From the NCBI GenBank assembly GCA_902794115.1, contig CADBGD010000003.1, positions 1 through 40,968 on the forward strand: a stretch of DNA of 40,968 nucleotides. Direction: 5' to 3'. Under the pieces are notes generated by a model, which was given only the letters and a program-made list of their open reading frames with translations, was not told where the DNA came from and searched no databases. Made by a program: the position numbers and the translations under genes. The number at the start of each line of letters is the position of its first letter. Position 1 is the first letter of the stretch. This document shows positions 1 to 40,968 of the stretch, in pieces. Source of the stretch: Oscillospiraceae bacterium (GTDB lineage: Bacteria > Bacillota > Clostridia > Saccharofermentanales > Saccharofermentanaceae).

Positions 1-2115
1 ACACACAAGCATCAGCAGACCTGCTGTGAAAAACTGTATGCACGACATTGCTACCCCGTCAGTATTCATAGCGTTGAAACGATCAATGACAATTATGTGC
101 AGAGCGAAAATAAACGCACACACCAGCACAAGCAGATCGCCTCTCGAAAGCGTCAGTCCCTCTTTCATGCACAAAAGCCAGAAGCCAGCCGTCGCTATGC
201 CTACGAATATCCAGCTTCGTGCCGGGGGACGTTTTCCCAGGAATATCGACATCAGCGGCACTATAACAATGTAAAGCGCCGTTATAAAACCAGCTTTTCC
301 GGCGGTAGTCCTGGCAATGCCTGCCTGCTGAAATGAACTTGCTGCAAACAGAAGCACTCCGCAGCAGACTCCGCCAATGATCGTGTTTTTCCGGGAATAC
401 TCATGCTTTTCGCCAGAACGCTGCTGGATCCCCCGGAACAGCAGCACCACCGGGATAAGTGTAATACCGCCGATAAGCGTCCTTATGGCGTTGTAGGTGA
501 ACGGCTCAACGTAATTCATGCCCTCACTCTGGGCGACAAAATCATTCAAAGATGCGACGCGCTTCTCATCCATTTCGGAGAAGAAATCCGTATAAACCAC
601 GCATTCGCCATCCATACGGGTAAAACTGAACAACCCGTCTTTGTTGGCAAATTCATAGAATGTCGGCGCCGTAACAGTGAAACCACGGACATTATCTGTA
701 TAGACATTGGCGTCCCCGTTATTGCGGATATCCGGATCAACGATGGGAGGCAATGTTGTTTCCGAAGGCGCCTCCGAAGTGGTCGCCGTCGGCTTTTTGG
801 TTTTCTTCGTTTTCTTGGTCGTCACTTCTACCTCTCCCCACTCATAGTTTTGGGAGATATAGATACCTACAGGGACAGATATGCCCGCAAGAAGAATGAT
901 ACCTGCCAGGATATATGTAAGCGGTCTCTTCCAGATACTTTTCTTCACTTCCGGCATGGTCACGCCGGTACGGACTTCTGTCGGTTTATATTTCGGTTCA
1001 GCAAGGATCGACGGAGAAAGCACCTTCTTATCGGCAGAAGCTTCGGGGATTTCTTCCTCCATAGCTACGGTCTTTCCTCCCACCATGGCATCCGGATCGT
1101 CACTATTTCCTGCCGCATCTTCGGCTCCCGACGACGCGCCCGGTGTCACCGCGACCTTTCCGGTAATGGCTTCGGAAAAACTCTTCATATCCGGGAAACG
1201 GTCGGAAGCTTTGACCGCCAGTGCTTTCATAAGCGCATCATTTGCATACTGGGGCATCTCCACGCCAAGAGAGATCGGAGAAGCCAATGTGTCTTCGTGG
1301 ACACGTTCGATTGCATCCGGCGGCATCACTCCGGTTATGATCAGATACATGGTGGCGGCCAGTGCATATTCGTCCGACCAGGGGCCCTGGTTACCGTGTT
1401 TACGGTACTGCTCTTCCGGCGCAAAGCCGTGCTTTAAGATGATCGATTTACTCTTCTCTGTATCAATCGCCAGTCTGGCGGCGCCAAAATCCAGAAGACG
1501 GCTGATGCCGTTACTCGTGACAACGATGTTATCCGGACTGATATCCCGATGGAGAAGATTATGTGCATGTACATGAGCCAGAGAATCAATGACCGGCAGG
1601 ATCATGCGGAGCGCTTCCTCGAAAGAAAGCTTTCCTCCACGCATCTGGGTATACTTCATCAGGTCAACACCTTCGACATACTCCATAACGAAGTAAGCCG
1701 TGTTATTCTCCCGGAAATAATCCTGTACCGAAACAATATTCGGCACATCACGAAGCTTGGCCAGAAGCCGGGCTTCATCCATGAATTTACTGGCACCATT
1801 ATCGAATTTCGGCTGTTCTTCAGGGGAACTGACCGTCATGGTATACCGATCTGATTCTCGAAGGGCAATGCCGGAAGGCAGGAATTCTTTCACTGCCACA
1901 CAGATCTCCAGCGTCATGTCAAATGCAAGGTAAGTAACACCAAATCCGCCTACACCAAGTACACGTCCGGTCAGATATCTTCCATTCAGGATCGTCCCGA
2001 TCGGAAGCGCCACAAAAGGATGCTTGGCCGTAGACAAATCAAAGCCGCAACGGGGACATGGTCCGTTCCCGTCGTGCTCATTAAAACATCCGAAACAAAG
2101 TTTACTGGTGTCCAT
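1..2115 (-). CDS. Zinc-ribbon Hanks-type Ser/Thr protein kinase, fused in frame to a DMT/EamA transporter (partial at window edge)
   Basis: The N-terminus has a CxxC/CxxC zinc ribbon (C7, C10, C20, C23). A Hanks kinase domain covers about residues 45-310, with glycine loop GVGGFG, VAVK lysine K76, HRD aspartate D191 and DFG 209-211. A juxtamembrane tail with KTVAM (T349) follows, then one membrane helix (about 398-417), a Thr/Lys-rich linker and an outside segment. From F526 the same frame becomes a DMT/EamA permease sequence for 180 residues to the window edge (FVAQSEGM, then helices, AGKAGFITALY). No stop lies between. The first helix of a normal DMT protein is missing. The kinase should phosphorylate Thr/Ser at the membrane with the two PP2C phosphatases upstream as opponents. 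The ATG at 2115 lies six bases after the preceding stop. The kinase half is certain; whether the fusion is biological or a deletion/assembly artefact cannot be decided here. Confidence 0.9.
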   Translation of the reverse strand, partial: MDTSKLCFGCFNEHDGNGPCPRCGFDLSTAKHPFVALPIGTILNGRYLTGRVLGVGGFGVTYLAFDMTLEICVAVKEFLPSGIALRESDRYTMTVSSPEEQPKFDNGASKFMDEARLLAKLRDVPNIVSVQDYFRENNTAYFVMEYVEGVDLMKYTQMRGGKLSFEEALRMILPVIDSLAHVHAHNLLHRDISPDNIVVTSNGISRLLDFGAARLAIDTEKSKSIILKHGFAPEEQYRKHGNQGPWSDEYALAATMYLIITGVMPPDAIERVHEDTLASPISLGVEMPQYANDALMKALAVKASDRFPDMKSFSEAITGKVAVTPGASSGAEDAAGNSDDPDAMVGGKTVAMEEEIPEASADKKVLSPSILAEPKYKPTEVRTGVTMPEVKKSIWKRPLTYILAGIILLAGISVPVGIYISQNYEWGEVEVTTKKTKKTKKPTATTSEAPSETTLPPIVDPDIRNNGDANVYTDNVRGFTVTAPTFYEFANKDGLFSFTRMDGECVVYTDFFSEMDEKRVASLNDFVAQSEGMNYVEPFTYNAIRTLIGGITLIPVVLLFRGIQQRSGEKHEYSRKNTIIGGVCCGVLLFAASSFQQAGIARTTAGKAGFITALYIVIVPLMSIFLGKRPPARSWIFVGIATAGFWLLCMKEGLTLSRGDLLVLVCAFIFALHIIVIDRFNAMNTDGVAMSCIQFFTAGLLMLVC

Positions 2116-2121
2116 TCTTAC

Positions 2122-2829
2122 TTACCCTGCCATTCTCATATACGCTACCAGCGTTGTATTATCTCCTGCCAGACGGCCTCTCTGTACCGCACGCAGGATC
2201 ATTTTATTTGCCCAGTCCTTTGCATTAAAGGACTTATGCAGATCGATCTCCATCTCTGTCTCATAGACGTTTTCCCAAAATCCGTCTGAGCAAACTAAAA
2301 GAGCATCGCCTTCTTTCATATCGAACTCCTCAACATGAGGTTCGATCGTTTCTTTCTGGCCGACGCACACAGAAAGACCTGTCCGGTCTTCCTGTTCGCG
2401 GATTCCTTCGTAATCCAGTTCGCCACGCACAAAAGCTTTATACGTATGCGTGTCGTCCACAGAATGATGCGCAAGGCATCCTTCAGAAAAATGGTAGATA
2501 TGGGAGTCGCCAACGCTCGCCCAGTTGACATGCTGCGCCTTGATCTGAACGGCGCAGATAGTGGAACCTGCCCGACGAAGATCAACATTATCGAACTGCA
2601 TGTCGCGGAAACGGTTGTTGGCTGTCACGCACGCCTCGGCAGGAGACTGTCCCTGAAGGAAAGCCTCCATCGCCGCATCGGAAATGATCCTGGCTGCTTC
2701 ATCGCCGGATGGCAGGCCGTTTAAGCCGTCACACAGCACGATAAACACCTGGTCATCATGTTCGACGACCTGTGCGCAATCGCAGTTCGGTTCATGTCCT
2801 CCGACATGTGTGTACGTGTAATGATCCAT
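2122..2829 (-). CDS. PP2C-family Ser/Thr protein phosphatase (soluble)
   Basis: This 235-residue protein has the PP2C signature set in order: CDGLNG near residue 33 (family consensus DGMGG), a GST segment, ASVGDSHIY, LLVCSDGFWENV and a final GDNTTLV. These carry the aspartates that bind the two catalytic metal ions. No signal peptide or membrane helix is visible, so it is cytoplasmic. It starts one base after the stop of the protease/FHA gene and ends six bases before the kinase, so it is translated in the same operon. By family it removes phosphate from Ser/Thr, most simply from the kinase or the FHA proteins of the operon. It is a second phosphatase of the same family in one cluster, which suggests division of labour with the membrane-bound one at 4180-5118. 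The substrates are inference. Confidence 0.93.
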   Translation of the reverse strand: MDHYTYTHVGGHEPNCDCAQVVEHDDQVFIVLCDGLNGLPSGDEAARIISDAAMEAFLQGQSPAEACVTANNRFRDMQFDNVDLRRAGSTICAVQIKAQHVNWASVGDSHIYHFSEGCLAHHSVDDTHTYKAFVRGELDYEGIREQEDRTGLSVCVGQKETIEPHVEEFDMKEGDALLVCSDGFWENVYETEMEIDLHKSFNAKDWANKMILRAVQRGRLAGDNTTLVAYMRMAG

Positions 2830-2830
2830 A

Positions 2831-4183
2831 TTACTCTCTATCTACCTTAAATTCGTTAGCTTTGTCAGCGAGTGAGAAAGTAGATCCAGGTGTCAGCTGC
2901 TCCGGTACACCCTTTGTCAGTTTCTTTCCGTCGCTGAGATAAGTACCATATGTAGAACCGTTATCTGTCAACATAAAGGCCTTTGTTCTTGCATCGAAAT
3001 ATACAGAACAATGGTTGGAGCTGATACCCGGAGTATCTTCCGGGAACACGAATGTGCAGGAATTCTTATCACGGCCGATCGTCATCGTCTTACCGGTAAT
3101 CTCAAATTTCTGTCCGGCAAATACACCCTTTGTGCAGACAAGATAAGACTTCTTTCCATCATCCTGCTCACCGACCATAACGACCTTCTTGTTACCGATG
3201 ATAAAGAGGATCAGAAGAGCAACTGCGCAAGCACCAGCGATGCCCACAAAGAGCAGGAACTGATTTCTCTTTTCTGTTACTTCAGCTTCAGCATCTTCCA
3301 CTGCCGCATCATGCTTCTTATCGAATTTTTTCTCTTCAGATGCGATCTTCTTATCGATAGTCTTTTTATAGTCTTCTGCTTTTGCATACTCAAGACCAAG
3401 CTCATCCAGCTTGTCAGTTACTGTATTACCGGTGATGGCAAAGTTTACGCTGTCCGTATCTTCACGGCCCAGAGTATTCATGCCGATAAAGAATCCGTTC
3501 TCATCAAAGAGCGGTCCGCCGGAGTTACCATGAGAAATAAAAGAGTCATGCTGGAAAGTACTATATTTTTCACCCTGCGGAATAACATCGACCTTGGAAA
3601 TAACACCCGAGTTTACACTCTGGCTGGAACGGTCGCCCGAGAAGGAAGAATCGAGTTCCGATGCTTTATCCGGATATCCGATCGCTGTACACTTATCACC
3701 AGCGTTGACCTCCGAAGAATCGCGTACAATAACAGGAACTCTGTAATCGACCGGTTCTGGGAGTTTCAATACAGCCATATCCAGTTCCTTATCAAACTGA
3801 TAGAAGATAACTTCCGGAACGACCCGTACATCATCGTCAAAGATAACGGAGATATCAAAACCTTCTTCCATAAACGGCTGAACAACGTGACCGTTGGTAA
3901 CCAGATACTGTACTTTTCCGTCCATCTCACCGATAGCGTAGGAAGATCCCCAGGCCAGCATACCCTGTGAAGGGTTGGTGCACAAAACAAATGCCACCGA
4001 ATTCTGGTTTTCTGCCGGTGAAAGTCCACGCTTTACATCACTTGGCTGAAAAGATTCAGCCTTCACTTCGGAAAGCTCATCCTGGGCATCACGCCAAGGC
4101 TTGAAATTCCGGAATGCCATAAATCCCGATCCTGCGATGGCAATCACCAGCAGGATCATAAAAATCCTTCTTACCCACTTCAT
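2831..4183 (-). CDS. Membrane protein with outside trypsin-like serine protease and inside FHA domain
   Basis: A 450-residue protein with one helix at about 7-23, a trypsin/HtrA-like protease domain (about 60-260) with a complete triad (H99 in TNGHVV, D135 in ELDMAVL, S221 in HGNSGGP), a charged possible coiled coil (about 268-306), a second helix (about 309-330) and an FHA domain at the end (about 355-450: R371 in TIGR, SSNH 388-391, N408 in DNGSTYG). Two helices put the protease outside and the FHA domain in the cytoplasm, so it could link an outside event to a phosphothreonine partner inside. There is no PDZ domain, unlike HtrA/DegP. The ATG at 4183 overlaps the previous stop by four bases (ATGA) and has a strong AGGAGGT site. 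Substrate and the direction of signalling are unknown. Confidence 0.92.
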   Translation of the reverse strand: MKWVRRIFMILLVIAIAGSGFMAFRNFKPWRDAQDELSEVKAESFQPSDVKRGLSPAENQNSVAFVLCTNPSQGMLAWGSSYAIGEMDGKVQYLVTNGHVVQPFMEEGFDISVIFDDDVRVVPEVIFYQFDKELDMAVLKLPEPVDYRVPVIVRDSSEVNAGDKCTAIGYPDKASELDSSFSGDRSSQSVNSGVISKVDVIPQGEKYSTFQHDSFISHGNSGGPLFDENGFFIGMNTLGREDTDSVNFAITGNTVTDKLDELGLEYAKAEDYKKTIDKKIASEEKKFDKKHDAAVEDAEAEVTEKRNQFLLFVGIAGACAVALLILFIIGNKKVVMVGEQDDGKKSYLVCTKGVFAGQKFEITGKTMTIGRDKNSCTFVFPEDTPGISSNHCSVYFDARTKAFMLTDNGSTYGTYLSDGKKLTKGVPEQLTPGSTFSLADKANEFKVDRE

Positions 4184-5118
4184 ACGTTCGTACCTCCTAA
4201 ACTATCATGCACAGCAAAAACTATAGCCGTGTAATTATCCTGAAAACGCTTATTCTTTTGCATCAGACCCTTCTCCAGAAGCTCTGCGCATTCGCTCGGA
4301 TCATGTTTCATTGCCTCCCGGATCTCATCAAAAGAAAGTGTATCACTAATGCCATCGGAGCAAAGAAGATAAACATCTTTGTCCTTTACCTGCCAGGGAG
4401 TAATGGAAAAATCCGGATTGACCTGATTCGCCCCCATATACTCTGTCAGTGCCGGTGCATCTTTATTAGTCAGCGCCTGTTCTACAGAAAGCGCCCCTTC
4501 CGCCGCACGCGCCAAAAGTGTATTTCCATATTCCTGACGGACATTCATCGGATAGATCCGTCCGTTACGAAGAAGCAGAAGATCGCTGTCTCCTACAGAG
4601 GCAAACCACATTTTATCATCCTTGACAAATGTGATGATCAACGTCGTTCCGCCGCGTCCGCGATAGACATCATAGATTTCTTTGGAAAGAGAATCCAGGA
4701 TCCACCCGTCTTTGAGCTTATCGAAAGAATACGGAAACTCGGAAATAACGTCAGAAACCAGCTTATTGGATATCGCCGCACCGGAATCAAGTCCGCCCAT
4801 GCCGTCACAAAGCACGGCCAGAAAGCCTTTGCTCGCCCATTTATTACTGGGGGAAAAGCCAAAAGCATCCTGCTGTTCTTCTCTTTCACCAATACCCTGG
4901 ACATTTCCGATCTCGATCCGGAATCTTCCATTGTCCATGCACTTGGTTTCTTTTTCAGCAGGTTTTTCCGAAGAAACCTCAGACTCAGCCGTTTCCTTCT
5001 TTTTGAAAACGGTAAGATCAAGGATCAGCCAGATCAAAAGGAAAGATGCCACGCCGATATAAAACCAGCGTGTCTGGTAAACCATATGGGAGAAATGATT
5101 CCAGAAATCCCCCAGCAT
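4180..5118 (-). CDS. Membrane-anchored PP2C-family Ser/Thr phosphatase
   Basis: A 312-residue protein with one membrane helix at about residues 18-36 and a cytoplasmic PP2C domain: GEREEQQDAF, LCDGMGG, GRGGTT, FASVGDSD, LLCSDGISD and QDNYTAIV, so all metal-binding aspartates are present. By family it dephosphorylates Ser/Thr proteins, here at the membrane where the kinase sits. I start it at the ATG at 5118, three bases after the stop of the FHA gene, because a GGTGAG ribosome site lies just before it; a longer frame opens with TTG at 5145 inside the previous gene and has no comparable site. Its end overlaps the start of the protease/FHA gene by four bases. Substrates are inferred from context only. 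Confidence 0.94.
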   Translation of the reverse strand: MLGDFWNHFSHMVYQTRWFYIGVASFLLIWLILDLTVFKKKETAESEVSSEKPAEKETKCMDNGRFRIEIGNVQGIGEREEQQDAFGFSPSNKWASKGFLAVLCDGMGGLDSGAAISNKLVSDVISEFPYSFDKLKDGWILDSLSKEIYDVYRGRGGTTLIITFVKDDKMWFASVGDSDLLLLRNGRIYPMNVRQEYGNTLLARAAEGALSVEQALTNKDAPALTEYMGANQVNPDFSITPWQVKDKDVYLLCSDGISDTLSFDEIREAMKHDPSECAELLEKGLMQKNKRFQDNYTAIVFAVHDSLGGTNV

Positions 5119-5120
5119 AC

Positions 5121-6674
5121 TCACCACGCAAACTTGTCGCTGCAAACCGGAATGAACATCAGTCTGGACTGACCGACTCCAATCACATCATACAGTTTCA
5201 GTTCGGTCTCTCCATTGATAAATGCGCCGTTTACCATTACACGCTTATCTGCATCACCGCAGGATACTGTATAACGGATCGCATCCTTATCGTAAGAAAG
5301 GATCGCGTGCGGGCTTCTGGATACAGAATTATCACGGAACAAAGCGATCTCATAATTCTTCTGACGTCCGATAATGGCTCTCTTCTCCTGGAAAACAAAG
5401 CTGGCACCGGTCATCGGACCATCAATGCATACCAGGAAAGCACGTGCATGTACGCGCGGGATAAAGTCCATATCCGACTCAGTCAAAGAAACTGTGGCGT
5501 TCGGATCACGAGGAGCCTGCTGTGCCACAAACATCGGAGCCGGTGCCGCAGAAACCCCCACCACAGGTGCCGAAGGAGCTTCTTCGACAGGAGCAGCCGG
5601 AGCTTCCTCAACTGGTGCTGCGGAAACTTCCTCTACAGGAGCAACAGGTGTCTCTTCAGTAACGGTAGGAGTTTCTTCTGTAACCGCCGGGGTCTCTTCT
5701 ATTGAAGTAATTTCTGCCGGAGCCTCTTCAGTCACGGATGTTACCGGAGCATCTACAGGAGCTTCTACAGGAGTTTCAGCCGGAGCAGCCAAATCCAAAG
5801 GAACTTCCGGTGCTGCTGGAGCAACCGGAGCCACTGGGGCAATCGGTGCACCCGGTGCCGGCATACCCGGCATCATGCCCGGAATAGGTCCACCCGGGAA
5901 ACCAAATGCGGCAAAGGCGGCTGCTTCTGCCTGTCCCGGCTGTGCAGCCGGAGCTGCATTTCCGCCCTCGGCAGGAATCGGGAACGTCGCTCCCACATCA
6001 ACCGGGATCGGTGTCGGATTTTCTTTCACGCCCAGACCGGTCACCGCATAAGGACGGTCAGACGGAGTATAAAAATTTTCTTCCTGAGCGAGCGGTTCCG
6101 GATGCTCGGTCACGCCTAATCCTGTAACAGGAAGAGATGTCGGAATATCCACGGAAATATCTTCGGTAAGTATACGCTCCGGCTCTTCGGATACACCGTT
6201 AAACGGTATATTCGTGTGGGAATCCGGAACTGTTGGATCCGGCATAGACGGAATCACAGACGGTGCCGGTACCGGTACATCTGCAGGAGCAGGTGTGGAA
6301 GGAGCCGGAATTTCCGGAGCCGAAGAAGCAGCCGGAACAGGAATTACCGGTGCAGCCGGTGCAGAAGGCGCCACAGGAGTTTCCGGAGTGCCTACGGAAG
6401 GAAGTCCGGAACTCTCCTCAAAAATCGCAACTGTTTTATTTACGTGCGGTGTATTCTCTTCAAAGTTCTCGATCGCCACGGTCTTACTGATCTGCGGTTC
6501 CGTCTCCATGCCTTCGATTGCTACCGTCTTACCGCATGAAGGCTGGGGAATCGCCATATTTGCCGGAGCTACCGGCGGAAGGACCGACTTTGGCTGGCTA
6601 GATACCTGACTGCAATAAGGACAGCCGGAAAAACGATTCTCATCATAAAAGTGACCACGTTCGCATTGGATCAT
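5121..6674 (-). CDS. Zinc-ribbon and FHA domain protein with long Pro/Ala/Glu/Val-rich linker
   Basis: A 517-residue protein, first gene of the kinase operon. The N-terminus has a short zinc-binding motif (C4, H8, C18, C21). Three K-T-V-A-I motifs follow with threonines T50, T65 and T81, then a long low-complexity linker rich in Pro, Ala, Glu, Thr and Val, containing two VTGLGV repeats. The last 110 or so residues form an FHA domain (AIIGRQ, SVSRSPHAI with Ser and His of the phosphothreonine pocket, VNGAFI). FHA domains bind phosphothreonine peptides; the protein looks like a scaffold that is both substrate and reader of the kinase. The ATG at 6674 is preferred to a GTG at 6683 because GAGGT lies nine bases before the ATG. 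No membrane segment. The role is inference from domains and neighbours. Confidence 0.88.
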   Translation of the reverse strand: MIQCERGHFYDENRFSGCPYCSQVSSQPKSVLPPVAPANMAIPQPSCGKTVAIEGMETEPQISKTVAIENFEENTPHVNKTVAIFEESSGLPSVGTPETPVAPSAPAAPVIPVPAASSAPEIPAPSTPAPADVPVPAPSVIPSMPDPTVPDSHTNIPFNGVSEEPERILTEDISVDIPTSLPVTGLGVTEHPEPLAQEENFYTPSDRPYAVTGLGVKENPTPIPVDVGATFPIPAEGGNAAPAAQPGQAEAAAFAAFGFPGGPIPGMMPGMPAPGAPIAPVAPVAPAAPEVPLDLAAPAETPVEAPVDAPVTSVTEEAPAEITSIEETPAVTEETPTVTEETPVAPVEEVSAAPVEEAPAAPVEEAPSAPVVGVSAAPAPMFVAQQAPRDPNATVSLTESDMDFIPRVHARAFLVCIDGPMTGASFVFQEKRAIIGRQKNYEIALFRDNSVSRSPHAILSYDKDAIRYTVSCGDADKRVMVNGAFINGETELKLYDVIGVGQSRLMFIPVCSDKFAW

Positions 6675-6707
6675 ACAGCACACACCTCAAAAATAAGATT
6701 TCTCTTT

Positions 6708-6737
6708 ATTTTATCGCATTTACCTGTAAAAGTACAA
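6708..6737 (-). promoter_or_regulatory. Candidate sigma-A promoter of the kinase/phosphatase/FHA operon
   Basis: On the minus strand TTGTAC and TAAAAT are separated by 18 bases, about 34 bases before the ATG of the FHA gene. The -10 is good and the -35 weak. The 107-bp gap after the YesL-like gene holds no other gene. Confidence 0.45.
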
Positions 6738-6781
6738 TAAACAAATCAAAAGAAGGATATTTCTTCGGCCGGGATGGCGTT

Positions 6782-7654
6782 TCAGTTATCGTTTTGCACG
6801 ATCTTCTGCACAGCTTTCCAGGTGATATAAACACTCAGGAACAAAATAAAGCTAAAGGAAAATATGAGGTACAGGATCATCGTAATGGCATAGCCTGTCT
6901 GGCCGAAAGCAAACATCAGCACAAACGGGATCACACCGAAGATCACGGCTTCAAATAAAACTACCGCCATCGCCGCCGGGAAATTCTTCACCGTCATGAT
7001 CGCCGCATTTCGGTACACTTCCTTGAACGAAAGTTCAACCGTGGCGATCAGAGGATATACGAAGATCTGCATCGCCGCCCAGAAGACCAGAAGGCACAGG
7101 AAAAATCCGTTGGCAAAAGTTGACATCATGCCCATATCTGCAAGCTGGAAATAACCGATATCAAAGAACAGGATCGCTGTCACCAGGATCGACAGGAACA
7201 TGGCTCCCAAAGACTTTTTCCAGTTATCCTTCAATCCGCGCTTGAAATCGGATTTAAACGATGCATCACCGGTCAAAAGACCTTTGTAGTAATAGCTGAG
7301 CGCCGAATAGAAAGGTCCGTTCACGATCAGCATCATGCCGCTGACAAACATAGAAGCCAGCATCGCCATCAGATAGAAAATGCTGTCTACCGCTTCCGGA
7401 GTTACATCTGCCTCAGAGGCCATATTGTTCTCAAGAATAAAAGTGCGAAGTCCGTCCGGAGTAAAAAACGAAAAGATCATCGGAAAGACAAAAAGGACCA
7501 GACAGAGGCTGATGGCAAATGCCAGGATATTGGCGCCTAACAAAATGCTGTTGCTGGCCAAAACCTTCGCCCAGTTGTGGCCGAAGGATTTCCAGAATCC
7601 TTTCTCGGCAAACCCTTTCTGCCAGTTTTCTGATTTCCCCAAATTGCGATTCAT
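6782..7654 (-). CDS. YesL-like (DUF624-type) integral membrane protein
   Basis: A 290-residue protein with about six hydrophobic helices (near 35-60, 95-115, 145-165, 180-205, 225-250 and 255-280). The segments GPFYSALSYYYKG, DFKRGLKDNWKKSL and YPLIATVELSFKEVYRNA follow the pattern seen in YesL/DUF624 proteins: a short cytoplasmic loop ending in KENW-like residues and a later YPL segment. The function of this family is not established; members are often beside carbohydrate transport genes, but here it follows trmFO. Its ATG overlaps the trmFO stop by four bases, so it is translationally coupled to that operon. It is the last gene before the promoter of the kinase cluster. The family call is from pattern memory, the membrane nature is plain. 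Confidence 0.75.
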   Translation of the reverse strand: MNRNLGKSENWQKGFAEKGFWKSFGHNWAKVLASNSILLGANILAFAISLCLVLFVFPMIFSFFTPDGLRTFILENNMASEADVTPEAVDSIFYLMAMLASMFVSGMMLIVNGPFYSALSYYYKGLLTGDASFKSDFKRGLKDNWKKSLGAMFLSILVTAILFFDIGYFQLADMGMMSTFANGFFLCLLVFWAAMQIFVYPLIATVELSFKEVYRNAAIMTVKNFPAAMAVVLFEAVIFGVIPFVLMFAFGQTGYAITMILYLIFSFSFILFLSVYITWKAVQKIVQNDN

Positions 7655-8982
7655 TTCCAGAGTGTCTCCATCTTTTCTTTATTGGCGCAGATCTCTTCCA
7701 GCGCCCGTTCGGCATAAGCCAGATACTTTTCTTTCTTCTTTCCTTTTACGCGATATCCCAAAGGAGCGATCAATCCGAAATTGGCATTCATCGGAACAAA
7801 ATTCTTGACTCCGGGATCAGACACATATCTGGCCATGGCACCGATCATGGTCCGGTCGGAAAACTCTACGGGACTTTCCTCTTCTTTTGCCAAAAGAGCG
7901 GCAAAATAACCGGCAAGATATCCGGATGCCGTTGACTCGATATATCCTTCCACTCCGGTGATCTGCCCTGCGAAAAACACTTTCGGGTCTTCCCGCATCT
8001 GATATGTGGGAGTTAAAAGTCTCGGTGACTCGATATATGTATTGCGGTGCATAACACCCATACGCGTAAATTCCGCATTCTGAAGACCCGGAATCATACT
8101 GAATACACGCTTCTGTTCCGGGAATTTCAGCCGGGTCTGAAATCCGACGATATTATAGATCGAAGCCATCCGGTCATCCTGACGAAGCTGGACACAGGCA
8201 TACGGCTCTTCACCCGTGCGCGGATCGATAAGGCCTACCGGCTTTAAAGGACCGAAACGCATGGTGTCATAGCCACGCTTGGCCATAGTTTCAATCGGCA
8301 TGCAGCCTTCGAAGACCGTTTCTTTATCAAAACCTTTTACATCCGCCAGCTCTGCAGAAACAAGAGCTTCGTAGAAGTTCCGGTATTCCTCTTCATTCAT
8401 GGGACAGTTCAGATAATCGTCGCCGCCTTTGCCGTAACGGGACATGGCAAAGCAAATAGAACGGTCAATACTGGATTCCATTACGATCGGCGCTGCCGCA
8501 TCAAAGAAATGCATGTCCTGATGACCGATCTTCTGCATGATATCCTCATACAGATCTCCGTCCGTTAAAGGACCGGTAGCCACAATTACGATTGCATCTT
8601 TCGGAATACTGTGGATCTCTTCATCCACCACTTCAATAAGCGGATTGGACTTGATCTTTTCTGTGATATAGCCGGAAAACTCTTCCCGGTCAACAGCCAG
8701 AGCGCCGCCTGCCGGCACCTGTGCTTTATCTGCCGATTCCATAATGAGAGAACCCAGAATACGCAGTTCCTCTTTCAGAAGGCCCACACCGTTTTCCAGC
8801 TGATTGGAACGGAGAGAATTACTGCAGACCAGTTCCGCAAACTGGTCACTGTGATGTGCGGGACTCTTTCTGACCTTTTTCATTTCATAAAGACGCACAC
8901 GCACACCAAGGCGTGCCGCCTGATATGCCGCTTCCGATCCGGCCAATCCTGCGCCGATGATCACGATTTGCGGCCCGGTCAT
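7651..8982 (-). CDS. trmFO: Methylenetetrahydrofolate--tRNA-(uracil-5-)-methyltransferase TrmFO
   Basis: TrmFO makes ribothymidine at position 54 of tRNAs in many Firmicutes, using methylenetetrahydrofolate and FAD. The protein opens with the FAD-binding Rossmann motif VIIGAGLAGSEAA, followed by the family signatures CSNSLRSN and, near the end, GVEGYIESTASGYLAG. The length of 443 residues matches the family (about 435-450). I place the start at the ATG at 8982, with GAAGAG eight bases upstream; a GTG at 8991 that overlaps the topA stop would add three residues and has its purine-rich stretch too close. It follows topA and precedes the YesL-like gene with a four-base overlap, the common topA-trmFO order in Firmicutes. 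All expected motifs are intact. Confidence 0.97.
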   Translation of the reverse strand: MTGPQIVIIGAGLAGSEAAYQAARLGVRVRLYEMKKVRKSPAHHSDQFAELVCSNSLRSNQLENGVGLLKEELRILGSLIMESADKAQVPAGGALAVDREEFSGYITEKIKSNPLIEVVDEEIHSIPKDAIVIVATGPLTDGDLYEDIMQKIGHQDMHFFDAAAPIVMESSIDRSICFAMSRYGKGGDDYLNCPMNEEEYRNFYEALVSAELADVKGFDKETVFEGCMPIETMAKRGYDTMRFGPLKPVGLIDPRTGEEPYACVQLRQDDRMASIYNIVGFQTRLKFPEQKRVFSMIPGLQNAEFTRMGVMHRNTYIESPRLLTPTYQMREDPKVFFAGQITGVEGYIESTASGYLAGYFAALLAKEEESPVEFSDRTMIGAMARYVSDPGVKNFVPMNANFGLIAPLGYRVKGKKKEKYLAYAERALEEICANKEKMETLWK

Positions 8983-8987
8983 GTCAC

Positions 8988-11198
8988 TCACTCTTCTTTC
9001 TTACTCTCTTTCGTAGATTTCCGGCGGGTCGTTTTCTTTTCCGCCGTGCCTTCTGCTTCTGCTTCGTCTGCTTTCGCACTCTTCTTCGTTGTGTTCTTCG
9101 GGCATTCCGGATTTGCACACTTCGGATAAGCACGTCCGCGGAAACGCTTCCAGATCATATAACTGCCGCAGGTGTCGCATTTCTGGCCTTCTACCGGCAG
9201 ATACCAGCTGATGAATTCACAGTTCGGATCTGTTCCCTTCTTATCACATGTATAGAATACACGGCCCTTATACTTGTTGGAGCGGTGGGATACCAGACCG
9301 GATCCGCAAAGCGGACAGGAACCTTTGACTGTAATCTCGATATTTCTCGTATATTTGCACTCCGGGAAATTCGAGCAGGCAATAAACTGACCGAAACGTC
9401 CTTCCTTGACCACCAGATCTGCGCCGCAATCCGGGCATGTCTCACCGGTCTTCTTTTCTTCCATCTTCACTTTCGATACAGAAGATCCGGCCTTCAAGAT
9501 CAATTCGTGGAAAGACGGGTAGAAATCGGAAAGAACTTTGACCCAGTCCTTGTTGCCCACTTCGATTTCATCAAGCTTGGATTCCATATCAGCGGTAAAG
9601 GACACATCCACGATTTCCGCAAAGTTATCGGACAGCAGAGCAGTAACTACCTTACCCAGTTCCGTCGGGTGAATGACCTTTCCTTCCTTATCGATATAGT
9701 TTCTTTCCAGAATCGTGGAAATCGTCGGAGCATAGGTCGAAGGACGGCCGATTCCCTTTTCTTCCAGTGTCTTGATCAGAGTTGCTTCAGTATAACGTGC
9801 CGGAGGCATGGTAAATTTCTGTTCCGGCTTCAGGTCCAGAAGTTTCAGGCTCTGTCCGTCAGACAGTTCCGGAAGTTTGGACTTCACGTTCTTATCTTCC
9901 TCCGGGTTATCCTCGGTAATATCTGCATATGCCGCAAGGAAACCCTGGAACTTCACTGTCTCACCCTGAGTACGGAAAATCGAATTCTCGCAGCGTACAT
10001 CCAGCGAAACTGTATCTACTTCGGCAGAAGCCATCTGGGAAGAAAGGAAACGGTCCCAGATCAGTTTATAAAGACGATACTGGTCATTGGAAAGAGAACT
10101 TTTAATGGTTTCCGGATCCAGTTCAAAGTGAGCCGGGCGGATCGCCTCGTGGGCGTCCTGCGCGGAGTTTTTATTGGAATACTTTCTCGGCGACTTCGGC
10201 AGATACTTATCTCCATACTTACTGATGATCAGTTCTCTGGCGGCTTCCATCGCCTCTGTGCTGACACGGACGGAGTCAGTACGGATATAAGAAACCAGAG
10301 CGACCTGGCCCTGTCCGCTGATCTCCACACCTTCATAGAGCTGCTGGGCGACACTCATGGTCTTTCTGGAAGTAAAGCCGATACGGCGGGATGCTTCCTG
10401 CTGCAGTGTACTGGTAGTAAAAGGAGCAAACGGCTGACGCAGTTTTCTTCCCTTTTTCACCGTATCCACAAAATAAGGTTTGCCGGAAAGCTCGGAAAGC
10501 AATGCATCTGTCTGCTCTTTATTGGCAAGTTTCACTTTTTCGATCTTCCCGTTCTTTTTCTGGCCGTGATAACGGGCACGGAACGGGAAACGATTGGCTT
10601 CCGGAGTCAGTTCCACATTTACGTTCCAGTACTCCTCCGGAACAAAGGCATCGATCTCTTTTTCACGATCCACCACAAGCTTTGTCGCAACGGACTGTAC
10701 ACGTCCTGCAGAAAGGCCTTTTCTCACCTTGCTCCACAAAAGCGGACTCAGTTCATATCCGACCAGACGGTCCAGGATACGTCTTGCCTGCTGGGCATTG
10801 ACCAGATCGATATCGATCTTCCTCGGGGAAAGGATAGCGTTTTGAATCGCTTTTTCGGTGATCTCGTTAAAAGAGATACGGCAATCTTCATTCAGATCTA
10901 TATTGAGGACTTTGGCAATGTGCCAAGCAATGGCTTCTCCTTCGCGGTCAGGGTCCGTTGCGATATAGACACGATCGGAAGAACCGGCCAGTTCCTTCAA
11001 TTCACGGATCACTTTCTCTTTGCCGCGCATATTGATATAAGTCGGTTTGAAATCATGCTTCACATCCACACCCATCGTCGAAGAGGGCAGATCGCGGATA
11101 TGACCTACTGAAGCCGTGATCTTATACTCTTTTCCCAGGTATCGTCCGATGGTCTTGGCCTTGGCCGGGGACTCTACTATCACCAAATTCTTACTCAT
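8988..11198 (-). CDS. topA: DNA topoisomerase I
   Basis: Type IA topoisomerase that relaxes negative supercoils. The 736-residue protein begins with the Toprim domain (LVIVESPAKAKTIGRYLG; TDPDREGEA at 81-89), has the catalytic tyrosine at about 304 in SYIRTDSVRVS, and ends with three four-cysteine zinc fingers (CPDC...CSNFPEC, CPLCG...C, CDTCG...CANPEC) and a Lys/Glu-rich tail of about 35 residues. The length suits the Firmicute family with three fingers. The ATG at 11198 has AGGGAG nine bases upstream. It lies 53 bases after dprA, and a strong promoter overlaps the end of dprA, so it can be transcribed independently of yifB-dprA. The last codons reach the start region of trmFO. Confidence 0.98.
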   Translation of the reverse strand: MSKNLVIVESPAKAKTIGRYLGKEYKITASVGHIRDLPSSTMGVDVKHDFKPTYINMRGKEKVIRELKELAGSSDRVYIATDPDREGEAIAWHIAKVLNIDLNEDCRISFNEITEKAIQNAILSPRKIDIDLVNAQQARRILDRLVGYELSPLLWSKVRKGLSAGRVQSVATKLVVDREKEIDAFVPEEYWNVNVELTPEANRFPFRARYHGQKKNGKIEKVKLANKEQTDALLSELSGKPYFVDTVKKGRKLRQPFAPFTTSTLQQEASRRIGFTSRKTMSVAQQLYEGVEISGQGQVALVSYIRTDSVRVSTEAMEAARELIISKYGDKYLPKSPRKYSNKNSAQDAHEAIRPAHFELDPETIKSSLSNDQYRLYKLIWDRFLSSQMASAEVDTVSLDVRCENSIFRTQGETVKFQGFLAAYADITEDNPEEDKNVKSKLPELSDGQSLKLLDLKPEQKFTMPPARYTEATLIKTLEEKGIGRPSTYAPTISTILERNYIDKEGKVIHPTELGKVVTALLSDNFAEIVDVSFTADMESKLDEIEVGNKDWVKVLSDFYPSFHELILKAGSSVSKVKMEEKKTGETCPDCGADLVVKEGRFGQFIACSNFPECKYTRNIEITVKGSCPLCGSGLVSHRSNKYKGRVFYTCDKKGTDPNCEFISWYLPVEGQKCDTCGSYMIWKRFRGRAYPKCANPECPKNTTKKSAKADEAEAEGTAEKKTTRRKSTKESKKEE

Positions 11199-11240
11199 TG
11201 CGTGCTACTCCCTAGAAAGTGATTCGTCTAACAGTATTTA

Positions 11241-11269
11241 TATATAATTCATTAAAGGCGAATTGTCAA
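11241..11269 (-). promoter_or_regulatory. Strong sigma-A promoter for topA inside the 3' end of dprA
   Basis: TTGACA, 17 bases, TATATA on the minus strand. The -35 is a perfect match. The -10 lies 43 bases before the topA ATG; the -35 overlaps the last codons of dprA. Confidence 0.75.
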
Positions 11270-12421
11270 AACATATTTCTGACGATCTTTCTGGATTTTC
11301 CCTTCCAATTCCATCTTTCCCAGTACTTTTGCCACATGTGAATACGGAAGTCCCAGTTCCTTTACGATATCATCCGTAGACACCGCCATACTGCCGATCA
11401 TCTCCAGTATCAGCTTCCGGATCTCGTTTTCCGTGACATTTTCCGGTTCCTGCATAATCTTCTTTCTCAGCTTATTCTGCTCATATTCTTCTTTGATTTC
11501 CGAAAGTTCCCGGAAAAAGGCCACATTGGCAAGATAAGCCAGAATATCGCCGGGCTCGGTTGCGATCTGGGCACCGTCTTTTAATAGGAGCAGGTTTCCT
11601 TCAGACGTCTCGGAATACACCGTGTTCGGAACGGCAAACACTTCCCGTGACTGGGCAGCGGCAAAACTGGCCGTATGTAACGTGCCGCTGTTCTTTCCGG
11701 CTTCCGTGATCAGGACACAATCGGAAAGTGCGGACAGTATCCTGTTTCTGGCCGGAAAATACTGGCGCGTGATAGGCTGGCACGGCGCCAGTTCCGAAAG
11801 AAGAAGACCCTCCCGGCTGATTCTTTCGAAAAGCTCCTTATGCTCAGCGGGATAGACCTGGTCAAGTCCGCAAGGCATAACGGCAATGGTCTTCCCTCCA
11901 CATTCCAGGCAGGACAGATGAGCAGTACCATCGACTCCACGTGCCAGGCCGCTGATGATCACGACATCGTGCAGTGCCAGATTTCTGGAAAACTCCCGCG
12001 TCACTCTTCTTCCGTAATAGGAGGGTCTTCTGGTTCCGACGATCGCCACACGGGAACGGCTTTCGTCTAAAAGGGACAGATCACCCTTGTAGTAAAGGAT
12101 CAGTGGCATATTCGGAAGATGCCGTAAATAAGTGGGATAGACCGGATCAAAGAAGTCAAACGAGCCGATACCGGATGATTCGGCCAGACCAACATATTCC
12201 GGAAATTCTTTAAATACTTTACTCTCCTGAAGTTTTTTCCAGTTCTCTTTCTGTTTTAGAGAAAAGTCTTTTTCTTCTATGATTTCAGATCTGGCTTGAT
12301 AGAGTTCTTCCAGTGAATGGCAGTCTTTTCTTCCCATCTGAAGGCGGATCTGGGAAGCATTCATAACTTTCCCTGCCATCAGTAGTGAGCAGAACAGGTC
12401 CGCTTCCAGTTTCTCACGCAT
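11252..12421 (-). CDS. dprA: DNA-processing protein DprA (Smf)
   Basis: DprA binds incoming single-stranded DNA during natural transformation and loads RecA. The 389-residue protein has a helical N-terminal region, the Rossmann-like DprA core (VAIVGTRRPSYYGRR, SGLARGVDGTAH, PCGLDQVYPAEH, FPARNRILSALSD, GTLHTASFAA) and a C-terminal winged-helix domain from about residue 325. I start it at the ATG at 12421, eight bases from a GGGGAGG site; the start overlaps the end of yifB by eight bases. A longer frame to 12493 lies within yifB and is not supported. It pairs with yifB/comM upstream, a frequent arrangement of competence-related genes. Other competence genes are not in the window. Confidence 0.96.
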   Translation of the reverse strand: MREKLEADLFCSLLMAGKVMNASQIRLQMGRKDCHSLEELYQARSEIIEEKDFSLKQKENWKKLQESKVFKEFPEYVGLAESSGIGSFDFFDPVYPTYLRHLPNMPLILYYKGDLSLLDESRSRVAIVGTRRPSYYGRRVTREFSRNLALHDVVIISGLARGVDGTAHLSCLECGGKTIAVMPCGLDQVYPAEHKELFERISREGLLLSELAPCQPITRQYFPARNRILSALSDCVLITEAGKNSGTLHTASFAAAQSREVFAVPNTVYSETSEGNLLLLKDGAQIATEPGDILAYLANVAFFRELSEIKEEYEQNKLRKKIMQEPENVTENEIRKLILEMIGSMAVSTDDIVKELGLPYSHVAKVLGKMELEGKIQKDRQKYVLTIRL

Positions 12422-13988
12422 GATCATTTCCTCCCCGTGATTCGCCCCACTTCGGCAGACGGAAAGACATCGCTTCCGTGATGTGGTCCTCATTTACGTC
12501 CCTTTTGCCGTCCAGATCCGCAATGGTCCTGGCAAGCCTGATCATTCGGTGAAGTCCCCGCACGGACATTTTCATCTGATGGGCCACCATCGCCGCGTAT
12601 TCCATTTCTTTTTTCCCGAAGCGGAAGATCTCACCAAGACCTCTTTCCCTGCACTCACCGTTTCTTTGGCGGGGGATACCGGCTTCGTCACAACGGCGGT
12701 ACTGGATCTCCCAAAGATCTCTTATCCTCTCCCTCCAGATCACGCTCTCTTTTCTATTCTCATCTTTCATGGTCGAAAGAAGAGATTCTTCTGTGATCCT
12801 ACCCAGAACACAGTAGATGTCCATCCGGTCCAAAAGGGCGCCGCTGATCCGTCCCTGGTAACTGGAGATCATAGATGCGGTGCAGGTGCATTCAGATGGC
12901 GATTCCAGATATTTCCCGCAGCGGCAGGGATTCATGGCAGAAACTAAAAGGAACCGGGCCGGAAACTCGTGATTCCCGTAACTTCTTGAGATCGTGATAC
13001 TTCCTGTTTCCAAAGGAACGCGTAAAAGATCCAGCACATGAGGTGAAAACTCCGGAAGTTCATCCAGAAACAAAATGCCGTGCAGGGCGCGGGAGACTTC
13101 TCCGGGCGTGGCGCTTCGTCCGCCGCCGACCATGGCCGGGCTGGTGCACGTGTGATGCACATACCGGAAGGGACGTGCCAGTGAGCGGAGAGTCTCGGGA
13201 GACAGAACCGTCAGCGCGCTTTCCACCCGAAGAAGATCGATCTTCTCTTCTTTTGACAGTGGCGGAAGAAGTCCCTGAAGGATCTGGGCGGAAAGCGACT
13301 TTCCGGTTCCGGGAGAGCCGACCATAAGGAGGTTATGAAAACCGGACGCAGAAAGCACCAGAGCCCGGGAAGCAGCGGGCTGTCCGCAAAGGCAGGAGAT
13401 GTCGACAGACGGTTCAGGAAGCGAATCATCAAAAGATACAGGTGCATTTTTATTAGAATATGGGCGATAACCGGAGACGATCTCCACTGCGCCGATCAGA
13501 TCGTCTACACCCAAAACGGAAACGCCCAGAAGTGCGGCTTCTTTCTGGTCGGAAGACGGAACCAGACAGAGCCCTTCCCTCTCCTTCGGAAGGGATAAAA
13601 GCCGGGAGATACTTCCGGGGACAGCTCTCACCTGTCCGGTCAGAGAGAGCTCGCCATAGATCGTGATCTCTTCGTAATTTGACCGGATCTGCCCGGTCGC
13701 CAGTAGGATCGCCATGGCAATGGCCAGATCAAAGGAGGATCCGGACTTGGGAAGATACGCCGGAGAAATATTGACAAGAAGCCTCTGATTGGGAAAGAGG
13801 AACCCGCACGAACGGATACTGGCACGGACCCGTTCCTTGGCTTCACGGATGGAGGAATCGCCTAAGCCCACCACCTCGAAACTCGGCAATCCTTGGAATA
13901 TGGACGCTTCCACTTCCGCCACTTTGCCTTCCAGACCGGAAATATATAACGTTTTCACCTTTGCATTTCGGACCTTGACCTGTTCCAT
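12414..13988 (-). CDS. YifB/ComM family Mg-chelatase-like AAA+ ATPase
   Basis: A 524-residue member of the YifB family; the Gram-negative homologue ComM is a helicase that helps branch migration during transformation. The N-terminal domain (VEASIFQGLPSFEVVGL, SIREAKERVRASI, NISPAYLPKSGSSFDLAIA) is a Lon-protease-like fold without protease activity. The AAA+ module has Walker A VGSPGTGKS and Walker B GILFLDELPEF. The C-terminal Mg-chelatase-like part contains QMKMSVRGLHRMIRLARTIADLDG. I start it at the ATG at 13988 with AGGTG just before it; a TTG at 14006 extends the frame by six codons. It is divergent from ychF and is the first gene of the yifB-dprA-topA-trmFO run. No clear promoter of its own was found by eye. 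Confidence 0.95.
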   Translation of the reverse strand: MEQVKVRNAKVKTLYISGLEGKVAEVEASIFQGLPSFEVVGLGDSSIREAKERVRASIRSCGFLFPNQRLLVNISPAYLPKSGSSFDLAIAMAILLATGQIRSNYEEITIYGELSLTGQVRAVPGSISRLLSLPKEREGLCLVPSSDQKEAALLGVSVLGVDDLIGAVEIVSGYRPYSNKNAPVSFDDSLPEPSVDISCLCGQPAASRALVLSASGFHNLLMVGSPGTGKSLSAQILQGLLPPLSKEEKIDLLRVESALTVLSPETLRSLARPFRYVHHTCTSPAMVGGGRSATPGEVSRALHGILFLDELPEFSPHVLDLLRVPLETGSITISRSYGNHEFPARFLLVSAMNPCRCGKYLESPSECTCTASMISSYQGRISGALLDRMDIYCVLGRITEESLLSTMKDENRKESVIWRERIRDLWEIQYRRCDEAGIPRQRNGECRERGLGEIFRFGKKEMEYAAMVAHQMKMSVRGLHRMIRLARTIADLDGKRDVNEDHITEAMSFRLPKWGESRGGNDHA

Positions 13989-14065
13989 ATCGCACCTGCT
14001 TTCCAAGGATTTGGCACATTCTACTCTTTTCCGCCGCGACTATCTCGTGTTTTTTTCGACAAAAG

Positions 14066-14093
14066 ACGACAAAATCGCGAATTGTGCTATAAT
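14066..14093 (+). promoter_or_regulatory. Promoter of ychF with extended -10
   Basis: ACGACA, 16 bases, TATAAT, the -10 preceded by TGC (extended -10). It lies about 57 bases before the ATG. The -35 overlaps the second copy of a CGACAAAA repeat. Confidence 0.75.
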
Positions 14094-14150
14094 ATTGGCT
14101 TGTTAGTTAAATTATTCGGGAAATGAAATAGAAGAATCGAGGTATTCTAC

Positions 14151-15242
14151 ATGAAACTGGGCATCGTTGGTCTGCCGAACGTCGGCAAAAGCACTCTTTT
14201 TAACGCCATTACCAAGGCAGGCGCGGAATCCGCGAACTACCCTTTTTGCACGATCGAGCCGAATGTCGGCGTTGTTTCCGTACCGGACAGCCGTCTGGAC
14301 AAGCTTGCGGAAATGTATAACCCGGAAAAATATACACCGGCTGTGATCGAATTCGTGGATATTGCCGGTCTGGTAAGAGGTGCCAGCAAGGGTGAAGGTC
14401 TGGGAAACAAGTTCCTTGCCAACATCCGTGAAGTAGATGCGATCGTACATGTTGTCCGCTGTTTTGATGATACCAACGTCGTACATGTAGATGGCGGCGC
14501 CAATCCGAAGCGGGATATCGAGACCATCGAACTGGAGCTGATCCTTTCGGATATGGAATATATGGACCGTCGTCTGGACAAGGTCAGAAAGATGATGAAG
14601 GGCGGCGATAAGAAGTTCCAGGCAGAGCTGGACTGCTACGAAAAGATCGCCGCACAGCTGGAGCAGGAAAAGCCGGCCCGTTCCCTCACCTTCGACGAGG
14701 AAGAGATGGAATTCGTAAAAGACCTGGCGCTCCTTTCTTTAAAGCCGGTCCTCTTTGTTGCCAACATTGCGGAAAGTGATATTTCCAACCCGGATATCGA
14801 ATATGTAAAAACCGTGCAGGACATCGCAGCCGCTTCCGGTGAAGGATGTGTCGTGATCTCGGCCAAGATCGAAGAAGAGATCGCTATGCTGGATCCGGAA
14901 GAAAAAGCCATGTTCCTTGAAGAGCTGGGTCTTTCCCAGTCCGGTCTGGATAAGATGATCCAGGCAAGCTACAAGCTTCTGGGCCTGATCTCCTACCTCA
15001 CAGCCGGCCCGCAGGAAGTCCGTGCCTGGACCATTAAGAACGGAACCAAAGCTCCGCAGGCGGCAGGTAAGATCCACTCGGATTTCGAGCGTGGATTCAT
15101 CCGTGCGGAAGTGGTGGCTTTTGATGACCTGATGGCATGCGGAACCTATGCCGCCGCGAAAGAAAAGGGTCTGGTAAGATCCGAAGGAAAAGAATATGTC
15201 ATGAAAGACGGCGACGTGGTACTCTTCCGCTTCAACGTCTGA
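14151..15242 (+). CDS. ychF: Redox-regulated ATPase YchF (OLA1/Obg family)
   Basis: A conserved Obg-family P-loop protein that prefers ATP to GTP and binds ribosomes; exact role unsettled, linked to stress and translation. The 363-residue protein has G1 GLPNVGKST (7-15), the switch region [19 protein letters not shown], and NIAE in place of NKxD, as expected for the ATP-specific members. A coiled-coil insert follows, and a C-terminal TGS domain (about 280-363) with [11 protein letters not shown]. Its own promoter with an extended -10 lies upstream, and GAGGT lies eight bases before the ATG. It is a single-gene transcript ended by a strong hairpin 22 bases after its stop. It is one of only two genes on the plus strand. 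Confidence 0.98.
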
Positions 15243-15264
15243 TCTTTCTACATCAAACGGATTC

Positions 15265-15295
15265 AAAAAAGGACTGCCATCAGGCAGTCCTTTTT
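15265..15295. terminator. Bidirectional rho-independent terminator between ychF and the ABC exporter
   Basis: Perfect 8-bp stem GGACTGCC/GGCAGTCC with loop ATCA, an A-run on the left and a T-run on the right. It serves ychF on plus and the polA-coaE-ABC operon on minus. Confidence 0.93.
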
Positions 15296-15320
15296 CCTTC
15301 CATTCAGATATGTTTCCGGA

Positions 15321-17222
15321 TCAATATACATCACTTTGGACCATACTCTTTCCTTCCCATTCCGGATCACCTTTTTTCTCCATTCCCTGCATATCCAGTA
15401 CCTGCCGGAACTGGGTCTCATACAGATCCCGGTATATGCCGTTTTTGTCCAAAAGCTCCTGATGGGTACCCATCTCGGCCACATGTCCGTCGGCGATCAC
15501 CACGATCTTTTCGGCTTTCATGATCGTAGAAAGACGATGGGCAATAACTATTGATGTTCTGTTCTGCATAAGAACTTCCAGCGCCTCGGAGATCGCATTT
15601 TCCGAAATTGAATCCAGTGCGCTGGTGGCCTCATCCAAAATCAGGATCTTCGGATCTTTTAAGATGACCCGGGCAATGCTGATACGCTGTTTCTCACCGC
15701 CGGAAAGCTTCAGTCCCCGGTTTCCGACCATGGTGTCATACCCTTCCGGCTGCTTGACTATGAAATCGTGAATGCTCGCGATTTTACATGCCTTCTCGAT
15801 TTCTTCCTGGGTGGCATCTTCTTTGGCATAAAGAAGATTTTCCCGGATCGTCCCGTTAAACAGATAAGTATCCTGCGTCACCACGCCGATCTGCTGGCGA
15901 AGATAGGTCAGATCCATATTCCGGACGTCTTCGCCGGCGATCTTCACGCTTCCCTCTTCCACGTCATAAAGACGCGGAATGAAATTCACCACAGTGGATT
16001 TGCCGGAGCCGGACGGACCGACAATGGCATACATTCTTCCTCCGGGGACCGTAAAGGACACATCCTTAAGAAGTTCTTTTTCCGGCGTATAGGAAAACTT
16101 CACATGGTCGAAAACAATATCCTGATTGGCCACGTCCGGCTTTGCCCCGTTTTCCGGAGAAACCAGCGGATTGGCACGGTCGAAATAATCGAAGATACGG
16201 GTAAAGAGCGCCAAGGACCTGGTAAAATCCACTCCAAGGTTCATGAGGGACTCCACCGGACGGTAAAGCCGGTTGATCAGAGCAACGGTCGCGGTAACCA
16301 CACCGACAGTCAGTGTGGGGTCGTACTTTTTAATAATGCAGATACCGCCGGCAAAATAAATAAGAAGCGGGCCCACCTGGGTGAACATACCCATCATGAC
16401 GCGGAACCATTTACCGCTGCGCTGCTCTTTCAAAGACAGTTTGGTGACCTGTTCATTCACGCGGACAAAGTTATCATATTCCTTCTCTTCCCGGGTAAAC
16501 AATTTCACCAGCATCGAGCCCGACACGGACAAGGTCTCGTTAATGACCTGATTGAGCTCATCGTTCTTTTCCTGCGTCTTGGTAAGAAGTTTATACCGGT
16601 TATGTCCGACATTTCTCGTCGGCAGGATCAGAAGCGGAATGATCAGGATACCCACCAGCGCCAGAGGTATGCTCATGGTAAAAAGAGCCACCAGTGTCGT
16701 TATGACGGTGGCAAAATTATTCACGCAGCTGGAAAGAGTATTGGAAATGACCGAGCTGACACCGGATATATCCGTATTCATACGGGTAATGATGTCGCCC
16801 TGTTTTTCTGTGGTAAAAAAACTGTGGGGCATCCACTGTAGCTTTTTATACATCTCGTTTTTCATATCGAAGATGATACGCTGGGAGATCCAGGCATTGA
16901 TATAGCTTTCCACCACACTGATGACCTGAGAGGCGGTCAGAGCGGCAAATGCCAGAAGCAAAAGCTTGATCAGAAGTCCCATATCGTCGCCGAGAAGAGC
17001 TTTATCCACGATCTTTCCGGTAATGATCGAAGGAAACAGTCCCACTACAGCAGAAAGGAGGATCGAAATGATTACGAAAGCGAACTGAAGCCTGTAGGGC
17101 TTCATATAAGAGGTGATCCGGCGAAGGAGTTTCTTATCCACCTTCGGCTTGTTCTTTTTCTCTTCCTCTGTCAGAAAACCACGTGGGCCAAATCGCATCG
17201 GGCCCGGACCACCCATCGCCAT
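15321..17222 (-). CDS. ABC exporter with fused membrane and ATPase domains (MsbA/LmrA-like)
   Basis: A 633-residue half-transporter: six membrane helices from about residue 45 to 330 and an ATPase domain (about 380-610) with Walker A GPSGSGKST, Q-loop GVVTQDTYLFNGT, signature LSGGEKQR, Walker B ILILDEATSALD and H-loop AHRLST. Such proteins form dimers that export lipids, drugs or peptides; the substrate cannot be told from sequence. Because it has a single copy and a Gly/Pro-rich N-terminus it is probably a homodimer, although no second half-transporter is adjacent to exclude a heterodimer elsewhere. The ATG at 17222 has GGGAGG seven bases upstream and follows the small membrane protein by 12 bases, so it belongs to the same operon. 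It ends 30 bases before the terminator. Confidence 0.95.
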   Translation of the reverse strand: MAMGGPGPMRFGPRGFLTEEEKKNKPKVDKKLLRRITSYMKPYRLQFAFVIISILLSAVVGLFPSIITGKIVDKALLGDDMGLLIKLLLLAFAALTASQVISVVESYINAWISQRIIFDMKNEMYKKLQWMPHSFFTTEKQGDIITRMNTDISGVSSVISNTLSSCVNNFATVITTLVALFTMSIPLALVGILIIPLLILPTRNVGHNRYKLLTKTQEKNDELNQVINETLSVSGSMLVKLFTREEKEYDNFVRVNEQVTKLSLKEQRSGKWFRVMMGMFTQVGPLLIYFAGGICIIKKYDPTLTVGVVTATVALINRLYRPVESLMNLGVDFTRSLALFTRIFDYFDRANPLVSPENGAKPDVANQDIVFDHVKFSYTPEKELLKDVSFTVPGGRMYAIVGPSGSGKSTVVNFIPRLYDVEEGSVKIAGEDVRNMDLTYLRQQIGVVTQDTYLFNGTIRENLLYAKEDATQEEIEKACKIASIHDFIVKQPEGYDTMVGNRGLKLSGGEKQRISIARVILKDPKILILDEATSALDSISENAISEALEVLMQNRTSIVIAHRLSTIMKAEKIVVIADGHVAEMGTHQELLDKNGIYRDLYETQFRQVLDMQGMEKKGDPEWEGKSMVQSDVY

Positions 17223-17234
17223 ATGGTTCCTCCC

Positions 17235-17543
17235 TTATTCTTTTGTCTGTGTTTTCTCAGACTGTTTCTGGTAAAGCGCGGACAACTTCATAATCATGAT
17301 CAAAGATACGATATAAACGAGCAGGCAGGCAACATCCGCCAGAATAAAAAACAGGAGCGGTTTCCCTTTTCGGGCCAGGGCAATGATCATAACAAAGAGC
17401 GCCGCCGAGGAAAAGATCAGTCCGGAGATAAAAAGGAACTTTGACGTGACCGGATCTTTCTTCTTCATACTGACCGGAACAGTAAATGCACAGAGCAAAG
17501 AGACTACGAGCATTACGATCGGAAGGATCATTCCTACATTCAT
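17235..17543 (-). CDS. Small three-helix membrane protein of unknown function
   Basis: A 102-residue hydrophobic protein with three predicted helices (about 4-23, 35-58 and 63-88), a short KKKDPVT loop and a charged Gln/Lys/Thr tail. No known family is recognised. The ATG overlaps the coaE stop by four bases, and the gene ends 12 bases before the ABC exporter, so it is expressed in the operon and could be a partner of the exporter; this is only suggested by position. The reading frame has coding character consistent with its neighbours and a tight fit between two certain genes. Confidence 0.8.
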   Translation of the reverse strand: MNVGMILPIVMLVVSLLCAFTVPVSMKKKDPVTSKFLFISGLIFSSAALFVMIIALARKGKPLLFFILADVACLLVYIVSLIMIMKLSALYQKQSEKTQTKE

Positions 17544-18148
17544 ATCCGTATCCCTCTTTCATTCAATTCAGATTTTACGGCTTTATCGATCTGGGCATAC
17601 AGTTCTTCCAGCGTACCGTCGTTGACCAGTATCACATCGCCGAGTTCTTCATATTCTTCCCGGGTCATCTGCATAGCCATGCGTTTTTTCGCATCATCCC
17701 GGTCCATGCCTCTGCCTTCCAGTCTTTCGAGGCGGACCGGATCGCTGGCACTGACCACCCAGATCTGGTTGCATACATCCACAAATCCGTGACGGACCGG
17801 GATCGGCACATCCAGAACGATCAGTTTTACTTTCTTCTCTGCTGCCTTGGCAATCTCTTCTCCGATCGTAGATAACACGTAGCGGTGAATGATTGAAGAA
17901 AGCTTATCCAGTTTGTTTTTCTCGGAAAATACCAGGGAAGCCACGTAGCTTCGATTTAAGGCACCCTTTGAAGTAATGGCACGGGAGCCGAGAAGTTCGG
18001 CGATCTCCGGAAGCGCCACACCTCCGACATCCGTTACCTGTCTGGAGATCTCATCTGCATCCAGGACTTGAACGCCTCTGTCCCGGAAATATCCGGAAAC
18101 AGTGCTTTTGCCGCTGCCAATACCACCTGTCACACCTAAAACAAACAT
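17540..18148 (-). CDS. coaE: Dephospho-CoA kinase
   Basis: Last step of coenzyme A synthesis: phosphorylation of dephospho-CoA at the 3'-hydroxyl. The 202-residue protein has P-loop GVTGGIGSGKST at 5-16, the DADEISRQV segment that holds the catalytic aspartate, LIVLDVPIP (family consensus DVPLL) and the lid arginine region RLERLEGRGMDRDDAKKRM. Length and motifs are normal. It lies 20 bases after polA, the common polA-coaE order in Firmicutes and Clostridia, and overlaps the following small gene by four bases. No own promoter is seen, so it is read from the operon. Confidence 0.97.
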   Translation of the reverse strand: MFVLGVTGGIGSGKSTVSGYFRDRGVQVLDADEISRQVTDVGGVALPEIAELLGSRAITSKGALNRSYVASLVFSEKNKLDKLSSIIHRYVLSTIGEEIAKAAEKKVKLIVLDVPIPVRHGFVDVCNQIWVVSASDPVRLERLEGRGMDRDDAKKRMAMQMTREEYEELGDVILVNDGTLEELYAQIDKAVKSELNERGIRI

Positions 18149-18168
18149 TATTCCGTCCTCTTTATTCC

Positions 18169-20937
18169 TTAGTGAGCCTCTGCCCAGGTTTTGCCGATCC
18201 GGGCTTCCGCCAGAAGCGGCACATCCAGGGAGATCACATTCTCCATCGCCTCGGAAAGCACTTTCGCCGCTTCCTCCGCGATATCCTCTCTGGCTTCTAC
18301 GATCAATTCATCGTGTACCTGTAATATCAATGCCGCATCCAGGCCCTTTTCCTTCAGCGCCTGCGCTGCCCGGTTCATGGCCAGTTTAATGATATCCGCC
18401 GCCGTGCCTTGGATCGGCGTATTCATTGCGGCCCGCTCACCGAAGCTGCGGATATTATAGTTGGCCGATGTCAGTTCTTTTAAAATGCGTCTTCTTCCAA
18501 ACAGCGTCGACACATACCCTTTTTCTTTTCCTTCTGTCTTAAAGCCTTCCAGGCAGGGTTTGATCGTCGGGAACTGCCGGTAATACTCTTCGATATATCT
18601 TCTTGCTTCGTATACGCTGATCCCCAGATCCTGGGAAAGACCGTAGTCGCTGATGCCATATACGATACTGAAGTTGACACGCTTTGCCGCGGCACGCATG
18701 CCGGTATCGATCACCTCCGGCGGACAGCCGAAAATACCGCATGCTGTCTTTGTATGAATATCTGCACCGCTTCGGAATGCTTCGATCATTTCCTCATCAT
18801 GGGAGATCGCGGCCAGAAGCCGAAGTTCGATCTGGGAATAGTCCGCATCGATCAGAACATATCCCTCTTTGGCCACAAAGGTCTCCCGGATCAGAGAACC
18901 GAGATCCGTACGGATCGGGATATTCTGAAGGTTCGGATCAGACGAGGAAAGCCGTCCGGTATTCGTCATAGCCTGACTGAATGTCGTATGTACGCGCCCG
19001 TCTTTTTCGGAAATGCTCTTTCTCAAACCCATAACAAAGGTGGAGTCCAGTTTCTGGATCTGTCTGTACTCCAGGATCTTATTCACGATCGGGTGCTTAT
19101 CCCGGATCTTTTCCAGTTCCTCGGAATTGGTGGAATATCCGCCGCTTGGAAGTTTCTTTCCGGAAGGAAGCCCCAGCGTATCGAAAAGCACTCGTCCCAG
19201 CTGCTTGGGAGAAAGGATCGTGAATTCTTCGCCGGCCAGATCATAGATCTCCTGCTCCAGCACTTTCACTTTCTCATCGAATTCCTTATGCAGGGCATCG
19301 ATCCTGGACACATCGACCAGTACGCCTCTTCTTTCCATTCTGTCCAGTTCCATGACCAGTGGCATTTCGATCTCGTAGATCAGTTTCTGGATCCCCTGCT
19401 TTTCAATTTCGGCTTTCTGGTAGAAAGACACCAGCCGCACAAGAAGAAGCCGGTAGGCAAAATCCAGGAAATCCTCTTCTGTCACATCCTGGGAAGGAGC
19501 GGTACCGTCGATCAGGGCAAACAGATCCTGCTGACGGTTCTTTCCCGCCTTTTCATCTTTATTTTCTTCATATCCGGAAAGCACCGGGAAAGGCCGGCGG
19601 GTCGAATGCTCCACCAGCATTTCAAATGAAGGCGACGCCCCTTCGATATAGTTCAGTACAAATGCGCCGATCTCCACATCAAAGACGTGATCGAAAGGAA
19701 GAGATTCCGGTAAGATCTTGCTTCGGTTCTTAATGCTATAGCAGACCGGTGCCAGGTCTTTTTCCTGACCGATCTTCTTCTCTTTTAAAATCGAGAAGAT
19801 GTCTTCGATATCTTTCTCGTCTGTCCAGACATACACCTTCTGGGCTTCGACTGTAATTCCCAATGCATTTTTCGGCTCCGAAGTCAGATCCAGCGCCAGT
19901 GCATTTTCCGTAGAAACAGATTGAAGGATCTTCTCTAAAGACGACTTCACTTCCGGATTCAACAGGATCTCCGGCTTCTCTCCGCTAAGTTTCGGATAGG
20001 ACTTCTCTTCTTCGGTCTCTTCCACCACCGGTGCTTCGGATTTCGCCGCCGAATCATCGATCTTCCATTTCTTCATCTGGCTACGGAAACCGTACTTGTA
20101 AAAGCAGGCCGCCGCTTTTCCCATGTCCATAGGCGTGACGGAAAGATCTGAAAGCGAAACGGAAAGTTCGGCATCCGTGACGATCCTGGAAAGCATCAGG
20201 GACATATAGGCATTGTCTTTATCGGAAAGAAGCTTCTCCCTAAGTTTCGGGGTCAGTTCCTCCACATGCTCATAGATACCGTCCAGCGTCTTATATTTCC
20301 GGACCAGGTCCATGGCACCTTTTTCACCGATTCCTTTTACGCCGGGAATATTATCGGAACTGTCGCCCATCAAGGCTTTTGCCGTGACAAAATCACTTGT
20401 GGGGATTCCGTAGCGCTCCTGAAACAGCGCTTCATCGTAATAGTCCGTGCTGCTTCCGTCTTTTTTCGTTACCGGCATTACAACCTTGGTCTTGTCGTCG
20501 ATCAGCTGGAAATCATCCTTATCGCCGCTGAGAATGAAGACTTCGAAATCTTCTTTTACGGCCATGGTCTTTAACGTGCCGATCAGGTCGTCCGCCTCCA
20601 GACCTTCCTGCTCATAACGGGGAAAGCCCATGGCATCCAGTACTTCCTTCAGGACCGGCATCTGGGCGGCCAGATCCTCCGGCATGCCCTTTCTCGTTCC
20701 TTTATAGCCGTCGTAGGCCTTATGGCGGAATGTCGGCGCCTTCAGGTCGAAAAGCGTGCAGGTATGGGTCGGATGGATCTCCTCCATATACTTGGAAAGT
20801 GTATTCAGATAGATATTCACCGCGCCGGTTGGCGTCCCGTCCGGTGCCGTCAGGTTATTCCTGCCTGCCGTGGCATAGTAGGACCGGTTGATAATGCTGT
20901 TCCCATCTACGAGCAGTAAACGCTTGGTTTCGGACAT
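18169..20937 (-). CDS. polA: DNA polymerase I
   Basis: Repair and Okazaki-fragment polymerase, 922 residues. The N-terminal 5' nuclease domain (1 to about 290) has LLLVDGNSIINRSYYA and GLEADDLIGTL. The middle domain corresponds to the 3'-5' exonuclease but its first motif reads ALDLTSEP, with Thr where the essential Glu of DxE normally sits, so proofreading is probably lost, as in many Firmicutes. The polymerase domain has motif A DADYSQIELR, motif B RAAAKRVNFSIVYGIS and motif C LQVHDELIVE. The ATG at 20937 has AGGAG upstream. It sits between the giant activase and coaE on one transcript. Confidence 0.98.
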   Translation of the reverse strand: MSETKRLLLVDGNSIINRSYYATAGRNNLTAPDGTPTGAVNIYLNTLSKYMEEIHPTHTCTLFDLKAPTFRHKAYDGYKGTRKGMPEDLAAQMPVLKEVLDAMGFPRYEQEGLEADDLIGTLKTMAVKEDFEVFILSGDKDDFQLIDDKTKVVMPVTKKDGSSTDYYDEALFQERYGIPTSDFVTAKALMGDSSDNIPGVKGIGEKGAMDLVRKYKTLDGIYEHVEELTPKLREKLLSDKDNAYMSLMLSRIVTDAELSVSLSDLSVTPMDMGKAAACFYKYGFRSQMKKWKIDDSAAKSEAPVVEETEEEKSYPKLSGEKPEILLNPEVKSSLEKILQSVSTENALALDLTSEPKNALGITVEAQKVYVWTDEKDIEDIFSILKEKKIGQEKDLAPVCYSIKNRSKILPESLPFDHVFDVEIGAFVLNYIEGASPSFEMLVEHSTRRPFPVLSGYEENKDEKAGKNRQQDLFALIDGTAPSQDVTEEDFLDFAYRLLLVRLVSFYQKAEIEKQGIQKLIYEIEMPLVMELDRMERRGVLVDVSRIDALHKEFDEKVKVLEQEIYDLAGEEFTILSPKQLGRVLFDTLGLPSGKKLPSGGYSTNSEELEKIRDKHPIVNKILEYRQIQKLDSTFVMGLRKSISEKDGRVHTTFSQAMTNTGRLSSSDPNLQNIPIRTDLGSLIRETFVAKEGYVLIDADYSQIELRLLAAISHDEEMIEAFRSGADIHTKTACGIFGCPPEVIDTGMRAAAKRVNFSIVYGISDYGLSQDLGISVYEARRYIEEYYRQFPTIKPCLEGFKTEGKEKGYVSTLFGRRRILKELTSANYNIRSFGERAAMNTPIQGTAADIIKLAMNRAAQALKEKGLDAALILQVHDELIVEAREDIAEEAAKVLSEAMENVISLDVPLLAEARIGKTWAEAH

Positions 20938-20963
20938 ATCGTATCTCCTGCCTATTCTTTCAC

Positions 20964-23900
20964 TTATTCTTTGGCTTTATCCTGACTCTTCTGCTGTTCC
21001 CGGTAATGGGCGGTGCTGACCATAAGCTTGATACGGTTCAGCTGGTTCGCCTCACTGGCGCCCGGGTCGTAGTCGATCGGGATGATATTGGATTCCGGAT
21101 ACTGGCGGCGGAGCTCTTTGATCATGCCCTTACCGGTAACGTGGTTCGGCAGGCACGCAAAAGGCTGCGCACAGATAATGTTCGGCACACCGCTCTCGAT
21201 CAGCTCGATCATCTCAGCTGTAAGGAACCATCCCTCACCGTTATTATTTCCGCAGGAAAGAACGCTTTCCGCTTTATGGGCCATATGCCGGATGCTCACC
21301 GGAAGCTGGAACTTACCGGTCTCAGCCAGTTTCTTCACGATATGGCTGCGGTAAGACTGCAAAAGATCGATTCCGCGGTTACTGAGCCATGCCGACTTCT
21401 TGCTTCTTCCCAGATGCTCTGCGGCCCATACCGGACCCATGGTGCAATAAAGGAAGAAATCCAGAAGACCCGGAACGACGGCTTCACAGCCTTCCTGCTC
21501 GACCACGTCCACCGCATGGTTGTTGGCATCCGGCTGGAACTTTACCAGGATCTCGCCTACCAGACCGACACGCGGCTTTCTCGGGATATCCTTCATCGGG
21601 AATTTGTCGAAAGTATCGATCGTCGCATCGATCATGCGGCGGTAGGAAGAAGGACGGCCGATCTTACTGCAGTGCAGTTCTTTAAGAAGGGCTTCCACTT
21701 CTTTCTGTTCTTCCTCGGTCAGCGGCGCATTCTTACATGCCTCCGCCATGATGTACTCTGTAGTAATGTCTTCGAACTTTTCCTTCGGGTTAAAGAAAAG
21801 CTTGGCACAGCGGTTCCAGAACTGATAAAGGGCATTGGCGGAACCCTTCACCTTCTCGTAAGGACGCACGCGCAAAAGCAGTGTCTGCAAAAGGTCACCA
21901 TAGCAGACCGCCCGGAGCGCGCTGTTAATGAAAGGCAGCGTCGGCTTAAAGCCCGGGTTCTTTTCGAACTGCTGGACGGAAAGCGCGATAACGGGAATAT
22001 CCCCGTAACCTGCCTCACGCAGTGCTTTTCGCAGGAAAGCAACATAGTTTGTCGCACGGCATCCGCCACCGGTCTGGGTGATCAGTACTGTCGTATTGTC
22101 CCGGTCCACATCGCCTGACAGGATCGCATTGATCATCTGGCCCACGACGATAATGGTCGGGAAACATGCATCGTTATTAACAAAACGCAATCCGCACTCG
22201 ATATCCGCCTGGGTTGCTTCCTTCAGGACTTTCAGCTTATATCCATGGTTATGGAATACCGCTTCCACGAATTCGAACTGGATCGGCGCCATCTGCGGAG
22301 CCAGGATCGTATGTCTCTTCTTATGCTCTTCTGTGAAAGGCACACGCTTGATGGTATAGGACTTCTTCTCCCGCTTGGGCATGGTGCCTTCCGCACGTGC
22401 GGCTTCACGCTCATCCATGGCCACCTTCAGGGAACGCATACGGATACGGGCCGCACCCAGGTTACTGACTTCATCGATCTTCAGAAGCGTATAGAGTTTT
22501 CCTTTCGCTTCCAGGATCTCCTGTACCTGATCGGAGGTAACAGCATCCAGACCGCATCCGAAAGAGGTCAGCTGGACTAGTTCCAGATTATCGTTTGTGG
22601 CTACATAGGCAGCCGCTTCGTAAAGACGGGTGTGGTACATCCACTGGTCAATAACACGGATCGGACGCTCCAGTCTTCCCGGAACTGCCACGCTGTCTTC
22701 GCTTAATACCGCCAGGCCCAGTGAATTGATCATCTCCGGAATACCATGGTTGATCTCCGGATCCGTATGATAAGGACGTCCGGAAAGCACAATGCCTTTT
22801 CCACCGGTACGCTCCAGATCTTCAATGACCTCCTGGCCTTTTCTGCGGATATCCGCCTTATACTCGTCATATTCCTTGTTACCGGCTTCCACGGCTTTCG
22901 CCGCTTCCGCTTTCGTCACGCCATAATCGGAAAAAGCGATAGCGAGCTGCTCTGCCAGTGCATCATCATTATCCAGCGGCAGGAACGGATTCAGGTACTT
23001 AATGCCCTTATCCTGAATGTTCTCCAGGTTGTTTCTTATGACCTCCGGATAGGACGCAACGATCGGGCAGTTAAAGTGGTTTCCGGAATTCGGATTCTCA
23101 TGTTTCTCATAAGGAATATCCGGATAGAAAATGGTCTTGACGCCTTTCTCGATCAGGCTCTCAATATGGCCATGCACCAGCTTCGCCGGATAGCATACGC
23201 TCTCTGACGGAATGGAATCCATTCCCTTTTCAAAGAGTGCGTGATTCGACCGCGGGGAAAGCACTACCGAGAATCCAAGCTCCGTCAGGACCGTGAACCA
23301 GAAAGGATAGTTCTCATACATATTCAGCGCACGCGGAATGCCGATCTCGCCACGGGGAGCCTTATCTTTCGCCAGCGGCTTATACCGGAAAGTACGCATG
23401 TATTTATAGTTGATCAGGTTCGGAAGTGTCTCCTTCGCCTTTTCTTTTCCTTCTCCACGTTCGCAGCGGTTACCGGAAATGAACCGTTCTCCGTTGGAGA
23501 AAGTGGAGATCGTCAGTTTACAGTGGTTCGTGCAAAGCGGGCAGGTCGTCATTTCCGTTGTCATGTCGAAACGGTTCAGTTCTTCCATACCCAGAAGGCC
23601 GGAAACTTTCTGTCCCTTCGGGATCCGGTTCTTCGCAATAATGGCTGCGCCAAATGCACCCATCAGGCCGGCGACGTTCGGACGGATGACTTCACGTCCG
23701 GAGATCAGCTCAAAGCAGCGCAGGATCGCATCGTTCAGGAATGTACCGCCCTGCACAACGATCTTCTTACCCAGTTCCTGCGTATCACGGATCTTAATAA
23801 CTTTATACAGTGCATTTCGAACAACAGAATAAGAAAGGCCTGCAGAAATATCACCAACTGTGGCGCCTTCCTTCTGGGCCTGCTTCACCTTGGAATTCAT

Positions 23901-25352
23901 AAATACCGTGCATCGGGTGCCCAGGTCAACTGGATTCTTGGCAGACAGCGCTTCCAGTGAGAATGTATGGGCATCCATATTCAGGTTCTCGGCAAAGGTC
24001 TGGATAAAGGAGCCGCAGTCTGAAGAACAGGCTTCGTTGAGCATGATGGAGTCAATGACGCCGTTTCGGATCTTCATGCACTTCATGTCCTGACCGCCGA
24101 TGTCGATAATAAAGTCCACATCCGGGCAGAAATACTTAGCAGACTGGAAATGCGCCATGGTCTCGATCTCTCCGAGATCCACACCCAGCGCCGCACGGAT
24201 AATATTCTCGCCGTAACCGGTCACGCAGCTGTTGGCGATATAGGTCTCCGGCGGCATCTGCTCATAAAGCTGCTTGACGATATTGACAGCACTTTTTACC
24301 GGATTACCCTGGTTACTGGCATAGTAGGTATAGACCATCTGCCCTTCATCATTGATAAGAACCGCCTTGGTGGTAGTACTTCCAGCATCGATACCCAGGT
24401 AGCAGGGACCCTTCTGCTTCGCCAGCTGATACAGATCCAGCGTGGCTCGCTGATGACGCTCGTCGAAAAGTTCTTTTTCTCTGGCATCGGCAAAAAGCGG
24501 AGCAATACGCTTGATATCCGGCTCGAAACCTTCACGGGAAGCAAAGGACGAGATCAGGTCGGAAAGTTTTACCACCTTTCCTTTTGCACCTAAAGCAGCG
24601 CCCAGGGCTACGTAGATCTGGGCATTATCCGGCATCCAGAAGGACTTGACCTGTTCTTCCAGTGTGCGCTCAAAAGCTTTTCTCAGTTCCGAGTTAAAGA
24701 ACAGCGGACCGCCTAAGAAAGCGATATGTCCGCGGATCGGACGTCCGCAGGCAAGACCGGCAATGGTCTGGTTGACTACCGCCTGAAAGATAGAGGCCGC
24801 CAGGTCTTCTTTCGCCGCACCTTCGTTGATGAGCGGCTGCAGGTCACTCTTGGCAAATACACCGCAGCGGGAAGCAATGGTATAAAGTGTCGTATAGGAC
24901 TTGGCCAGTTCATTTAAGCCGTCTGCGTCCGTACGGAGCAGTGTGGCCATCTGGTCGATAAAGGCACCGGTACCGCCGGCGCAGGTGCCGTTCATTCTCT
25001 GTTCCGGAACCGGGTGCAGATAGGTGATCTTGGCATCTTCTCCGCCCAGCTCGATAATGACATCGGTCTCCGGGTGATACTTGGAGATCGCTACCGTTTC
25101 CGCAATTACTTCCTGCACAAAATCAAGGTCCAGCCATTTAGCGACCGAAAGTCCGCCGGATCCGGTGATCTGTACCCGCACCTGCAGATCCGGGTATTTC
25201 TGATTCACTTCTTCAAAAGCACCAAGAAGCTCACCGGCAATATCGGAATGGTGTCTTCTATATGCAGAATAAACGACCTTTTCTCCTTCGGTCAGTACGA
25301 TCTTAATGGTGGTCGAGCCGATATCCAGGCCCATGTTCAGTATCGATTCCAT
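20964..25352 (-). CDS. Giant 2-hydroxyacyl-CoA dehydratase activase-like protein (two BcrAD/BadFG ATPase domains plus DUF2229 and HgdB-like region)
   Basis: A 1462-residue protein. Two ASKHA ATPase domains (about 1-300 and 318-590) each start with a GSTT phosphate loop ([18 protein letters not shown]) and each carry cysteines where HgdC holds a [4Fe-4S] cluster: C124 and C163 in the first; C442, C446 and C481 (TRCTVF) in the second. The next region has C604, C607, C611 and C630 (CPLCTNHC), then a DUF2229-type domain and a C-terminal part with [11 protein letters not shown] like the dehydratase subunit family. HgdC-type activases inject an electron, driven by ATP, into dehydratases. No dehydratase subunits are adjacent and the real substrate of these large proteins is not established. 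The ATG at 25352 has AAGGA upstream; 19 bases separate it from the preceding gene. Confidence 0.93.
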
Positions 25353-25371
25353 GAACGTTTCCTTCTCTTAC

Positions 25372-26172
25372 TTACGCTTTCTTTTTCCCTTTTCCTTCGG
25401 AAGTTTTCGCTGTATCTTCCGCGTTCGTCTTTTTCTTTCCTTTTGCGACGGCTTTTTCCGCCTTCTTTTCTACTTTTTCCGCACGGGCGGCTTCCCTTGC
25501 CTGCTTTCTCTTCAGCTGACGCTGCTTCTTCTTTTCTTCTTTCTGCTGGATCTCCGCGGATGTCTTCTTTAGTTCCTGAAGACGGGTCGCGGCCTGCTTA
25601 ATAAAGCGCTTTCTGAAGTCGTCATGCGCCGCCAGGCTCTTTCGGAATTCCGGTTCCAGACAAAGACACAAAAGCTCCTCCGGAATACCTAAATGCAGAT
25701 CAAACGGCTGGCCGAAAACATCTCTGGTCGTCATATGCAGGATCTCACAAGCCATGACCACGTTCTTTTCAAAGTCGGTAAATTCTCCCTTCAGACCCAG
25801 CTGCAGCATCAGTCCGCTGAAATTCACGTGTACATAAGGAAGATTCCGGGAAAAGATCAGGTGCAGCGCCAGAAGTTTCATATACGATTCCAACGTGATG
25901 AATTCCTGATCGCAGATCAGAGATACCGCGCCTTTCGGTGCAATAGTAGCAATGTCCGAATATTCGTTTTCAAAACCTTCCGACCAAAGATAATACAGTT
26001 CACGATAGACTGCATGCGCCAGATCCTCGTATTTATACGTCAGCGGCTTGGCAAGAATATCTCCGCCGATCTGGAATATGTATCGAAGATACTCTTCCTC
26101 CTGATGCGAAGAAACTCCGGCCCACTTAAAGTAGGCAGCAATATCCCTGGCGTTATACAGATAATTGACCAT
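25372..26172 (-). CDS. Unknown protein with lysine-rich C-terminal tail
   Basis: A 266-residue protein with no recognised family. Residues 1 to about 190 look globular and mostly helical, with aromatic-rich segments (YFKWAGVSSHQEEEYLRYIF, FQIGGDI). Residues from about 200 to the end are a Lys/Ala/Glu-rich highly charged tail with an overall strong positive charge and likely coiled coil near 195-235, which could bind nucleic acid or an acidic surface. No signal peptide or membrane helix. The ATG at 26172 has AGGAG six bases upstream and a TATAAT box with extended TGG before it, making it the first gene of the operon through polA, coaE and the ABC exporter. Function unknown. Confidence 0.82.
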   Translation of the reverse strand: MVNYLYNARDIAAYFKWAGVSSHQEEEYLRYIFQIGGDILAKPLTYKYEDLAHAVYRELYYLWSEGFENEYSDIATIAPKGAVSLICDQEFITLESYMKLLALHLIFSRNLPYVHVNFSGLMLQLGLKGEFTDFEKNVVMACEILHMTTRDVFGQPFDLHLGIPEELLCLCLEPEFRKSLAAHDDFRKRFIKQAATRLQELKKTSAEIQQKEEKKKQRQLKRKQAREAARAEKVEKKAEKAVAKGKKKTNAEDTAKTSEGKGKKKA

Positions 26173-26210
26173 AAAATCTCCTGGTTCAAAAGCATTCTCG
26201 TAGGGTAAAT

Positions 26211-26219
26211 ATTATACCA
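26211..26219 (-). promoter_or_regulatory. Extended -10 promoter of the activase-polA-coaE operon
   Basis: TGGTATAAT on the minus strand, 38 bases before the ATG at 26172; no good -35, which would lie in the end of the permease gene. The same TGGTATAAT stands before the gene at 40754. Confidence 0.6.
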
Positions 26220-26231
26220 CAAAAGAGGTGC

Positions 26232-27167
26232 TTAGTACGGATCACGTTTTGACGCAACAAGCAAGGTTGTACCCAGGAAAACTACGATATACATGACCAA
26301 AACACAAATAAATGTGACAAGTGACACCATAGAGTAGTCAGACGAAAAAAGAAAATCCGACTGAGCCGTAGTCACGGCAAAATACCGGAAGGGCCGGAAC
26401 CAGATAGAAAAGACCATAAAGATAACATCAAAGATCCCGGTGGAAAACAGTGCGGTAAGCGTAATGGCCAGGGCAACACCCCTACGGAGATAGGCGATCA
26501 TGAAGGCCAGCGAAACATAGACGAAAGAAATCAATGTGGTCAAAGCAAAATGCTTCAGCATCACCCTCAGATCACCGGTGTGAAAAGAGGAACAGAAAAG
26601 TCTGGTAAATCCAAGTGAAGCGCAGTAACAGACTACTTCCAGACCGATCACAACAAAAAACAAAGTAAGGATTTCACCGATAACAATAAACAGAGGATCC
26701 GCGTTTAAAGAATACCGGTTGACATGAAAGCGGCTTTTGAATTCTGAGCCGACAAACAGGGCCACTAAAAGCGCATACAGAAAATACAGCGTACCGGAGG
26801 GAAGTGTCATTCGAAGTACACCGTCATAGGTATTGGAGCTCTTAAGAGATTCATACGACTGGGAGAAAAGGACCGAGAAGATCTCATCCGGTTCCACTTC
26901 GTCCTCGACCGGTTCACCCTCCTGCATCTCGTCAATAGTGATCGCCTCTCCGTCATCAGGTATCCCTTCCACCGACTGTGCCGCCACTTCTGACGCACCA
27001 ATTTCCAGGCCGGAATAGAAACCGTCAATGAAGCCGATCGGATCGTCTACACAGAACATGATCTCCGCCGCAGCAATGATCGAATAAACAAGCAGAATGA
27101 TCATGATCACCAGAAAAGACCGGGACCGGAAAAGACGGTATAAATTTACTTTAAACTCTTTTATCAT
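26232..27167 (-). CDS. ABC-2 type transporter permease, orphan
   Basis: A 311-residue membrane protein. Helix one is at about 18-38, followed by an outside loop of about 75 residues that is unusually acidic (many Asp/Glu between about 60 and 100), then five more helices with the cytoplasmic segment GSEFKSRFHVNRYSLN, which fits the ABC-2 permease layout (helix, large loop, five helices). No ATPase gene is adjacent, so it must pair with one elsewhere. I start it at the ATG at 27167 and not at the GTG at 27185: a GGGGGT stretch lies ten bases before the ATG. A TATAAT box stands 26 bases before the ATG. The protein ends 16 bases before the promoter of the next operon. The substrate is unknown. 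Confidence 0.78.
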   Translation of the reverse strand: MIKEFKVNLYRLFRSRSFLVIMIILLVYSIIAAAEIMFCVDDPIGFIDGFYSGLEIGASEVAAQSVEGIPDDGEAITIDEMQEGEPVEDEVEPDEIFSVLFSQSYESLKSSNTYDGVLRMTLPSGTLYFLYALLVALFVGSEFKSRFHVNRYSLNADPLFIVIGEILTLFFVVIGLEVVCYCASLGFTRLFCSSFHTGDLRVMLKHFALTTLISFVYVSLAFMIAYLRRGVALAITLTALFSTGIFDVIFMVFSIWFRPFRYFAVTTAQSDFLFSSDYSMVSLVTFICVLVMYIVVFLGTTLLVASKRDPY

Positions 27168-27192
27168 GACGTAGCATACCCCCACGGATAAG

Positions 27193-27198
27193 ATTATA
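27193..27198 (-). promoter_or_regulatory. Candidate -10 box of the permease gene
   Basis: TATAAT on the minus strand, 25 bases before the ATG at 27167; the -35 region (TACATT at 17 bases) is poor. The upstream terminator at 27233-27264 makes an own promoter necessary. Confidence 0.5.
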
Positions 27199-27232
27199 GC
27201 CTTTCATCCATGAGAATGTACTAAGAAAGTGT

Positions 27233-27264
27233 AAAGAAAAAAGCTCCTGCCAAAAGGCAGGAGC
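27233..27264 (-). terminator. Rho-independent terminator after the 88-residue protein gene
   Basis: Perfect 9-bp stem GCTCCTGCC/GGCAGGAGC with a TTTT loop on the minus strand, followed by TTTTTTC. It is the second of two hairpins in a row after the gene. Confidence 0.92.
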
Positions 27265-27280
27265 CGTAATCATCATTTGA

Positions 27281-27310
27281 AAAAGCAAAGCGCTTGTTTC
27301 TTTGCTTTTT
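27281..27310. terminator. First hairpin after the 88-residue protein gene (possible weak terminator)
   Basis: Perfect 10-bp stem AAAAGCAAAG/CTTTGCTTTT with a 9-base loop and flanking A and T runs on both sides. AT-rich, so weaker than the hairpin at 27233-27264; it lies 12 bases from the stop codon. Confidence 0.55.
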
Positions 27311-27321
27311 GGGCGGAAGGA

Positions 27322-27588
27322 TCAGCCGATGTTCTCAACATCCTCTACTGTTCCGAAAAGATTCATTCTGAACAGCAGTGCTTCATCTTCCATGTTGGAG
27401 CAGTAGATCTTTGCACTTACGAGCTTACCACCCTCGATCAGCTTCATCAGACCAGTGATCTGGCTGAGCTTGCTCTTGAGATTGAACTTATCGCCTTCAT
27501 CGGTGATCAGCATGACATCGCCTGTGCAAGAATCCAGAGCCTGCATGAACTGGTGAACGTCTACGTTACTCATGTTAAAAGCTTTCAT
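27322..27588 (-). CDS. Conserved-looking small protein, 88 residues, unknown function
   Basis: The ATG at 27588 has a near-perfect AAAGGAGGT site seven bases upstream, so the longer frame to 27693 is not used. The protein is soluble, with mixed helices and strands, including VDVHQFMQALDSCTGDV, ITDEGDKFNLKSK and LVSAKIYC; an internal strand-rich half (about 25-88) suggests a small alpha/beta fold. No signal peptide, no membrane helix and no known domain are recognised. It is a single-gene unit with a consensus promoter, a hairpin leader, an upstream repeat array and tandem terminators, which is unusual investment for so small a gene and suggests high or regulated expression. Function not assigned. 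Confidence 0.85.
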   Translation of the reverse strand: MKAFNMSNVDVHQFMQALDSCTGDVMLITDEGDKFNLKSKLSQITGLMKLIEGGKLVSAKIYCSNMEDEALLFRMNLFGTVEDVENIG

Positions 27589-27633
27589 GGTGTCTACCTC
27601 CTTTGAATCACTTTTTTCCTTTTTTCTTTTTCC

Positions 27634-27661
27634 CTCGCAAGGCATTCCCTTACCTTGCGAG
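27634..27661 (-). promoter_or_regulatory. Leader hairpin of the 88-residue protein gene
   Basis: Perfect 9-bp stem CTCGCAAGG/CCTTGCGAG with a 10-base loop near the predicted transcript start, followed by a purine-rich stretch up to the ribosome site. It could be an RNA stabiliser or control element; there is no T-run, so it is not a terminator. Confidence 0.6.
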
Positions 27662-27664
27662 TTC

Positions 27665-27693
27665 ATTATATCGTTCCTGTTTTTGCGCGTCAA
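27665..27693 (-). promoter_or_regulatory. Near-consensus sigma-A promoter of the 88-residue protein gene
   Basis: TTGACG, 17 bases, TATAAT on the minus strand, 77 bases before the ATG at 27588. Confidence 0.85.
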
Positions 27694-27707
27694 TGAATGT
27701 ATTGTCG

Positions 27708-27765
27708 ATGTTGCACAGACGAATAACGTTTTGTTTGTGCATGTTGCACATCGCCCAATTGTGCA
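27708..27765. repeat. Repeated TGTTGCACA sites upstream of the 88-residue protein promoter
   Basis: ATGTTGCACA occurs at 27708-27717 and 27741-27750, 33 bases apart. The second lies in the palindrome TGTGCA-TGT-TGCACA (27736-27750). A further TTGTGCA lies at 27759-27765. All are 15-72 bases before the -35, a position typical of activator sites. Confidence 0.55.
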
Positions 27766-27788
27766 TATTCACTATCCGAAAAACCAGG

Positions 27789-28289
27789 TTAAATACGTGT
27801 ATACGTCCAGATATCAAAGCTTACGCCAGTCACGGAATGGATCGTCTCTTCTCTTTTCGTCCAGGTCCAGTCAGAAAGCTTATCCAGATTCGGAAAATAG
27901 GCATCCGCTTCAAAGCTTCTGTGAATCTTCGTGATGTAGCAGGTATCATAATAGGGCAGGAACTGCGTATAGATCTCCTCTCCACCGATCACAAAGAAAG
28001 TCTCTTCCGGTGCTTTTTCCGTATAAGCCAGCACTTCTTCAACCGAGTGCATGATCGTCGCTCCCTCAATGGAAAGTTCCGGATTTCGTGTCAGGATAAT
28101 GTTTTCTCTTCCAGGAAGAAGATGGGATCCGGGAAAAGTCTCCATCGTCTTTCTTCCGTAGATCACCGGGTGACCCAATGTCTTCACCTTAAAGTTCAGC
28201 TTCAGATCCTCCGGGATCCGCACCAGAAGCTGTCCCAGATGTCCGATCGCCCAGTTTTCATCTACTGCCACAATTGCACAAATACTCAT
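27789..28289 (-). CDS. folA: Dihydrofolate reductase
   Basis: Reduces dihydrofolate to tetrahydrofolate with NADPH. The 166-residue protein has the expected motifs in order: AIVAVDENWAIG, LLVRIPEDLKLNF with the active-site acidic residue (D/E position before LK), VIYGRKTMETFPG, NIILTRN, EVLAY and FVIGGEEIYTQFLPY. The start is the ATG at 28289 with AGGAAAG upstream; the longer frame to 28433 overlaps the upstream terminator and is not real. It is a single gene with an extended -10 promoter. No thymidylate synthase gene is adjacent. It ends 24 bases before the repeat array of the next gene. Confidence 0.95.
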   Translation of the reverse strand: MSICAIVAVDENWAIGHLGQLLVRIPEDLKLNFKVKTLGHPVIYGRKTMETFPGSHLLPGRENIILTRNPELSIEGATIMHSVEEVLAYTEKAPEETFFVIGGEEIYTQFLPYYDTCYITKIHRSFEADAYFPNLDKLSDWTWTKREETIHSVTGVSFDIWTYTRI

Positions 28290-28340
28290 AGTCTTTCCTG
28301 TTCCTCCGATATTATCAGCTGCATAAAAAGCCACGGATTC

Positions 28341-28349
28341 AGTATACCA
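28341..28349 (-). promoter_or_regulatory. Extended -10 promoter of folA
   Basis: TGGTATACT on the minus strand, 51 bases before the ATG at 28289; no clear -35, that region being the T-run of the upstream terminator. Confidence 0.55.
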
Positions 28350-28363
28350 TAACGGCTCTGTGG

Positions 28364-28398
28364 CAAAAAAAGAAGCTGTGTCCGAAAACACAGCTTCT
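28364..28398 (-). terminator. Rho-independent terminator of the GH10 xylanase gene
   Basis: Perfect 10-bp stem AGAAGCTGTG/CACAGCTTCT with an 8-base loop, followed on the minus strand by seven T. It starts 27 bases after the stop. Confidence 0.93.
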
Positions 28399-28425
28399 TT
28401 CGTTGACTCGTATTCGACTAGAGAA

Positions 28426-30594
28426 TTACGCAACCAGTTCGATCACAACATCATCCAGATAGAAATCATCTGTGACATCTGCGGTCTCCCAGTAAAGTCT
28501 CAGAGTAGTCAGTTCAGGAACCTCATACTCACCGGTCTTGGTTGTCCACTTGGCTCCGGTCATATCCAGTTCACCTTCAACAATGACCCAGTCATGGCTG
28601 CTGGTATCTACTTCTTCGATACGCGGCCACAGATCACTGATATCAGCAGTAAATGCCAGTACATCAGCCGTGGACTTAACAGCAAAGGAATACTTGATCT
28701 TCTTGCCGATGAAGCGGGAAACATCGATCGTGTATCCATCCCATGTTTCAGAAGCACCGGTAACTGCCAGGCACTTAGAATCATGTTCACCGTCTACAAC
28801 AGAGATCGTTACACCGGCACGGGAAGCGCCGCTGAACTTACCGTCATCATAGTTCTCCTTGATCGGATCGCCTTCCTTCGGCGGTTCTACGTAGTCAGCC
28901 GGCTTTTCGATTTCGCCGCCCTTCTTCGCATTTACGATACCCTGGAATGCAGGCTTCGCAGAAAGGTCACCACGGAAGACTACCGGAGTCTGCTCACGTC
29001 TCCAGGAACCGGCATCAGTCAGACCCCAGATGGTAACGCTATCAATGTCGATACCTTCAGCCTTGAGAGCCAGAACAGTCTCGAACAGTTTCTGGAAGTA
29101 TACGCCCTGCTCATAATCCGCATTAACCGGCGGAGCATTTACGTCAAGCTCAGTGATCTCAATTGTTACACCCAGCTCATCCACGTACTTTCTGATCATG
29201 TCGGCATACTTATCAACCGGAGCATCAGAAATGGTGATGTGGGACTGCAGACCCATACCATCGAGGTTGCCGGCTTCAGCGATCGGCTTGAGCACTTCGA
29301 TGATCTTATCCTGCTTCTTGGTTACATACTCGTTGTAATCGTTGTAGAAAAGCTTAATTCCTTCCGGAGCATACTTTCTTGCATATTCGAAAGCGTACTG
29401 CAGGAAATCCTCACCAATGGTCTTGGTCCAGTTGCTCTCACGGAGCTGGTAGTTGTCGTCTACACACTCGTTAGCTACGTCAAATGCATAGAACAGGCCC
29501 GGATAATTGGCGTCTACCCACTCAAATACAGACTTGATGTAGTTTTCCATACGCTTCAGCATCAGCTCACGGGAAGCCAGTTTTCCATTGGTGTCATAAC
29601 CCTCATAGAAGAACCAGTCCGGAGTCTGGGAGTGCCATACCAGTGTATGACCACGCATCTTAAAGCCATTCTCTTTTGCAAAGTCCAGAATACCTGTGCA
29701 ACGGGTGAAATCCAGAGCCGGGCACTCATCGTACTTGGCCGGATCTGCCAGAGTTGTCTTCGCATCCATGATGTTCTCCGGCTTCATCTCGTTTTCACAA
29801 GTGATAGAGTTGAATTCCTTGATAAGGAGCTGTCTGGGTTCGTCATGCTCATTGGTGATCAGAGACTCAGGAACGCAGCATCCGAAAAGGAAATCATCCT
29901 TATAGAGATCCTTCAGGGACTCATAGGAAGAAGTGTCTACCAGCTCAACTTCGCCAACGTTGCTCGGATCAAAGTAATCGCCTTCAACAGTGATATACAT
30001 ATAATCGACAAAGATATCAGTGGTATCGCCACTCTCGATATAAATGTATACGTTTGTTGCTGTCTCCGGGATCGGTGTGGTTCCGATTCCTTCTACAAAA
30101 CCGTCCTTACAGTCGGTGATGTGGAACAGATTCGAATATGTCGGGCTGCCAAGCACGTCAAACTGCAGAGATACGATAACGTCTCCGCCACCGCTCTTTA
30201 CCGCAGTCTGAATACGTACGGTATTACCGGCCAATTCACTACACGGGAAATTGATACCATTCCAGTTATCCATACGGTTTGTGCAATGCAGCACCTTGCC
30301 GTTGGCCTTGTTGGCATCTTCTACAGAAAGCTGGACGTCTTCACCACGCGGTTCATACTTGACCTCGTCGCCACCCATGTCCTCCAACACACACGGAACC
30401 CCGTCTGGTACTTCCGGTTTGCTGACTTCTACCTGCTCAAAACCACCTTCAGGTTCGGTGGTCGTTGCTACCGGCGGATGATACCCTTCAAGAGAGACAG
30501 ATGTGGATTCATCTGACTTCTTGCATCCGGTCATAGCAACGGAAGAGAGCATGGTAAGCGCCAGAACCAGCGCACCCATCTTTTGCTTCTTCAT
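28426..30594 (-). CDS. Lipoprotein endo-1,4-beta-xylanase, GH10, with flanking carbohydrate-binding-like modules
   Basis: A 722-residue exported enzyme. The signal peptide ends at a lipobox-like MTGC (C24), so it is likely anchored to the membrane. A beta-rich module (about 65-205, CBM22/CBM4-like) precedes the GH10 barrel (about 225-555), which has the acid/base glutamate E376 in DVANECVDD and the nucleophile E482 in IEITELDV, plus HTLVWHSQTPDWF. A second beta-rich module (about 575-722) closes the protein. GH10 enzymes cut xylan chains. Having modules on both sides of a cell-anchored catalytic domain suits capture of xylan fragments at the cell surface. The ATG at 30594 has GGAGG eight bases upstream. 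It has its own promoter and terminator and no neighbouring xylose genes. Module family names are from pattern only. Confidence 0.93.
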   Translation of the reverse strand: MKKQKMGALVLALTMLSSVAMTGCKKSDESTSVSLEGYHPPVATTTEPEGGFEQVEVSKPEVPDGVPCVLEDMGGDEVKYEPRGEDVQLSVEDANKANGKVLHCTNRMDNWNGINFPCSELAGNTVRIQTAVKSGGGDVIVSLQFDVLGSPTYSNLFHITDCKDGFVEGIGTTPIPETATNVYIYIESGDTTDIFVDYMYITVEGDYFDPSNVGEVELVDTSSYESLKDLYKDDFLFGCCVPESLITNEHDEPRQLLIKEFNSITCENEMKPENIMDAKTTLADPAKYDECPALDFTRCTGILDFAKENGFKMRGHTLVWHSQTPDWFFYEGYDTNGKLASRELMLKRMENYIKSVFEWVDANYPGLFYAFDVANECVDDNYQLRESNWTKTIGEDFLQYAFEYARKYAPEGIKLFYNDYNEYVTKKQDKIIEVLKPIAEAGNLDGMGLQSHITISDAPVDKYADMIRKYVDELGVTIEITELDVNAPPVNADYEQGVYFQKLFETVLALKAEGIDIDSVTIWGLTDAGSWRREQTPVVFRGDLSAKPAFQGIVNAKKGGEIEKPADYVEPPKEGDPIKENYDDGKFSGASRAGVTISVVDGEHDSKCLAVTGASETWDGYTIDVSRFIGKKIKYSFAVKSTADVLAFTADISDLWPRIEEVDTSSHDWVIVEGELDMTGAKWTTKTGEYEVPELTTLRLYWETADVTDDFYLDDVVIELVA

Positions 30595-30613
30595 GTTACA
30601 ATCCTCCATTTTC

Positions 30614-30632
30614 TGTGGACTTTCTGTCCACA
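30614..30632 (-). promoter_or_regulatory. Leader hairpin just before the xylanase ribosome site
   Basis: Perfect 7-bp stem TGTGGAC/GTCCACA with loop AGAAA, six bases before the GGAGG ribosome site. It may protect the mRNA or affect ribosome access. Confidence 0.55.
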
Positions 30633-30649
30633 AATTTACTACTTATTCC

Positions 30650-30678
30650 ATATTAGCGGAAAGAACTTCGAACTTCAA
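30650..30678 (-). promoter_or_regulatory. Promoter of the xylanase gene with overlapping repeats
   Basis: TTGAAG, 17 bases, TAATAT on the minus strand. A tandem GAAGTTC pair (30663-30676) overlaps the -35 and spacer, and AACTTCGAA/TTCGAAGTT form an inverted repeat (30664-30672 with 30698-30706). Confidence 0.7.
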
Positions 30679-30751
30679 TGATTTTTCCGAAATCGCTTTC
30701 GAAGTTTTTCTTAACATTTTTCCACATCAATATTTTTATATTTATTCAAGG

Positions 30752-30781
30752 AAAAAACGAACCGGCCAAACCGGCCGGTTC
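30752..30781 (-). terminator. Rho-independent terminator of the 174-residue protein gene
   Basis: Perfect 9-bp stem GAACCGGCC/GGCCGGTTC followed on the minus strand by GTTTTTTCC, 31 bases after the stop. Confidence 0.92.
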
Positions 30782-30811
30782 AAAATACTGTAACTTTTAG
30801 AAATATCGCCG

Positions 30812-31336
30812 TTATAGTGACGTAACCAGATCGAGTATCCCGCCGATAGATGTGACATCACCGGGTTGTCCGTTCGCAATATATACTGCTCTTTCCAGAC
30901 AATCATTTTCCATGACCCACGAACCGCCCTGCTTTTGAAACACAAAGAGGACATTTCCTGTGGAGCCGTCCTTTCGAATGATCTCCACAGTAATGACATA
31001 TACATTGTCATCATGATTTGTATCTGTGATCTTATAATATGAACCAAGCATAAGGGAGGCTAAGGCCGCCTCATCCGAATCAAATTTCTCGTCATGAAGC
31101 CGCTCCGCCATTAGCTGTGGATTACTGATCGCAATATGGTTTGGATTTCCCTTATAGTTAGACCAGGTATCTTTTCCTTTATTGATGCAGCCACAGGATT
31201 CAAGCATATATTCGATTCGTCCCTTCAGCATCGCCTTATCACTTCCCGGTCCGTGCTTATCAAACAGATAAAAGCCAAGTATGCCAATAAAAACCACCGC
31301 TATCGCGATGGATGCAATAATGTAACTCTTTTTCAT
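30812..31336 (-). CDS. Exported/membrane-anchored protein of unknown function
   Basis: A 174-residue protein with an N-terminal helix (about 5-25, after MKKSY) that serves as signal anchor, so the rest is outside. The outside part has two cysteines close together (CGC near 49-51) and a beta-rich end with VYVITVEIIRKDG and NVLFVFQKQGGSWVMEN, a pattern reminiscent of small domains with a conserved Trp, like DUF4878-type proteins. The adjacent gene at 31457 starts with the same MKKSY and has a similar ending (EYFYYDGEWMLSN), so the two may be distant paralogues. The ATG at 31336 follows AGGAGAAGGG. The leader before it is almost pure purine. Not recognised beyond this. Confidence 0.82.
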   Translation of the reverse strand: MKKSYIIASIAIAVVFIGILGFYLFDKHGPGSDKAMLKGRIEYMLESCGCINKGKDTWSNYKGNPNHIAISNPQLMAERLHDEKFDSDEAALASLMLGSYYKITDTNHDDNVYVITVEIIRKDGSTGNVLFVFQKQGGSWVMENDCLERAVYIANGQPGDVTSIGGILDLVTSL

Positions 31337-31456
31337 TTTTCCCTTCTCCTTTTTTCCTTCTCCCTTTTTCCTTTTTCTTATTCGATTTCTTTCCTGCTTT
31401 TCCCTTCCTTTCTTTGTATCAGATTTCTATACACTTTTTTATTCGTCAAGAATGAA

Positions 31457-32005
31457 TCAGAACTCTTTTGCGACCTGTTCAAAAGCAGATACTTCCGCTT
31501 CATCATAATCACGGCCGTCTACAGTCAGGTGCTTTACCGCCTCAACAGTATTGGAAAGCATCCATTCGCCGTCATAATAGAAATATTCCAGCTCAAGTTC
31601 GCCTTCATGATCAAGATAATAAATATGGATCTTGACTTCCGCGTCACGGCCACTGACCTTGGTACTAATGATCTTAAACTTTGCATCCCGCAGGATCTTT
31701 CCCGCAACTTTTTCAAAAAGTAGAGATGCATCTTCTTTTGAATCTGTACTTGAGATCGAAGATAGATTAATTGAATCAAGAGCAGAAAGATCCACTTCCT
31801 GAGAACTTCCCAACACATCCTTATCGGAAAGGACCGGAATATAATCTTCATCGACCTCGGTGGCACCTACACTCACCATTGTGCGGATAGCCGTCTTTCT
31901 AAGCTTGGCTTTCTTCGAACGGTAATCCTGGATCAATCCGCCGACGACCATGACAACAACAAGCGTGAGAAGTAAAACAGAATATACTTTATATGATTTC
32001 TTCAT
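31457..32005 (-). CDS. Exported/membrane-anchored protein of unknown function
   Basis: A 182-residue protein with a hydrophobic helix at about 7-26 followed by RSKKAKLRK, so a signal anchor with positive charges after it; whether the bulk is outside or inside is not fully clear from this, although the leading MKKSYK favours outside. The middle is Ser/Asp-rich (about 50-85), and the end has a beta-rich domain (KFKIISTKVSGRDAEVKIHIYYLDHEG, EYFYYDGEWML) similar in layout to the neighbour at 30812. The ATG at 32005 has GGAGG six bases upstream and a good promoter at 32035-32063; the longer frame to 32137 is not used. It lies 120 bases before the next gene, with no hairpin between. Function unknown. 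Confidence 0.82.
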   Translation of the reverse strand: MKKSYKVYSVLLLTLVVVMVVGGLIQDYRSKKAKLRKTAIRTMVSVGATEVDEDYIPVLSDKDVLGSSQEVDLSALDSINLSSISSTDSKEDASLLFEKVAGKILRDAKFKIISTKVSGRDAEVKIHIYYLDHEGELELEYFYYDGEWMLSNTVEAVKHLTVDGRDYDEAEVSAFEQVAKEF

Positions 32006-32034
32006 ACAGAACCTCCCACGCTTAAATTGTTTTG

Positions 32035-32063
32035 ATAATAGCACAATCGAGAGGAAATGTAAA
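32035..32063 (-). promoter_or_regulatory. Promoter of the 182-residue exported protein
   Basis: TTTACA, 17 bases, TATTAT on the minus strand, with TGC before the -10 (extended). Three TTCACA repeats stand directly upstream. Confidence 0.8.
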
Positions 32064-32068
32064 TATTT

Positions 32069-32096
32069 TGTGAACAGATGTGAACGAAACTGTGAA
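32069..32096. repeat. Three TGTGAA (TTCACA) direct repeats upstream of a promoter
   Basis: TGTGAA at 32069-32074, 32079-32084 and 32091-32096 on plus, 10 and 12 bases apart, so on about the same DNA face. They start six bases upstream of the -35 at 32058-32063 and end 16 bases before the mscS stop. Confidence 0.55.
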
Positions 32097-32111
32097 TTAT
32101 GCGGACGTTTG

Positions 32112-32891
32112 TTATTCTTTGCCGATGTGGTGTACATCCACCTGCATATAAGGAATAGTCATATTGTTCTTTCTCAGCGTCTTATCCACTTCCTGATAGA
32201 CCCGGCGGCGCAATGTCACGCGGTCAGAAGGCGCACTCTGAAGGCGGATCCGGTAGAGGATCGCGGAACTTTCATAGGCCTGAAGGCCGAGAAATTCGGC
32301 TTTCTTGCATTCTTTCCATCCCGAAACCACGGAAATGATCTCATCAAATACATCTTTGATCTTCTGCGGATCTTCTTCGTATGAAAGCGGAATATCTATA
32401 ACCGATGTTTCGCCAAGAACCTTAACCCGATCGATATTGCGGTTACAGATCCGGACTTCGTATCCCTCTTCGCGGTTAGTGAGCCTTGTGGACTTTAATG
32501 TCATATGTGTCACGCGGCCGGAATAACCCTGGATCTCAACAATATCGCCGACACGGAAAAAACTTTCGCTCAATATATTGACACCCATAATGATGTCTTT
32601 CAACGCATCCTGAAGAGCAAGACCAACGATAGCACCGACGATTCCCAGTCCTGCCACAGCCGAGCTGACATTGATGCCGTTCACCTGAAGGATCAGAAGA
32701 ATACAGATCACGATCAGCATATATCTCACTATATTCAGCATCAAAGAGGCGAATGTATCCTTCTTTCCGCTTTGGCCGATGATTTTCCTGACAAAACGCC
32801 GCAACGCGACCCAGATCACCAGTGTAACGATCAGTATAGCCAGACATACATATGGTTTCGGGGACATGACCCAGTCAATTATCGTTTGCAT
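32112..32891 (-). CDS. Small-conductance mechanosensitive channel, MscS family
   Basis: A 259-residue MscS-type channel that opens under membrane tension and protects against osmotic shock. There are three helices (about 15-33, 52-72 and 78-98), the last being the pore helix with AVAGLGIVGAIVGLALQDALKD, then the family signature FFRVGDIVEIQGYSGRV and the beta and alpha/beta cytoplasmic domains, including TRLTNREEGYEVRICNRNI. It is a short form with three helices as in E. coli MscS. The ATG at 32891 has GAGGAAG upstream. A TATAAT box lies at 32921-32926, immediately downstream of the tRNA terminator. Its stop lies near the TTCACA repeats of the next gene. Confidence 0.95.
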   Translation of the reverse strand: MQTIIDWVMSPKPYVCLAILIVTLVIWVALRRFVRKIIGQSGKKDTFASLMLNIVRYMLIVICILLILQVNGINVSSAVAGLGIVGAIVGLALQDALKDIIMGVNILSESFFRVGDIVEIQGYSGRVTHMTLKSTRLTNREEGYEVRICNRNIDRVKVLGETSVIDIPLSYEEDPQKIKDVFDEIISVVSGWKECKKAEFLGLQAYESSAILYRIRLQSAPSDRVTLRRRVYQEVDKTLRKNNMTIPYMQVDVHHIGKE

Positions 32892-32920
32892 TATTCTTCC
32901 TCTTCTTCGTTGCTTTTCTC

Positions 32921-32926
32921 ATTATA
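32921..32926 (-). promoter_or_regulatory. Candidate -10 box of the mscS gene
   Basis: TATAAT on the minus strand, 29 bases before the ATG; the -35 region falls in the T-run of the tRNA terminator and is poor. Confidence 0.45.
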
Positions 32927-32940
32927 CAAGAATACGGCTG

Positions 32941-32976
32941 AAAAGAAAAAGCATCTGTGAAAACAATCACAGATGC
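32941..32976 (-). terminator. Rho-independent terminator of tRNA-Pro
   Basis: Perfect 10-bp stem GCATCTGTGA/TCACAGATGC with a 6-base loop, followed on the minus strand by TTTTTCTTTT, nine bases after the CCA end of the tRNA. Confidence 0.93.
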
Positions 32977-32985
32977 TCTTTGTTC

Positions 32986-33061
32986 TGGTCGGAGTGGCGA
33001 GACTCGAACTCGCGGCCTCTTGCTCCCGAAGCAAGCACTCTACCACCTGAGCCACACCCCG
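32986..33061 (-). tRNA. tRNA-Pro (anticodon CGG)
   Basis: Cloverleaf on the minus strand: acceptor CGGGGTG/CACTCCG (one G-U pair), D arm with GGCTCAGGTGGTAGAG, anticodon stem CTTGC/GCAAG around loop TTCGGGA giving anticodon CGG (codon CCG), T arm with GTTCGAGTC, discriminator A and an encoded CCA. Strong own promoter and terminator. Confidence 0.97.
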
Positions 33062-33075
33062 TTGCGAACTTCTAA

Positions 33076-33104
33076 ATGATACTTCTAAAAAAAGGACATG
33101 TCAA
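33076..33104 (-). promoter_or_regulatory. Promoter of tRNA-Pro
   Basis: Perfect TTGACA, 17 bases, TATCAT on the minus strand, 15 bases before the tRNA 5' end. Confidence 0.88.
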
Positions 33105-33141
33105 CTAAAAATTTCCCAAATCAGAACGAAACTTTCCTAAT

Positions 33142-33169
33142 TTGCGTATTTTCCAGTTTATTTTATAAT
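33142..33169 (+). promoter_or_regulatory. Promoter of the Thr-rich lipoprotein gene
   Basis: TTGCGT, 16 bases, TATAAT, 60 bases before the ATG at 33230. The -10 is perfect and the -35 weak. It diverges from the tRNA promoter. Confidence 0.6.
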
Positions 33170-33229
33170 GATGGCAGTATATCATCAAGATGTTTCAATT
33201 AACTTAAGATGAAATGAGGAGATTGTTTT

Positions 33230-34387
33230 ATGAAAAAAAGATTTACTGGCGCTGCCGCTTTTGTTCTGTCAGCCTCTCTTCTGCTCTCCACTGCCTGTTC
33301 GAAAAAGGACAGCAAGAAGAAATCAGATTCCGATCTGAACGAAGACATCGTGGAAGTCGTGGAGGACTACTTCAAGAACCTTTCCGACATGAGTTTTAAA
33401 AAGGTAAAGAAATCTGTCGAGGATTCCGCATTTGGCGACCTGGATCTCAAGTCCGATGAATTCGATGTTCTTTCCGCCTATCTGGAAAAAGTTGAGATTG
33501 AAGTCACCGAGGCTGACGGCAAAGAAAAGAAAGGTACCGGTTCTGCTACTGTTTCCGTAACCTATGTTGATCTGAAGACGATCGTCAAAGATCTGGACGA
33601 CAGCGATGACGCTGAGGAATATATCGATGCCATTAACGCTAAAAAGGCCAAGACCAAAGAAGAAGAAATCGAACTGGATATGGTCTATGATGATGAGTGG
33701 AAAATTGAAGATGATACACCCGTTTATGATCTTCTGATGGATGAATTCGACACGATCTGCGAGAACATCTCCGGTGGTGCTCCGGTTGAACCTGATCCGA
33801 CAACAACAGAGTCAACAACAGAAGCAACAACTGCTGCTCCTACCACAACACAGGACACCACAACAACGACCACCACGGAAGCCACAAGCGAAGATTCTTC
33901 GACAACCGGCATCCAGTCTCCGACAGGTATGCAGACACTTCCTTCTCCTGGAATCACCGACCGTCATATCAAAGTTGGTCAGGACTTCCTCGACACCTGT
34001 GGCAATCACGGTTTTACCTATGAATTGTCTCAGGGAAATGAATACGATACCTATCTTCTCAGCCTTCCGGCAGACGATATGGCCTTGATCTACTGTGAAT
34101 TCAAAGATGCCGCCACATGCGATAAATATGCCGAGCAGCTGATCAATCAGGTTGTTTACACCAACATGCATATGGATAAGGGCGAGACAGTATCCGATGA
34201 ATGGGACGGAAACACGCACCACATCTATAGTCAGAATAACAGTGCGTACAATGGACACAGCATCGATATGTTCATCTACCGTGATGATACTATCATGGTC
34301 TTTGTTGCCATCGATCAGTTCCCGCAGGCCGATGTCGCTATTGAGTACTACGAGCTTCTGGACGAGCTGGGTGTTTGGAAACTGTAA
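33230..34387 (+). CDS. Two-domain lipoprotein with Thr-rich linker, unknown function
   Basis: A 385-residue exported protein with signal peptide and lipobox LSTAC (C at about 23), a lysine/serine-rich spacer (SKKDSKKKSDSD), an N-terminal domain (about 36-180; helix EDIVEVVEDYFKNL and beta strands ending in MVYDDEWKIEDD, DUF4878-like layout), a Thr-rich linker (about 188-230, likely extended and possibly glycosylated) and a C-terminal domain (about 240-385) with aromatic strands and two cysteines. It is probably on the outer face of the membrane. The ATG has GAGGAG eight bases upstream. It is convergent with the lipoprotein at 34512. The first domain's ending resembles the exported proteins at 30812 and 31457, suggesting a small local family of such domains. 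Not recognised otherwise. Confidence 0.88.
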   Translation: MKKRFTGAAAFVLSASLLLSTACSKKDSKKKSDSDLNEDIVEVVEDYFKNLSDMSFKKVKKSVEDSAFGDLDLKSDEFDVLSAYLEKVEIEVTEADGKEKKGTGSATVSVTYVDLKTIVKDLDDSDDAEEYIDAINAKKAKTKEEEIELDMVYDDEWKIEDDTPVYDLLMDEFDTICENISGGAPVEPDPTTTESTTEATTAAPTTTQDTTTTTTTEATSEDSSTTGIQSPTGMQTLPSPGITDRHIKVGQDFLDTCGNHGFTYELSQGNEYDTYLLSLPADDMALIYCEFKDAATCDKYAEQLINQVVYTNMHMDKGETVSDEWDGNTHHIYSQNNSAYNGHSIDMFIYRDDTIMVFVAIDQFPQADVAIEYYELLDELGVWKL

Positions 34388-34422
34388 TTTCTCTGTGAAA
34401 TACAACTGAATACAGCGTATAC

Positions 34423-34455
34423 AAAAAGGGACTGTCTGATCGCTCAGACAGTCCC
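34423..34455. terminator. Shared terminator between the convergent lipoprotein genes
   Basis: Perfect 12-bp stem GGGACTGTCTGA/TCAGACAGTCCC with loop TCGC. Five T follow on the minus strand, only TT on plus, so it ends the minus gene at 34512 best and the plus gene less surely. Confidence 0.85.
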
Positions 34456-34511
34456 TTATCAATTATACTGTGTAGTGGATGCCGATCAGGGAATCCGAGG
34501 ATCCATAGAAC

Positions 34512-36230
34512 TTAGCCGGCGTAGTAAAAGCCCATAAAGAGTTCATCCTGCTCAATGCCGTTATACTTGATGCTCCAATCACTGTCACTTTGTGCAGGAT
34601 CTGCCTGGAGTTCAAAGAAGAAGTTTTTGGTTTCGTCAGCATCGAGATACTCACAAAGCAGTGTTCTGCTGTCAAGATCAATGCCGATTACATTGAATAC
34701 GGCATTTTCCGGAAGTGTGGCTGTTCCGTCCGCCGCTCCGTTACTATCAAACTTGTTTACGGTAATTTCCTTTCTGGTAGCCGCAATCTGGTTTCTTTCT
34801 CCCATATTGACCGTCTTTTTCGGCATGCCGTCATTTCCCATGGCAGAGACTCTGTCGATTACATAACCGGAACCCATAATGTCGGAATAGTTCGTAACCG
34901 TAAAATTCGCCGGGTCGTAGAAGAATCCGCCATTATGTACGTTCGGCAGATTTCCTATGAAAGAGGACTGAAACGTAAATGTCGATCCGTCAAACTTGAA
35001 CACTGCTACCACAGCCTCCGAGGATTCCGGATACAATTCAGCATAAATGTAAACACCATCATCGGTCTTCACAAAATAGAATTTATAAAGTCCCATATAC
35101 GAATATTGCAATTCGCTTTTCGGAAGCTGTTCTACCCTGCCATTTACGGAGATACCTAAACTGATCAGACTGTCATATTCGTCTTTTTCAGTCACGGCAC
35201 AAATATCATCAAGGTCACCATCGTCATCGACATCCCAGATGATGTGATCATAAGCATCAGATACAAGGACATAGTTTTCCGGTGTCGCTCCGAAAAGACT
35301 CATATCAAAGTAATCTCCGGCATACACAGCCGGAATCTTGTACATATTAAATGCATAGTCCTCAGTATAAACAAAGATGATACCGTCGTAGGTAAGAAGG
35401 AACGGAACATTTTCGTCCGGATCACTGATCAGGCCTGCCAGATACTCCACTTCCCGCGCATCCTGCGCTTTGAACTTCAGTGCATCATGAAAGTATTCTG
35501 CAAAGAAATTGGCAAACCCGGCTCTGTCGGAAACAATGTCGTTCAGATTGTACTCCATTGAGTCACCGGAACGATAGTTATATGTTCGATAGACAGTTGA
35601 GCTGGAATTATTTGCCTTATCATATACCTCCTGACAAGTAACAAAAGAGAAGACTTCACTATCTGCGCGAGCAACATATGTATTGCTCTTCACTGTAAAA
35701 GAATCGCTCGCAGAGCCATCTACATAGCTCGGAAGTAACTGATCATACATACTGTCAAAATCGTTATTCATGGAATAATAGATTCCATCAAGCGAATTCC
35801 AAAGCTGCGAGTATGTATCCTGGTCATCGACCGTAAGCAGATCGACATCCTTAATAATTTTATTGACTATGCCATCCGCAGGTGAGGCAACAAATCCGTA
35901 AGCGCGCGTGTTTTCCGTAATGGTATAATCCAGTGTTTTCAAATCCGAGCGGATGGAAAAGTCCGGAGAGATAGTATACGCTGAAGGGCCGGCGGAACCG
36001 GATTGGGACGCCTTGGTGGATTCATCCGACTCAGAAATCGTAGAATCATCCGTTTCATCCGTCTCTTCCGTTTCATCTTCATCTGATTCCGGAGGTACTG
36101 TTTCCTCGGATTCAGTTTCAGACTTGTTTTTATCTTTTGTTTTCTTAGTTGTTTCTTCACTCTTTTTTGAGCAGCCCGCAAGGGAGATGATCATTGCAAG
36201 AGTGAGAACACTCGATACTAATCGTTTCAT
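34512..36230 (-). CDS. Large lipoprotein with acidic linker and RsiV/DUF3298-like region
   Basis: A 572-residue exported protein with lipobox LAGC (C20), a low-complexity Ser/Thr/Glu/Asp/Lys linker to about residue 85, and a large beta-rich body. The section from about 180 to 312 (YRTYNYRSGDSMEYNLNDIV, then a helix, then VPFLLTYDGIIFVY and YKIPAVYAGDYF) has the layout of DUF3298/RsiV-type domains. The segment DVDDDGDLD at 333-341 is a DxDxDGxxD calcium-binding pattern. The remainder (about 350-572) is unassigned. The ATG at 36230 has AGGAGGTG five bases upstream and its own promoter. It lies at the surface of the cell and may sense or bind something there; this is inference. No anti-sigma/sigma gene is adjacent. 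Confidence 0.88.
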   Translation of the reverse strand: MKRLVSSVLTLAMIISLAGCSKKSEETTKKTKDKNKSETESEETVPPESDEDETEETDETDDSTISESDESTKASQSGSAGPSAYTISPDFSIRSDLKTLDYTITENTRAYGFVASPADGIVNKIIKDVDLLTVDDQDTYSQLWNSLDGIYYSMNNDFDSMYDQLLPSYVDGSASDSFTVKSNTYVARADSEVFSFVTCQEVYDKANNSSSTVYRTYNYRSGDSMEYNLNDIVSDRAGFANFFAEYFHDALKFKAQDAREVEYLAGLISDPDENVPFLLTYDGIIFVYTEDYAFNMYKIPAVYAGDYFDMSLFGATPENYVLVSDAYDHIIWDVDDDGDLDDICAVTEKDEYDSLISLGISVNGRVEQLPKSELQYSYMGLYKFYFVKTDDGVYIYAELYPESSEAVVAVFKFDGSTFTFQSSFIGNLPNVHNGGFFYDPANFTVTNYSDIMGSGYVIDRVSAMGNDGMPKKTVNMGERNQIAATRKEITVNKFDSNGAADGTATLPENAVFNVIGIDLDSRTLLCEYLDADETKNFFFELQADPAQSDSDWSIKYNGIEQDELFMGFYYAG

Positions 36231-36255
36231 ACATACACCTCCTAAAATTTCTTTT

Positions 36256-36284
36256 ATTATAAATCAACAAATAGCTGATGTCGA
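36256..36284 (-). promoter_or_regulatory. Promoter of the large lipoprotein gene
   Basis: TCGACA, 17 bases, TATAAT on the minus strand, 25 bases before the ATG at 36230. It lies directly after the thrS terminator. Confidence 0.8.
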
Positions 36285-36296
36285 ATTCCCCCCACG

Positions 36297-36329
36297 CAAA
36301 AAGGAGTTGCCTTCCGGCAACTCCTTTTC
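36297..36329. terminator. Rho-independent terminator of thrS
   Basis: Perfect 11-bp stem AAGGAGTTGCC/GGCAACTCCTT with loop TTCC and T-runs in both directions, 51 bases after the thrS stop. Confidence 0.9.
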
Positions 36330-36380
36330 ATTTGAATCAATTTCCTCAAAGAGGCTTTTCATTCACTTCTCGAAATGCAC

Positions 36381-38159
36381 TTATACCTTTACGGCCTTCT
36401 TGCTTTCGATCTCTTCCAGCATCTTAGCGGCCAGATCTTCAACAGACATGGATCCCAGATCATTTTCAAAACGGGAGCGGACAGATACTGTGCCCTCTTC
36501 CACTTCCTTATCACCGACGGTGACCATGTAAATAATCTTATCCAGGTTCGCCTCACGGATCTTTTTACCCAGTTTCTCGGAACGGTCGTCGACCTCGGCG
36601 CGGATTCCTTTCGCGCGGAGAGCGTCGCGGATCTCGAAAGCACGATCCATATGAGAATCGGCGATCGGCAGGATACGTACCTGCTCCGGAGCCATCCACA
36701 AAGGCAGGCAGCCGGCATACTTTTCAATCAGATAAGCCAGTGTTCTCTCGAAGCATCCAAGGCTGGTTCTGTGAATGATGTACGGATTCTTCTTCTGGCC
36801 GTCTTTGTCAATATATTCCATACCGAACTTCTGTGCCAGAAGCATGTCGATCTGGATGGTAACCAGAGTATCTTCCTTACCGAATACATTCTTGTACTGG
36901 ATATCCAGCTTCGGTCCATAGAACGCCGCCTCATCGATACCGATGGAGTACTCCAGACCCAGGTCATCCAGGATCTTCTTCATGACAGCCTGCGCCTCTT
37001 CCCACTGTTCCTTTGTTCCCTCATACTTGTTTTTCGGGTTCTCCGGATCCCACTGGGAGAAACGGAAAGTACAGTCTTCCAGAAGACCTACCGTACCCAG
37101 GAAGTACTTAGCCAGATCCAGGCAGTTGGCAAACTCCTGTTCCAGCTGGTCCGGACGCAGGATGTAATGGCCCTCGGAGATCGTAAACTGACGGACACGG
37201 ATCAGACCATGCATCTCACCACTATCCTCATTACGGAACAGAGTGGATGTCTCAGTAAGACGCATCGGCAGGTCACGATAGCTTCTCTGACGATTCAGGA
37301 ATACCTGATACTGGAACGGGCAGGTCATCGGACGGAGCGCAAAGCACTCTTTGGACTCATCGTCAGCATCACCCATGATGAACATACCATCCCGGTAGTG
37401 ATCCCAGTGACCGGAGATCTTATACAGGTCTCTCTTTGCAAAATACGGTGTCTTTGTTAAGAGACAGCCGTGCTTCTGCTCTACGTCTTCTACCCAGCGC
37501 TGCATAAGCTGGATAACACGGGCGCCCTTCGGAAGAAGGATCGGAAGACCCTGACCGATATAATCAACGGTCGTGAAGTATTCCAGTTCTCTGCCAAGCT
37601 TGTTGTGATCGCGCTTCAGAGCCTCTTCTCTTGCGGTTACAAAAGCCTTCAGCTGTTCCTTATCCGGGAAGGAAGTACCATAAATACGTTGCAGCATCTT
37701 ATTCTTTTCAGAGCCTCTCCAGTAGGCGCCTGCGCAGGAAAGAAGCTTAAAGGCCTTGATCTCTCCGGTTCTTTCCATATGCGGACCGGCGCAAAGATCA
37801 GTAAACTCACCCTGCTTATAGAAGGAAATGACCGCATCTTCCGGAAGATCATCGATCAGTTCGACCTTATAGGGTTCACCCTTTTCTTCCATCAGTTTTC
37901 TGGCTTCCGCACGCGGCAGCTCAAAGCGCTCGATCGGAAGGTTTTCCTTGACGATCTTTTTCATCTCTTCTTCGATTTTTTTCAGATCCTCGGTGGTAAA
38001 AGCCTCATCCCGATCAAAGTCGTAGTAGAAACCGTCTTCGATCGACGGACCGATCGCCAGCTTGGTCTCCGGCCACAATCTCTTGATAGCCTGCGCCATA
38101 ATGTGCGATGTGCTGTGACGGTACTTGTTTCTTTCATCTTTGTTAGCAAAATCAACCAT
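36381..38159 (-). CDS. thrS: Threonyl-tRNA synthetase lacking the N-terminal TGS domain
   Basis: A 592-residue class II synthetase that charges tRNA-Thr. The usual TGS domain of about 60 residues is absent: the protein begins 14 residues before the editing domain motif HSTSHIMAQAI. The editing domain (to about 190) retains LCAGPHMERTG and LLSCAGAYWRG. The catalytic core has the expected TCPFQYQVF, FRNEDSGEMHGLIRVRQFT, DEAAFYGPKLDI and motif 3 HRTSLGCFERTLAYLIE, then an anticodon-binding domain with VRILPIADSHMD. The ATG at 38159 has GGAGG eight bases upstream, and the T-box terminator lies directly before it, so no upstream TGS coding can exist. It is controlled by the T-box leader. Confidence 0.96.
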   Translation of the reverse strand: MVDFANKDERNKYRHSTSHIMAQAIKRLWPETKLAIGPSIEDGFYYDFDRDEAFTTEDLKKIEEEMKKIVKENLPIERFELPRAEARKLMEEKGEPYKVELIDDLPEDAVISFYKQGEFTDLCAGPHMERTGEIKAFKLLSCAGAYWRGSEKNKMLQRIYGTSFPDKEQLKAFVTAREEALKRDHNKLGRELEYFTTVDYIGQGLPILLPKGARVIQLMQRWVEDVEQKHGCLLTKTPYFAKRDLYKISGHWDHYRDGMFIMGDADDESKECFALRPMTCPFQYQVFLNRQRSYRDLPMRLTETSTLFRNEDSGEMHGLIRVRQFTISEGHYILRPDQLEQEFANCLDLAKYFLGTVGLLEDCTFRFSQWDPENPKNKYEGTKEQWEEAQAVMKKILDDLGLEYSIGIDEAAFYGPKLDIQYKNVFGKEDTLVTIQIDMLLAQKFGMEYIDKDGQKKNPYIIHRTSLGCFERTLAYLIEKYAGCLPLWMAPEQVRILPIADSHMDRAFEIRDALRAKGIRAEVDDRSEKLGKKIREANLDKIIYMVTVGDKEVEEGTVSVRSRFENDLGSMSVEDLAAKMLEEIESKKAVKV

Positions 38160-38204
38160 TTTCGCGTTCCTCCTGTTTCTGGTTTCGTTATGCCGTTTTT
38201 TCCG

Positions 38205-38475
38205 GGATGCAAAAAAGTCACACATCCCACATAGGGATGCATGACTGCACGGTTCCACCCTAATTGCCGGAAATTCTTTCCGACCACTCGATTCCCCCTG
38301 TAACGCCGGTAGAATGACGTCATTCCATACTGAAACAAATCTCTGTCCCGTTCCGGAATGCGACTCTGAGGTGGTACTTCCCGAATTGATCTTTTAGAAA
38401 CGCTCTCAGCCTCAGGCGTCTCATCTCTGGATAGATCAGGAACACGGGAAACATGTCCTCTTCCACGTCTTTGAT
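38205..38475 (-). promoter_or_regulatory. T-box leader (tRNA-Thr-sensing riboswitch) of thrS
   Basis: The conserved T-box AATTAGGGTGGAACCGTG lies at 38248-38265 (minus). Upstream is a Stem I region with a candidate specifier ACC (Thr) at 38373-38375, in GAAGTACCACCTCAGAGT, matching the usual layout of specifier then purine and GAG. A 13-bp stem (AGTCATGCATCCC/GGGATGTGTGACT, two wobble pairs) and a T-run at 38211-38216 form the terminator. Uncharged tRNA-Thr should favour the antiterminator and thrS transcription. This fills the 369-base gap between genes. Confidence 0.94.
38211..38246 (-). terminator. Conditional terminator of the thrS T-box
   Basis: Stem of 13 pairs (38216-38228 with 38234-38246), 5-base loop, then six T on the minus strand, 51 bases before the thrS ATG. 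It competes with an antiterminator that includes the T-box sequence just upstream. Confidence 0.9.
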
Positions 38476-38481
38476 GGATAT

Positions 38482-38510
38482 AGTTTAGAACAAGGATTCG
38501 GGAAATGCAA
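38482..38510 (-). promoter_or_regulatory. Promoter of the T-box/thrS transcript
   Basis: TTGCAT, 17 bases, TAAACT on the minus strand. It is the only good pair between the preceding gene and the Stem I region; no terminator separates it from that gene. Confidence 0.55.
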
Positions 38511-38528
38511 GTACCGCAATGGTATAAT

Positions 38529-39608
38529 TTATTTGACACCCAGGTACGCCAAGATCTCGTCAGAAATATTTCTGGCATCGACCACTACCGGATCCGTCTT
38601 ACTGTCGCCCAGGCCCTGGATCATGATGTAGTACCCTTCCAGCTTGACCACTTTTATGTACACATATCCGTAACTAGGGTTTTCGCTGTCAAGGTAACCT
38701 TCATAAACGAACCGGTCATCTGTTTGTGTCACCCGTGACTTATCCAGCGGAGCACTTGCGTACACCATAGTATCGATGAGTTCGGAAAAATCCATCTCCA
38801 GTTCTTCCAGCGTAATGACCAGTTTCATTTCACCGCCCAAAGCCGTAAAACCGGAAGGCGTATTGCCGGCACTGATCACAAGATCATGGCTCTGGCAGAG
38901 CTTTTTGAGCCCTAATATATCGACATTTAAACCCGGCCGCACGGAAGTGGAACCGGACGGCTCATCATTCATAAAAGATTCCAGTGCATTTCCCCAGGGA
39001 GAAGAATAGCTGCTGTTGGTTTCAGTCTTTTTCTTGGTTTTTTTCGTCGATTCGGAATCACCGCCTTTTCCAAGAAAATACCCGACTGCTCCGGCAATAC
39101 CGCCCACCAGAAGTAGCGCAACCACAATAACAACAATATTTTTGATGATATTCGGACGGTTCGATACCTTCACTTCCGGAAGATCCACATCGCTCTTCGA
39201 AGCCACGGTAGCAGGAGAAAGGATCATTCTCTCGGCCGGATAATTCACCGGCGCCGGTTCCTCTTTGGGTTCCTCCGTCAACTCTTCCACAGGTTCTTCC
39301 TTGGGTTCTTGTCCGGGCTCGTCTTTCTGTTCTTCCACCGCTTCCTCTGCGGGTTCGGTCTCAGACTCTTCCACCGGCTCATCTTTCGGTTCTTCTTTCA
39401 GTTCTTCCGCCGGCTCACTTTCCGGCTCCTGCGAAACCTCTTCTTTCAGATCCGGCTCCCGGGAAGTCAATTCTTCTTTTTCCGGCTCGAAATGCACCTG
39501 CTCCTCCGCTTTCTCGATAGCCGGTTCGTTTGTCTCCGGCCCGGCAGAAGGCTTTTTACTATTTCCCATCTCCATCGGAATAAAAGAATTTGTCTGGTCC
39601 TTTTCCAT
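38529..39608 (-). CDS. Membrane-anchored protein with Glu/Pro-rich cytoplasmic region, unknown function
   Basis: A 359-residue protein. Residues about 25-120 are repeated Glu/Pro/Lys-rich units (EEPKDEPVEE, EEPKEEPVEE) with strong negative charge. A single membrane helix is at about 155-179, followed by a Lys/Thr linker (STKKTKKKTET) and a C-terminal domain of about 150 residues (SVRPGLNVDILGLKKLCQ, beta strands, AYLGVK end). With no signal peptide, the acidic part is probably inside and the last domain outside. Layout is like the kinase at 1-2115 (acidic/Thr inside, helix, TKKTK linker, small domain outside). The ATG at 39608 lies 12 bases after the ADP-ribosylglycohydrolase stop, so the two are in one operon. 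Function unknown. Confidence 0.85.
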   Translation of the reverse strand: MEKDQTNSFIPMEMGNSKKPSAGPETNEPAIEKAEEQVHFEPEKEELTSREPDLKEEVSQEPESEPAEELKEEPKDEPVEESETEPAEEAVEEQKDEPGQEPKEEPVEELTEEPKEEPAPVNYPAERMILSPATVASKSDVDLPEVKVSNRPNIIKNIVVIVVALLLVGGIAGAVGYFLGKGGDSESTKKTKKKTETNSSYSSPWGNALESFMNDEPSGSTSVRPGLNVDILGLKKLCQSHDLVISAGNTPSGFTALGGEMKLVITLEELEMDFSELIDTMVYASAPLDKSRVTQTDDRFVYEGYLDSENPSYGYVYIKVVKLEGYYIMIQGLGDSKTDPVVVDARNISDEILAYLGVK

Positions 39609-39620
39609 CCATATACCTCA

Positions 39621-40754
39621 TTATGCGTATTTCGAAAGCCAGGACTCGTCCCGGAAATCATCATTTTCTTTCATCAGGCAGCCATAGCACAGGTCCTCGG
39701 CGATCTCCAGGATCGTATCCCGAAGTTCGAGATCTTTTTTCCACATATCATCGATCGCCTCATAGCCCATCAGCGCTCCCATGATATTACCGGTGAGCGC
39801 ACCGGTCGAATCACTGTCTCCGCTGTGATTGACTGCCGCAATGATCGCGCCGGAAAAATCATTCTCATGGCGAAGCGCGCAGTACAGGGCAATCGCCAGT
39901 GCTTCATCACCGCACCATCCGGAACCGATCATCGGAATATTCTCTTCATCTTTTGCCTGGTTCTTCGAAAGAAGGACCGCCTTCTCGATCAGATCACAGA
40001 AAGCCCCCAGGTGTTTTCTTTCCGGGAACAGTTCACGGATCATTTCTTCCGCAACGGCAATCACCTCAGAAAGGTTGGCTCTGCCCTCATGTTCAACGAT
40101 TCTCTTTAAGACATGGGTCAGAAATGCGGCCGGCATAAAGCCTAACGAGTGGGAATGCGTCAGGGCAGCGATCTCCGCCCCTTCCATATCCACAGTCTTA
40201 TCTTCCTGAAAGCGCATAAACAGGCCTACCGGCGCCACGCGCATGACACCGCCGCAGCCTTTACTGTGATTGATCCGGTGTTCTGTCGATCCCTGCTCGC
40301 CCGAGGAAAGTGCATCCAGGCAAGTCGCGCCGGGTGCCCGGCAGTTCCATAATTCCTGAAGTTTGGAAATCCATGTGATCCGCTCGCCGTGCTCGATCCC
40401 ACGCTGGGTCTCCAGCCAGTCCAGATAAGCCAGATACACATAATAACGGGGCTGCGCGGAAATGCCACGAAGGATCCCCCGTGTCTGGCCCACCAAAAGT
40501 CCGTTCGCCGTAAACAGGCTCATCTGCGTATCATCGGAAACAAGTGCTTTTCCCGTAGACGGATCCAGATGATAAGAACGGATCCCCTCCGGACCATACT
40601 TTTTGATAATGGCATCATAATCAAGGAACTCGACCGGATAGCCCAGGGCATCACCTGCCGCACCGCCTATGAGACAGCCACGGATCGTGTCCAGGTATTT
40701 TTCCTGACCTGCAACATACTCCTGAATCGTTGTCGGAAGACCGGTCTTATCCAT
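39621..40754 (-). CDS. ADP-ribosylglycohydrolase family protein
   Basis: A 377-residue member of the ADP-ribosyl-protein hydrolase/DraG family, which removes ADP-ribose from proteins or cleaves related small molecules with two Mg ions. Signatures: IRGCLIGGAAGDALGYPVEF (about 24-43), SDDTQMSLF at 73-81 with metal-binding Asp and Thr, NHSKGCGGVMRVAP, and the C-terminal metal site NHSGDSDSTGALTGNIMGA at about 309-327. All metal ligands are intact. I start it at the ATG at 40754 with AGGAGGG six bases before it; the longer frame to 40781 would start on the -10 box. It is followed by the acidic membrane protein. The partner transferase is not in the window, so the substrate is unknown. Confidence 0.93.
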   Translation of the reverse strand: MDKTGLPTTIQEYVAGQEKYLDTIRGCLIGGAAGDALGYPVEFLDYDAIIKKYGPEGIRSYHLDPSTGKALVSDDTQMSLFTANGLLVGQTRGILRGISAQPRYYVYLAYLDWLETQRGIEHGERITWISKLQELWNCRAPGATCLDALSSGEQGSTEHRINHSKGCGGVMRVAPVGLFMRFQEDKTVDMEGAEIAALTHSHSLGFMPAAFLTHVLKRIVEHEGRANLSEVIAVAEEMIRELFPERKHLGAFCDLIEKAVLLSKNQAKDEENIPMIGSGWCGDEALAIALYCALRHENDFSGAIIAAVNHSGDSDSTGALTGNIMGALMGYEAIDDMWKKDLELRDTILEIAEDLCYGCLMKENDDFRDESWLSKYA

Positions 40755-40779
40755 ATGATACCCTCCTGCCCTTTTTTCC

Positions 40780-40788
40780 ATTATACCA
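40780..40788 (-). promoter_or_regulatory. Extended -10 promoter of the ADP-ribosylglycohydrolase gene
   Basis: TGGTATAAT on the minus strand, 25 bases before the ATG at 40754; weak -35 region. A GAAGATCTTC palindrome lies just upstream (40795-40804). Confidence 0.65.
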
Positions 40789-40804
40789 CGTGCGAAGATC
40801 TTCT

Positions 40805-40968
40805 CTATCCGGCTTTCTTTCCGGGAAGAAGATGGGTGAAGATTTCTTTATAGGAGTACCGGACATGCTCGATGCGCATCATCCAGATCAGTTTCAGAAA
40901 ATTAAACAGCAGAAACCAAAGAAGGCTCGGCAGAAAAACTCCGGACACACCGCTTATGACAGCGCAGA
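40805..40968 (-). CDS. C-terminal end of a membrane protein (partial at window edge)
   Basis: The only open minus frame at the right edge gives 53 residues ending in a TAG at 40805. It has a hydrophobic helix (GVFLPSLLWFLLFNFLKLIW) followed by a positively charged tail (MMRIEHVRYSYKE, LLPGKKAG), as at the cytoplasmic end of an integral membrane protein. Its stop is 16 bases from the next promoter. The family cannot be told from this fragment. No other coding potential is seen in this edge. Confidence 0.6.
   Translation of the reverse strand, partial: CAVISGVSGVFLPSLLWFLLFNFLKLIWMMRIEHVRYSYKEIFTHLLPGKKAG

Follow-up and report, generated by a model that had tools for sequence, protein, structure and literature searches.

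The apparent fusion of a Ser/Thr protein kinase to an EamA/DMT transporter at one end of contig C3 is very probably an assembly chimera, with an ordinary membrane Ser/Thr kinase of the genus, located in a signalling cluster, as the real gene. The window that we analysed is the entire contig (40,968 bp) from a fragmented assembly of 210 contigs with an estimated completeness of 89.6%; this state, together with the fact that its relatives are MAGs, points to a metagenomic origin. Since the contig ends at window position 1, the transporter fragment makes up the final 525 bases of C3, and the join lies only ~530 bp from that end. The parts of the case obtained by computation are both halves of the frame, the break point, a word shared by relatives of the two halves, the missing kinase tail on a second contig (C73), and the collinearity of C3 and C73 with a relative; the features concerned are listed in Table 1.

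The frame comprises 705 codons on the minus strand and runs from an ATG at window position 2115 to position 1, where it is still open at the contig edge. Pfam profiles matched a kinase domain at residues 49 to 268 and an EamA domain at residues 526 to 648 (E 9.6e-15), bearing out the preliminary description, according to which a kinase frame passes without a stop into a DMT/EamA transporter. The kinase part consists of a Cys-rich N terminus, the kinase domain, one transmembrane helix, and the beginning of an outer domain. The transporter part, as was also described, is missing a start and the greater part of helix 1 (the EamA match begins only at profile position 18), and it is truncated at the contig edge.

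On the kinase side, the closest relative (G011, ∼91% DNA identity) carries an ordinary gene of 783 amino acids (locus L003/L016). Similarity between the frame and kinases of the genus extends from residue 1 to about residue 530; beyond that point, these kinases have a different, conserved tail of their own, for total lengths of 763 to 828 amino acids. PASTA-type/PrkC-like membrane Ser/Thr kinases of Firmicutes have a cytoplasmic kinase, one transmembrane helix, and an outer C-terminal domain. The genus kinase resembles them in topology, the only property compared, but differs in its Cys-rich N terminus and in its outer domain: in the intact G011 protein, this region (about residues 430 to 783) matched no Pfam family. 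Another member of this kinase family in the genome (L002; G000:C122:3323-5041) is 75% identical over residues 1 to 327 and diverged in its outer part; a paralogue like L002 is present in several members of the genus.

On the transporter side, all 22 other genus genomes were without a match to the fragment (E 0.001). Relatives in other genera of the same family reach up to 45% identity, and the best relative found (G567; 71% amino acid identity) belongs to another family, which also includes G190 (recorded as Ruminococcus sp. Phil11). The open frames of these relatives span about 300 to 390 amino acids, with a start of their own and a first helix immediately preceding the FVAQS motif, in agreement with the earlier remark that the fused sequence normally comes right after helix 1 in DMT/EamA transporters. 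The fragment is like EamA/DMT transporters (PF00892) in its profile match and in the FVAQSEGMNYVEPF motif, which it has as relatives do, but it is unlike a complete protein of that family (~300 amino acids, start and first helix included) in having no start, in missing most of helix 1, and in breaking off at the contig edge. Elsewhere in the same genome, EamA matches fall in full-length frames of ~294 to 363 amino acids on other contigs. Searches of the genus, family, order, and class of this genome, the family of G190, and plasmids yielded no donor whose transporter DNA was near-identical; the best match was at 71% amino acid identity. Base composition was also considered as a possible sign of foreign origin and rejected as uninformative, since GC is 0.503 and 0.509 on the two sides and GC3 is also nearly equal.

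Both similarities end at the same place. Across the join, the residues read MDEKRVASLND, then FVAQS (encoded at window positions 540 to 526), then EGMNYVEPF. Identity to the G011 kinase gene, counted in 15-base bins, is mostly 12 to 14 of 15 immediately before and across 540 to 526, and then drops to 3 to 7 of 15. At this point the G011 kinase gene reads GATTTTGTTGCCCAGAGCAAAG and the G567 transporter gene reads GCTTTTGTTGCCCAGAGCGAGG; an exact 16-mer, TTTTGTTGCCCAGAGC, is common to the two, in the same phase and right at the switch, where the window has TTTGTCGCCCAGAGT. The comparison with kinase and DMT homologues that had been proposed earlier thus places the divergence of both at window positions 526 to 540; each side has full-length relatives of its own that diverge exactly at the join. 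Among the matches listed (58 other genomes and 12 further loci), none spanned the join, and not one other genome had the same kinase-transporter architecture. Since both genes encode FVAQS at that point, joining them at the common word necessarily preserves the frame, and an open frame across the join is not improbable. The word was computed from the relatives G011 and G567, and we infer from them that it is present in the sample's own two genes.

The kinase tail is found on a different contig of the assembly. Searching the genome with the tail from G011 returned a single match, at positions 24008 to 24463 of C73 (minus strand; 89% identity), corresponding to tail residues 105 to 256. C73 thus carries, at its very end, the C-terminal 152 residues of the kinase with their own stop, in a frame that is open at the edge; as the contig is 24,465 bp long and the match extends to 24463, the gene is truncated at the contig edge. 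The kinase tail is adjoined by tgt, as in G011 (tgt was identified from its translated sequence, not from a profile). On one and the same G011 contig (C5; coordinates derived from loci L054 and L055), the alignment of C73 reaches 27,380 (91.8% over 8,057 bp) and that of C3 starts at 27,689 (82% over the first 315 bp and then 91% over kilobases). C3 and C73 are therefore adjacent and collinear, separated by a gap of 308 bp that begins at or just past the join. The remaining 308 bp of the kinase gene were sought in the genome and not found. A second contig with the C-terminal part of the kinase and its own stop is what the preliminary description had named as the sign of an assembly chimera, and C73, from the same genome, is such a contig.

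In the proposed course of events, the assembler, or else a chimeric read or fragment, would have extended the contig of the kinase gene through a word of ~15 to 16 bases that an EamA transporter gene from a different bacterium of the sample also contained. Extension would then have gone on for ~525 bases into the foreign gene and stopped, while the real kinase gene would continue through ~308 bases missing from the assembly to C73, with its C-terminal 152 residues, stop, and neighbour tgt. An overlap-based misjoin would use the shared word and would keep the frame; we infer that the assembler did so, that the sample's reads would not support the join, and that a donor species was in the sample. 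Several points count against a chimera: the two sides are alike in GC, the best donor candidate reaches only 71% amino acid identity, and the shared word comes from relatives. In addition, a 16-mer is slightly shorter than common minimum k-mers, which counts against an overlap misjoin; the true overlap in the sample may have been longer than 16 bases.

The best-surviving alternative, which we nevertheless consider very unlikely, is a real and recent foreign insertion that begins within a transporter gene, disrupts the kinase gene between C3 and C73, replaces at most 308 bp, and leaves a truncated in-frame chimera. Collinearity alone would fit foreign DNA between the two contig ends as well. 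However, the two genes share, in phase, the word at which the break occurs, the attached piece begins inside a gene, and C3 ends ~525 bp beyond the break; moreover, the transporter is absent from the 22 other genus genomes, and none of the matches listed from the 58 other genomes and 12 further loci spans the join. It is highly improbable that a deletion in this lineage fused the kinase gene with a neighbouring transporter gene, although the intact frame would agree with such an event: the gene next to the kinase in G011 is tgt rather than a transporter, the genus has no close homologue of the transporter, and the presence of the same tail and tgt on C73 already contradicts a deletion. Equally hard to credit is a functional kinase-transporter protein, for although the frame is open through both domains, both halves are incomplete (the kinase is left without its outer domain, the transporter without a start and with little of helix 1), the kinase's outer segment would lead straight into the transporter, and no relative with such a protein occurs among the matches listed from the same 58 genomes and 12 loci. 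Of the three readings originally put forward, the wrong assembly join is therefore the one upheld by the tail on C73; a novel fusion does not stand, nor does a deletion between neighbours, given tgt downstream and the absence of the transporter from the genus.

Table 1. Features at and near the join (window coordinates)
Feature	Position	Strand	Basis
EamA/DMT transporter gene fragment, foreign sequence probably wrongly attached	1..525	-	EamA from profile position 18; 0 of 22 other genus genomes; best relative 71%
Join word TTTGTCGCCCAGAGT (FVAQS)	526..540	-	Identity to G011 kinase collapses directly after; TTTTGTTGCCCAGAGC in G011 kinase and G567 transporter
Membrane Ser/Thr protein kinase, genuine 5' part	541..2115	-	Pkinase E 3.5e-29; 92% amino acid identity to G011, residues 1-533
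PP2C-type phosphatase, upstream neighbour of kinase	2122..2829	-	PP2C_2 E 8.4e-11; collinear with G011
Trypsin-like peptidase with FHA domain	2831..4183	-	Trypsin_2 E 4.2e-21; FHA E 2.6e-12

The neighbouring signalling cluster (window positions 541 to 6683) is collinear with G011 and encodes the Cys-rich Ser/Thr kinase, a PP2C phosphatase, the trypsin-like peptidase with an FHA domain, a second PP2C phosphatase, and a Pro/Ala-rich protein with a C-terminal FHA-like domain. The DNA alignment to G011 breaks at 5611 to 5823, in the Pro/Ala-rich linker of the FHA-like protein, between flanks that are ~91% identical; judging from this alignment, the linker appears to be a fast-changing stretch.

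The join resembles interspecies chimeric contigs of metagenome-type drafts in lying near a contig end, in the short word common to two genes, in a foreign segment that is absent from the genus, and in a true continuation found on another contig. It differs in being recognized from assembled sequence, with the metagenomic origin deduced. The case also shows that, where two genes share a short peptide at the point of joining, an unbroken frame argues only weakly for a fusion, because the peptide itself preserves the frame; recognizing the chimera prevents protein databases from taking up a false domain fusion.
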